Assembly (NCBI GenBank): GCA_949317995.1
Contig: OX439044.1
Coordinates: 13,487,141-13,551,140, forward strand
Direction of reading: 5' to 3'
Source: Acholoe squamosa
Taxonomy: Eukaryota; Annelida; Polychaeta; Phyllodocida; Polynoidae
Length of the DNA stretch: 64,000 bases
This document shows, piece by piece, positions 1-64,000 of the stretch. How positions within the stretch are numbered: position 1 is the stretch's first letter; each line of letters starts with the position of its first letter. The position numbers and the translations under genes are program-made. The notes beneath the pieces are model-generated. The model was not told where the DNA came from. It worked only from the letters and a program-made list of their open reading frames with translations, and made no database searches.

Positions 1-63
1 GGCTAACTAACAAATAGATATCTGACTATCTGCTGTTGGTGTGAATTGGCCCAAATCTAATTA

Positions 64-356
64 CCGTAATCTCCCATGTATAATGCATGTCTTATAAGAG
101 AGGTTTTAGTTCTTCCTGGATCCGCAAGGGGGAGATCAAGACCTTCATTTTGATATCTTACACTCCCATATAACCTCATCAGCTGAATATGGGGTCCAGC
201 AGGTTTGGGGGGGTGTCCATGCAACAAATAGGTTTTTGAATTTTCAAAACCCATTCAGTAGAACAAAAGTTATGAATCTTTTATTTTTCTGGTCAAATCT
301 CTAAACTCTAGGTGCGCCTTATAGGCAGGGTGTGCCTTATCCGCAGGAGATTACAG
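64..356 (-). mobile_element. TIR miniature element flanked by TA, copy 1
   Basis: Non-autonomous DNA element of 293 bp whose ends read CCGTAATCTCC... and ...GGAGATTACAG. A TA dinucleotide lies on each side (62-63 and 357-358). The same element occurs in the opposite orientation at 61766-62057 with almost the same length (292 bp), which fixes both ends. The termini contain GCGTATAAGG-type sequence. A TA target duplication is typical of Tc1/mariner/pogo-like elements, but the superfamily is inferred from the target site only. The short ORF on the minus strand here is repeat sequence, not a gene. Confidence 0.8.
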
Positions 357-358
357 TA

Positions 359-1345
359 TATCCCAAAGTAATTAGGTTTTGTTTACACCCCTTAGACCAT
401 TCAACTCTGACCACATACTTCAAGTGTTGATAGCCTAATATAAGGCCATCTGACCTCAACCACATCACCTGTACCTGTACTGGAACCTGTACTTCTAGAC
501 CTTGCTGTACCCGTACAGGTACACGTTCAGGAATCTTAACCTCTCTACCATGTTTATCATTAGTGTTGGATAAATAAGTCAGGCAGGACTCTCAAACCCC
601 TTTGCTTTCTTTTTTATTTATAAATGAACTAGAAAATAAGCCAGCCAAAAACCCTAATAGTCAGATATCACATTGATAATATCAGATTTCATATTTTTGC
701 TACATCGCTTAGTATGGGATACTAATCTCATTAGTATGTTATCAAGTATTTATGCCCTCTCCCAGACTTTCAGGAAGACCTAAGCTTAAATTCAACAGGA
801 AAACTATTGATGTATACTTTGGCATGTGACACCCCATACTATATAACAGCATTCCCCTCCATGTGCACTCCCTTGGTTTAATGCTGCCCTGGGGCAGGGG
901 TTTGGGATACTAGTGTGTCCTAAATATAAGCAGAAAATAAGAAAGGTAGGGGTTATGAAACCTTAGGTACAGGCCTAGCCTCCAATTGAATATGGCTTCA
1001 ACAGCCAGGGGCAGAATGGAGATAATGGTCAAAGTAGTGGTGTTTATGTAGCCCCCTGGAGGGCTTGAGGTTGTAGTTATGGACCTCTGATTAAGAGACT
1101 GACTGGTCCATTTCTACACACTACTACGGCTAGATCTAGATAGGGGCTTATAGAGGTATGTATTTGATATGACTTTATGTACTAACATCGGACCTATGTT
1201 CAGGTTTTACCCAGAGTATGCATCCATGCACAGATTCAGTATTGGTCGCTTGATAGAGGACAATAGTGAAATATCAAGCTATGCTAGTGCATATATAGAG
1301 GCATTATCTAAACTTACTACCAAAATGATGAATTTGACTGTAAGG
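359..1345. other. no recognisable feature
   Basis: About 1 kb of AT-rich sequence. I see no long ORF, paired repeat or RNA gene here. There is a short run of CTGTAC-type repeats around 470-525. Confidence 0.5.
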
Positions 1346-1349
1346 ACCA

Positions 1350-1449
1350 AGCTAGCACACACCATGCAATTTACATCACTTTTACGTAAGACTGGAGAGC
1401 TTTATGTTTAGATCATGTGAAGGTGTAAATTGCATAGTGTGTGCTAGCT
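1350..1449. repeat. foldback with 26-bp arms
   Basis: Arms at 1350-1375 and 1424-1449 start with AGCTAGCACACAC and match at 25 of 26 positions as inverted repeats. The loop is 48 nt. Such a young palindrome suggests a recently inserted miniature element. No target duplication is obvious. The overlapping short ORF at 1169-1411 runs into one arm and is probably fortuitous. Confidence 0.75.
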
Positions 1450-1453
1450 GGAG

Positions 1454-2323
1454 TAATGCTGGACATGTTTTACCATCAGCTCCTTTGCATACCCTACCCC
1501 TGCCCAGCAGTGGAATGTGAGATTAAACTTCCAAGGAGCAGCTTTTTGCAGGCTCTAAGCTGGCTGATTTATGGAGAATTTCTGGGTTGTCAGTGACCTT
1601 TTTAGTAGTAGCTATATATAGAGTTCACAGACCAGTGCTCTACAAATGAGCATGGCTCTAGACTAGATATATTCAAACTCAGCAATACATACTCATTCTG
1701 TGCTTAAGATCTCATACTTGGCGCACTTAGTATTCCAACACCTATGATTACTTAGAGAAAGACACTGTATATTCTTACATCCATCCATATGATCAATCAG
1801 GAGATCAGTTCATGAGCAGAGAATTAGATATCAATATCATTTGTATTTATGAGGAAACTGATAGGGAAACTGATAGGGAACATATCTCTGTGGACATAAA
1901 ATTAACCTAATTAACCGTTTTCCGATTAAGTACCATACCCTTGTATGTGATTGCATAATTCAAGGAAGCTGATAAATAAGAAACTGTTCACTACTTTTTC
2001 AAGGAAAACATAATATGAAAAGAAGTGAGCATAGCAATGATAGGCGGGTTTAATGTATGGACATTACCAAAAGTACCCAACACAATAATGAGACACAGCT
2101 GATACACAAGGATACATACACAGAACTAACGACAATACTGTACATTGTGGTCGACCCGAAGCCCGAGGAGGAGACACCTCCCTGAGGGGTGGAAAGACCA
2201 TAATGTACACCCGGGAGTTTAGTTCTGTATTTATTTAATATTTTAATAAAAAAAAAGATGCTTAAATTCAATGGAATAAACATGTAAATAAGTCACATGA
2301 CCAGCAGTAGTGATTGAGACATG
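1454..2323. repeat. degenerate dispersed repeat, then unrecognised sequence
   Basis: About 1455-1680 resembles 13270-13480: both contain 'ggctga.ttatgga', 'agctatatat' and 'ctacaaatga' in the same order. This is an old dispersed family. The rest up to 2323 shows nothing I recognise. Confidence 0.35.
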
Positions 2324-2655
2324 TTATGCCACTGGGGGTGTGGCAGTCTATCTCTATGGGAGGTTGATATTCACATGAAATAAATTGGGGTGGATCAGCC
2401 ATCTTGTACACCAAGGAGTTTAGTTCTCTATTCATTTTATGCTTTTACAAGGTGTAATTTACTAAAGATTAACAAAATCTCTTGCCGTAACTCCTTGTAT
2501 GAGCTGCCAATGGCCATTTTGAATGTTTACCTGCACCCAGAGCTAGGCTTGAGTGTGGATTGGCACACTTTGGTGGATCAGCGTATATTACGCCACTGGG
2601 GGTGATCAGCCCTTCAATGTTAAGTCTATGGGAGGAAGTTATTAGCATGAAATAA
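2324..2655 (+). repeat. imperfect tandem duplication, period about 265 bp
   Basis: Two direct copies share 'gccactgggggtg', 'ctatgggagg' and 'catgaaataaa' in order (about 2330-2385 and 2590-2655). Related sequence with 'gggagtttagttct' occurs at about 2210 and 2415. ORFs crossing it are not conserved between the copies. Confidence 0.5.
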
Positions 2656-5600
2656 AGATGCAAGTGTGCCATGTAGAATTCACAGTGTGTCTTATACATG
2701 GGATGTGCTTTCTACCCGAGGTATTACAATAGGTGAAATACAGAGACCAGAGGCAACATCTTACTATTACAAATCCCCAGTTGAGTTGAACCATTGTTCA
2801 CAGCTCTCTATGTGTCCATTACTCACTGATATAGCCATAGTCCCAAGAGATCTGTCTATCAGGCAGAAAGATCTAATCATCTCTCTGCAGTGTTTTGAAC
2901 TTTGAATTAATGAGATGTCCTGTAGAGTTTTAAATGACCCAACTAAGATACATTTATATGATTGTTCTCTCACAAAATACCACAATAGATGTATTTTGGC
3001 TTGTTGATAGCAGGGCATCTAATGTTTGTTTGAGAGTGTTGTATCAGTTTGGACTGCTTCAGGATAAAAGGCGGTTCGTTTCACTATACTGCATATGCGA
3101 CACTTCCCATGTGTAAAGAAGACCCCAACTCAGGACCACCATAAACAAATTTCATTACTATTAACTGCCTATTTCAGGAAAACTGATTGTGACAGAGTGT
3201 TTTTTTTAATGTCAGAGTGTGCAGAAAAATCATATGCTTTGTGAAACAGACCTTGTTATGGAAATATGTCAGCCAATATGACAACTCACGGCACACAGGT
3301 TTTTGCCAGCACAATTGCTGCCAGGCCTGTGGACATTGCCAGACTGCAGGACTGAATGTCTCCCTGTAATTTTTGGACCTTGGGCTACAATTTTTCTTTA
3401 CAAATTGCAAAATGGACCATTATAAAAGTTTATTCAACTTAAGATAAAAGGCATTACTGTTTGTTAAGAGTTGAATGATTTAAATAAAGAGTTAATTCTT
3501 GTTTTCCTTCCTCAAAATAATAATCTTAAGGTGTTCGGTCCTGCCATGATCAATCCAGGCCTGCAGAATAATAAACTGTGCAGGACCGAATGGCCTGCAA
3601 GGGGAAAAAGATTTCATATCGACTTCAATTATTAGGTGTCTAGGTGCGATCAATCCTTTGTAACCTTATGAAGCTCAATAGGGGGGAGTCCGTCCATATT
3701 TATACCTTATACTAGGGACATTATACTATATTCTTTCGTTTAAACCACACAAAAAACATTAAATGGGCTGATGGTTTAGGGCCACAGTAACTCCTTTTCC
3801 CAATAGAACAGGTAATCATCCTTGCCAGAAATATTCACATATTAACTTGGTTCAATGTCACACCTGGAGGTCTTGAGCTTCTGTCCATCACAAACAGTTC
3901 TTACCTCTCTTTTATTGAGAATTTTCATTGGAGTAAATTAAATTGAAGTCGACCCATTTTTTCAGGAAAGATTGATGAATACCAACAAAAAAAATGTCTT
4001 CCAAGTATTGAGAAGGATTTGGAGATAAGATAAAAGAAAATTGAATGTCTGGAGGTGGCCTTTGGACAATCAATCTTCAATGTCTTTTTTGGTTCAGAGT
4101 GTGCAATTTAGCACTCTTTTATTTAAATCAAAAATGTACCAAAATGTTTCATAAACACCATGTAGTAACATTTAGCTTCAAACAGATTTTGCTCATGTAT
4201 GCTGGCATATGTTCTTACAATCAGCAAGTGGCAAGGAAAGCATGTAGAGCGCAGGCAAATCACAATGAACATTGTGACACCAATTAGGAACACTGTAAAC
4301 CTGAAAGTACTGACAATACAGAGTCGTCAGTATAAAGTTGTCATGCTTAAGACAGGCATGATGTCCTGTAATCCTACAGAACTATACAAGCACTAATGAT
4401 GTGCAGGAAATAGGGGTGGGCCCTGGGGCTGACAGAAAGCGGCTGCTTTTCACCACTTCTTCAGCTTGTGCTATCAAATTGGCTGTCATCTCAGTATGTT
4501 GGGTAAGGGGGACCAGCTTCGTCCCCCCACCCCACATTGGTATAGAGCAGCTCACACACCTTGATTACCATCTACCTTCAACCAACACAAACCATGCTCT
4601 ATACTGCTGAATCCAGAGTGGACCAGCGATTTCTGGCTCTGGTCTCACGCTGTTGCTGGTTTCAGGCAATTTTTGTTCTGTTTATGGCTGGTCCCCACTT
4701 AATCTTGCAAGGAATTCCGAGGACAGAACTGTCATGGCTGCACACATATAAATAATATGAAACCGTGCTATAGCGGCAGAAGGGTCTGGAGGGTATTCCA
4801 AAACTGGCTACCTCTCATGCTTCTTGCAGGCCTTCATTACAAAGCTAGATAAGAGTGGCTAAGTAGCTACTCTATTCCTAATGCAAGGTGCTATGATCTT
4901 CTGGCAAACACAATGGCAGGCAGCAGTGGGCACAAGATTAATGTTGGACATTAGCACCCTATGGCTATAGCTAGGAATATGGGTGATGTGTGGGTGTGGC
5001 CATGACGGCACTGTTGTCAGCATGAAGCAGTGGCTTTGTTGATATTGAGCTTTGGCTGGGAACGGTGATTGGCATGTACATTGCAATTCAAGGTAGAAAC
5101 TGACATTCATGCCTTAAGTAACCCGGTAGTACGCTATAATACCCCCTGCCCTACCAGAGCTCCATACTAGAACCCACTATTATAACACTCCATAGAAGGG
5201 CATAATTGTACTAGAGTTGAACAGTGATCGGGGCTTGCTCTATCTATCGCATCTGAAATCAACTGTAGGAGGCTTTCATATCAGTGTGCTGGGTAAGGGT
5301 GTAAGTTCCCTTCAAGGTATGGAGCAGACACTCACCTACAACAAGCACTAGACATGGCTTATGGCGACCTATCAGGAGCGGGCTGGTTCCCAGCCTGATC
5401 ATCATCTACATGCTGACACCAGTAACTTCCGGACCTGATCCCGTTAGTCACACCTGGACCTGGCAGGTCAAACAGTTTGGAAGTATGGCACCATATGGCA
5501 CCGTATGGCTGCGCACCCGTGTATATAAACAAGAAAATCACTATTGCAGAAGCATGATCAGGACGATTGGCATCTTGTGGGGTAGTGCCTCCTGGCCATA

Positions 5601-7304
5601 AAAGTGCTGACTCATCAAATTGGGACCACAGCCAGATATTGAAGCTGATAGTTATTCACGTTTTGCCTGTAGATTACCCCTTTATCTCGTGTGCAGTCGT
5701 TGCTTGGAATTGAATCTGCATGTGATCTTGATGTATGCTTATAGAGTGTACCTTGTGTAAATGGAGAGTGCTTTCATTCCTTTTAGGGCAGTGATGAATA
5801 ATTATATCGTATGACTAGCCTGACTCAAATTGTAGTCCTACCGATTGCTGTAATTGCGGATAAATCACAACTGATTAGCCTGTTATCATAAACCCCTGCT
5901 TATAAGCTATACATGCAGGGTTATAGAGCAGTGATCCCTACTCCCTTCTTGTGCACAGCAGTTTTGATTCACAAATCTTAACCTAGGTTTAGAATTGTAC
6001 TAAATGTAGACTTTCATAAGTTGTGGTGCAGTGTCCCCCTAGGATGAAGACATAATACACTGAGGACCTCATTCTGGGTAATATTTCTGCATATTTAGAA
6101 GTATAAGCAAGGAGAGTAGATGTAGACGATCCTTGGCATGAGTGGCCGGACATCATTGGTGGAATGAAAAGGCAGCAATAGACTGGTTCTCTTGTAAAGA
6201 TGTTATAACTATGAGCACGTCCAGGCCATGTGCAGAGAAGATTAACCTACCTAGAACACACAGGGTGTTCTAAACGTATTTCATTCTCCCACTCACCTGA
6301 AATACAAAATGCATGCTTTGGTAAATCTCCACATAATAATAAATGCTTAAATCTGGCCAAATCACGTTTTTTTATACATTTCACCTTTATGGCCTGGATA
6401 TAATAGATCCTCAGGATAAAAGTCCTTTACTGAAAATAGTTAAATAGTTCTACTTTAAAATCGAACTTTGATTGATCCATATTACTACCTAATAAGGCAC
6501 AACCACCAAAAGGTAGCTACTTACAGTTAATGATTGCATATTTTCTGAGGATAAGGCTTATACGGAAAATTTGCCAAGAAAATGCAAATAAGTATTTAGA
6601 ACTGTTGCCAAAATTGGTTGGCAAGATTAGTTTCCTAATGATTTGGCCTTGCTCTAGTTTGAACGCATCAGGCCTAATCAAAAGAGTCCTATTATTACTG
6701 CCTATCCCCATTCCATCATTTGCTGGTGCATCCTTAGTAATTAAAGATTATTGGTGGGTCATTTCATCCACGTCAGGGAATGAATATCCCATTGTTTGAC
6801 ATGAAGAATTCAGAGCATTTGTCTTCGGTTCAACTCTTCATCAAACTTCCCATTATGTGCTTTTTATTCAGCGTTGAGCAGACTTAATGCATTATCCAGC
6901 CATAACCCTACTCTGTTCTTCTTCAAGAAGCCTTTGGTTAGAATCTGGACATGTTAATAATTATGGGAGATATACAAAGTCAACCTCGCCATACATTATC
7001 TGGTTTTACAAGTGGGTTTCTCCAGCTTCTCGGTCATGGATTATTGAACCCATAAACCCACTTGTGCTGTCTCATAACATTGATTAAAGTCCAGGCCATG
7101 TACACATATACATATAGATACTAAAGAGATGACTATCGCTGAGTTATCTATAGTAAATTAAGTCATGATAGCCCTCCTAATAGTTAATGATAATGACTGG
7201 AGAAAGAGAGCAAAGCGTATATGAAGCCTTTTTTTTAATCTATTTCAAATTCATTAATATGATATTCGACAGATTTGCCAAAAATGAGCCATTGCGAGTT
7301 ATCC
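2656..7304. other. long unrecognised stretch with two small hairpins
   Basis: No supported gene in 4.6 kb. All ORFs are under 90 codons and none shows a domain I recognise. Two local inverted repeats stand out. Arms reading TTCGGTCCTGC and GCAGGACCGAA lie near 3535 and 3582. Exact 12-bp arms ACAAGTGGGTTT and AAACCCACTTGT lie at 7008-7019 and 7054-7065. Either could be the remnant of a small foldback element. Confidence 0.45.
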
Positions 7305-7400
7305 ACTAGGGCTACATTCATGCATCATAATGACCAAAGGGCATGATGCATTAATGGCCATTATAAGAATACAAAACTAATGCCCCTTACAGGTAATTTA
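7305..7400 (+). repeat. dispersed repeat A (CATGATGCATTAATG family)
   Basis: Contains 'catgcatcataatgacca' and 'gggcatgatgcattaatg'. This is a fragment of a family with further copies at about 17630-17715, 59540-59700, 60190-60780 and 62690-62880. The best copies include a hairpin with 17-bp arms starting GCAYGAATGCAGCCCTG. Here only the 3' half is left. Confidence 0.55.
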
Positions 7401-7953
7401 CATTCCTCATCAGATCTACCTTTATTAAAGGTATGGTGAGTATTATGGGTGGGGATGGATTTTATGTCCCTGAGTTTTATTATTATATAGGACTTATTTT
7501 CAGTGCTTCTTTTTTCATGTTTTTTTTCTTTTTAAATTGCAATATACTGGAAATATAATATTTAAAGTCCCATATGGACAAACAAACTGTGCCCTGTATA
7601 ACAGATGCACAGTATTGTATGAGATAAATTGAGAAGATGGAAATGAATACTAGTATTAGGAAAATACAAAATTGAATCGAAATAATCCTTTCCTTTGTGA
7701 TAGAGGATATGTATGTAAAATGATTCTACATATATCAGGGAGAGGCAGAGTATGCTCATGCTTTGTGCATGCTCAGAGCATGCTTTGTCAAGCATATTTA
7801 ATATCTACAATATTAAATACAGCGAAGGAAACTCAAACCACTGATGAAAGATAAGCCATAAAACACAGCTTTCTTCTTTATTACACAGAATGTCTGATAA
7901 TACAGTCCCATAAGTGCACAAGATATCGGATAAAACACCTGCTGAATGAGGTA

Positions 7954-8176
7954 CACTGTAAAAAATAGCTGCTGAATCCACCAGGGATCTTCATAAAACT
8001 GAATAGTGGACCACTGTAATTGTATGGCGGTGAACCAGTGTAGTTTTAAGAAGAAGCCCAAGGTGGCAGTGCATCGGTACACAAATGTACAAGGAATATC
8101 TGTTAAAATAACTATGTATCTCTGGCAACCTTAGGACAAGAATTCTTCATTATTTCGATGACATTTTTTAATAGTG
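7954..8176 (+). mobile_element. CACTG-ended miniature element, copy A
   Basis: A 223-bp element starting CACTGTAAAAAATAG and ending TTTTTTAATAGTG, with TA on both sides (7952-7953 and 8177-8178). It shares internal blocks such as 'agtggacca', 'aattgtatggc' and 'ctctggcaacctt' with copies at 14435, 16432, 26310, 27780 and 28836. CACTG ends with a 2-bp target duplication fit a non-autonomous EnSpm/CACTA-like element (family inference). Confidence 0.75.
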
Positions 8177-8253
8177 TACTGTATACTGCATTACCATAGT
8201 TCATGTAAGGGTAAGGCCCATTGCTTCACTAAAAGAATCTGCCTGATGTCAGG

Positions 8254-8997
8254 GTGGACTTTATAGGGGAGGATTTTGCCAGAATTTCTCATTATATATT
8301 ACAATCTATTATTATTGAAATCTATGGGATATTAGGAAGGAGTGACATAATATGTCTATGTGAAACCTGGCTGAAGCCTGCCTCACCTGATGGCCTGGTT
8401 AATAGAGAGGATAGGTTACTGTATAGGAATGATAGAATTGGTAAAAATTGTGGAGGAGTTGGCCTAAGTGTGAAGGCTTGCCTAGGGCAGTATATTAGAG
8501 TTGTAAATGACTTTACCATACAGACCATCGATTATGAAAGTATTGCTATTATGTTAAACCTTCCTGGTGAAAAGGATTTATTGATTGTCTCTATCTATAG
8601 AATCCCAAATACAAATGTACCAAATTTTATTAATTTCTTACGATCCATCGCTGGTTACGAATATAACAACAATCATGGTAGGCATGAGACTTGGATCTTA
8701 GGTGATATTAATCTCAATATGTATGATGAAAATGATGCAGGGTGTGAAAGTTTCAGAAATGTGTGCAAGGATATTGGATGGAAAATACTAATTAATGAGG
8801 TGACGAGACCATTTAGTGGTACTTGTATTGATAACATAATTACAAATAGCTTAGATGTAACTAATGCAAGTACGGTCTCTGCCCTAATTTCTGATCACCT
8901 CCCAGTTTTTGGTTGTAGAGGACATGAGAATATCAGTTATATTAGCACTAAGTATAGAGGAAGAGATTATAGAAACTTTAATGAAGACTGATTTTGA
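8254..8997 (+). pseudogene. LINE endonuclease domain, copy 1 (broken)
   Basis: Fragment of an AP-like endonuclease, which nicks target DNA to prime reverse transcription. Visible motifs are CETWLKP (catalytic Glu), SIYRIPN, LGDINLN (catalytic Asp/Asn) and the terminal SDHLP (catalytic Asp/His). The N-terminal Asn motif, present in the other copy as SINCRS, is missing because the copy is truncated. The first 20 or so codons from 8254 have no counterpart in copy 2 and are flanking sequence. Two in-frame TGA codons at 8989-8991 and 8995-8997 separate it from the RT part, which continues in the same frame. Confidence 0.88.
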
Positions 8998-11048
8998 GAT
9001 TTTTTAGAATCATGTGACTGGAAACCCTATTATAATATTACTGATGATCCTGATATATTATGGGATATGTTATTGACTCCGTTAATTGAGTATTTGGACA
9101 CTTTTCACCCTCATGTTGAACGATACATTAAAAAAAGTAGGAGATCATGGATTGATGATGAAGTTATGGATTTAGTATTTGAAAGCGAAGGATGGTTACG
9201 TCTCTATAGTGCCAATAAAAGTGTTCAGGAAAAGCAAGCCATAAAGGATTGTCGAAGAAAAATTAGAAAGAAAATTAAAGCAAATCAAATTGGTGGTGTC
9301 ATGCAAGAGTTGCAAGTAAGTTATGGTAATCCCAAAAAATTCTGGAAACACATAAATAACTTGTTTAAAAATTTGAATTCTATTGTGTATCCAGACATGA
9401 GACATCATATAACTGGTGCTGATGTAACTTCTGATGATGTTTGTGAATATGTAAATGACTATTTTTGTGATATTGGTAAGGATCTGCATATTGCTGCTGT
9501 TGGAACTGATCAATATCTTGTGGATAATAATCTATATATAGATGAACTATTGGCAAACAAAAACTTCTTAGATCAGAATATTAAGGTTAATAAGTGGGAT
9601 GTCCATTTTGCTCTAAAAGAAATTGATAAAAATAAGTCATCAGGCATAGACGGAATAAGGGGAGATATACTACATTGTGCATTATTGTGGTTGATAAATC
9701 AATTCACTCATCTGATACAAATTAGTTTGGACAGGGGTATTTTTCCAAAATGTTGGGCAATGGCAGTTGTAAGATCATTACCTAAGGATGGGGATTTGGC
9801 AATGGTAAAAAATTGGCGACCCATATCAATACTACCAATGCCGTCTAAAGTCATTGAGAAAATTATGTATTATTACTTATGTGAAAGTATGAAGAAAAAT
9901 GGTACTTTTTGTGAAAAGCAATATGGTTACAAAAAAGGGACAGGTACTGGTGATGCCACTTTTGACTTTGTTAATGAGCTTTATGAATGTAGAAACAATG
10001 GTCTGATAACAGGGGCTCTATTTATAGACTTCACTAAAGCATTTGACAGTGTATTACATTCAAAATTGCTAATTAAACTCAGTAAACTTGGTTTGAGTAA
10101 ATCTAATTTTCTATGGTTTAAAAGTTACCTGGAAAATAGAAAACAACGAACTAGCTATGGTAATAAATTGTCCTCAAATCAAGATATTGATTACCGTGTC
10201 CCTCAAGGATCAGTTTTAGGTCCCCTGTTGTTTGTCCTATATATTGATAATGTTGTTAAGGTTTAAAAAAAAATGCAAGATTAAACTGTATGCTGATGAC
10301 ATTGTGATTTATAGTTCTAACAAAGATGTAGACTTGGTTAATGAGAATTTGAATGAAGATGTAATTAACTTTAAGTGTTGGGTTATCGAAAACAGACTAA
10401 CAGTAAATCCAACTAAAACAAAATTTATGTGGTTTTGTAGTGCTCATAAATTAAAAAGATTCTACTATAGACTTCAATGGCAGCACTGTGCAAACTGTCA
10501 CCTTCTTTCCATATCTATGTGTACATATTGACAGTAAACTTAGTTTTGATAAACAGATTAAAATTATTAAAAGAAATGTATGCAATAAACTATTTAGGTT
10601 TGCTAAGTTAAGAAAGTTTTTAACACAAGAGCAAAGTGTAAAGATATACTGTTGTACAATCAGACCAATTATAGAATATTGTTCATTTATAAGTACTAGT
10701 TGTAATGAGGATGGTCTTGCGGCATTACAATGACTGCAAAACAGAGCTCTTAGAGTTTGTCTGAAATGCAATATTAGACGGTATAGTGTGAAGGAGTTGC
10801 ATGACATTTGTAAGGTTCCTGTGTTAAATAGACCACAATCTTATAATACAAGGTCTCAAAAGAAGATTGTTTTTGAACTACCTAGGGTTATTACTAGACA
10901 CTATAAAAGATCACCATGGTACAGAGGGGTGGCTCTCTGGAATACTCTACCTGAGGAGATTCAGAAAGCTACGACAAAGGTAAAATTCAAAGAGGGTGTG
11001 ATGAAGATAGAAAATATAAGGTTGAACCTGAAATTGGGTTATAATTGA
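8998..11048 (+). pseudogene. LINE reverse transcriptase, copy 1 (multiple breaks)
   Basis: Continuation of ORF2. The linker KSSGIDGIRGDIL leads into the RT fingers. RT motifs follow: WRPISILPMPSKVIEKI, FIDFTKAFDS (first catalytic Asp), VPQGSVLGPLLF and YADD (10289-10300). The thumb and C-terminal region ends HYKRSPWYRG..LWN.LP. Lesions: a 1-nt gain plus an in-frame TAA within an A-run at 10261-10273, just before YADD; a frameshift near 10460-10490; a TGA at about 10732; and a deletion of roughly 60 nt near 10815 relative to copy 2. The product cannot be functional. Confidence 0.9.
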
Positions 11049-11054
11049 TAATGA

Positions 11055-11082
11055 GAAGCAGGTGTGGAAACTGTGCCGCTTC
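11055..11082 (+). ncRNA. post-ORF2 hairpin with conserved loop, LINE copy 1
   Basis: Begins 6 nt after the ORF2 stop. The stem is GAAGC/GCTTC, followed by a bulged A and a GG/CC pair, closing a 13-nt loop TGTGGAAACTGTG. The same architecture with different stem sequences recurs at 22500-22527, 18563-18590 and 18696-18727. Conserved loop plus changed but still pairing stems indicates a selected RNA structure. Its function is unknown: possibly RT or RNP recognition, or a translation signal. Confidence 0.7.
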
Positions 11083-11485
11083 ATATTCATATTCATACTC
11101 ACATTCATATCCTTTTTCATGTTTACATCCATATTGATATTGCTGATGTTCCCATATGCATATAACAGCACATACTACCAACTCTAATTATCACTTATTT
11201 GAACTAAAGACAAGGTGTATTTAGCTGTAATCATGATGTACTGAAATAATGTGTAGACACACAAATCTCTATGTATGACATATTATTTACTATCTATCTC
11301 TTTTTGCTTTTAATTTGTATGTCTGTACTTTCTATATTAATAACCTATTGAGTGAATATTGCCAGTCCCTATTTTTCCATCTGCTGATTGTGTTCATATT
11401 GACATTTGTCAAGATCCATGAAGTTATTGTACTGTTTCATATGTGACTTTCCTTTGAAAATCAATGAAACTTGGTCTGCTCTATA

Positions 11486-11520
11486 GCATTATTTAAATGA
11501 ACATAGCAGTTCATTAATGC
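11486..11520 (+). ncRNA. 3'-terminal bulged stem-loop of LINE copy 1
   Basis: The outer stem GCATT/AATGC and inner stem AATGAAC/GTTCATT are separated by a 5-nt bulge on the 5' side. The loop has 6 nt. It sits 13 nt before the A-tail. The other LINE copy has GCGTT/AACGC in the outer stem, a compensatory change. 3'-terminal stem-loops of this sort are the RT recognition site in stringent LINEs such as UnaL2 (known). The assignment here is inferred from position and covariation. Confidence 0.7.
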
Positions 11521-11612
11521 AATGAGCAAGTCCAAAAAAAAAAAAAAGAGAATGGCAAAGACCTAACCCCCAGATGTGCCTTACAGTAGCTATCTGTACA
11601 CCTTGAAGGCAG

Positions 11613-11894
11613 GGACACCTCGGAAGCAAGTCATCTCAGAAGCGGATTTCTCAGATGCAAACAATCTTTTTAACTTACAATAATAACAAATATTTATTAT
11701 TTCAATGCACAACTTTTGTAATTTAATTTGATCTATGAATACGAACAGTATATTTAGAGGTTTTTTCTAGTTTTATCAGGAGAAAGGGGTAGCATTATGA
11801 TTTGAATTGAACCCAAATTTGTCATGCTTCCGAAATGTCCTGATACCTGCTTCAGAGATGTCGGCTTCCGAGGTGTTCCTGCTTCCGAGGTGTC
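11613..11894. mobile_element. foldback element with repeated GCTTCCGAGGTGTC motif
   Basis: A 14-bp motif close to GCTTCCGAGGTGTC occurs in minus orientation at 11614-11627 and 11630-11643. It occurs in plus orientation at 11826, 11849, 11864 and 11881-11894. The result is an inverted-repeat element about 280 bp long with arrayed subterminal motifs, as in many non-autonomous DNA transposons. Exact ends and target duplication are not clear. Confidence 0.6.
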
Positions 11895-11897
11895 TAG

Positions 11898-13185
11898 TAT
11901 TCTTATAACATAACCCATAATGTAGGGTACCCCTCATATGCAATATGTGTATTATGGTCAGATAAAAGCAACCATTTTGTTGATCTTCTGTCCTTCACTC
12001 ATAAGTAAACTTTTTAAGCACACTGATACTCCAAGATTACCAAGAAACTTGCTTCAAAAGATGGATCATTTTCACAGACAGATTGAATAAACACCATTGA
12101 TTGAACACTGGAGATGGATGTACCAAGGACAGATCATATTTTGGCCTGCATTCAATCATCCTGCCAGACTTAGCAGTTCTTTAAAACACAATCAACAAAA
12201 CTGTCCCTAACAATATCCTGAATCTTTTTGGACTGAATTCTGGAAAGCTTTGACAGGCACTGCAGTGCAGGGGTGTAGGAAACACATCATCCAGGTGGCC
12301 CAATACAAATCACCTTGAATCAAATAGCCTGGTCGGTGATGTGATTACATGCCAATATGGTTCATAGAGAACATATTTTTGAGGAGTTTTAGTTCTCTCA
12401 TACATGACACAAAATGTTGTCATTTATGTTTAATGTTAGCACTAGACAGGAATTTATGGCACTCTGAACTCTAATATTAAATGTTTTGAAGATTTAGGTC
12501 CAAACCCTTGAAGCGTGATATTGTTAATGCTTGCACTAGTCAGGGTAGGGAGAAGTGCTAATGGTCAAAGTGAGGCTAGTAAATGTAACTCCTTTAGATT
12601 GTTGGATGTTGGATCAATATAATTAGGCACTGGTTACTGATTCTGACGCTCTTTGCAGTGTAGGGGCCGGCATCGTTGTGTATATATTAGTGCGGTTCAT
12701 CCGAGAGATGTGCTCGTGTGGTGCTCGTTCCTTCTATGCCAACCAGGTGTCACTTTGCAATACCCATTTGGTACAAGAGGAGGCAGCACCATGCCTCGCA
12801 TCCAGCTCCTACTAAGGAGCCGGGAGATCCGCAGAAGGGGACTGGACCTAGTCCAGTCCAGACGTTGTTCTATCCTTCTCCAATAAAGACCATCCGAACA
12901 GATAAGAAGTTAAGGGGCTTTGCCCAACCCGAACCTTTCGTGTTGTGTGCTACTTATAGTATTTAAGCGAGCCTAAGAGCCACCCAATATAAACTCATAA
13001 AACTAACCGTATACTATTCTACTACTGCCAATACATTATGAAGTATATGCAAAGGGACTGGAGATAAATGTATGTATTTCCAGGGCCCTATATGCAGGGC
13101 CATATCTATCTTACTCATGAGGCCCTATAGTATACACTAGGTGAGAAAATTAGCATGGCAATATCTAGGGTTTGAATAATATAGG
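11898..13185. other. unrecognised, with a possible promoter/poly(A)-like stretch
   Basis: No protein domain seen. Around 12650-12960 the sequence is less AT-rich, with TATATATTAG at about 12679 and AATAAA at about 12882. This could be the regulatory part of a solo LTR, but I cannot find paired LTR ends or a target duplication, so I do not call it. Confidence 0.3.
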
Positions 13186-13769
13186 ATGCGCTCACTTTTA
13201 AAAAGTCTGTTTCACACTTCAACACTGGTCACATTAGAGTGAAAAGCTACCTACCTTGCAAGCACATCACATGTATACACTATTCCTACTCATTCATGGA
13301 ATGAGACTAGCCCAGAGAAGCTCAGTGTATTGCATGTAAGCAATCTAAGTGAGGCTGAGTTATGGAACAATTCTGGGTCTGTGCATGGACTGAGTAGCAA
13401 AAGCTATATATCGTGCTCCCAAACCATGCAGTCCCCTACAAATGAAAGTAGACTCTGACCCTTGACCTAGATGGCAGTTTATTATGCACTGATTGTTTGC
13501 ACTAGATAACTGTTGATTTACTGTTTCTCTCCAAGTTTTAGTTTTCCTTTGAGAAGTAGTGAGCTTACATACAGTCAGAATGGTGTGTTCAAGAATGCCT
13601 TGTAAGAAGCCGCCATGAAGTTGTCAATGTGCTAGGCCTCTTGCTGTGTTGTATGAGGGTCAAGTTATTAATTGCCAGCTAAGAAGGTATGCGCTCACTT
13701 TTAAAAAGTCTGTTTCATGCTTCAACTTCCTCTCACCACATTAGAGTTAAAAGGTACCTGCCATGCTCA
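13186..13769 (+). repeat. pair of 75-80-bp direct repeats
   Basis: Copies at 13186-13262 and 13689-13769 share 'atgcgctcacttttaaaaag', 'cacattagagt' and 'acctgcc/acctacc'. The 430 bp between them include sequence similar to 1455-1680. No coding content recognised. Confidence 0.6.
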
Positions 13770-14434
13770 AAAATGGTCCATATTTCATGAAGAGGTGCCT
13801 TCCTGTCTGGTTATCATGGTTATGGGAAGTCACTAGAAAAGTGGCTGACTCACATCACACTTCTCTGGCAATCCACTTCTTGACCACTTCTGTGCAACAC
13901 AAAAAAAAGCTAGGACTGAAAGAAAGTGACTATGCAGATGAGGAACATCTCATACAAAACTTCCAATTTCCTTACATGCAAGACCGTACAGAGCCCATTC
14001 GGGGTATGGAATAGCATGCATACACTCTCAGCCCTAATTGTAAATGGGCTATAAAGACTACTGTACTCGTTACAGGAGAACCCACATCAGGGATTTGGGT
14101 TTGTACTGACAGCAACTACTACTGTTTTCCAAAAATAGAAGCAACCTACTATAAAACACTCGCTGCAGTCTAACAGTGTAGACAGGTTGTTAAAGCATAG
14201 CTCTAGACGGCCATCCCCTGCTCAAACCACATTACTGACAACCTCATAAACAGTGATAAAGTGGTGCCTCCAATGACCCTGTAGGTACAGGTCTATAATA
14301 GGGGAGAGGTATTTATTGGGTGATAAACTGAGATTTATAGGGAAAACATGCAGACTGATAAGACCCTATGGCTTGTTGAAGCAGGACTGTGGATTGCTGT
14401 ACTCGTATGTACAAATATACTTAATCTAGCACAA
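13770..14434. other. no recognisable feature
   Basis: A short ORF of 83 codons starts at 13763 but shows no domain, and it begins inside the repeat at 13689-13769. Nothing else is supported. Confidence 0.4.
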
Positions 14435-14620
14435 CCTGGCAAACAGTGGACCTTTGTAATTGTATGGCAGGGATTGTATCTTGCAGTTTTGACAAGATGC
14501 CCCAGGGGGCAGTACAATGGTATACATAAATCAAGGAATCTCTGTGAAAATAACAACAGATCTCTGGCAACTTTGGGACGAGGACATTTTTGGCTAATGA
14601 CTTCATTATACAGGGTGACT
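14435..14620 (+). mobile_element. decayed CACTG miniature element, copy F
   Basis: Shares 'cagtggacc', 'taattgtatggcag', 'gccccagggggcagta', 'aaggaatctctgtgaaaata' and 'ctctggcaactttgggacga' with copies A, B and E. The left terminus is not recognisable and the right end is degenerate. Confidence 0.5.
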
Positions 14621-16254
14621 ATGTATCAGTAGTGGCTGCAGATTTATAAGGAAAAACGATTCACACCTACGATAGATTGTAAACTTTAACACTTGCAGGA
14701 GTTATACTGCTCTTATGGCTACTATAAACTCACATCGGACAGCTTTGCCTAATCATAATCAAGTATAGTGTACTTTGCAAATGAGTGAACTGGCATTTCT
14801 AAAATCAAGAAAATACAGAAGAAGGTTTAATGTCCCACCATGATGTCAAGTGCCCTAGCATAACTAGCTAAAATGTCGGATTTGCAAAATTCACCTGACC
14901 AACTGCAGTGGAACCAGTGCTTAAGTTTTTAAAACATGTATGATAGTAGCTAATTTGCCACAGAGTAAAAGATAAGCAAACTGTACTGCCAATCTGAGAG
15001 ATATGTATCAGTAGGCCAGAAAGATGTACAGCATGGCAGCAGATAATACCAAGTAGGCTGCTATTTGTACCTTTAACAACATGTTCCAAAGGATGGTGGA
15101 CTCTCCCATAATGGCTTGATGCATTCCTCTGTACATATGGAAACTAGCATAGTATCACGTCAGTAGTACTATTTATATGCTAGGCTCTGTAACTGCTGCT
15201 GCTAAGGGACCACACTACAGGCCTATAGAGGGCCATAAAGGTCCCTCTCCACAGGCATTATCTACCATTTACATCCATGGCCGATAGCACACCCACCGTA
15301 ATCACCGCCAATAATGGTCATAGGCTCCCATATGGTGAGGCACATCAAATCAGTGGGGTGGTTCTCATGGGTTCTGAAAGGGCATGGCATGTCTGGCTCA
15401 GCTAAGGTATTGGGTATTTTTTTCTGTAAATGTGTTCAGCTTGAATAAACACAATTTTAGGAGTTTCAATGACATGTGACATTACAGGGAATAGCAAATT
15501 CATCAAATTATGGAATTCTAGCTTCACTATACCTATGTATCTTAGATATTTGATAATATATTTTGTGGCTCTACTCATAATCTGACATATCTTTATCTAT
15601 ATTATATATAGGGCTAGTGGGGCTGTAGTTGGCTTTGTTTCAGGAAATGCCTTTGAACTGAAATTCCAGTTCTTGAATGAGAAGGAGGTGAAAGGAGGAA
15701 TTGTTTAGACTGCACTACATTGACCTTTACCCCCTTAACAATAGAATGAAGTGGAATTCCACAAAATCTGATTGGGCCCAATGTTGAAAGTTTCAGCATA
15801 TCAGAGATCAGTTTCAAGCAGGTGGATAATCATGTTTACAAAGGTAGACAAAACCTTGACATGGCAGTACCAGAGAAAGTAATGTCCCCAAGAGGAACAG
15901 GTGCCTGGGATTCCATGTAGCCTTTCCTTTATGTGACAGATACCAGACCAGATGGCAACCATCTTCAATAGGCTCATGCGACAACAACTACCATGTACTG
16001 ACAAATATGGGTGGTCATGTGGCAACTACAAACTAAAATCAAAATAAACTGCAGACTGACAGCCATCAGTCATTGATGGGCATGTAGGGACAGTATCCTT
16101 GGGGTCCCCGGCTCTCCGGTGCTATTACAGCTTGGAGTATGTTATCTTGGATCCCAATTCAGCCAATCTCTTTAAATTCCATCATCACTGCACACCAGTG
16201 GCTGACAGGCAGCCGGCGGGCAGTAGTAAATAGTAACGAGCCTCAGACCATGTT
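14621..16254. other. no recognisable feature
   Basis: 1.6 kb of AT-rich sequence without long ORFs, convincing inverted repeats or tandem arrays. Confidence 0.45.
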
Positions 16255-16375
16255 CAGCATGTAATGGACTAGGCAGTGGCTGGAGTAGTCAGCAGGTCAG
16301 GCCAGGGTAGTGAAGGGGAGGACATCATTAGCCAGAGCATAGACTGACTGTCAATAATTATGGGGTACATAAATC
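16255..16375 (+). repeat. dispersed repeat B, copy 1
   Basis: Contains 'ggactaggcagtggctggag', 'tcagcaggtcaggcc' and 'gactgactgtcaataat'. Related copies lie at 27300-27480, 33765-35960 (split by a minisatellite), about 37575-37750 within the tandem units, and 59270-59465. Confidence 0.5.
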
Positions 16376-16431
16376 TGGTGTGAGGGGATGTACAGCAACA
16401 AGCCCGAATCACTCTTGCCAAACACTGACCA

Positions 16432-16668
16432 CACTGTAAAAAAAAAAGATACATGTCATCAAATTAGGATGGAATCCTCATCCCAAAGTTGCAAGAAATC
16501 CATTGTAATTTTCAAAGAAATGTCATTGTTTTCAGAGAATCCTTGTACCACCATACTGCCACCTGGGCATTCTTGTAAAAACTACACTGACCTACTATAT
16601 AATTACGATGATTCACTGTTCACTTTTACAAAGATCCCTTGTAGATTCAGAAGTTATATTTTACAGTG
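16432..16668 (-). mobile_element. CACTG-ended miniature element, copy C
   Basis: Starts CACTGTAAAAAA and ends ATTTTACAGTG. It is flanked by CA on both sides (16430-16431 and 16669-16670). Reverse orientation relative to copies A and B. The 2-bp target duplication agrees with the other copies. The ORF at 16388-16783 that spans it is fortuitous. Confidence 0.75.
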
Positions 16669-17389
16669 CACTGACCTGAAGATGTCAACCAAGACTCAGG
16701 TACAACCACTGTCTAAACTGACTGTTTTCATGTGGCAGTGTTGCACTTACTTGCTTCTTTTATATATGCTATATATGCTATAATTTCTTTTTATTTAAAT
16801 CACTGTTTTAATATTGGAGATCTAAGTTATATCTATTTTAAACAATGCTTAGTAGTTGATTTATGTAGATTCAGAATGAAACCATTTGAAATCCTTGTCC
16901 AAACCCTCTAGGAATATCTGGATATAACATGCTTATAGTGACATTTGCTGTAATCCACACAATGTATTGTGGTGAATAACTGCCTCAAAGCTTATACATT
17001 CCCCTGCCATTGCAAAAGGCAGGTGGTAAAGCAGGTAATAAAAGCCAAGACTCCACTAGTGGCACACTAGTGGCACAGCCACGGCAGTGTTACCTGCAGC
17101 ACATATTTCCATTATTTGTTTTATTATTTATTGTCTACCTTATAATTATTTATAATGCATTGGGGTACCTTTTCTGCTTGCCTGCTCCAAGCTAAATGTA
17201 GATAAATACAAAATTTAAAAGAAAATGGCATTTCGCTACAGTGTCATCTGGTTGAGCTGTGATTAGCACTTAACAAGACATAAACCATGGAGGTAGCACT
17301 TTAAACTTGCTCCTCAGTTCTGCATTAATACCAATATCAGGACAGGGTTAAAGTAGCCATCCTCATGTGGTGAGCTGAATATCATAGGC
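16669..17389. other. no recognisable feature
   Basis: AT-rich, with a tiny tandem duplication of 'ctagtggcaca' near 17057. Nothing else supported. Confidence 0.45.
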
Positions 17390-17560
17390 TAAACAAGGGC
17401 TTGGTCTGTGAGTAGACAGGCACAGTAAAGAAGGTCTGCACACATTAGGCTGAATTATTGATGTTCTAGCACTAAATGGTGTCATTCTTTACATAACAAG
17501 GCCTCCAATCTTCATCCATCTACACCCATCACAAGAAGGCACACCCCGGGCTGATGCACA
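17390..17560 (+). repeat. dispersed repeat C, copy 1
   Basis: Shares 'cacattaggctga', 'gtcattctttacataacaag' and 'cttcatccatctacacccat' with copies at 24600-24870 and 28020-28330. Non-coding repeat of unknown class. Confidence 0.5.
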
Positions 17561-17629
17561 GTGCACAGGACAAGTATCTGACCCCTGACTAGCACCTTAA
17601 GGACTACTAATGGAGAAGGGCATATATGC

Positions 17630-17715
17630 CCGTCAGTCGTCATGATGCACCAATGAAGTGCTAACTTGCCAGTGCTGCATTCATGCATCACGACAACCAA
17701 TGGGCATTATGTGAC
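17630..17715 (+). repeat. dispersed repeat A copy
   Basis: Contains 'tgctgcattcatgcatcacg' and 'acaaccaatgggcattatg', the repeat A signature. It ends about 50 bp before the open frame that contains the NADAR ORF, so the upstream limit of the putative retroelement lies near 17720-17758. Confidence 0.5.
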
Positions 17716-17874
17716 CATTTTAAATACTAATCAATGTATATCATCCCAACCCAATAAGGTGCATTCCCAAATACTGCTGATTCTATAAGGCTCACAAGAT
17801 CCCAATCCTCGCTTAAAAGTTGCACCACAGTTGATGCTTCTGGTGTAAATGGCAGTAAAGATAAGGTTATAGGG

Positions 17875-18471
17875 ATGAGCTCTCCAGGATCTATTAGTAC
17901 TGACGATGAAGATGATGATGGTGAAGATGATGAACAAAATCCTGAAGTTCACCAAAGGCAGACCAAAGCTGGGCTGATCTACAGGGGCAAGAACAGCTTC
18001 TTAAGCAACTGGTACCCATGCACATTTAAAGCTGATGTCCTTGGTCAAACCATGGAGTTCTGTAGTGTGGAGCAGGGTTATTTCTATTGTAAATTGAGAG
18101 AGTTAGGTTACCACAGGCTTGCCTCAGACATCATGAAAATTACCAGTGCCAAGAAAATCAAAAACAAATGTAAGCATTACAAAGCACCACCAGGCCATTA
18201 CTGGCACACAGTCTCACAAAAATATATGAAGGCACTCATTAGTGCCAAGTATGATCAATGTGAGGGGCCAAGAAAATCACTTCTAGGAACAGGCTCAACC
18301 GTCCGAGTGGAAGGTTGTAGGGATATGATCTGGGGTGGTGGGTTTGTATACAGTTCTGAAGCATATGATCAGGGTAGAGTGAAGGGGCAGAATCTACATG
18401 GCAAGATAACCATGGCAACCAGGTGCCTGATTAGAGAGAAAGAGAGAAATAAGCCATTGATTGTGTTGTAA
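17875..18471 (+). CDS. NADAR (YbiA/DUF1768-like) domain protein
   Basis: A 198-residue intact single-exon ORF. Residues 40-185 match the NADAR fold: FLSNWYPCTF (42-51), SVEQGYFYCK (64-73, with the family's conserved Glu-Gln), SAKKIKNKCK (91-100), W110 with KYMKALISAKYDQ (116-128), LLGTG (136-140), RDMIWGGG (149-156, family D..WG) and a G.NLHG..TMATR end (171-183). Family members cleave or bind N-glycosidic ADP-ribose- or ribosylamine-type metabolites; YbiA acts on riboflavin intermediates. The actual substrate here is unknown. Residues 10-20 are almost all Asp/Glu. The frame is open upstream to 17758, so the true start could be earlier or the ORF 5'-truncated. Two hairpins follow, matching those after the LINE ORF2. 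Intactness in a decayed neighbourhood suggests recent activity. Confidence 0.85.
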   Translation: MSSPGSISTDDEDDDGEDDEQNPEVHQRQTKAGLIYRGKNSFLSNWYPCTFKADVLGQTMEFCSVEQGYFYCKLRELGYHRLASDIMKITSAKKIKNKCKHYKAPPGHYWHTVSQKYMKALISAKYDQCEGPRKSLLGTGSTVRVEGCRDMIWGGGFVYSSEAYDQGRVKGQNLHGKITMATRCLIREKERNKPLIVL

Positions 18472-18562
18472 TGTTAAATAGTGGTAAGTCGACAGTGTCC
18501 CTTTTCTTTATGGGTCACCATAGACTTAGTACTGTACTCTTGTAGAATTGGATGGGCCTGAT

Positions 18563-18590
18563 GTAATGGGTGTAGTTGCTGTGCCATTAC
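18563..18590 (+). ncRNA. first post-NADAR hairpin with conserved loop
   Basis: Starts 91 nt after the NADAR stop. Stem GTAAT/ATTAC, bulged G, GG/CC pair, loop TGTAGTTGCTGTG. It fits the loop consensus TGTRGNNRCYGYG of the hairpins that follow LINE ORF2, but with an unrelated outer stem sequence. Confidence 0.7.
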
Positions 18591-18695
18591 AAACAATAAT
18601 GTATACTCTCTATAACATATGCATCTATATAGAAATAGAATAGAATGTGAATCTGAGAATATATTTGATTGTTATGTATTGGTTGAGATCGATAT

Positions 18696-18727
18696 CAGTA
18701 ATAGGTGTAGAAACCGCGCCATTACTG
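18696..18727 (+). ncRNA. second post-NADAR hairpin with conserved loop
   Basis: Stem CAGTAAT/ATTACTG (7 bp), bulged A, GG/CC pair, loop TGTAGAAACCGCG. It lies 133 nt downstream of the first. The stem resembles its tandem neighbour, so the pair may have arisen by local duplication, but the loop is closer to the copy at 22500. Confidence 0.72.
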
Positions 18728-19600
18728 TGTATCACCTCTTAATTTATGACAAGCAATCAATCTTGTATGTTAATTAATTCATCCTGTAATCGTAAGTATC
18801 TAATATATTAAGGGACTGTTTACCCTAAAATCGTTAGGATAAGAGTTTATCTATTCATTGAGCATTGTATGCAAGACTTTTTTATAGTAATACATATAAG
18901 GGAGTGTTTACCTTTAAGTCTGTCACTGCAGTAGTGTGTAGAAGTTTGGTATAATACATGTACTTATCTAGTTAGAGTTCTGTGCATAGACCTCAAGGAT
19001 GGTTTCTATGCTTTGGTTAAAATACATTATCTTGCTAATTGGTGATTATGGAGATTCTGGCTGTTTAATAAAGTGGAATTTAATCAATGTATCCACAGGT
19101 TGGTTTCAATAGTAATCCAATACATTCCCCTCTCTATTGTTTTTGCTTCTTTAAATTTGGATCAATTATGATATTTGACAAAATGCCTTAAATTCTTCTT
19201 TTTTTTTTTTTTTTTTTTTTTAATTCTAAATTAGGTTAAAAATCTTAAGTGTCACTGTTGCTGTCCTTTAATATCATTAACCCTAGCGATAACCAGTTAT
19301 AAGATCTTAAGTCGCCAAGGAGTTTCTAAGTTGGGGGGATTTTTCTCTGATTAGCCACATAGCTGACATAGGTAAGCTGGTATAATCAGTCACCCCTTCT
19401 ACGAGGATAATTTGTGGAAGACGATTTGTATATTCTGTAATTAGTCATTTATTTGTTGTTCTTTTGTTGAGGCTTTTTCATATGTGTATATATCATGATA
19501 CTGGTATTGGACATTGCTTTCTTTTCCGTTGTTGTTAATGTATCTCACCTTGTATATTACCTAATGAGATGGCATCATTATTATCCCATTATTATTTGAA
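18728..19600 (+). other. spacer between NADAR ORF and LINE ORF2, with T23 run
   Basis: No ORF of note. A run of 23 T (19199-19221) could be the reverse-oriented A-tail of another retroposed sequence or an internal pyrimidine tract. ORF2's frame is open upstream of its ATG only to 19568, where TAA and TGA occur (19562-19567), so ORF2 does not extend into the spacer. Confidence 0.55.
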
Positions 19601-22484
19601 ATGGTACTTTGTATTGAGGAATTTAACAACAGTAAGGGGCTGGTGATTTCTTCAATTAATTGTCGTAGTTTTGAAGACAAACATGAAGAGATATACAAGT
19701 TATTGAAACGTAGTGATATAATTTGTTTATGTGAAACCTGGCTTAAGCCTGCTTCACCAGAGGGAATTATAAATATACCTGATCGTATTTTGTATAGAAA
19801 TGATCGAATTGGTAAGAATTGTGGTGGAGTAGGCCTTAGTTGTAGATCTGGTTTATGTCGATATATTAGCATTGTAAATGATTTGACTATTCAATCGATT
19901 GATTTTGAAAGTATTGCTATTATGCTATGTCTACCGGGTGAGAAAGAACAGCTCATAGTATCTATTTATAGAATACCAAATACCAATGTACTAAATTTTC
20001 TTACTTTTCTAAAGAAGGTAGCTGGATTTGAATATAATGATAATCAAGGGAGACATGAGACTTGGGTATTAGGTGATATTAATCTAAATATGTTTGATGA
20101 TACTGATGCAAGCTGTGAGAGTTTTAGGTCATTATATAAAGATTTAGGATGGAAAATTCTGGTACATGAGGTTACTCGTCCCTTTAGTGGTACTTGTATT
20201 GACAATGTATTATCAAATTGTGTTAACATTACTGATGCAGGTACGGTAGAAGCATTCATTTCTGATCACATTCCTGTATTTGGCTGTAAGGGCCGTGAGA
20301 ATTACAAGTATACTAAAACAACTTATTCAGGCCGTGATTATAGGAATTTTAAAGAAAGTAATTTCAAAGATTTCCTGCAATCTTGTGATTGGACATTGTA
20401 TTATGATAAAAATTTGAGTAGTGATGTGCTGTGGGACATGTTCCTAACACCTATTAATCAGTATCTGGATAAATATCATCCCTTTGTTGAGAGATTAGTT
20501 AAAAAAACAAGAAAAAGTTGGATAGATGATGAAGTAATGGATCTTGTTTTTGAGAGGGAAGGGTGGTTAAGGTTGTATAAGGTGAATAAAAGTGATGAAG
20601 AGAAGCAAGCTATTAAAGATTGCAGGAGAAAAATTAGGAAAAAAATAAAAGCTAATCAAATTGGTGGTATTATGCAAGAATTACATGAATGTAGAGGAAA
20701 TCCTAAGAGTTTTTGGAAATATATTAATAACATGTTTAAGGGTAATGGGTCTGAGATATATCCAGATATGAAGCACCATGAAGATGGTGTTAAGGTCCCA
20801 TCCAAAACTGCTTGTGAATATATTAATCAATACTTTTGCAATATTGGAAAAGACTTACATGTGGCCTCTGTTAGTAAAGTACAGTGTGATATGGATAATA
20901 ATGTGAGTATAGAGGAAATCATTCAGGGTGGAACTTTCTCTAAATCGAATATAAAGATTAATTCCTGGGATATCTATTATACAGTAAAAGAGATTGATAA
21001 AAATAAATCATCCGGAATAGAGGGGATCAGAGGTGATATACTACAATGTGCAATAATATGCCTGCTAGATCAATTTACTTTTCTTGTTCAGAGAAGTTTT
21101 GATAGTGGTGGTTTTCCTGTCAAATGAGCTTCTGCATTGGTCAAGCCATTACCCAAAGACGGAGATTTATCTCAAGTTAAGAATTGGAGGCCTATTTCGC
21201 TATTGCCAATGCCCTCAAAAATTATTGAAAAAATAATGTATTATCATTTAAGTGCCATGAAAGATCACGATAATTTTTTCAGATGAGCAATATGGTTACA
21301 AGAAAGGTAGTGGTACAGGTGATGCCACCTTTGACTTTGTTAATGATCTATATGAGTATCGTAATGATGGTTTAATAACAGGGGCCCTATTTATTGACTT
21401 TACTAAAGCGTTTGACAGTGTAATTCATGTTAGACTTCTGGAAAAAATTAGCAAATTAGGTTTCAGCAAAAATAACTTTCTCTGGTTTAATAGTTATCTA
21501 AAAAACCGCAAACAAAGTACTAGTTATGGCAATAATGTCTCTCAAGAATCTGAAATCAAATATGGTGTCCCACAAGGGTCTGTTTTAGGCCCCCTGTTGT
21601 TTGTTTTATACATAGATGATGTGATTAAAGAGTTGAACGAGTGCAAAATTAAAATGTATGCAGATGACATTGTTTTATATTATGCAGCAAAAACACCCCA
21701 AGATGTAATGAGAGTGTTAAATGAGGATCTTGAACGCTTTAAGACATGGGTATCTCACAACAGGTTGACTGTTAATCCAAAGAAAACAAAATTTATGTGG
21801 TTTTGTAGTGCTCACAAATTGAAAAATTGTCCAGATACAGATATTGTAATAAATGGTACCAGAGTAGAAACTGTAAGTTTTTTCCCCTACCTAGGAGTTA
21901 CAGTGGACAGTAAGTTAAGTTTTGACAAACAAATTAAGCTTATTAAAAGAAACATTTGTAATAAATTATTTAGATTTGCTAAATTAAGGAAATATCTCAC
22001 ACAAGAAGAAAGCATAAAAATATATTGTTGTACCATCCGGCCGATTATTGAATATTGCTCTTTTATAAGTACTAGTTGTAATGAGGAAGGTTTAAAGGCA
22101 TTACAACGTTTACAGAATAGAGCTTTGAGAATTTGCCTTAGATGTAATATTGTTAAATATAGTGTTAATGAGTTACATGTCATCTGTAAAGTGGAAAAAT
22201 TAGAACAAAGATTTGATATGTTACTTTTAAGTTTGATGTATAAGAAATCCAAAGATCAGATAAATCATGGTCATGCATATAATACAAGACCGCAAAATAA
22301 GATATGTTTTAAATTGCCAAGAAGTATATCTCGCCATTACAAAAGATCGCCATGGTACAGGGGTGTAGTCCTATGGGACCTACTATCTGAGGAGGTTCAG
22401 AGGGCTACCACAAAAGTTAAATTTAAGAATGAGGTTAAAAAGTTAAAAAATCTCAGATCAAGGCTAAAGGTTGGATATAACTAA
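19601..22484 (+). pseudogene. LINE ORF2: endonuclease-reverse transcriptase (two lesions)
   Basis: About 960 codons. Endonuclease residues 1-230: N20 (SINCRS), E45 (CETWLKP), Y123 (SIYRIP), D159/N161 (LGDINLN) and SDH (221-223) are all present. The central region ends FWKYINNMF and SSGIEGIRGDIL. RT motifs are NWRPISLLPMPSKII, FIDFTKAFDS, VPQGSVLGPLLF and YADD (21657-21668). The C-terminus has HYKRSPWYRG. Only two breaks are visible. TGA at 21125-21127 replaces a Trp codon (copy 1 has TGG). One extra T in the T-run near 21275 shifts the frame. The element was therefore intact until recently. Similarity to copy 1 is high at protein level but with many silent and coding changes, so the two are separate lineages of one family. 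Confidence 0.92.
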
Positions 22485-22499
22485 GGAACAAAGGTTGAT

Positions 22500-22527
22500 G
22501 GAGACGGTGTAGTCACCGCGCCGCTCC
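22500..22527 (+). ncRNA. post-ORF2 hairpin with conserved loop, LINE copy 2
   Basis: Begins 15 nt after the ORF2 stop. Stem GGAG/CTCC, bulged A, then CGG/CCG, closing loop TGTAGTCACCGCG. Compared with copy 1 (GAAGC/GCTTC) the stem has changed on both sides while pairing is kept. Confidence 0.72.
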
Positions 22528-22782
22528 AAATATTATTTATGTGATCAGCATATTTTCATCATCATATAATATTATATCATTGATGATCATTTGATTGTAT
22601 TTTGTGTTTCTTGTGTCATATCGATATATATCTCAACAAATATTATGTGATTGATTTGATACACTTGCCTGCTTCCTTACTGTTATTGTACATAATGACA
22701 TATGTTTGATTATGTGGAGTCTATATTTACTTCAACTGTTTGGTATCTGTTTGAAATATAAATAAAAATGGTCGGCTCTATA

Positions 22783-22817
22783 GCGTTACATAAATGAACC
22801 TGACAGTTCATTAACGC
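22783..22817 (+). ncRNA. 3'-terminal bulged stem-loop of LINE copy 2
   Basis: Outer stem GCGTT/AACGC, 5-nt bulge, inner stem AATGAAC/GTTCATT, 6-nt loop. The terminal AATGAGCWAGTCC then joins the A12 tail at 22831. The 3'-most 60 bp is the best conserved part of the UTR between the two copies, as expected for an RT binding site. An AATAAA lies just upstream at about 22760. Confidence 0.72.
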
Positions 22818-22842
22818 AATGAGCTAGTCCAAAAAAAAAAAA

Positions 22843-24599
22843 TAACCTTACACAGAAGGTATAAAGGTAGTCTAATGACTGCTGTACTTCTTCCATTAAA
22901 TGATAGTGTGGTGCTACAAGATTAGAATTGGCAAATGCTAGTGACCACACCGTATCTTTTAGTACTTTGACAAACACAAGACAAAATGCAAGCATGGGAA
23001 ATATCATGTGAATGAATGTCTGTTTGCTTATCAAATAAAAAAGAAATTAATTGAAATGATGAACCCAATGTGCGCCCTATTGAAATGTCCATAGCCATTA
23101 TTTATAAATTCCATTGGTACCAGAGGCATTCAGTGTCACTACTAAAATGAAGTGCCTCAGCATAGATCGACTCTATAATTTCCAACAAAAAAAAACTGAA
23201 CCTGACTAGCTCTAGCAGCTCTGTGCAATCAAAGGGGGATTCCCTCCAGGAATATTTTGATAGTAATCCTAAAAGTCTTCTCAGGAAGTGCTGATAGTCA
23301 GCATATAAATCTCATATATACGGAAGTGAGCTGAGCATGTTCATATGTCATGAAAATCAATTTAGCCTGAAGACTTCGCGGCTTGAGAAAGATGATCTAA
23401 AAAACTCACAACTGTTGAAGGGAAGCATGCCTCAGGGAGTTATCTCACTAGAACTTCTAGAAGTGAAGTAAAATGACACCTTGAAGGCACATAGTCTTGT
23501 GTACTGCTTGGTGGTAATAAACTTTTAAAGAATAATTTAAGGCCTCCTTCCTAATATTGATAGGCTCTGTGTCTTGTGGTGCTATGAACAATTTTTCCCC
23601 TGACAGTGGGCTGTGGTTCTCTGTTCCTCTCCATTAAGGTAACCTGCTCATTTTAGGCCCTCAGTCCAAGCCCATTTACTGTAAAAAGATTACAGTAATT
23701 ACCTTGCTCTGATGAACGCCAATGAAAATAATGGTTTTCTTTTCTTAGAATAGCCTCTGATTTAATTAAAAAGGAAGAGTGCAGGAGTGTTAGCAACACT
23801 GGTTGTGGCAACGATTGCATACAAGGTGCTTGAACCTGAAGAGATGATCTATGGCTGCCCTTCAGAAACAGACTATGGTAGATTTTGAAGGTAAATATTT
23901 AAACACCTGTGTTTTTCTGGTCATGGGGTTATTCATAACAGCTCAACTCTTCCATTCAAATTCTTTTGTCAGGACAGGAAGGGAATCATTGTTAAATGAA
24001 GTGCAAAATGTCATCTTTTATGCACATGATCATACCTCATACACTTTTAAATCTTGAAGCAACTTATTTGTCTGCTCTGCATGAATATACTAACAGTTAG
24101 CCTTTATATGTGACTGTCCCTGGACAGCCACTAATCACTCAACAGGGATTTATGGACTGAAACAGTGGCTCACATCTAAGCAAAGGGATTTCTGCAAAAA
24201 CTTTGACTGCATTTGATAGTTCAAAGTATGACGAGTGGGGCTCACACAAAACCAGAGGTGGGCACATGGCCATAGATCTTATATCAACGGTTTTGTACAT
24301 TAGTTTACATCTCAGGTTCCACAAACCCAGACTGCCATTATGTACTCTCAAACTCCAAGCAGTTTCAGTATTCGGTAACAAGGGGAAATGAGTGTCAATA
24401 GATCTACATGACATAAGATGTCATACTATGGAAAGCTAAGAGGAAAGACTTTACCATGGGATTTAATTGAAAATACAGACATTTTTTACTATGGCTATTC
24501 CATGTTTTTCCATTGAGTGATATTGAGCCAATATTGAGATGATACTCAGTCAAACTAACAATAAGACATGATGCATAAATTGGAATACTATCCTTCAAG
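22843..24599. other. mostly unrecognised, with a degenerate dispersed repeat
   Basis: About 23590-23850 shares 'ctctccatta', 'tttaggccctcagtc' and 'tttcttagaatag' with 26520-26760, and more distantly with the tandem units near 42600-42850. No gene supported. Confidence 0.4.
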
Positions 24600-24870
24600 A
24601 GGTATGTCACAGGGGAAGGTTACTATCACTGTCCATGCCAAGGTGCTTGGTATGTTGAAGAGACAGGTTTGGAAATGGAGATTTGCACACACAAGGCTGA
24701 ACGGTGCCATTCTCCACATGACAAGGCTTCCCATCTTCATCCATCTACACCCATCAGAAGCAGACAAGGTAGGGCTGGTTTGCTTTCCACAAGACTTGAA
24801 CGGACTCCTGATTACGTATTGAGTGCAAAGGAATGGCTGTCACAAGGCAAATCATTTCTAGTCCTTTGAT
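24600..24870 (+). repeat. dispersed repeat C, copy 2
   Basis: Shares 'gtgcttggtatgttgaagag', 'acacaaggctgaacggtgcc' and 'cttcatccatctacacccat' with the copies at 17390 and 28020. Short ORFs here are repeat shadows. Confidence 0.55.
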
Positions 24871-24994
24871 TTATTGCCAAAATCTCTTTATATTATTTCG
24901 ATACAAATGCTACCCATTATTTGGTCATTTCTATGATGTTTCATAGAGAGACACAGCTTATCAGAGGCGTTCTATCAGAAAAAAGAATGAATAT

Positions 24995-25245
24995 TTGAAG
25001 AGTTTGGTTCCAAAATGCAACAAATCCATTCCAGATTTTCAGCATATAGCCATGTTTGTAGTGCTCACTTGGAGTAAAGCTTAGAGCTATCATGACTAAA
25101 TAGACTCTAGACAGCTGAAAAATATATTTCTCAGAGAAAATGGTTTCCTTAATACATCCAATTATCTCTAACATGTAGGCCTTTGAAATATTTACCTATA
25201 TTTTCAAAATGGCGTTTATTGCGTTTTGGAACCAAACTCTTCATT
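24995..25245. mobile_element. small TIR element, GAGTTTGGTTCCAAAA ends
   Basis: Inverted ends GAAGAGTTTGGTTCCAAAA (about 24997) and TTTTGGAACCAAACTCTTC (about 25242) enclose about 250 bp without coding potential. The arms continue with one or two mismatches over about 25 bp. No clear target duplication. Confidence 0.6.
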
Positions 25246-25284
25246 TTTATGTTACAACAATCTTACCCTCTGATAGATTTTGTT

Positions 25285-25559
25285 AGGGAGTAGTTATTAT
25301 TTATCAACAGGGGGGATGGTAGATTTTTGCGTGGACACATAAAAATTTCTCACACACCCCTTGAAAGCAGTCAGAATCTCTCGCGGCCCTCTTTGATGTA
25401 TAGTAACGTTCCGGCTTTCTTGCTAAAAAAAGGGTAAGTTTTTTATGCCCCCCTCAAGAGGGATCAAAATTATTTAACCCCCCTCAGGAGGGGTCTGAAT
25501 TGTGTATGCCCCCCTCAACCTCCCCCCCCCCCATGTTGATAAATAATGACCACTACCTT
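25285..25559. mobile_element. C/G-rich-arm TIR element, copy 1
   Basis: Left end GGGAGTAGTTATTATTTATC with CAACAGGGGGG. The right end reads back as the same after inversion (AAGGTAGTGGTCATTATTTA). Internally there are imperfect 'cccccctcaagagg' blocks followed by AT-rich sequence. A relative sits at 58164-58450. Such non-autonomous elements carry no protein. Confidence 0.65.
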
Positions 25560-25699
25560 ATTCATCCTAATAACCTGTCTATGAAGCACTCAGAGTCTAA
25601 GTAGAAGTCATAGAAGTCAAACTTCACTACTCGTTATCCTTGGAAATCACTCCTCTTAATAGTATTTCACCTAAATGAGAATGCCAGTGTCAAAGTGAT

Positions 25700-26080
25700 T
25701 CTATTAAAAATGTGATACATTAAGGAAGCAGGTGTTATTATTGTATATTGGCATAAAAAGTTCCCCCGCAATTTTAGGATTCAATGACAAGTGGTGGTTC
25801 TCATTACTGACCAATGGGAATGTAATATTGCTTCCATGTGACATATCCCATTCCCAGTTTAACCTATAAGAAAGCAGAAGTTGATTGCCAGCCATGGGAT
25901 TAGTGGATAGCCTAGCTTCAGACATGCCTAAATTGGTTTCCAGTGGGGTTGTGTGAATACTAAGTGACGGTTTGGTTGGTGTGGTGGACTGCAGGGAAAT
26001 GGCTTGTTTGGTAATGGGTAGTTGTAGGATGAAATGCCTCCCTTGACTTTGACCTCTATCCAAGCAGCAATCCAGAATCT
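25700..26080 (+). repeat. dispersed repeat D, copy 1
   Basis: Contains 'cctaaattggtttccagtgg', 'ggtaatgggtagttg' and 'cttgactttgacctctatcc'. The minus-strand 119-codon ORF is partly mirrored in copy 3 (DRGQSQGR, LQLPITKQ), but the frame is not kept in copy 2. I treat it as repeat sequence rather than a gene. Confidence 0.6.
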
Positions 26081-26309
26081 AACCTCAGAATGTAGCCCCT
26101 ATTTCAGACTCTGTTTTGTGTTCTCTTAAGGGTAGTATATAGGAGAATTATAATTATATAACTGAATGTCAAGCCATGGATGTTCCATTGTTACACCGTA
26201 AAAAGATGCTGTTGAAATACTGACGCAATCCCAGACTCTCAGTTTTTAGTGATGACTTCCTTTGTGTGTTGAAGCTCCTCTCCCATACGAATAGATACTG
26301 TGCCCTGTG

Positions 26310-26520
26310 CATTGTGTAAAAAATAGCTGTTGAATCTACCAGGGATCCTTGTAAAACTGAACAGTGGACCACCATAATTGAAAAGCACTGAACAATTTAA
26401 ACAAGAAGCCCCAGGTTGCAGTATGGTGGTACAAGGTATCTTTATAAAAATAAGGACGGATTTCTGGCAATTATGGGATGAGAAATGCGCAATTATTTCA
26501 ACAATATTTCTTTCACTATG
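26310..26520 (+). mobile_element. CACTG-type miniature element, copy E (degenerate)
   Basis: The left end has drifted to CATTGTGTAAAAAATAG and the right end reads TTTCACTATG. Internal blocks 'ctaccagggatccttgtaaa', 'aacagtggaccacc' and 'gccccaggttgcagtatggt' identify the family. Limits are approximate. Confidence 0.6.
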
Positions 26521-27299
26521 TAGCGTTATGGTCAATCATCCTGGCAGTGGTCTGTGGTTTCCCATCCCTCTCCATTATGCCATGCAGCTCATTTCAGGTC
26601 ATCAGTCTCAAACAGGGTCCCACACCATTTACTGCAAACCACTTCACTATGCATACGGCCTCATCATTCTAAGGTACTGTAGGATTACTGTCCAAAACAG
26701 GAGGTAATACCCCCATGTGACAAATGACCTTGAAAATAATGTCTTTCTTAGAATAGCAATAGTGCAATACACCGGAGAAATGCACTTATTTCAAAATGTT
26801 GAGAAAAGATGTTTCATACACACAATTATTTGATACAAACTACACTGAACTGTTTCACTTCAGTCAGAGTGTTAAACAACATAGTCTAGGCATAGTTGTA
26901 TGTAATTTGGTATTACATAACTGAATGTCTACAGGTTTGTTAGACACCATGTGAACTATCCTTGCCTGACAGATGAATCAGATTTGATGTCATCCTCTGA
27001 TAGCGCCATGGGCTACTGGAAGCTGCTTTATGTCAGAGTAACTGTGGGCCTGTCATATGATTGATGACTCAGATAGGCTGCAATCTTTTAACCATTTGGA
27101 AAAAAATAGAGTGGTAAGCTCTACATTTTTAGTTAAATTGAAAACAAAATACACCCAATCAAAATCATAATAGATTATATACAATCAGGAAAATAGTAGT
27201 AATTTTTTTAAGTTGGGTGAGAGCAGTGAGAATTTTACTTTACATTAGTGTACATTTGCTGAGAAAATGGGCTGGAGTTAAGTTTGCTCTGAGGGAGCC
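26521..27299. repeat. dispersed repeat related to 23590-23850, then unrecognised
   Basis: 26530-26760 aligns with 23590-23850 and with about 42600-42850 of the tandem units ('cctggcag', 'cccatccctctcc', 'ctcatttcaggtca', 'tttcttagaat'). The 98- and 109-codon ORFs here cross repeat boundaries and are not credible genes. Confidence 0.4.
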
Positions 27300-27480
27300 T
27301 AAGGCTGTTTTCTAGAATTGGATGGACTAGGCAGTGGCTATTCGGAATGGTCGGGAGGTCAGCCTGAGGTGGGGACGGGTGCACACCATCAGTCTCAGAA
27401 TTGACCAGCCTCAGCATATCTATGGTATGGGGTGTGGATGGGGTCCAAGCTTGCAATGACCCAAAGTCAGGTTAGCTGTA
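27300..27480 (+). repeat. dispersed repeat B, copy 2
   Basis: Contains 'ggatggactaggcagtggct', 'gtcgggaggtcagcctga' and 'caccatcagtctcagaattg'. This copy shows the uninterrupted sequence ('caccatcagtctcag') that in the copy at 33.8-35.9 kb is expanded into a minisatellite. Confidence 0.6.
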
Positions 27481-27779
27481 CATCCCATGTTACACCAATG
27501 AACAATTGACCATATATGTGGAGATTCGCTATGATTCTAGGTATGTAGGTGTTGTAGCTTCCCAGCTCCTGCCTTCTGAATACACATATCATTTATCAGA
27601 GGTGATCTAATGGGATACATTTCTCATACTATCATCACTGGGCCCCATGATCTAGCAAGGAATCCATATCCTTACTTATCATCCATAACCATAGCATTGT
27701 AGACATTTGCTGGTATGTTGTCATGCATGGGTATGGTATTAACAACTTCTTTATATGTTCTGCATTCATGTTAACAGTA

Positions 27780-27967
27780 CACTGTAAAATAAATGTCTTC
27801 GAAATAATGGCGCAAGCATTGTTCTAAAGTTGTAGAGATTCCTTGTTCCACCGAACTGCTACTTGGGGCCTCTTGTAAAACCTAAACTGGTTCAATGCAA
27901 TACCATTACTGTGTTGCACTGTTCAGTTTCACGAGGATGGGGGATTAAACAGTTATCTTTTACAGTG
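27780..27967 (-). mobile_element. CACTG-ended miniature element, copy D
   Basis: Starts CACTGTAAAATAAATG and ends ATCTTTTACAGTG. Minus orientation, shortened to 188 bp. The flanks read TA and CA, so the 2-bp duplication has mutated or been lost. Confidence 0.65.
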
Positions 27968-28019
27968 CAGGACAGAGTGCATGAAGAGAAAATACTCTCC
28001 TACAAGGATTAAGGCAGTC

Positions 28020-28330
28020 ATCGTTCAAGATGTATCCAAGGGGAAAATGCCACTGTCATGGCCCAAGGGCTTTGGTATGTGGAGGAGAACGGTTGTGAGA
28101 TCGGCACATACAAGGCTGACTTGTTGATGTTCTTGTGCTGAACGATGCCATTCTCTACATAACAAGGCCTCCCATCTTTATCCATCTCCATCTATCACAA
28201 GAGGACTAGGTATTGCAGGTGTGCACTCCAGAGGACTAGGACTGGCTTCAGAAAATTATGCAGAGGATTGTAATATCCACGTTCATGTGTACGAGTCATT
28301 TCTAGTTGTTTGCACCATTCCAAAAATGTG
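28020..28330 (+). repeat. dispersed repeat C, copy 3
   Basis: Shares 'cacatacaaggctga', 'gccattctctacataacaag' and 'tatccatctccat' with copies 1 and 2. This is the longest copy, ending in 'gtcatttctagttgtttg'. Confidence 0.55.
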
Positions 28331-28679
28331 TGCTTTCCATTAAAATGATGCAAAAGCTATTCCCATTTCAGCCTATTTTTGCCTATTGCCATCTATTTTC
28401 TTAGATGTCTTTTTTTTTTGTTCATAAGACAAAAAACTAGTTTATGGTCACCCGTATTCCTCCTTTCATCAAACACCAATATGGAAGTGTCATTGAATGC
28501 AACAAAACAATGCACTTGATAAAGGCAATTATAACAAAGGTTCACTCACTTAACCTTCAGCATGAAATTGAGCATATGAAATAAAATTGATTGAAAAGAT
28601 ATAAAAACCAATATGTGCACCATCGTTTTATTGCGCAAATCCATGCCTGCTGTAACTTTACTCTCCTATTAAAAAGTGA

Positions 28680-29170
28680 TTCTCCTTACAATGATGCCCA
28701 ATGGGAGCGTGATATTGGTTCAACGTGACCACTCCCATTCACGGGGTTTAAAACCAAACTGAAAATCACCAGTTGATGGCAACTCTGGTACCAGTGAAGG
28801 CTTAGATTGGGAGATACCTAAATTGGTTTCCGGTGCACTGTAAACAATAACTATTGAATCTACTAGGGATCCTCAGAAACTGAACGGTGAACCACCCTAA
28901 TCATATTGCAGTGAAGGAGTGTAGTTTTTATAATAAGCCCTAGGGGACAGTATGGTGGTGTACAAATGTACAAGGAATCTCTGTGAAGATAAATACAGAT
29001 CTATTGCAACCTTGGGATGAGGATTGGACCGTTATTTGAGAATATTTTTTATAGTGTGAGGTTGTGTGACTGCTGAGGCAGTGTGTTGGTAACGGTTATT
29101 TGCAGGAGGTGAGGCTTGCCTTGACTTCAACCTTTAACCCAAGCAATAAAACTAACTGTAACCTAAAAAT
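28680..29170 (+). repeat. dispersed repeat D, copy 2, interrupted by copy B
   Basis: 28680-28835 and 29057-29150 together match repeat D ('cctaaattggtttccggtg' then 'aggttgtgtgactg'). The CACTG element at 28836-29056 sits exactly in the middle. Copies 1 and 3 are the empty sites. Confidence 0.7.
28836..29056 (+). mobile_element. CACTG-ended miniature element, copy B (nested)
   Basis: A 221-bp element from CACTGTAAACAATAAC to TTTTTTATAGTG, flanked by TG at 28834-28835 and 29057-29058. Empty sites in repeat D copies 1 and 3 (ttccagtggggttgtg, ttcaggtgggttgtg) confirm insertion with a 2-bp duplication. EnSpm/CACTA-like by ends and target size. Confidence 0.8.
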
Positions 29171-29894
29171 GCGCCGCCCCCCTTTGTCACAGTCTTTTAG
29201 AGCTTTATATTTGTTAGTTTACTACCAAGATATAAGGGATTGGCCTAGACGCATTTGTATCAATCATAAAGCTGTGAATGTTCTATTGAATGTTTTGTTT
29301 GACTTAATCTGATGGCTATGAGTGTCGTATTGGAGTGTCTGATTTATATAAGTCATGGGACAAAAGATCCTTCCCCCTTGATGTTAAATTACTTATGTGA
29401 CATCATCCTGAACTTGTATCCATTCAATCAAATTCAATTCATTCAAACACCTGTAAGAGATCCACTCTAAGATGAATCATACTTAATGAGCTCACCTTAA
29501 TTGCTCTCTTAATGGAGAATTAGTTTAGCAAGAAATTGCATCACTTCTACACGTATTAGGGCTGGTACAAAGTGTTCAGAGTAGACGAAATGTTGGGTAG
29601 CATTTTGGTAACATTTAGATCTTCTCATGGGTCTTTGGGAATTTTGTTATTATTTTTTTATTGTTGGGGGCGGGGGGGACATATTCAGCAAGCCCCCCCC
29701 CTCTCCCTATAAGACTCCCACTGAATTGCATAATGTTTTTCTTTCTAATTCAACAATAATGAACTCACATGGAGCAGAGTGAGTGGTGTACGTGTATTTG
29801 GAAAAAAAAAAACACAGCAAGACATGGTCTATCAGAACCCGTCCTTCATCTAAAACACAAAAGCGCCAGATACTGGGTGCTGCTCTTGGCACGT
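29171..29894. other. no recognisable feature
   Basis: AT-rich, with a G/C homopolymer region at 29664-29702. No gene supported. Confidence 0.4.
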
Positions 29895-30185
29895 CTCCTC
29901 ACAGTACTGGCCAATGGGAGGGTGAATATTGGTTCCACGTGACCATTCCCATTTCCAGTTTAAGCAATTGGAAACAGTAGTTGATGGCCACCCCTTGGAG
30001 TAATGGATAGCTCAGCTTAGTCTATGCCTAAATTGGTTTCAGGTGGGTTGTGTAAATGGTTGGTGGTGTTTTGGGTGGTGGATGAGAAGGAAATGTTTTG
30101 TTTGGTAATGGGCAGTTGCAGGAAGTAATCCCTGCCTTGACTTTGACCTCTGTCCAAGCTGTAAACCCTCTTTGACAGTTTATAT
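29895..30185 (+). repeat. dispersed repeat D, copy 3
   Basis: Contains 'tgcctaaattggtttcaggt', 'ttggtaatgggcagttgcag' and 'cttgactttgacctctgtcc'. Uninterrupted copy, empty at the site where copy 2 carries the CACTG element. Confidence 0.65.
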
Positions 30186-31124
30186 TTCAAGGATATCATT
30201 TTTTCCTGACAAATAAAATGGGTTTATCCAAAGAAGTTTTATAAATCATGGATTTTCGATTATCAGGGCCTAAGAAAGGGTTGTTTCCAGTTACATGACC
30301 AATCTTAGCATAACAGGACCGGCCGAACGATGCAATAGTGTAATCCTGCTCATATGGGTGCATAAACTTGAATGAGCAACATGTGTCAATCCCCAGCCTT
30401 TCTCTTCATTCTCGATGGAAATATTCAAAGAACAAGATGTCTGACAATAACCTAAAACTGTGACTATAAATGACTCGGTCCACTATCAGAGTAAAAAGAA
30501 TAAAAATTAATACACTCACCCAAGCAGGCATTGACTGTGCTTCCATCCTGGTACTGTACGTCACACTACACAGTCATGTGGGTTTGGTAAAATCTAAATG
30601 GGTTTGGTAAAATCTAAATACTAATTAACATGAGGCTACTCCTCATTCACCAAACCCATACACCAAGTTTGGTCACTGTATTCACTATATAGACAATAGG
30701 CTGCCATACAGCCTGTTCTCTATACACTGGCTACACTGCCCAATGAGGTGTTTATCTCACTTATGCTACACTTGTCACCCACTCAAAACCATTCACAAGC
30801 TGGGGAATTGGGCAGTGTGCATATGCTCAGTGGACCGCATCAACTTACAACAGCTATACACAATATTATTACCTGTGCTTTTCCATTGTCCTTCCACCCA
30901 AGCGTAGTATAAATGATATTATACCACGATTTGTGGGTTACACAGTGCTTTTTGGTGTCTATTCCCATCCACATATCTGTCGATATTGCACACCCTATAG
31001 GCTGTAACATCAATTTTGGAAGGCGTGCGGTTATCCAGGTAAGGCGTGCGGTTATCCAGGATAACCGCACGCCTCTCCCATGTCACATATCACATGTGAC
31101 ATGTTAAAAACCCACAAAATTTTC
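30186..31124. repeat. unrecognised, with small duplications and a palindrome
   Basis: 'gggtttggtaaaatctaaat' is duplicated in tandem at about 30580-30620. At 31019-31075 'aaggcgtgcggttatcc' occurs twice in tandem and then once inverted ('ggataaccgcacgcct'), giving a hairpin. A small palindrome 'atgtcacat...atgtgacat' follows at 31080-31102. Confidence 0.5.
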
Positions 31125-31203
31125 CAGGCCAGGGCAGGGCTCGAACCTACAGTCTCAGATCCCTAATCCAACTCCCTATCCATTGCGCCACAGGGACTGA
31201 CGG
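31125..31203 (-). repeat. tRNA-Arg-like SINE head
   Basis: On the minus strand the sequence runs GTGGCGCAATGGATA (A-box region) and then GGTTCGAGCCCTG (B box), spaced as in a tRNA and closest to arginine tRNAs. The anticodon arm does not form properly, so I take it as the Pol III promoter head of a SINE rather than a working tRNA. Confidence 0.6.
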
Positions 31204-31326
31204 GAGAAGCTTGGTTAGAACCACGTCTCGATATAATATGGGAAGGAGTCGACTGCGGGCTGACCTCTACCATAACCGCGGGATGCATTCAAATATATCC
31301 AAGCCGACACGGCCGCTGAAGGAGGA

Positions 31327-31401
31327 GACGCGGTGGTCTAGCGGTTAGCACGTTGCGCTCAGCCATTAGAGGTACATGGATCGAGCCCCGGTCAGGGCGC
31401 A
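31327..31401 (+). repeat. tRNA-Glu-like SINE head
   Basis: GGTGGTCTAGCGGTTAG (A box) and GATCGAGCCCCGGTCAGGG (B box and T arm) closely resemble a glutamate tRNA. The anticodon arm is altered (cgctcagccatt). It is followed at once by a T6 run, a possible Pol III stop. Most likely a SINE head or tRNA pseudogene. Confidence 0.6.
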
Positions 31402-31650
31402 CCTTTTTTCGCCGTGTGCGCTGTCGCTGTCCACTGCCGGGCGCAGAGGTGTATTATACACAAACATAACAGCGAGACCCATTGAAATCTTTTTTCGCCG
31501 TGTGCGCTGCCGCTGTCCGCTGCCGGGCAAGGAAGTGTATTATACACAAACATAACAGCGAGAAGCATCTTTTCTTCGCCGTGTGCCGCTGCCAAGCCTA
31601 GCCGACACCGGGGCTGCCGCTGTCCGCTGCCGGGGAAGGAGGTGTATGTA
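31402..31650 (+). repeat. GC-rich tandem repeat, period about 86 bp, about 3 copies
   Basis: 'cgccgtgtgcgctg' recurs at about 31410, 31496 and (diverged) 31577. Each is followed by 'gctgtccrctgccggg' and, in the first two copies, 'gtattatacacaaacataac'. The third unit contains an extra 'agcctagccgacaccgggg'. It lies directly behind the tRNA-Glu-like head and may be part of the same element. Confidence 0.65.
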
Positions 31651-31767
31651 CCTGTGTACACACACTATGGCTGGCTTCGATCGAGTCCCATGGAGGGGGA
31701 ATAATTTTTGTTTTCAACTTGAATTTATTGGTATAATATTGATTATTTATTGGTTTCGTGGTATAAA

Positions 31768-31892
31768 ATAAGTAGTCAATGGATAACTGATGACTCGTGG
31801 GGGTTATCGACGATAATAACACTCGGCCTACGGCCTCGTGTTATTATCCATCGATAACCCCCACTCGTCATCAGTTATCCATTGGTTACTTG
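31768..31892. repeat. 125-bp near-perfect palindrome, core CTCGGCCTACGGCCTCG
   Basis: Arms of about 55-60 bp ('caatggataactgatgac', 'tgggggttatcga', 'ataataacac') flank a short centre that is itself inverted (CTCGGCCTACGGCCTCG). The same centre with unrelated arms occurs at 61043-61061. No coding content. Confidence 0.8.
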
Positions 31893-32780
31893 TTCAATAA
31901 AAACTACTTCTCCCTGAGATTACACCTGATGAGGCCATGAGAGGGTTGAAACACTCTGTAGATACGTATCTATCTCAGCAAACCAATGGCTACCACATAC
32001 TGGCACCCTGGCTCCATAACTTTTTTTTCTAAAATAAAAGAAACAGTTAACTGTTTTCTCAACCACAAAAATCTGAATGATTTTTGTTTTAGAGATTTCC
32101 AAAACCAGTTTGACTTTCAAAAGAGCAGGGAAAATAAAAAATAGAAATGTGACAGCCAATCAGAGGCCAGCTGAAGTATCATGTGACCCAGACTGAAGCC
32201 CTGAAGCAGCGATTTTTGTACTCACTGGGTTATACAGAGTGTTTGGAGGAACACAAAGTCTCGTAACCCTAACCGAACCAAACCTGATTAAAGATAAATG
32301 CTACAGGCTGACCAATGGTAAATCTTCTATTGATAATCTCAAATAACTCTGCATAGTTTTAGTTTGATATAGAAAGAATAGGAAAATGCAAAAGATCCCT
32401 ATGTCACGGTGCTTATTTTAATTTTATGACCACTTAATTGAAAATGCCTTAACTACAGAAATGAATAGGAAAATATTTTTCATAGTTAATGACCTTCTAT
32501 TGATTCATCTACAAGATTCTCTGAATATATCAAGTAAAACTTAACAAACATTTTAAAAAGAGAAAAATGGGGGTCACGATGGAGATGAGAAGTTCAAATG
32601 GACCTATAGTGATCAGAAAGGTACTGAAAAAATATACAAAGGTAAAGTGGTCCAGTTAGGGTGAGAAAAAAATATTAAAATAGTATATATGATGAGTTCT
32701 GAGTCTGCCACCAGGTGGCTTCTGTGTACTGGGTAGCGTTTGTCTTTAAATCTTGTCAAGTTTGAACATTACATTTGTCT
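31893..32780. other. no recognisable feature
   Basis: AT-rich and without ORFs of interest or clear repeats. Confidence 0.4.
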
Positions 32781-33405
32781 GTCTGGAAGCAAGGAAGGAA
32801 ATCTTGCAGATAACCCTAAAGTGACACTTTTTGTCATAGAGTGATAAAAATTGATAAGTAGACTAATATATGACCAAATATGCCCTGTTCAAAACCTTTT
32901 TCTGCACTGTGTCTACAGATATGAGGGATTACTTACCATCCTACATGTAGGACAGTAGGGCTTAGGACTACTGTCTTTTGAAATTTGTGTTCTTTTGGTT
33001 GCCATGGAAACCACAATTCCTGTACTAGAGTGCCAGAAACTGAAAAATAAGCTTATATATGGCCATTTATGCCATACAGAAAATTTCAATGCTTTAGCAA
33101 TAGCGGATCCAGAGATCAGCATCATCCTACATGTAGGACAGTAGGACTTTGGGCATCTGTCTCCTCTGAAAAGGTCCAAATCTTTACCAGAGGGTAATTT
33201 TCTAGGTAGTAGGTATTTTGGGACATGTGTGTAATGTCATAAAAGTACCTAAGAATACCCGTATGGAGCATTTTTGGAAGCCTTGGGTCTAGAACTATAT
33301 GATGCAACATTTTACTTCCATATCTGTTAAGTTTACTTGCAGATATAGACCTCTTCCCATGATGTCACTTAGGCGTCCTACATGTAGGACAGTAGGGCTA
33401 TCTGG
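32781..33405 (+). repeat. diverged tandem repeat with CCTACATGTAGGACAGTAGG
   Basis: The palindrome-bearing 20-mer recurs at about 32940, 33125 and 33377, each time followed by 'gcty' and other shared sequence. The 32998-33095 part ('gttgccatggaa', 'gagtgcc', 'tgaaaaata') is also found at 61191-61280, so the tandem array includes a dispersed repeat. Confidence 0.55.
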
Positions 33406-33764
33406 GATAAGAAAAATTGGCTGGTATCATATTTTTATGCTTTAGTATGAGAGAATACATACTACCATTCCAAAGAATCCCATGCAAATTTAGCCTCCAT
33501 ACCAGTTTAATCAGAATGTTCAGAAGATCCTGGATGCACTGCATGTATTTTACTATAGACCGACTGATGTGACATTTTCTAGATTTTAAGCTAGCTTGTA
33601 CAGCCTATTGAGATGATTGATAACAGGCAATAGGAATAATAGGTAAAATGCAGAAAACAACAATATGATAACAGAAATCCCGAGTTTGTGAGCTAGGAAA
33701 ATGGACTACAGTGGTGGAGCAAAAGATTAGGTTGCCCTCAGGCGGACCTATACCTGGTTTCTGA

Positions 33765-33830
33765 AATGGGATGGACTGTGCAGACACTGGAGATGTCAGG
33801 AGGTCAGCCTGGAGTGGAGAAGGGTGTTCA
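33765..33830 (+). repeat. dispersed repeat B, copy 3, left part
   Basis: 'gatggactgtgcagacactg' and 'gtcaggaggtcagcctggag' lead up to 'gtgttcaccat', where the minisatellite starts. The right part resumes at about 35870 ('cagtctcagaattaactggc'). Confidence 0.6.
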
Positions 33831-34242
33831 CCATATCAAAACCCCCAACGCCCTATACTACTGACCAGTCCCCATATCCACACGCCCAACTCACTTCACT
33901 ACTGACCAGTCACCATATTCAAACCCCCAACTCCCTATACCACTGACCAGTCACCATATACAAACCCCCAATCTCTATACCACTGACCAGTCACCATATA
34001 CAAACCCCCAATCTCTATACCACTGACCAGTCACCATATTCAAACCCCCAATCTCTATACCACTGACCAGTCACCATATTCAAACCCCCAACTCCCTATA
34101 CCACTGACCAGTCACCATATAAAAACCCCTAATCTCTATACCTCTGACCAGTCACCATATACAAACCCCCAACTCCCTATACCACTGACCACTCACTATA
34201 TCCAAATCCCTAACTCACTTCACTACTGACCAGTCACCATAT
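33831..34242 (+). repeat. 40-bp minisatellite, block 1 (about 10 units)
   Basis: Unit of 40 bp including 'ccactgaccagtcaccatat' and 'acaaacccccaatctctata', with point differences and a few length changes. It continues after the TIR element at 35521. Confidence 0.9.
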
Positions 34243-35520
34243 GGGCTAAATTTTCTGGGCACATACAATTGGCATTTTTCACACTTTTGTATGCTTATCC
34301 TGCTTTTTGGTCTCAATTGGAAGGGAACACCATAACCTTTCAAATGCATATACTCTCTTGCATATCCAACCATAATATTTGGATTATTGGCCTCCAAAGT
34401 TGAAAAATGGTGAAAAAGGCAAATTTGACGAAAAGGCAGGTTTTTACAACCCTGGCATATATCCCAGAGGGGTTCCAGAACCTCAGATATAGCTTTTTCT
34501 CATTGATATATCTGTTGTGTTAATGATTCAGAAGGTTTTTGGGTATTGTAGAGCATAAGTATTTGTTTGTGTAACATTCAGTATAAAATGACACTCAAAT
34601 GTCCATCCGACAGTAAAACTTAAACCCTCCTATATTCTAAACTAAGACAGTTAATACATTATCCTTACTCTGCTCAGAATTGAGGGGCACTAGGGTGGTT
34701 AAGCTGCTGCAAAGATTTTTTTTGCTGTAGCCTGAAGTCTTCCTCTTATACCAATGAGTGCATCCGTATACACATTTTTCTGTCGGATAGACATTTTGCA
34801 CTTTTGCTGTCGGAAGGACAAATTTCTTAATCTCAAAGTAATGCATTTGGATGCATCCTTTATGTTTTTAAATCAAGCACAGTCATCCCTTGAACACTAT
34901 CAAATAACATTTGTACCATAAGTCTCCCCATAAGTGTGTTTTATACACTGTAATATGAAAAAAAGTGTCCATCCAACAGATAAAGTCTGAATTTTAGGGT
35001 CATTTTAAGCTTATGCTGTGCTGAGTTGGTGGTCCATTAGGTTATAGTGATCATTATTTCTTAGTGTAGGCATGCTGAACTTAATATAGATTGATTTTAA
35101 TGAGTATTTAAGCATTTTCTAGAGAACTAGAGGGAAAATAGCATTTTTGACAAGAATTTTCATTTCTTCTGAATTTCATCAGCCTATATCTCAAAGTTTT
35201 TTTGAACAGTGATGTTTATTCATGAGCTAACTAAACTTGTATACTTTAAGAGCTGGTAAACAAAATTAGAAGTTTCTGTGGTGTATATATTGATAACAAA
35301 ATCATATCACTGATTAAATCTGTCGAATGGACACAAAAAGTGACAAATTGTTATCACACAGCTATAAAAATGGAACCAGTAGGGATAACTGTGTATAATT
35401 GGTGGTTCTAAGGAGCCAAGACATTGTTCTTTCAATGTAATGAAGTGGTTAATTCCTTTTCTGACTTTCATATTTGGGGCCTTCTCAGGGAGATTTGTAC
35501 GTCCCCAGGAAATCTGGCCC
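34243..35520. mobile_element. 1278-bp TIR element inserted in the minisatellite
   Basis: Left end GGGCTAAATTTTCTGGGCAC, right end (inverted) GGGCCAGATTTCCTGGGGAC, continuing as CATAC/GTAC. About 20 of 25 terminal positions match. The flanking minisatellite unit is split with a 4-bp duplication ATAT (34239-34242 and 35521-35524), and joining the flanks restores the normal unit. Inside are five 14-bp motifs with consensus TGTCCATCCGACAG (34600, 34966 plus; 34780, 34807, 35320 minus), each with at most one change. No transposase recognised; the longest ORFs are 60-73 codons on the minus strand. Superfamily unknown. Confidence 0.85.
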
Positions 35521-35850
35521 ATATACAAACCCCTAACTCCCTAGTGTACTGACCAGCCCCCAATTATCTATACCACTGACCAGTCACCATATTCAAACCC
35601 CCAATCTCTATACCACTGACCAGTCACCATATACAAACCCCCAATCTCTATACTACTGACCAATGACCATATTCAAACCCCCAATCGCTATACCACTGAC
35701 CAGTCACCATATACAAACCCCCAATCTCTATACTACTGACCAATAACCATATCCTAACCCCCAACTCTCTATACTACTGACCTGTCACCATATTCACACC
35801 CCCAACTCCCTATACTACTGACCTGTCACCATATTCAAATACCCAACTCC
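35521..35850 (+). repeat. 40-bp minisatellite, block 2 (about 8 units)
   Basis: Same unit as block 1, continuing beyond the inserted element and ending in 'caaatacccaactcccaaac'. Confidence 0.9.
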
Positions 35851-35859
35851 CAAACTCAA

Positions 35860-35970
35860 AATGTACCATAAGTCAGTCTCAGAATTAACTGGCCATCAAT
35901 GTGGGCAATGGTCTGAAGTGGGGATGGGATCAAGGCTAGAACCGACCCCAAATTAGGTTGACTGTACCGT
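35860..35970 (+). repeat. dispersed repeat B, copy 3, right part
   Basis: 'cagtctcagaattaactggc', 'catcaatgtgggcaatgg' and 'gggatgggatcaaggct' match the right half of the copy at 27380-27460. Confidence 0.55.
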
Positions 35971-36792
35971 CCATATTACACCAGTGCAGAATTTGCAATA
36001 TAAGCATATATACTGCTTTTAAAAGTATAAATGGATTTACATAGTTTCCCAGCCCCTGTCAACAAAGTACCATTGCCATTTTTCTCAGGCGATCTAGAAC
36101 ATATTAGTACCTCACCAGGCTTTTTGCCTCGTGGAATAATCCTCATTCAGAACCGAAACCCTTGGGCCTTTGCCAATACCAATTATTATTGTTAATTCCT
36201 CAGCATCTCATCATAGCACTATGTATAATACAAAGAATCCAAATTGGATGTCAATCATAAATTCTGAAAAATCAATCATGACATATGTAATACAACTAAT
36301 TTCATGTAGAAGGATAGATGTCATAACGCCACAGAGGATGATAAGTAAAGATAAGATATTTGATAACATAGTCATCAGCAATGATTACTCTTTGCATTTG
36401 AGTCGTAAAATAAGTATTACAAGGAACTTGTCATATCATTAACATCCCTATAGCATTCTATACAAAAAGAATGCTGTTCCTACTAGGATAACATTTCCTA
36501 TGGCATAACCAAAAGGAATAAGGAGGACATGGTGTATGTGCACCTATTTCTCAATAATCTATATCAAGTCCCTCAAGTCTATTTGCTTCAAATTCAAAAT
36601 CAGGAGTAAATGGAAGCAAACCTGAAGCCTTTTCAACTTCTGATGATATGTTTTTAGTTTAAGTGATTTAATCATAAGGAATTGGAAATTGTCAGAGGCA
36701 CACCCTAAAGAAACCTAAAGATTTCATCATAAAGTTTTCAGCCTAGAATTTCATTCAAGTCAGCCTGATTTTATTTCAAACAGCTCTGGGGG
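35971..36792. other. no recognisable feature
   Basis: A 90-codon ORF at 36170-36442 has no recognisable domain. Nothing else supported before the first tandem unit. Confidence 0.4.
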
Positions 36793-37123
36793 GGGCAAGA
36801 GCTTCAAGCCCATTTCCCCAGACCATCTCAGCCGGCAGAATGCCATCAGACAAGATAGTCATCTAGTCATCTTGTTCACATCAGCTGATAAAGCCTTGAC
36901 ATGGCAGAATTTAATTCAGTCTGGTATCACTTAGATGGACAGATTGCAGGGTGCAGCAGGGGCATCATGTGGAGTACCTTATGGTCCCAAATAACTGCCC
37001 AAGTGTTCAAAAGGTCCTGACCCTTATACAAAACAGGCACTCACCCAAGGTCTATTTTCAAAGCTTATGAGAAATTCAAATCCCCTCTTAAATCTTGGCA
37101 CAAATACAGGACTGGTGCATTCT

Positions 37124-37231
37124 AAACCCTCGGGGTTAAGCAAACCCTCGGGGTTAAGCAAACCCTCGGGGTTAAGCAAACCCTCGGGGTTAAGCAAACC
37201 CTCTGGGTTAAGCAAACCCTCGGGGTTAAGC
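37124..37231 (+). repeat. six 18-bp repeats AAACCCTCGGGGTTAAGC
   Basis: Six head-to-tail copies, with one single-base variant in the fifth. Units 2 and 3 have only one related copy (AAACCCTGAGGGTTAAGC at about 44208 and 51837), so this is an expansion private to unit 1. Confidence 0.95.
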
Positions 37232-40200
37232 ACAGTGATACGGTACATGTCCTCCAACATGGTGGATGAATCACATGTCATGTCTATCACTAATAGTACT
37301 ATGACCCACAGTCAGTTGGCCCATGGCAGGCTAGGCAGAGAGCTCCGATACAAGATTGTTCATGAAGATAATGAGCTGTCTTTTATATCACTAGAGTTCA
37401 AGTGAGATTTCTTGAAATATAAAGCCTGGATATGTCATTTTTTGCTGATTGATATAGGGACATGTTGCTACTAGTTAATCTTGTTTAGAAAAGAAATATG
37501 AGGAATATTACTATATTCATGAAAGTGAAATGAATATGAGGAAGATGTGGGCATATGATGATTAACTAAGAGTTAACAAGCCCCATTGGAAGTGGACAGC
37601 AGCTGGGTTCTCACGGAGGGGGGGTAGACTCTGGTACAGAGGGGCAGAGACCACTGGCCTCGGCATTGACTGACCATCAATACAAGGCATGACCTTGAGT
37701 ACAAAAAGTCTCCAGGCCAGCCCTCCCCAAAGCCTGGGTGGGGGGTGGGGGTTGCATGACTCTTAAACTGAAGCACAGCCAAAAATCTCCTTGAAGAGCT
37801 GCTAATGCATTAATGCATTAACCCCTAGGTGCCCAAGCACGATTTGAAGCGCGGTTTTAGGCTTAAATGGGGCTTAATTACATGTACTTTGAAGGAAATC
37901 ATCATCCAGATACTTCCAATGGTCCAATCTGAAAGTTAGAACCTCTATAGAACCACCATGACCTCCCAAACACAATACAACCATCCATTTTGCTCTATCC
38001 CCATTATACCAAACACAGGGAGTCAAAACTTGAAAATGAGCTGTCATATTATGTTATTCATTAGAGGGTCACCCTCTACTGGGCTGAGACCAGACATGAA
38101 ACCAATATTATGCTAGATAATATACATCCAATGTCCCAAACTCCCATTAGATTCTAAAAGAAAAAGTTCTTATCCATAGAGATAATACATGCTTTGGTAC
38201 TAGCACATTATGTCTCCTGAGTGGTAGTACACACACATGCAGAATTAGCTTTGAATCAGGCCTCAGAATTGCAAATATTTTGTATGGGGGGAGGCTATAT
38301 ATTACACAAGAGAGACCAACTATGGTTACCAAACCTGACCAATAAATTCCATGTCCTTAACTGAAAGTTCTCACTGAGTTATGAGCATTCAGGAAATGTA
38401 ATACCGAGTCAATAACAAAAGAGAAGATCAAAATAACACATGGGCTTATAAACTAAGTTATATAATTGTGAAATAATGTAAAATCTTCAAATAATTCTGG
38501 GCACCAAAAAGTTAAAGTAACTCACCAGGACTCCATTTTTAATGCTGGCACTATTAATGATGATACACCCTAAAGGTCGGCATGATGCTCAAATGAAGTG
38601 CTGGTATTCAGATCTGCTCACCAGCACTTTTATGGTGTGCTATATAAGAATGATGCACTCCTGCATTAACAGTACTTAATGATCTAACATGGTACACCTC
38701 ACGGAATGCTCTTTTTCTATAGGAGTTCCTACATTTACTGATGTTCTAAGGAAGTGCTATCAAGGAATTGCAATAATTCATTTCTACTTTTTCCCACATT
38801 AGATGACATCAAGCAGACAAATTACTTACAATCCCACCTGTTTTTAATGATCCAGAGTTCAATAGTCAAGTCGACTCAGTAATATTGAGGCATACCTGAA
38901 ATAAACAAGAAAAATTGATGTCAATGGAGTTTTTCAAACAAATAACAAACAATACAGTTTCTATTTTTAACGCCTCATTAGTCATAGCTTCCACTGCTAG
39001 AACACCCATAAGGAAAGGTGCATCCATACATAGGGCACTTGTTTCCTTACACTGGTCTGATGACAGTGGTCCTGAGGCTTTGGCGACTATAGTTCACATA
39101 GACTGCATTCGATCAGAGTTTCCAAGCTCTAACAGCTTATATTTCAAACATCTCTATCAGAGAGATGGGTAGACTGGCAGGGTGATGAGCTGCCCTCTCG
39201 TGAATGAGGGTGAAAAACAGAGGATGATTGACAGGTCAATTCTTAGATGTGGTCTCTTTTTATAAGCATGATCTCCAAAACATATAGACAGGTCGTGAGT
39301 CACTTATGTTTGCCCAGTGTTTAGTATGCATTGGAGGCAGGCTGTGAGGAGGAGGCCCAACACTGCAGGGTGAGTTATTCATACCATGACTCTAAGCAAA
39401 AAACAGCCTCCCAGTCCCATCCATTTATTCCCTTTACAAGGTGGGAGATGCCATGAGGGAAGACTGTAACAAGGAATATGTATTACTTACACCAGGGGTA
39501 CTCATATTGGCATTTTATTGGACTGAACAATATCTACCCTGTACTAAAGAGGGCACTCATTTCATAGACCACTCTTTTTCTTAATTCAAGGCACAGAAAA
39601 GAAATTGCTTTGTTTGTGTCCATGCACATAACATCATACATATAACACATCAAAATGTCATAGGTTTTGTCTATACTGGAGCTCCATATGTCTAACCAAA
39701 AAGCTCCATACACTTTAAGTCTCCATAGAATAATCAGTTCTCATATTTCAAGGCCGAATGCAGTTCCTCCAAGTATCTGTCTTGTAGAAAGCTGAAATGC
39801 TAACAGATAACATTGTGTTTGATACAAAGATTCCAGAAAAGAAACAACCCTTTTGTAGCAACACATTTTAGCCTTCAGACTTGATAGTAAGTTGAGATAG
39901 AGGCTAACAGTCATACTTAGGACAATCAATGCCACCAGCCTCAAGGTTATAGAAGGAGTTGTAAGATATTTGTGGGTGCTCTTTATAGACCAGACAGTAA
40001 GTGAAAGTCTTTAGACGTATTGTTATACTGTGGGTGTTCTTAATGGGGTCTCAAAGGCATGCTTGAAATATAACTTGCTTCCTTTCTTTCGTGTTTTAGT
40101 CCATTTATTCCCATCAATTAATGGAAGTGACTGATGTCATTCAGATAGAGCAAAAAGTGAAGTAAATGCTGTATGCATGCCTTTAGAGTAACAGGCCCTG

Positions 40201-40252
40201 ATAGGTCACTGAGGAAAATTTTTGCACTTTCGGAGAACAACTGGGATAGACC

Positions 40253-41067
40253 TAGGGATGTCATCGATATTCACAACATCGAAATATCGTCATTATTGGA
40301 GTACTTGATATTGTATCAATATCACTAGCATATCAATATATATGATTGGTTTTTTTCTTGTTTTGGATCTTTTTCTGTATTGAGAGAACCCACTGCATAT
40401 TTGGTATCGAATTAAAGCTTGTAGCACCACAAATACAATGAGCTAGATGATACCTGCATTAATGCTGTTGTTAATGCCGTAAACTGCTATGTAATAATTT
40501 TTCTCCTGTTGAGTCTCATTACAGGTATCTTGGTCAATAACAATGGCCAACAAGGGTTGTGGTAAATGTATGATATATCTAATGTAATAACACACATAAA
40601 GGCTCCCTTCTGCATAATTTTAAGGACAAAATAAATGTCCACAAAGCTGATAATTCTCCTTTTTCGTGGTCTCATTGTACTACCCTACACTACTTGATGC
40701 CCAGTGTAATCGAGGAACAGGTATTATTTGGTTTAGAATATATATTTGGGCTTGGCAGGTGAGGGGGGGGGGGGGCTCAGCCTTTTGAGTACATTTGTGT
40801 AGATGCTGCAACATGTAAGGGTGATGGGTCAAATTTTCGGGGAAATACTAACATATACATGTGATGCATAAGGAATCTAGTGAATCTACGAACTGGCTTA
40901 ACCCTTCCCCCTTCCATCCCACATGTAGGGCTGTTTTGGGGCACTTTTTTCTACTGAATTACAGAGCAAATCTATGGTATCATATATATCGACAAAAGTC
41001 GGAAAAATCAAGACAAAAAATCGTGATAATCGGAATCGGCCAAAACGGGATGTCAATGACATCCCTA
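40253..41067. mobile_element. hAT-like non-autonomous element, unit 1
   Basis: Ends TAGGGATGTCATCGATA and ...TGACATCCCTA form terminal inverted repeats. The flanks are GATAGACC and GATAAACC (8-bp duplication with one change). In unit 3 the left flank still reads GATAAACC, so the original duplication was probably GATAAACC. The 8-bp target and the ends fit hAT elements. 815 bp, no transposase. It contains a poly-G tract at about 40768 and a minus-strand 62-codon ORF also present in the other units. Confidence 0.8.
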
Positions 41068-42069
41068 GATAAACCCAACTGATTTTGGTCAATTCCAGGG
41101 TGCTGAATTTAGAAATCATAACAGAATTTCTGGATTTAGTCCTCAGGAGCTATTTGATGCATGAAACGTGATAAAGCAACCAATACAAGTGAAAGATTTG
41201 TCAGGAAACTTGTGTTTTTTTCCTCATTAGATTGATGTATTCTGGATGATACATGTCTTCAACATTAAAATTATAAAGTAACATAGTTCAATGTTTTTAA
41301 TTTTTTTACTTAGTCATTTGTAAACCAGTTATAACTATCTTTAGCTTGTATACATGCATAGAAAGGAGATTCCTTGGACCTCGCCATAGGCATTTTACAG
41401 CGTATTCCCAATAGATGGATTTTTGATGTGCACTCCAAAAGTAGAAGGTTGGGTATAAATCTGACAATTCCTTGCAATGTGAACTTAATTATAAGGAAGG
41501 AGAGCAAATAAAGAAGGTACCATAGGAAGTTTGATCTATGTGAACATCCTGGTTCATTTTTGAGAAAATTGTTTTTTTTTTGGCCCCAACCATCAGACTA
41601 TGCCACTTTAATTTCAGAAAATGTGGTATATAGTCAATATGAACCTATTCATTGGCTATAGAATAATGATTTTCAACTTAAGATTATTGGATAGCTGTTT
41701 GATAAGAACATCACACACTTTGTGATATATACTATAACTTTCCTGTTGGGTTTCTCCTACTTTGACATGCTAGGTGATCATCAAAACATTATTGTGTTAT
41801 TAGATAAGAAAATGTGTTCTTTCCTGTGTATTACTCAGTAGAATTACATAGATGCAGATACATTGACAGAACCTGAATAAGATATGTCTCTTTTAAATTG
41901 GAAAGCGTTATTTTATAGGGAATGAATAGGTTCATAGTGATTATGTACCACATTTCCCAGCAATGGTTGCACCCATGTGACATCTCACTACCTGCCTATA
42001 TGACTACATCTAGGCAGTGTCAGGCAACAAGACTGTTCAGTTCTGTATAGACCTCAGCCATCTGTCCAA

Positions 42070-43086
42070 TACAAACTGTATATTTGCCTGAGCAGCTCCA
42101 TTCAACAGGAGTGGCTCAATAGCAGTCAGTCATGCAGTCACAATTCACTCCATCTTGAGGAGCTCTCTGTCAGCTTTTTGTTCACAGGGACCTGTTTTGC
42201 AAAGGGGGATAGCACCTATAATCTTTCTGACTACGTGTTTTCTATCTACCAGGGACGTTATACATTGACATTTAGGCCCTGGGTTTTCAATGAGCGCTGG
42301 TCTTGTGATGCACAGATATGGGTGTCATAAAATATAATGCCAGCTCTTGGACCGCCTTATTCACAACACTTTAAAGCACTAAAAAGCAAACCTGAATAAG
42401 TCTTGCAAAATGACAAGGGGGTAATGACCCCTTAAAATCTATAACCACTGGGGAGCTTATTTATGATGATATGGAATAGGTTAGAACTAAAAACAGACCC
42501 CTGTTGCATCATTTATTAACAGTCCATGTTTGCCCAACTCCCCTTCCAATGTGACATGCATATCTTCCCTCTTCAAATAGATTTTATTTCCCGCAGTGTC
42601 GCAAACAATACTACTCCTGGCAGCAGTCACCAATTCTCAACTCCCTCTCTATTTCCCAAAGCCACTCATTTCAAGTCAGCAAGCCCAGCCCATTAACTCT
42701 GAACAAGTCAGCAGCTTCCACCTCGCTCCAGCAATGCTGGTTTGCCATCCAAAGGAGGATAGTACGCTCTTGTTTTTTGAGACACTGAGATATGGATCAA
42801 AATGGAAATGAAGTTTTTCTTAGAATGGCTAAGAGTGCACATTGATAGGCCAAGGCAAGTAGGACTAATTAACAACACTGTTTCTTGCAATGAATTAGTG
42901 AAGCAATATTGATCATGTATTTTTCTGAATATTCACAGTAACATGAAATGATTTCTCCCTCTTCTTTGAGTGATGGTTCTCCTTCCCTGGGTTTAGAATG
43001 TTTGATCTACTTATTGTGGCTGCATGACTGACTGCTATTTAGCAACTCCTGTTGAATGGAGCTGCTCATGCATATTTGCAGTTTCC
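42070..43086. repeat. long inverted-repeat pair (foldback), unit 1
   Basis: Arms 42070-42141 and 43016-43086 are inverted copies at roughly 90% ('gagcagctccattcaac' ... 'agcagtcagtcatgcag'). Similarity continues outward with more mismatches to about 41980 and 43170. The inner 870 bp is not self-complementary. Confidence 0.75.
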
Positions 43087-45736
43087 TTTGGATGGAGGGC
43101 TGAGACACGGGACCTTGCAGGCTGCCAGACTACCACTGTCTAGATGCAGTCAGATGTGGAGATTCCTGTCTTAGGTGTCTATGTTGACCTGCAAATTCTT
43201 AAGACTTGCTTGGAGTAGTGAAACAACCAGTTCTTGTTTCTCCAGTATCCTACCAGGAGGTTACTTTAGTTACTAAAGTGAATTAGTGTGTGGAACTATG
43301 GCCATTGGGGAACCATCAGGTAGTGGACTGGACCAATTCCCATAAATAACATGCTTCTCAGTACCCATTTTGAAAGTGATCTATCAGCCCCTAAGTGATC
43401 ACTCAAGCAGTTTATTTCTGAGTCAAGCTTTTAAGGCTGTAACATGTGTTGATTCAGAAGGAAAGCATTTAGCTAGTTTCATAGCTATTTTCACAATGCA
43501 AGATATGCTTGTTCTAGAGAACACGAGTACTTACCCCACAGTGTGACCATGACAGGTTCTATACACTCCTGTAATAGACCAGCTATTTGTAATTCCCTAT
43601 TCTGCTATGACCACATCAGTTTAGGTTCAACAGTATAGCTATATCAGATGGGTGAAAGCTCTTTTTGGACCTATAACAGCATTATTACTCACCATTTACT
43701 TTCAGTACTTAGCTGGCTATAATCACCTGCAATATATTGGTCATACATTTCCATATGACACATAGCAAGAAAATCTGTTTTAGCCCCACTTTAGTTGGGG
43801 TCAGTGGACCCCAAAATACAACATGGTATGAATTTCTTGGAACCAATGCTTAATCTAGGAGAGATGAACTGATAATTTACACATTAAGTCCTGATTTGGC
43901 GGGCAAGAGCTTCAAGCCTATTTCCCCAGACCATGTCAGCCATCAGACAAGATAGTCCTCTAGTCATCTTGTTCACATCAGCTGATAAACCCTTGACATG
44001 GCAGAATGCTATCATTGGGATGGACAGATTGCAGGGTGCAGCAGGGGCATCATGTGGACAACTTTATTGTCTCGCATAACTGCTCAAGTGCTTAAGGATT
44101 CCTAGCCCTTAAACAAAAGAGGTACATATTCAAGGTCTATTTAGAGCTTAAGAGAAATCCCAATTCCCCCTTACTTATTGGCACAAATACAGGACTGGTG
44201 CACTCTAAACCCTGAGGGTTAAGCACAGTGATAAGGTACCTGTCCTCCAATATGGTGGATGAATCAGATGTCAAGTTTATCACTGACAGTGCCATGACCC
44301 ACTGATAGTTGGCCCATGGCAGGCTAGGCAGGGAGATCCGGTACAAGATTGTTCATGAAGATAATGAGCTGTCTTTTATATCACTAGAGTTCAAGTGAGA
44401 TTTCTTGAAATATAAAGCCTGGAATATTACTATATTCATGAACGTGAAATGAATATGAGGAAGATGTGGGCATATGATGATTAACTAAGAGTTAACAAGC
44501 CCCATCGGAAGTGGACAGCAGCTGGGTTCTCAGGGAGGGGGGTAGACTCTGGTACAGAGGGGCAGAAACCACTGGCCTCGGCATTGACTGACCATCAATA
44601 CAGGACATGACCTTGACTACAAAAAGTCTCCAGGCCAGCCCTACCCAAAGCCTGGGTGGGGGGTGGGGGTTGCATGACTGGTAAACTGAGGCACAGCCAA
44701 AAATCTCCTTGAAGAGCTGCTAATGCATTAATGCATTAACCCTAGGTGCCCCAGCACGCTTTGAATCGCGGTTTTAGGCTTAAATGGGGCTGAATTACAT
44801 GTATTTTGAAGGAAATCATCATCCAGATACTTCTACTGGTCCAATCTGAAAGTTAGACCCTCTATAGAACCGCCATGACCTCCCAAACACAATACAACCA
44901 TCCATGTTGCTCTATCCCCATTATACCAAACACAGGGAGTCAAAACTTGAAAATGAGCTGTCATATTATATTATTCATTAGAGGGTCACCCTCTACTGGG
45001 CTGAGACCAGACATGAAACCAATATTATGCTAGATCTTATACATCCAATGTCCCAAACTCCCATTAGATTCTAAAAGAAATGTTCATATCCATAGAGATA
45101 ATACATGCTTTGGTACTAGCACATTATGTCTCCTGAGTGGTAGTGCACATACATGCAGAATTAGCTTTGAATCAGGCCTCAGAATTGCAAGTATTTTGTA
45201 TGGGGGGGAGGCTATATATTACACAAGATAGACCAACTATGGTTACCAAACCTGACCAATAAATTCCATGTCCTTAACTGAAAGTCCTCACTAAGTTATG
45301 AGTATTCAGGAAATGTAATACCGAGTCAATATCAAAAGAGAAGATCAAAATAACACATGAACTTATAAACTGATATAACTGTGAAATAATGTAAAATCTT
45401 CAAATAATTCTGGGCACCAAATGGTTAATGTAACTCACCAGGACTCCATTTTTAATGCTGGCACTATTAATGATGATACAGCCTAAAGGTCAGCATGATG
45501 CTCAAATGAAGTGCTGGTATTCAAATCTGCTCACCAGCACTTTTATGGTGTGCCATATAAGAATGATGCACTCCTGCATTAGCAGTACTTAATGATCTAA
45601 CATGGTACACCTCAGGGAATGCTCTTTTTCTATAGGAGTTCCTACAATTACTGATGTTCTAAGGAAGTGCTATCAAGGAATTGCAATAATTCATTTCTAC
45701 TTTTTCCCACATTAGATGACATCAAGCAGACAAATT

Positions 45737-46352
45737 GTGTAGAGGCAAGGAGAAAGGGGGCTCTGTGCTAAAAGTCAACTTTAAAATTCAGATCACTGGC
45801 TTTTCAGTGATATATTGCAAGAGAAGATACTCCTGTTAGTTTTAGAAGAATGGCTTGCTAAACATAGGTAGGCGTGACCATTTCCTGAATGGCAATTAGC
45901 TCTATGCCTAATTGATCATGAGATACATCTATAATTAGCATAATTTATGCTTATTAGCTAAATTTGCATATTTTTTCATTCTTTTGCCTATAACTTTTGA
46001 TCTATAAATGGTATTTTCGTTCTGTTTTCACCATAGTAAACCTAGTGAAAGATTCGTTGAAATGGGATAATTGATTTTCCTATTTAGAATGAAAATCATG
46101 TTTCCATGGCAACAGACATCAACAAAAACGCCGATTTAGGCCGAAAAAAGTTCTTTTTACGTGCCTAATTTGGAACCTTTCCACCCAAAATAGAACGTTT
46201 TATCTAAAATCATTGAATTCTCCATAAAAAAGTACCCTAAAATAGTTTTAGGCATATTTTTCCTATTCTAGCCCATAGTGGTGCCCCCTGGTGGCTAAAA
46301 CAGGTGCTAAATCCCGCAGGAACCCCCATTTCTGCTTGCTGGCTCACAATTA
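45737..46352. mobile_element. 616-bp insertion private to unit 2
   Basis: Absent from units 1 and 3, where 'gacatcaagcaga' leads directly to 'ttacaatcccacctg'. It contains 'gtgccccctggtggc', 'tttccatggcaac' and AT-rich sequence but no ORF or TIR that I can see. Short flanking similarity (caaatt / caatta) is too weak to call a duplication. It could also be ancestral sequence lost from the other units. Confidence 0.55.
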
Positions 46353-47179
46353 ATTACAATCCCACCTGTTTTTAATGATCCAGAGTTCAATAGTCAAGTC
46401 GACTCAGTAATATTGAGGCATACCTGAAATAGACAAGAAAAATTGATGTCAATGGAGTTTTTTCAAACAAATAACAAACAATACAGTTTCTATTTTTAAC
46501 GCCTTATTAGTCATAGCTTCCACTGCTAGAACACCCATAAGGTAAGGTGCATCCCACATAGGGCACTTGTTTCCTTACACTGGTCTGATGACAGTGGTCC
46601 GGAGGCTTTGGCGACTATAGTTCACATGGACTCCATTCAATCAGAGTTTCTAAGCTCTAACAGCTTATATTTCAAACATCTCTAACAGAGAGATGGGTAG
46701 ACTGGCAGGGTGATGAGCTGCCCTTTCGTGAATGAGGGTGAAAAACAGAGGATGATTGACAGGTCAATTCTTAGATGTGGTCTCTTTTTATAAGCATTAT
46801 CTCCAAAACATATAGACAGGTCGTGAGTCACTTATGTTTGCCCAGTGTTTAGTATGCATTGGAGGCAGGCTGTGAGGAGGAGGCCCAACACTGCAGGGTG
46901 AGTTATTCATACCATGACTCTAAGCAAAAAAACAGCCTCCCAGTCCCATCCATTTATAAATGCCCTTTACAAGGTGGGAGATGCCATGAGGGAAGACTGT
47001 AACAAGGAATATGTATTACTTACACCAGGGGTACTTATATTGGCATTGTATTGGACTGAACAATATCTACCCTGTACTAAAGAAGGCACTCATTTCATAG
47101 GCCACTCTTTTTCTAAATTCCAGGCACAGAAAAGAAATTGCTTTGTTTATTGTGTCCATGCACATAGGCCAAATGCAAG

Positions 47180-47358
47180 GGAGTGAGAAATAGATGTTTA
47201 ACGCCATTTCGACAGCTAAGGTCATATCCATGGCGAGAACTACATTACACAATTTCACAGAGAAATGTGTCAGTGCCCGTGCATATGTGCACCACACACA
47301 TCCTGAGGGGATAGCAAAGAGAAGATATAGACCCTTTTAAGTGGGCTAGGGAAGCCCG
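47180..47358 (+). mobile_element. SINE-like insertion in unit 2
   Basis: Contains 'atagatgtttaacgcca', 'cgacagctaaggtcatat' and 'ccatggcgagaac'. A second copy is at 61282-61452. Flanked by 13-bp near-identical direct repeats AGGCCAAATGCAA and AGGCCGAATGCAG (47166, 47359). The 'gtgagt...tttaacgcc' block resembles a repeat I associate with mollusc genomes; that link is from memory and untested. Confidence 0.55.
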
Positions 47359-47851
47359 AGGCCGAATGCAGTTCCTCCAGGTATCTGTGTTGTAGAAAGC
47401 TGAAATGCTAACAGATAATATTATGTTTGATACAGAGATTCCAGAAAAGAAACAACACTTTTGTAACAACACATTTTAGCCTTCAGACTTGATAGTAAGT
47501 TGAGATAGAGGCTAACAGTCATACTCAGGACAATCAATGCCACCAGCCTCAAGGTTATAGAAGGAGAAGATATTTGTGGGTGCTCTTTATAGACCAGACA
47601 GTAAGTGAAAGTCTTTAGACAGATCGTATTGTTATACTGTGAGTGTTCTTAATGGGGTCTCAAAGGCATGCTTGTAATATTACTTGCTTCCTTTCTTTTG
47701 TGTTTTAGTCCGTTCATTTTCATCAATTAATGGTGCCATTCAGATAGAGCGAAAAGTGAAGTAAATGCTGTATGCATGCCTTTAGAGTAACAGGCCCTGA
47801 TAGGTCACTGAGGAAAATTTTTGCACTTTCGGAGAACAACTGGGATAGACC

Positions 47852-48636
47852 TAGGGATGTCATCGATATTCACTACATCGAAATATCGTCATTATTGGAA
47901 TACTTGATATTGTATCGACATCACTAGCATATCAATACATGATTGTTTTTTTTTTCTTGTTTTGGATCTTTTCTGTATTGAGAGAACCCACTGCATATTT
48001 GGTATCGACTTAAAGCTCGTAGCACCACAAATGCAATGAGCTAGATGATACCTGCATTAATGCTGTTGTTAATGCCGTAAACTGCTATGTAATAATTTTT
48101 CTCCTGTTGAGTCTCATTACAGGTATCTTGGTCAATAACAATGGCCAACAAGGGTTGTGGTAAATATATGATATATCTAATGTAATAACACACATAAAGG
48201 CTCCCTTCTGCATAATTTTAAGGACAAAATAAATGTCCACAAAGCTGATAATTCTCCTTTTTCGTGGCCTCATTGTACTACCCTACACTACTTGATGCCC
48301 AGTGTAATCGAGGAACAGGTATTATTTGGTTTAGAATACATATTTGGGCTTGGCAGGTGAGGGGGGGGGGCTCAGCCTTTTGAGTACATTTGTGTAGATG
48401 CTGCAACATGTAAGGGTGATGGGTCAAATTTTCGGGGAAAGACTACCATATATATGTGATGCATAAGAATTCTAGTGAATGTAAGAACTGGCTTAACCCT
48501 TCCCCCTGGCTGTTTTGGGGCACTTTTTTTCTACTGAATTACAGAGCGAATCCATGGTATCATATATATCGGAAAAATCAAGAAAAAAATCGTGATAATC
48601 GGAATCGGCCAAAACGGGATGTCAATGACATCCCTA
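47852..48636. mobile_element. hAT-like non-autonomous element, unit 2
   Basis: Same ends and flanks (GATAGACC / GATAAACC) as in unit 1; 785 bp with small internal deletions, including loss of about 20 bp near 48490. Present in all units at the same place, so it was inserted before the tandem amplification. Confidence 0.8.
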
Positions 48637-49673
48637 GATAAACCCAACTGATTTTGGTCAATTCCAGGGTGCTGAATTTAGAAATCGTAACAGAATTGCT
48701 GGATTTAGTCCTCAGGAGCTATTTGATGCATGAAATGTGATAAAGCAACCAATACAAGTGAAAAATTTGTCAGGAAACTTGTGTTTTTTTTCATCATTAC
48801 ATTGATGTATTCTGGATGATACATGTCTTCAACATTAAAATTATAAAGTAACATAGTTCAATTTTTTTTAATTTTTCAAATTCTGGTCAAATATATTCTA
48901 CACAATGTGATGACACAATACTTAGTCATTTGTAAACCAGTTATAACTATCTTTAGCTTGTATACATGCATAGAAAGGAGATCCCTTGGACCTTGCCATA
49001 GGCATTTTACAGCGTATTCCCAATGGATGGATATTTTATGTGCACTCCAAAAGTAAAAGGTTGGGTATAAATCTGACAATTCCTTATTAACTTAATTATA
49101 AGGAAGGAGAGCAAATAAAGAAGGTACCATAGGAAGTTTGATCTATGTGAACATCCTGGTTCATTTTTGAGAAAATTGATTTTTTGGCCCCAACCATCAG
49201 ACTATGCCACTTTAATTTCAGAAAATGAGGTATATAGTCAATATGAACCTATTCATTTGCTATAGAATAATGATTTTCAACTTAAGATTATTGGATAGCT
49301 GTTTGATAAGAACATCACACACTTTATGATATATACTATTATTTTCCTGTTGTGTTTCTCCTACTTTGACATGCTATGTGATCATCGTAACATTATTGTG
49401 TTATTAGATAAGAAAATGTGTTCTTTCCTGTGCATTACTCAGTAGAATTACATAGATGCAGATACATTGAGAGAACCTGAATAAGATATGTCTCTTTTAA
49501 ATTGGAAAGCGTTATTTTATAGGGAATGAATAGGTTCATAGTGATTATGTACCACATTTCCCAGCAATGGTTGCACCCATGTGACATCTCACTACCTGCC
49601 TATATGACTACATCTAGGCAGTGTCTGGCAACGAGACTGTTCAGTTCTGTATAGACCTCAGCCATCTGTCCAA

Positions 49674-50705
49674 TACAAACTGTATATTTGCCTGAGCAGC
49701 TCCATTCAACAGGAGTGGCTCAATAGCAGTCAGTCATGCAGTCACAATTCACTCCATCTTGAGGAGCTCTCTGTCAGTTTTTTGTTCACAGGGACCTGTT
49801 TTGCAAAGGGGGATAGCACCCATAATCTTTCTGACTACGTGTTTTCTATCTACCAGGGATGTTATACATTGACATTTAGGCCCTGGGTTTTCAATGAGCG
49901 CTGGTCTTCTGCTGCACAGCTATGGATGTCATAAAATATAATGTCAAGGGACTTTCAGCCAGCTCTTGGACCACCTTATTCACAACACTTTAAAGCACTA
50001 AAAAGCAAACCTGAATAAGTCTTGCAAAATGACAAGGGGGTAATGACCCCTTAAAATCTATAACCACTGGGGAGCTTATTTATGGTGATATGGAATGGGT
50101 CAGAACTAAAAACAGACCCCTGTTGCATCATTTATTAACAGTCCATGTTTGCCCAACTCCCCTTCCAATGTGACATGCATATCTTCCCTCTTCAAATAGA
50201 TTTTATTTCCTGCAGTGTCGCAAACAATACTACTCCTGGCAGCAGTCACCGATTCTCAACTCCCTCTCTATTTCCCAAAGCCACTCATTTCAAGTCAGCA
50301 AGCCCAGCCCATTAACTCTGAACAAGTCAGCTGCTTCCACCTCGCTCCAGCAATGCTGGTTTGCCATCCAAAGGAGGATATTACGCTCTTGTTTTTTGAG
50401 ACACTGAGATATGGATCAAAATGGAAATGAACCTTTTGTTAGAATGGCTAAGAGTGCACATTGATAGGCCAAGGCAAGTAGGACTGTTGAACAAGACTGT
50501 TTCTTGCAATGAATTAGTGAAGCAATATTGATCATGTATTTTTCTGAATATTCACAGTAACATGAAATGATTTCTCCCTCTTCTTTGAGTGATGGTTCTC
50601 CTTCCCTGGGTTTATAATGTTTGATCTACTTATTGTGGCTGCATGACTGACTGCTATTTAGCAACTCCAGTTGAATGGAGCTGCTCATGCATATTTGCAG
50701 TTTGC
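49674..50705. repeat. long inverted-repeat pair (foldback), unit 2
   Basis: Arms 49674-49745 and 50635-50705, same as unit 1. Both arms intact. Confidence 0.75.
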
Positions 50706-53700
50706 TTTGGATGGAGGGCTGAGACACGGGACCTTGCAGCCTGCCAGACTACCACTGTCTACATGCAGTCAGATGTGGAGATTCCTGTCTTATGTGTCTA
50801 TGTTGACCTGCAAATTCTTAAGACTTGCTTGGAGTAGTGAAACAACCAGTTCTTGTTTCTCCAGTATCCTACCAGGAGGTTACTTTAGTTACTAAAGTGA
50901 ATTAGTGTGTGGAACTATGGCCATTGGGGAACCATCAGGTAGTGGACTGGACCAATTCCCATAAATAACATGCTTCTCAGTACCCATTTTGAAAGTGATC
51001 TATCATCCCCTAAGTGATCACTCAAGCAGTTTATTTCTGAGTCAACCTTTTAAGGCTGTAACATGTGTTGATTCAGAAGGAAAGCATTTAGCTAGTTTCA
51101 TAGCTATTTTCACAATGCAAGATATGCTTGTTCTAGAGAACATGAGTACTTACCCAATAGTGTGACCATGACAGGTTCTATACATTCCTGTAATATACCA
51201 ACTATTTGTAATTCCCTATTCTGCTATGACCACATCAGTTTAGGTTCAACAGTAAAGCTATATCAGATGGGTGAAAGCTCCCTTTGGACCTATAACAGCA
51301 TTATTACTCACCATTTACTTTCAGTACTTAGCTGGCTATAATCACCTGCAATATATTGGTCATACATTTCCATAAGACACATAGCAAGAAAATCTGTTTT
51401 AGCCCCACTTTAGTTGGGGTCAGTGGACCCCAGAATACAACATGGTATGAATTTCTTGGAACCAACCCTTAATCTATGAGAGATGAACTGATAATTTACA
51501 CATTAAGTCCTGATTTGGCGGGCAAGACCTTCAAGCCCATTTCCCCAGACTATGTCAGCCGGCAGGATGCCATCAGACAAGATAGTCCTCTAGTCATCTT
51601 GTTCACATCAGCTGATAAACCCTTGACATGGCAGAATGGTATCATTGGGATGGACAGATTGCAGGGTGCAGCAGGGGCATCATGTGGACAACTTTATTGT
51701 CTCGCATAACTGCCCAAGTGCTTAAGGATTCCTAGCCCTTAAACAAAAGAGATATATATTCAAGGTCTATTTAGAGCTTAAGAGAAATCCCAATTCCCCC
51801 TTACATATTGGCACAAATACAGGACTGGTGCACTCTAAACCCTGAGGGTTAAGCACAGTGATATGGTACCTGTCCTCCAACATGGTGGATGAATCAGAGG
51901 TCATGTCTATCACTGACAGTGCCATGACCCACTGACAGTTGGCCCATGGCAGGCTAGGCAGGGTGATCCGGTAAAAGATTGTTCATGAAGATAATGAGCT
52001 GTTTTTTATATCACTAGAGTTCAAGTGAGATTTCTTGAAATATAAAGCCTGGATATGTCATTTTTTACTGATTTATATAGAGACATGTTGCTAATAGTTA
52101 ATCTTGTTTAGAAAAGAAATATGAGGAATATTACTATATTCATGAAAGTGAAATGAATATGAGGAAGATGTGGGCATATGATGATTAACTAAGAGTTAAC
52201 AAGCCCCATTGGAAGTGGACAGCAGCTGGGTTCTCAGGGAGGGGGGTAGACTCTGGTACAGAGGGGCAGAAACCACTGGCCTCGGCATTGACTGACCATC
52301 AATACAAGGCATGACCTTGAGTACAAAAAGTCTCCAGGCCAGCCCTCCCCAAAGCCTGGGTGGGGGGGTGGGGGTCGCATGACTGTTAAACTGAAGCACA
52401 GCCAAAAATCTCCTTGAAGAGCTGCTAATGCATTAATGCAATAACCCCTAGGTGCCCAAGCACGCTTTGAAGCACGGTTTTAGGCTTAAATGGGGCTTAA
52501 TTACATGTACTTTGAAGGAAATCATCATCCAGATACTTCTACTGGTCCAATCTGAAAGGTAGAACCTCTATAGAACCACCATGACCTCCCAAACACAATA
52601 CAACCATCCATTTTGCTCTATCCCCATTATACCAAAAACAGGGAGTCAAAACTTGAAAATGAGCTGTCATATTATGTTATTCATTAGAGGGTCACCCTCT
52701 ACTGGGCTGAGACCAGACATGAAACCAATATTATGCTAGATAATATACATCCAATGTCCCAAACTCCCATTAGATTCTAAAAGAAAAAGTTCTTATCCAT
52801 AGAGATAATACATGTTTTGGTACTAGCACATTATGTCTCCTGAGTGGTAGTACACATACATGCAGAATTAGCTTTGAATCAGGCCTCAGAATTGCAAATA
52901 TTTTGTATGGGGGGAGGCTATATATTACACAAGAGAGACCAACTATGGTTACCAAACCTGACCAATAAATTCCATGTCCTTAACTGAAAGTCCTCACTGA
53001 GTTATGAGCATCCAGGAAATGTAATACCGAGTCAATATCAAAAGAGAAGATCAAAATAACACATGGGCTTATAAACTAAGTGATATAATTGTGAAATAAT
53101 GTAAAATCTTCAAATAATTCTGGGCACCAAAAAGTTAAAGTAACTCACCAGGACTCCATTTTTAATGCTGGCACTATTAATGATGATACACCCTAAAGGT
53201 CGGCATGATGCTCAAATGAAGTGCTGGTATTCAAATCTGCTCACCAGCACTTTTATGGTGTGCCATATAGGAATGATGCACTCCTGCATTAGCAGTACTT
53301 AATGATCTAACATGGTACACCACACGGAATGCTCTTTTTCTATAGGAGTTCCTACAATTACTGATGTTCTAAGGAAGTGCTATCAAGGAATTGCAATAAT
53401 TCATTTCTACTTTTTCCCACAATAGATGACATCAAGCAGAAGAACTAATTACAAGCCCACCTGTTTTTAATGATCCAGAGTTCAATAGTCAAGTCGACTC
53501 AGTAGTGATGCATACCTGAAATAGACAAGAAAAATTGATGTCAATGGAGTTTTTTCAAACAAATAACAAACAATACAGTTTGTATTTTTAACGCCTTATT
53601 AGTCATAGCTTCCACTGCTAGAACACCCATAAGGTACATCCCACATAGGGCACTTGTTTCCTTACACTGGTCTGATGAGAGCGGTCCTGAGGCTTTGGCG

Positions 53701-54903
53701 ACTATAGTTCACATGGACTGCATTCAATCAGAGTTTTTAAGCTCTAACAGTTTATATTTCAAACATCTCTAACAGAGAGATGGGTAGACTGGCAGGGTGA
53801 TGAGCTGCCCTCTCGTGAATGAGGGTGAAAACAGAGAATGATTGACAGGTCAATTCTTAGATGTGGTCTCTTTTTATAAGCATTATGTCCAAAACATATA
53901 GGCAGGTCGTGAGTCACTTATGTTTGCCCAGTGTTTAGTATGCATTGGAGGCAGGCTGTAAGGAGGAGGCCCAACACTGCAGGGTGAGTTATTCATACCA
54001 TGACTCTAAGCAAAAAACAGCTTCCCAGTCCCATCCATTTATAAATGCCCTTTACAAGGTGGGAGATGCCATGAGGGAAGACTGTAAAAAAGGAATATGT
54101 ATTACTTACACCAGGGGTACTTGTATTGGCATTGTATTGGACAGAACAATATCTACCCTGTACTAAAGAGGGCACTCATTTCATAGGCCACTCTTTTTCT
54201 AAATTCCAGGCACAGAAAAGAAATTGCTTTGTTCATTGTGTTCTTCTGTTGATGCATCCATGTACATAAAATTATACATATAACACATCAAAATGTCATA
54301 GGTTTTGTCTATACTGGAGCTCCATATGTCTAATATAAAAGCTCCATATACTTTTTAAATCCCCATGGAATTATCCGTTCTCATATTTCAAGGCCGAATG
54401 CAGTTCCTCCAAGTTTCTGTCTCAATGTTATCTGTTAGCTGAAATGCTAACAGATAACATTGTGTTTGATACAGAGATTCCAGAAAAGAAAAAAAAACAC
54501 TTTTGTAGCAACACATTTTAGCCTTCAGACTTGATAGTAAGTTGAGATAGAGGCTAACAGTCATACTTAGGACAATCAATGCCACCAGCCTCAAGGTTAT
54601 AGAAGGAGTTGTAAGATATTTGTGGGTGCTCTTTATAGACCAGACAGTAAGTGAAAGCCTTTAGACGTATTGTTATACTGTGAGTGTTCTTAATGCGGTC
54701 TCAAAGGCATGCTTGAAATATTACTTGCTTCCTTTCTTTTGTGTTTTAATCTATTCATTCCCAGCAATTAATGGAAGTGACTGATGTCATTCAGATAGAG
54801 CGAAAAAGTGAAGTAAATGCTGTATGCATGCCTTCAGAGTAACAGGCCCTGATAGGTCACTGAGGAACATTTTTGCACCTTCGGAGAACAACTCGGATAA
54901 ACC

Positions 54904-55712
54904 TAGGGATGTCATCGATATTCAAAACATTGAGGTATAGTCATTATTGGAATACTTGATAATTGTATCGACATCACTAGCATATCAATACATGATTGTT
55001 TTTTTCTTGTTTTGGATCTTTTTCTGTATTGAGAGAACCCACTGCATATTTGGTATCGAATTAAAGCTTGTAGCACCACAAATGCAATGAGCTTGATGAT
55101 ACCTGCATCAATGCTGTTGTTGATGCCGTAAACTGTTATGTAATATTTTTTCTCCTGTCGAGTCTCATTACAGGTATCTTGGTCAATAACAATGGCCAAC
55201 AAGGGTTGTGGTAAATGTATGATATATCTAATGTAATAACACACATAAAGGCTCCCTTCTGCATAATTTTAAGGACAAAATAAATGTCCACAAAGCTGAT
55301 AATTCTCCTTTTTCGTGGCCTCATTGTACTACCCTACACTACTTGATGCCCAGTGTAATCGAGGAACAGGTATTATTTGGTTTAGATTATATATTTGGGC
55401 TTGGCAGGTGGGGGGGGGCTCAGCCTTTTGAGTACATTTGTGTAGATGCTGCAACATGTAAGGGTGATGGGTCAAATTTTCGGGGAAAAAATAACATATA
55501 TATGTGATGCATAAGGAATCTAGTGAACCTAAGAACTGGCTTAACCCTTCCCCCTTCCATCCCACATGTAGGGCTGTTTTGGGGCACTTTTTTCTACTGA
55601 ATTACAGAGCGAATCTATGGTATCATATATATCAACAAAAGTCGGGAAAATCAAGACAAAAAAAATCGTGATAATCGGAATCGGCCAAAACAGGATGTCA
55701 ATGACATCCCTA
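54904..55712. mobile_element. hAT-like non-autonomous element, unit 3
   Basis: Ends TAGGGATGTCATCGATA / ...TGACATCCCTA. Flanks GATAAACC (54896-54903) and TATAAACC (55713-55720). 809 bp. The left flank supports GATAAACC as the original 8-bp target. Confidence 0.8.
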
Positions 55713-56324
55713 TATAAACCCAACTGATTTTGGTCAATTCCAGGGTGCTGAATTTAGAAATTATAACAGAATTTCTGGATTTAGTCCTCAGGAGCTATTT
55801 GATGCATGAAACGTGATAAAGCAACCAATACAAGTGAAAAATTTGTCAGGAAACTTGTGGTTTTTTTTTTCATCATTAGATTGATGTATTCTGGATGATA
55901 CATCTCTTCAACATTAAAATTATAAAGTAACATAGTTCAATTTTTTTAATTTTTCAAATGCTGGTCAAATATATTCTACACAATGTAAACCAGTTATAAC
56001 TATCTTTAAGTCATTTGTAAACCAGTTATAACTATCTTTAGCTTGTATACATGCATAGAAAGGAGATCTCTTAGACCTTGCCATAGGCATTTTACAGCGT
56101 ATTCCCAATGGATGGATTTTTGATGTGCACTCCAAAAGTAGAAGGTTGGGTATAAATCTGACAATTCCTTGCAATATGAACTTAATTATAAGGAAGGAGA
56201 GCAAATAAAGAAGGTACCATAGACAATTTGATCTATGTGAACATCCTGGTTCATTTTTGAGAAAATTGATTTTTTGGCCCCAACCATCAGACTATGCCAC
56301 TTTAATTTCAGAAAATGTGGTATA

Positions 56325-56396
56325 TGTGGATCAACGCGGTAAAAGGTACGCCCGGGAGGGGGTGCGTAGGCGTACCTTTTACCATGTTGATCCACA
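56325..56396. mobile_element. 72-bp palindromic element with TA duplication
   Basis: Arms TGTGGATCAACGCGGTAAAA.. and ..TTTTACCATGTTGATCCACA, plus GGTACGCC/GGCGTACC, around a 16-nt centre. Units 1 and 2 have the empty site 'ggtatatagtcaa' at the equivalent position, so the insertion is 72 bp plus one duplicated TA. It is thus a complete, very small transposed element. Confidence 0.85.
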
Positions 56397-57731
56397 TATA
56401 GTCAATATGAACCTATTCATTGGCTATAGAATAATGATTTTCAACTTATTGTGTTATTAGATAAGAAAATGTGTTCTTTCCTGTGCATTATTCAGTAGAA
56501 TTATATAGATGCAGATACATTGACAGAACCTGAATAAGATATGTCTCTTTTAAGTTGGAAAGCGTTATTTTATAGGGAATGAATAGGTTCATAGTGATTA
56601 TGTACCACATTTCCCAGCAATGGTTGCACTCATGTGACATCTCACTACCTGCCTATATGACTACATCTAGGCAGTGTCTGGCAAGGAGACTGTTCAGTTC
56701 TGTATAGACCTCAGCCATCTGTCCAATACAAACTGTATATTTGCCTGAGCAGCTCCATTCAACAGGAGTGGCTCAATAGCAGTCAGTCATGCAGTCACAA
56801 TTCACTCCATCTTGAGGAGCTCTCTGTCAGCTTTTTGTTCACAGGGACCTGTTTTGCAAAGGGGGATAGCACCCATAATCTTTCTGACTACGTGTTTTCT
56901 ATCTACCAGGGATGTTATACATTGACATTTAGACCCTGGGTTTTCAATGAGCGCTGGTCTTGTGCTGCACAGCTATGGGTGTCATAAAATATAATGTCAA
57001 GGGACTTTCAGCCAGCTCTTGGACCGCCTTATTCACTAAAAAGCAAACCTGAATAAGTCTTGCAAAATGACAAGGGGGTAATGACCCCTTCAAATCTATA
57101 ACCACTGGGGCGCTTATTTATGATGATATGGAATAGGTCAGAACTAAAAACAGACCCCTGTTGCATCATTTATTAACAGTCCATGTTTGCCCAACTCCCC
57201 TTCCAATGTGGCATGCATATCTTCCCTCTTCAAATAGATTTTATTTCCTGCAGTGTCGCAAACAATACTACTCCTGGCAGCAGTCACCGATTCTCAACTC
57301 CCTCTCTATTTCCCAAAGCCACTCATTTTAAGTCAGCAAGCCCAGCCCATTAACTCTGAACAAGTCCGCTGCTTCCACCTCGCTCCAGCAATGCTGGTTT
57401 GCCATCCAAAGGAGGATATTACGCTCTTGTTTTTTGGGACACTGAGATATGGATCAAAATGGAAATGAAGTTTTTCTTAGAATGGCTAAGAGTGCACATT
57501 GAAAGGCCAAGGCAAGTAGGACTGTTGAACAAGACTGTTTCTTGCAATGAATTAGTGAAGCAATATTGATCATGTATTTTTCCGAATATTCACAGTAACA
57601 TGAAATGATTTCTCCATCTTCTTTGCCCAACTCCCAGTGGACCCCAAAATACAACATGGTATGAATTTCTTGGAACCAACCCTTAATCTAGGAGAGATGA
57701 ACTGATAATTTACACATTAAGTCCGGATTTG

Positions 57732-58163
57732 GGACATATTGAACATTTGGCATAGTAACACTAAGCATTCTTTTCAAATAGAAAGGATTTTAGGGGATGT
57801 CACCTGCATTATCAACCGATGAAGTGCCACCCTCATACATGCTTGAAAATGAAACTGGTGAGGATGGTGACCCTCGGACATAAAACCTAACACTTAGCAA
57901 AAAGTCTATGTTTTTAGAGATTCATCAATAGTGATCCCTACAGCATGGTGAGGAATGTTGTTATTTTTATGAAAAGCTCATATATGGTGGCGAGTAGATA
58001 TGAAATATTTATAATTTCGATGTACTTTAGCATCCGAATTTTGATTACAGCTGGCTTGATTGATATTAAAGGCTGCCTTTGAATCAGTACATTGTAGAGC
58101 CAGCTCTACACATATACTAACTGGTATACAGAAAGATATCCTCAGTGAAGGCACCTTGGTATA
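57732..58163. other. no recognisable feature
   Basis: AT-rich sequence between the tandem units and the next element. Nothing supported. Confidence 0.4.
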
Positions 58164-58450
58164 AGGGAGTGATCATTTTGAAACAACAGGGAGGGGCTGG
58201 TGGGTTTGAAGGGGGGGTCAGAATTTTTTCAACCCCTCTGATGGGGGGGTCAAAATAATTTCACCGTTTTTCAGTGGAAAACCCCGCACATTACTATAGG
58301 GTAAAAGGGCACGTTCACACGCGATTTGCGGCCCTTATGGCGCGGGTCAAAAAAATTTTACCCCATCAAGAGGGGGGTCGGAATTTTTTACGCATGTCCA
58401 CGCGCAAACCCACCAGCCCCCCCCTGTTGTTAAAACATGTTCACTCTCTA
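58164..58450. mobile_element. C/G-rich-arm TIR element, copy 2
   Basis: Left end GGGAGTGATCATTTTGAAAC followed by AACAGGGAGGGGCTGGTGGG. The right end is its inverted copy (CCCACCAGCC...CTGTTGTTAAAACATGTTCA). Arms of about 45 bp. Internal blocks of 'gatgggggggtcaaaat' recur in both orientations. Related to 25285-25559. Confidence 0.7.
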
Positions 58451-59269
58451 ATGTAATGGTTTTCACATTGGCTTTATTATTGTGATACTTAGGATTGAGA
58501 CTTTGTTATATACTAATAGCAATGGCCCCTAGAAACACCAATCGCAAATGTTGGTCGATTGTTACTCCTGCCCTGTTTTGGGCACAGGTAAACATTCAAA
58601 ACCTTTATTCATTCAAACATTGTAAAACATTAAATAAATACAGAACTATAATTCCAACCCTTTGGGGGATGCCCGCCTCCAGTAAGAAAGAATTCATGAA
58701 CAAAATCTAAATGTATTTGGTGTATAACCGTCACTTGATAGACTACGCAATTATTTTTGAAAGATGTAATATACATGCTGCCTGCGGATAATCGACTTGT
58801 GCAAATCATGGTGATACATACAGCCCCTAAGAGGCTTTATTTATGTCTTTAGTAATATCGTAATGATCTACACCCAAAATGATGCCTGCCTGATGTAACT
58901 TTGTACAACCTGATTGAGCGCTACACTATTTCTTTCCTGTTGCCATGTTTTGGCCGATCTGAAAAACGTACATGTATGATTTCTGCCAATAAACTTGTTA
59001 AAACTCAAACTCATATTGGTGGATTGATGATAATGTATGCCATGGTTGTTTAGTTCTGACTATGTATGGTGATCAACAGATCACCATAATACCCTACAAA
59101 TAAGGTGCACCCCAACTGAGGCTCTTTCTCCAAATCTTAGGCTTGATTTTCCATGTGCCTCTCACTGGGCTCCATGTCACATGTTTATTTAAAGTAAAGG
59201 TCCTTGTCACTTCATTGATTTTAAGGGTCTTAAACCATGCTGTTTTATGTCCAAGGTTGTGCTCCAAAA
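58451..59269. other. no recognisable feature
   Basis: Short ORFs only (71 codons at 58495), with no domain. Nothing else supported. Confidence 0.4.
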
Positions 59270-59465
59270 TGTGTTAGATTGGGCAGTGGCTGGAGTGTTC
59301 AGGAGGTCAGGCTGTGGTGGTACAGGAGGGCCGACACCATCAGCCATGGTATTGACTGACCGTCAATATGGGATGTGTCCTGAGGTGTGTTTGGGCGGCA
59401 GGTCAAGGCCTGATCCCAACCTGGGCAGGCTGAGACCTCTTAACCCTTCAAGGGCATCCTGACCA
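59270..59465 (+). repeat. dispersed repeat B, copy 4
   Basis: 'attgggcagtggctggagtg', 'tcaggaggtcaggctg', 'ggtattgactgaccgtcaat' and 'gggatgtgtcctgag' identify it. 'gaccatcct' is repeated just after it. Confidence 0.6.
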
Positions 59466-59539
59466 TCCTGACCATCCTGATACAAATATGAAATGTTGTT
59501 AACTCTGCTTGCCAGAACTTCATTGGTTCATCATGCCAA

Positions 59540-59700
59540 TCTTCCTGGGCAGTATCAACACCGTAGGGTCAGCATGAATGCAGCCCTGGTGAGTTACTTG
59601 TCAGGGCTGCATTCGTGCATTATGACAACCAATAGGCATGATGCATTGATGCATTAACCTTTAAGGTTAAAAGGTCTCTTTTGGACAGGTGCATCATGCC
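59540..59700 (+). repeat. dispersed repeat A with 17-bp-arm hairpin
   Basis: Best preserved copy. Hairpin arms GCATGAATGCAGCCCTG (59572-59588) and CAGGGCTGCATTCGTGC (59602-59618), followed by 'tatgacaaccaataggcatg' and 'atgcattgatgcattaacc'. Confidence 0.7.
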
Positions 59701-60189
59701 CATAGGTCATAATAATGCGCAATTGTGTACTGGTACATAGCCAGTATTGGAGGAGCACGACGAGTATTTGCCATATGGCTCAAGAGGCATGTGGCCTTTA
59801 CAATATTTATTACACGATCAGAAGACATTATTCTACCAGTTTTACCACATTTTGGTGTTGGCTCTTTTGATGTTAGATCAGCACTATTTTGATGTTAGAT
59901 CGGCAAAATTGTTGTTGTTTACGCCTCCATTGCCCTGTGACATCATATGAAAATTGCTGAGCACTGATCGATCAATACACAAAAGGGGGTGTGGCTGACC
60001 TAGAAAAGTGGCTTCTCATTGGTCCAGAGCCCCCAAAAGCCCCCCAGAGCATACCACAGGCTCATACAAATAACTTAGCTTCTCTTTGTTCTTATATAAA
60101 TCTTAGGAAAGTCAGATTTTAATTGTTTGTGAGTGTAATAGGTTTGCTTACCATCAATTAATTGGAGCATCAACCTGACCCCACATGAG

Positions 60190-60785
60190 TGTATCAGCCC
60201 TGTAGAGTCCGTACAATGCATAATTGCAGCATTGATGAGTTACTGGTTAGGACTACATTTGTGCATCATGCACTGAAAGCCCTCTAGATCTTTAAACTTG
60301 TCAGATTGAGGACCTAAAGTCATCAGAAGAGGTACAGACAGAGGGGCACCACCCTACAGGGACTGAAATCCCTCAGTCTACCTTTCCTAAGTATGAGTCT
60401 ATGGAATTCTGTTGACAAACTCACAAGGTGGCAGGTATGTGCCACTCATGTTTGATGATCAGGCTTTCAGTTTTCAACTGAAGGTCTTCAGCACTGAGGA
60501 TTTTAGGTGCTCAAGTTGACGATACCCAAATCTACAGCATTGGGTAGTCAGATTGAGGACCCAATGTAGTCAGCACTCTAACAACATTATGTAATCATTT
60601 TGACTACCTTGGGTGAGTGTGTTGGCCTAGACCCATCAGGTTGACTACCCTGGGTGCTCAATCTGATGGCCTAAGGTTATAGATTTAGGTAACGTCAGCC
60701 TGACGACCTTGGGGCTTTCAGTGTGCCAACTAATGGGCATTATGCATTGATGCCTCATTGGCCTTTAAAGAGTTAATAAAGACTT
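60190..60785 (+). repeat. dispersed repeat A copy, interrupted
   Basis: Left part 'catttgtgcatcatg' ends at 60270. The right part 'ccaactaatgggcattatgc' resumes at 60726. The two join to the normal repeat A sequence when the CACTG element is removed. Confidence 0.65.
60271..60723. mobile_element. 453-bp CACTGAAAGCC-ended element nested in repeat A
   Basis: Ends CACTGAAAGCC and GGCTTTCAGTG, TG on both sides (60269-60270, 60724-60725). Internal blocks 'cagattgaggac' and their inverse 'tcaatctgatggcc' recur several times. Ends and 2-bp target suggest an EnSpm-like non-autonomous element, distinct from the CACTGTAAAA family. No ORF. Confidence 0.75.
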
Positions 60786-60974
60786 ACAGATATCTATTCC
60801 CTTCCTGTGTACCCTAGCTGCTGCACTGCTCCAAGTCTTGTATAATCTCTCCAACTTGATTGGAACTTGATTAGATAAGGTCAGCATTTCGCGATGAAGA
60901 TGGGTAAATAAGAGTTAATTATGGATTATATTGATGAAATATCGATTAATTATCAACCCAAACACCTTGACATA

Positions 60975-61136
60975 AATGTAAAGATGAACTCTGACCAGTT
61001 TGAGCTTCCTGCTTCTTCACTCGCGTGTCCTGCCCACTCCGCACTCGGCCTACCGGCCTCGTGCGGAACGGGCAGGACACGCTTGTGAAGAAACGGTCAG
61101 CTCAAACTGGTCATCGTTCACCTTTACCATTTTGCC
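60975..61136. repeat. 160-bp palindrome, core CTCGGCCTACCGGCCTCG
   Basis: Arms of about 70 bp ('gaccagtttgagct', 'ttcttcac', 'gcgtgtcctgccc', 'tccgca') in inverted order around the centre shared with 31768-31892. A few mismatches. Not coding. Confidence 0.8.
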
Positions 61137-61190
61137 TATTGGTATGAGATGGTTAGGCCAAAGCACTATTATCCTATGAAATATTTTCGG

Positions 61191-61280
61191 GTTGCCATGG
61201 AAATGGCAATTCCTGTTGGAGAGTGCCGGAATCTGAAAAATAGGCTCATTTTTGCAGTATAGGAAATTTCAGAGATATTG
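61191..61280 (+). repeat. dispersed repeat shared with 32998-33095
   Basis: 'gttgccatggaa', 'caattcctgt', 'gagtgccrga' and 'ctgaaaaata' occur in the same order at both sites. Confidence 0.55.
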
Positions 61281-61281
61281 A

Positions 61282-61452
61282 GTGAGTAATAGATGTTTAA
61301 CGCCATTTTGACAGCTTAGATCATATTCATGGTGAGAACTACATTACACAATTTCAGAGAGGAAGTGTCAGTGCCAACGCATATGTACACCGTATACACA
61401 TCTGAGGAGATAGAGAAGAGGAGATATAGACCCTTTTAAGCGGGCTATCGAT
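61282..61452 (+). mobile_element. SINE-like repeat, second copy
   Basis: Matches 47180-47358: 'aatagatgtttaacgcca', 'gagaactacattacacaatt', 'atatagacccttttaag' and 'gggcta'. No A-tail and no clear tRNA-type promoter visible in this part. Confidence 0.6.
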
Positions 61453-61765
61453 ATGTTACATGTACTGGGAATGGGGACCTTGATGCACCATGCACTAAGG
61501 GCCCTTTTTGCAGATACTGTCACATATGGTTATAAAGCAGAGCATGACCCTAATAAAAAGGTTTTCTTGCTCAGTAGTTATATGCATGGTTTGGAGGAAT
61601 AGAATTAAGGTTCAAAGTTTACCTGGCGGATTACATTTCTTTCCTTTTCATTTACTCTTCTCCTCTCGGGGTTTAACAACAGTCAATTTAGAAAAAAAAG
61701 AACACCTACTTTGAATCCAGGTTTCATGAGTTTCGGTAAACTCAGTAATGATAATACAGTACATA

Positions 61766-62057
61766 CCGTAATCTCCTGCGTATAAGGTGCACCCCGTGTA
61801 AAAGGCGCACCTAGAGTTTAGAGATTTGACCAGAAAAATAAAATTTTCATAACTTTTGTTCTACTGAATGGATTTTGAAAATTTAAAAACCTATGTGTTG
61901 CATGGACCCCTCAGACCCCCCTGGACCCCATATCCAGCTGATGAGGTTATATGGGAGTGTAAGATATCAAATTGAAGGTCTTGATCTCCCCCCTTGCAGA
62001 TCCAGGAAGAACTAAAACCTCTCGTATAAGACGCGCCTTATACGCGGGAGATTACGG
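61766..62057 (+). mobile_element. TIR miniature element flanked by TA, copy 2
   Basis: 292 bp, ends CCGTAATCTCC and GGAGATTACGG, TA at 61764-61765 and 62058-62059. High identity to 64-356 in inverse orientation. Confidence 0.82.
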
Positions 62058-62059
62058 TA

Positions 62060-62689
62060 CCTGAAATAGAGACAAAGGAGACAGAATTATTAGCAATGCC
62101 ATTCGTGCTGGTGCTGTTAGAGTGATAATTAAAAAAGCATCACTTTACGGCAGTCATCATTGAAGGTGGAACCCACATTGGGCACAGTGCAATAACGGTA
62201 CTTTGTATGGGGAGGCAATTGGGTTAAGCCGGTATTGAAATGCCGTATGTCAGCTGAGATTTTGCTAATCCGAGTATTTGTGATTATGTTAAAGTACAGA
62301 AAAATCAGTCGGATTAGCTAAAATTCAGCCAAAAAACGGCAGTGGAATAGTTGCTTCAGATATGGAAGTCTGACACCAAAGGGTCTTTTAACCTGCAATA
62401 AGAGAAAGCCGGTCTCCCATCACCACCCATTGATGCACCTGAGAGGCTGGGAGCCACTCACACTTTAATAAAAGGCTGCAACAAAGAATCATATCTAACC
62501 TAGGTATATCTGCCCCCTTTGTCTTGTTTCTCAAGACCCAACACAGAAAAAAAATATATTTATCATGTATTGCTCATTATATATTTAAATGACAAAGCCT
62601 ATTAAGATGCTGTAATAGCCAACATTTCATGGTCCCAGATGGCCTCAGCCAAGCCATCAGACAAGCTCTCCAATCATAAGGCCAGCATG
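62060..62689. other. mostly unrecognised
   Basis: About 62625-62660 ('ggcctcagccaagccatcag') resembles the first 60 bp of the tandem units ('ccatgtcagcc..catcagacaag'). Otherwise nothing supported. Confidence 0.35.
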
Positions 62690-62880
62690 CAGATTGATCA
62701 GGATGGTGCACGAGTGTAGTGTCCGGTCAACAGCACATCATGTTTTCATCAACCCTGTAGATTCTGCATATCTCATGAATGTAGCCCTGGTGAGTTACTC
62801 ACCAAGGCTGTATTCATACACCCTGACAACCAATGGGCATGATGCATTAATGTATCAGTGCCCTTAAAGAGTTAATGCCT
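62690..62880 (+). repeat. dispersed repeat A copy
   Basis: 'gaatgtagccctggtgagtt' and 'actcaccaaggctgtattca' form the family hairpin, followed by 'acaaccaatgggcatgatgc' and 'cccttaaagagttaatgcc'. Confidence 0.65.
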
Positions 62881-64000
62881 TCCATGTAGATTAGATACAC
62901 AGCTTTATTTGTACTTGCAATTAGGTGTATATGCATTGGACCTACCCCGGCCACTAAACCTTGGGCCTATTTGAGGGTGGGATAAACAATAATGCAGAGC
63001 ATGATTTTCAAATATATGTCTTTAAGTCAACTTCTTTCATGAGAATAATTATCCCTCCTATAGTATTTCAAAACTACACAAATCCCAAATTGCACTTAAT
63101 ATGCAAACCCTGGCGAAGATATATCCATTATTAAAGAGGTATGAGGGACTATAAAGAAAATACCAGGATTTCATGACCATTGGACTGGCATCAAGTTGCT
63201 ATATGATATCTTAACAACAAATATCTAGCACACTGGCAGTGTCCCCTCAAATCTCTGCATATAAGTCATTCTGTGTACAAGCACAACCTAGACTTTGGGA
63301 ATTTGTCCGTAAAATCTAAAACAATAAAACGTATTGTATAATTGATAGATTTTCACATTTCTAAAACCTATGGCCTAATAAAAAGAGATCCCCTTGTCCC
63401 TTCAGCCCCCCCCCCTTCCCCCTGCTGCATCAGCAGTTGGTAAAGTATTCAACGTAATAAGCATACATACCCTAATAAGCGCACGCCCCCTCTTTTTTTC
63501 ACGACATCTTATTCTATAAAAGATCCAAAATCTTTCCGTTTTTGAAGCCTATTAAACTACTGAACCAATATTTTGGATATTTCTCAAGTACGCAGTGTGC
63601 TTATAACATTGAATACGGGAAGCTATTGGACATAGGTCACAACTAACCCCTAACCTCTCCTTTCTACCTAACCTGGATCTGGCTCATCAACTGTATAACA
63701 GAGCAGCATACCAGTGGCAATCATTGGAGCCATTTCAAAATGCAAAAGCCTCTGGGAATTGGTGCTGCTATTGTGGTTTACCATGGGACTGCCTACTTTT
63801 TTCCAGATGACTAGCATAACCAGTCAAAATAATCTGGTAGTGTAGAAGTCTTCCCCTAGGAGTAAGGTTTTGGATATTGTACTGTGGGGAGGTACCTACA
63901 AATAAATACCATGGGGGTTTTGAGTGATGATAATTATAGGTTGTTGTGGCAGCCTCTAGGTTGGAGTTGTATGAAGTAATTCTGACATATACTGGTGTAA
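62881..64000. other. mostly unrecognised; possible decayed TA element
   Basis: About 63250-63420 has 'tctgcatataagtcattctg', 'gactttgggaatttgtccg' and 'acctatggcc' in the order seen in the TA-flanked element at 61766, so it may be an old copy. No gene supported. Confidence 0.35.

Follow-up and report, generated by a model that had tools for sequence, protein, structure and literature searches.

What are the short hairpins that follow stop codons in two LINE copies of this genome, and what would read them? The window, that is, the whole 64,000-nt stretch of DNA analysed here within a genome of 1.48 Gb, carries two LINE copies, A and B, and four hairpins that a sequence-only reading had placed at 11055-11082, 18563-18590, 18696-18727 and 22500-22527. 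All four were confirmed at these positions. The features of both copies are listed below, with bit scores from the covariance model R1, in whose training set each of the four hairpins is included.

8313..11048 (start approximate), + strand: ORF2 (endonuclease-RT) of LINE copy A, 5'-truncated and frame-interrupted, present as ORF pieces, with RVT_1 at 4.6e-21 in one piece
11055..11082, + strand: hairpin that follows ORF2 in LINE copy A; outer stem GAAGC/GCTTC with a bulged A, core GGTGTGGAAACTGTGCC; R1 45.6 bits
11471..11537, + strand: distinct 3'-terminal hairpin preceding the A-run of LINE copy A; -22.3 kcal/mol, z -4.63
17758..18471, + strand: 3' part of ORF1 of LINE copy B, NADAR domain (PF08719, 9.5e-22)
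18563..18590, + strand: first of two hairpins that follow ORF1 in LINE copy B; outer stem GTAAT/ATTAC, core GGTGTAGTTGCTGTGCC; R1 39.9 bits
18696..18727, + strand: second of the hairpins that follow ORF1 in LINE copy B; outer stem CAGTAAT/ATTACTG, core GGTGTAGAAACCGCGCC; R1 45 bits
19568..22484, + strand: ORF2 of LINE copy B, interrupted, in two open pieces (19568-21127 and 21261-22484)
22500..22527, + strand: hairpin that follows ORF2 in LINE copy B; outer stem GGAG/CTCC, its bulged A lying one pair further out, core GGTGTAGTCACCGCGCC; R1 43.6 bits
22768..22833, + strand: distinct 3'-terminal hairpin preceding the A-run of LINE copy B; -21.6 kcal/mol, z -4.52

The A-runs start at about 11534 in copy A and about 22831 in copy B. 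Copy A ORF2 is about 95-98% identical (blastn pieces) to L009, a better preserved element of family A, and copy B matches L040 of family B at 98.3% identity across 19491-22842. L009 consists of ORF1 (2821-4290), hairpins at 4380 and 4515, ORF2 (5275-8214, 979 aa) and a hairpin at 8219. In L040 a NADAR ORF1 is followed by a hairpin 3 nt past the stop; another hairpin precedes a middle ORF, and a third comes after ORF2. The model finds three hairpins in each of these two elements, and none upstream of ORF1 or within their ORFs at E<=1. The NADAR domain (PF08719) was found in ORF1 of families A and B. The middle ORF of family B is weakly GDSL-like (E 0.02, below the cut-off), and no PDB relative of it was found.

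Within the window, the loop pattern proposed by the sequence-only reading, TGTRGNNRCYGYG, matches four times against 0.18 expected, a count reached by none of 100 shuffles. Folding z-scores are -1.98 (11055), -1.47 (18563), -3.31 (18696) and -4.25 (22500). Taken singly, two of the four hairpins are little more stable than shuffles, and the case for the motif is comparative. The proposed architecture holds with several amendments. The outer stems always pair, as had been described, but they are not all unrelated, since both post-ORF1 hairpins share GTAAT/ATTAC, which leaves three stem types. The single 5'-side bulge lies directly 5' of the GG in three hairpins and one pair further out at 22500 (GGAG-a-CGG). 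What had been called a 13-nt loop is indeed a common core, although its own bases can form a wobble-rich stem that leaves a 3-nt loop, through G-C, G-C, U.G, G-C or G.U, U.G, R.Y and G-C around three bases. An alternative GGU/RCY fold inside the core was rejected, the GG/CC fold being lower in energy in 20 of 22 hairpins. A.C and G.U pairs share the same wobble geometry. At the R.Y position, the first 100 genomic core matches, dominated by copies of a few families, hold A.C (62), G.U (23), A-U (12) and G-C (3); counted by hairpin class, the figures are A.C 15, A-U 6 and G.U 1.

Across the genome, the 17-nt core GGTGTRGNNNCYGYGCC has 941 matches (468 and 473) against 151 (79 and 72) for the reversed pattern, so that chance would account for roughly one match in six. 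Among 48 distinct core matches, a sample made up of the front of a position-sorted list and chosen loci rather than a random draw, 45 have, by tblastn, an ORF1, ORF2 or middle ORF of one LINE clade at most 1.5 kb upstream. Three have no such ORF upstream: the flanks of L046+5914 are identical to those of the family-A post-ORF1 hairpin, the 3' flank of L059 is that of family B, which identifies both as LINE copies, and L027 is without a stem and looks like chance. A motif-blind search started from a 184-aa C-terminal fragment of ORF2, and its best 150 of 15,045 candidates comprised close relatives only (78-100% identical). Among the ORF2 ends recovered in this way on C1, and on C2 below 97.3 Mb, the regions for which the core matches are fully listed, 13 of 16 have the exact core 15-16 nt past the match, and the other three have it with one change. 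When these three and further motif-blind ORF2 3' regions were scanned, the model found the hairpin in 19 of 19 at 31.5-50 bits, with the exact core in 13.

Model R1, built from the hairpins, was used to find further copies, and 22 hairpin classes were compared. Core columns 1-5, 7, 15 and 17 are invariant, columns 6, 10, 11, 13 and 16 have one or two exceptions, columns 12 and 14 are C or T, and columns 8 and 9 vary; this conservation is partly built in, because either the core or a model of it served to find the classes. Outer stems include GAAGC/GCTTC, GTAAT/ATTAC, GTGAT/ATCAC, GACCT/AGGTC and GGAG/CTCC. In alignment A3, which holds 20 distinct hairpins and leaves out two bulge-less family-B ORF1 hairpins, 91 of 100 cells of the 5-bp outer stem are paired (91%), a pairing that the search pattern did not demand, although the model behind some rows does include the outer stem. 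Changes on both sides affect 28 cells against a shuffle mean of 7.5, with 0 of 500 shuffles as high, and the covariation score is 0.80 against a shuffle mean of 0.23 and at most 0.14 for slid partners; kinship among the rows inflates such scores, and the shuffle controls leave relatedness in place. No excess was found in the number of outer-stem pairs with a double change (4 versus 3.4 in shuffles; 250/500), in further pair types (11 versus 9.3; 85/500), or in pairs with a double change over all 14 pairs (6 versus a mean of 6.0). Matched flanks of the 22 hairpins reach a mean pairing of 9.9, compared with 2.3 in 354 swaps between different flanks, and 5000 permutations gave 7.2 at best. Scores below 8, with imperfect stems, occur in five of the 22 (L013, L039a, L043b, L050b and L057). 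Together with the genome counts, outer-stem covariation upholds the original proposal of a selected RNA structure, located in LINEs just after stop codons.

The hairpins are anchored at these stops. In ten families of the A/B clade, the core starts +9 to +22 past the ORF2 stop, each stop codon standing right after the last aligned residue, and all three phases relative to the stop occur among them. In L068 and L069 the ORF2 hairpin lies at +58. Additional hairpins follow the internal (ORF1) stops of families A and B, for a total of up to three per element, and their placement past an internal stop recalls the RSV-type stability element, with the core at +3 in family B and at +98 in family A. 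Both the +58 and the +98 are counted against the stop-side reading. Two or three hairpins follow ORF2 in L039, L043 and L050. The stop hairpin does not lie at the 3' end of the element. A conserved 3' tail, which forms a stable hairpin by itself, lies 300-448 nt downstream; its anchor was located in 7 of the 15 sequences searched. The distance is 300 nt in family B, 448 in family A, 440 in L018 and 394 from the first hairpin of L039 (272 from the second).

Families A and B, with 70% ORF2 identity, both carry the hairpin, and it is also shared across dissimilar ORF2s. A distant clade was found through the ORF2 of L038, and twelve of its ORF2 3' regions, each of 551 nt, were examined. Two of them (L068 and L069, near-identical) have the hairpin, while ten have none at E<=10; the hairpin is therefore dispensable there, several of the ten being so closely related that they represent fewer than ten families. 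L047, given as the query source for the distant clade, does have the hairpin. Some hairpin-less relatives show pyrimidine tracts after the ORF2 stop, a post hoc observation that is not counted as evidence. A sharper comparison is offered by L113, which carries the hairpin, and its sister L114, which does not. Their ORF2s are 78.7% identical to each other, and 28.6% (L113) and 28.0% (L114) identical to that of family A. The hairpin thus does not follow ORF2p, since L113 carries it at 28.6% identity while its close sister lacks it. A shared reader, probably of the host, would explain this most simply, although the family of L113 may have captured the hairpin from an A/B element. ORF1 of the L113 element is mostly missing, as it is in the hairpin-bearing L080 stretch, where a post-ORF1 hairpin was not found.

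An association of the hairpin with NADAR, as put forward by the sequence-only reading, did not survive this comparison. The genome holds 3224 NADAR candidates, of which 150 were scored. L114 has a NADAR ORF1 (PF08719, 1.8e-18), yet no hairpin was found in the ORF2 3' region or in the ORF1-ORF2 stretch examined, and a strict link was rejected.

Current evidence leads us to favour, with a probability of roughly 0.4, a stop-anchored hairpin that is read by an RNA-binding factor and acts on the fate of a multi-ORF mRNA, with a decay shield as its most likely benefit. LINE mRNAs hold two or more ORFs, and each such transcript would carry a short cis-acting hairpin directly past its stop codons. An RNA-binding factor would read the near-constant, wobble-rich core, the stem needing only to pair. 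Once bound, this protein would stay on ribosome-free RNA near the terminating ribosome (9-22 nt past ORF2 stops, and 3 or 98 nt past ORF1 stops), and the multi-ORF transcript would thereby escape treatment as a premature-stop RNA. Binding of the hairpin by a protein appears probable. The balance tips slightly towards a host factor rather than one encoded by the element, because the same core serves LINEs with dissimilar linkers, which makes a shared host protein a likelier reader than each element's own RT. For the role, protection from nonsense-mediated decay is our leading, albeit doubtful, guess, favoured because of the placement and the RSV precedent.

In that precedent, a 400-nt element directly past the gag stop shields the RNA from UPF1 through binding of PTBP1, and the effect is lost with distance (PMC4764554). 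Both elements lie directly past an internal stop in the RNA of a multi-ORF retroelement. Unlike the RSV element, the present hairpin is about 30 nt long, structured and endowed with a fixed core. At the hairpins, no long RSE-type pyrimidine run was found. Turnip crinkle virus cuts both ways: a stable hairpin made just past a stop abolished decay resistance, and a readthrough structure past another stop gave it (PMC6277124). The fullest version, in which a host reader protein marks the stop as legitimate and so keeps the retrotransposon mRNA from decay, and in which the hairpin is a portable module of dissimilar LINE lineages, is unlikely as a whole; were it true, this reader should also bind cellular ligands that await discovery. 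The motif was not identified in any host RNA other than those of LINEs.

Alternatively, the hairpin could be recognised by the ORF2p or ORF1p that the element itself encodes. It would then act, in addition to the 3'-terminal stem-loop, as an internal template or packaging signal that serves cis preference and RNP assembly. A constant core on a variable but paired stem was found here, and stringent-type LINE 3' stem-loops have this design, single bulge included. ORF2p recognises their loop through the stretch that separates endonuclease from RT, which two L2-clade LINEs use to bind their own 3' tail (PMC4176376). The tail stem-loops of the L2-clade elements UnaL2, ZfL2-1 and ZfL2-2 likewise combine a constant loop with an exchangeable stem and, in UnaL2, a single bulged nucleotide (PMC4176376). 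Own-protein recognition also agrees with the presence of the hairpin in both families A and B, and with chimeras of A-type ORF1 and B-type ORF2 that keep the same core in every hairpin. Against it, the endonuclease-RT linker of L113 is only 10-16% identical to that of family A, and its 79%-identical sister lacks the hairpin. The present hairpins differ further from UnaL2-type tail stem-loops in standing at stops rather than at the 3' end, in occurring up to three times per element and in accompanying dissimilar linkers, and contact with ORF2p is putative. A separate 3'-terminal hairpin exists, and the copies after ORF1 lie far from the start site of reverse transcription. RT recognition, one of the roles originally suggested, is thus weakened by the 300-448 nt gap and the divergent linkers; own-protein recognition is unlikely, yet it is still a serious rival.

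A localisation signal, by which a host transport factor takes LINE RNA to the germline or the nucleus, seems less probable again, though it too is a serious rival. Sharing among unrelated LINEs suits a host factor, and such reading is known from the Drosophila I element, where RNA hairpins are bound by Egl (Egalitarian), which transports the I-element RNA (PMC6114517). The resemblance lies in a retrotransposon RNA hairpin with a host reader, putative in our case; the near-constant core sequence and the stop anchoring set the present hairpin apart from the I element (PMC6114517). Localisation would also leave stop anchoring and repetition after each ORF unexplained.

A translation signal acting in readthrough, reinitiation or internal initiation is improbable. 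It would suit hairpins that stand 3-22 nt past stops, and a family-B hairpin that comes just before the middle ORF. However, there is no conserved downstream frame, family A has three in-frame stops in a row, a stop lies inside the hairpin after ORF1 of family B, and the ten families show three phases. No reading frame was found to continue past the stop. ORF2 is the last ORF of the elements seen, no ORF2-like ORF follows it, and readthrough, or the reinitiation suggested from the first inspection, is unlikely as a common function. Readthrough was rejected on the same grounds of varying phases and tandem stops, as was a coding peptide, GVxTAPL, which one frame of families A and B would encode. 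Inheritance by descent from a few ancestral LINE families, without function, is the least probable explanation: most genomic core copies do come from a few abundant families and the shuffle controls leave relatedness in place, but stems have changed on both sides while the core stayed constant, and the core recurs in a distant clade as well as at several sites within an element where the flanks differ.

No motif of this kind had been known to the sequence-only reading, and wider searches agree. Rfam 15 returned no family at or above its curated threshold for the hairpin; in one Rfam scan, the only match over it was snoR28 on the opposite strand, at 22.5 bits against a threshold of 45. Literature outside subscription journals and Repbase yielded no description of such an element, its host LINE or analogues. 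No relatives outside this genome were confirmed by ORF2 alignment among 23 pattern matches in genome_contigs or 40 in viral_contigs; 11 exact matches to an 18-nt form of the core in viral_contigs are taken as chance. A homologue search with family-A ORF1 found none. The ORF2 protein search returned 72 proteins, the best of them 55% identical and from a 3887-base contig, with one row from Pinctada imbricata at 26%. LINE families with a NADAR-bearing ORF1 are already in print as Tx1 families of the Pacific oyster (PMC12477816), a likeness that rests here on the ORF1 domain (PF08719), and the accessible part of that report mentions no hairpin for them. The hairpin itself may be a new LINE RNA hairpin that a protein may read. 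For the favoured reading of a stop-anchored hairpin bound by an RNA-binding factor, one core that is repeated after ORFs and common to elements with dissimilar linkers provides a defined RNA bait for the reader protein, and the hairpin offers a motif for scanning other animal genomes.

Copy B of the window is itself a natural chimera, of family-A type up to about 19496 and of family-B type from about 19491. This junction (L009 5301; L040 5292-5296) recurs once in L045 and at two places in L041, there with no more than 68 nt of A-type sequence ahead of it. The recurrence marks the chimera as an element type that has propagated, not as a rearrangement private to this copy.

The junction between A-type and B-type sequence (two of the hairpin-bearing LINE families) lies 5' of ORF2 and is identical in four copies:

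19491-19496, junction, window copy
L045:3277-3282, junction, second copy
L041:1224 and L041:5751, junctions, two copies in one locus

Because these copies have one junction in common, the A-type/B-type element is a chimeric LINE that has propagated.

Family B also carries a middle ORF between ORF1 and ORF2, represented in the family-B element L040:

L040:4085-4762, middle ORF, 225 aa

Its likeness to GDSL lipases is weak and below the cut-off (E 0.02). In a single family-B copy (L059:1501; n=1), the 5' truncation point coincides with the GG of the hairpin core.

NADAR domains are numerous across the 1.48-Gb genome (3224 candidates, of which 150 were scored), and all those examined, from families A and B and locus L081, reside within LINE ORF1.

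Among ten hairpin-less relatives, the 150 nt past the ORF2 stop contained no pyrimidine run of 14-32 nt in six. Runs of that length, noted post hoc, occurred there in the other four (shuffle p 0.000-0.05):

L072, L073, L077, L078, pyrimidine run 3' of ORF2 stop

The 3' UTRs of L074, L077, and L078 display a further candidate hairpin, spotted by eye (GATAGCA...TGCTATC, inner CAGT/ACTG).
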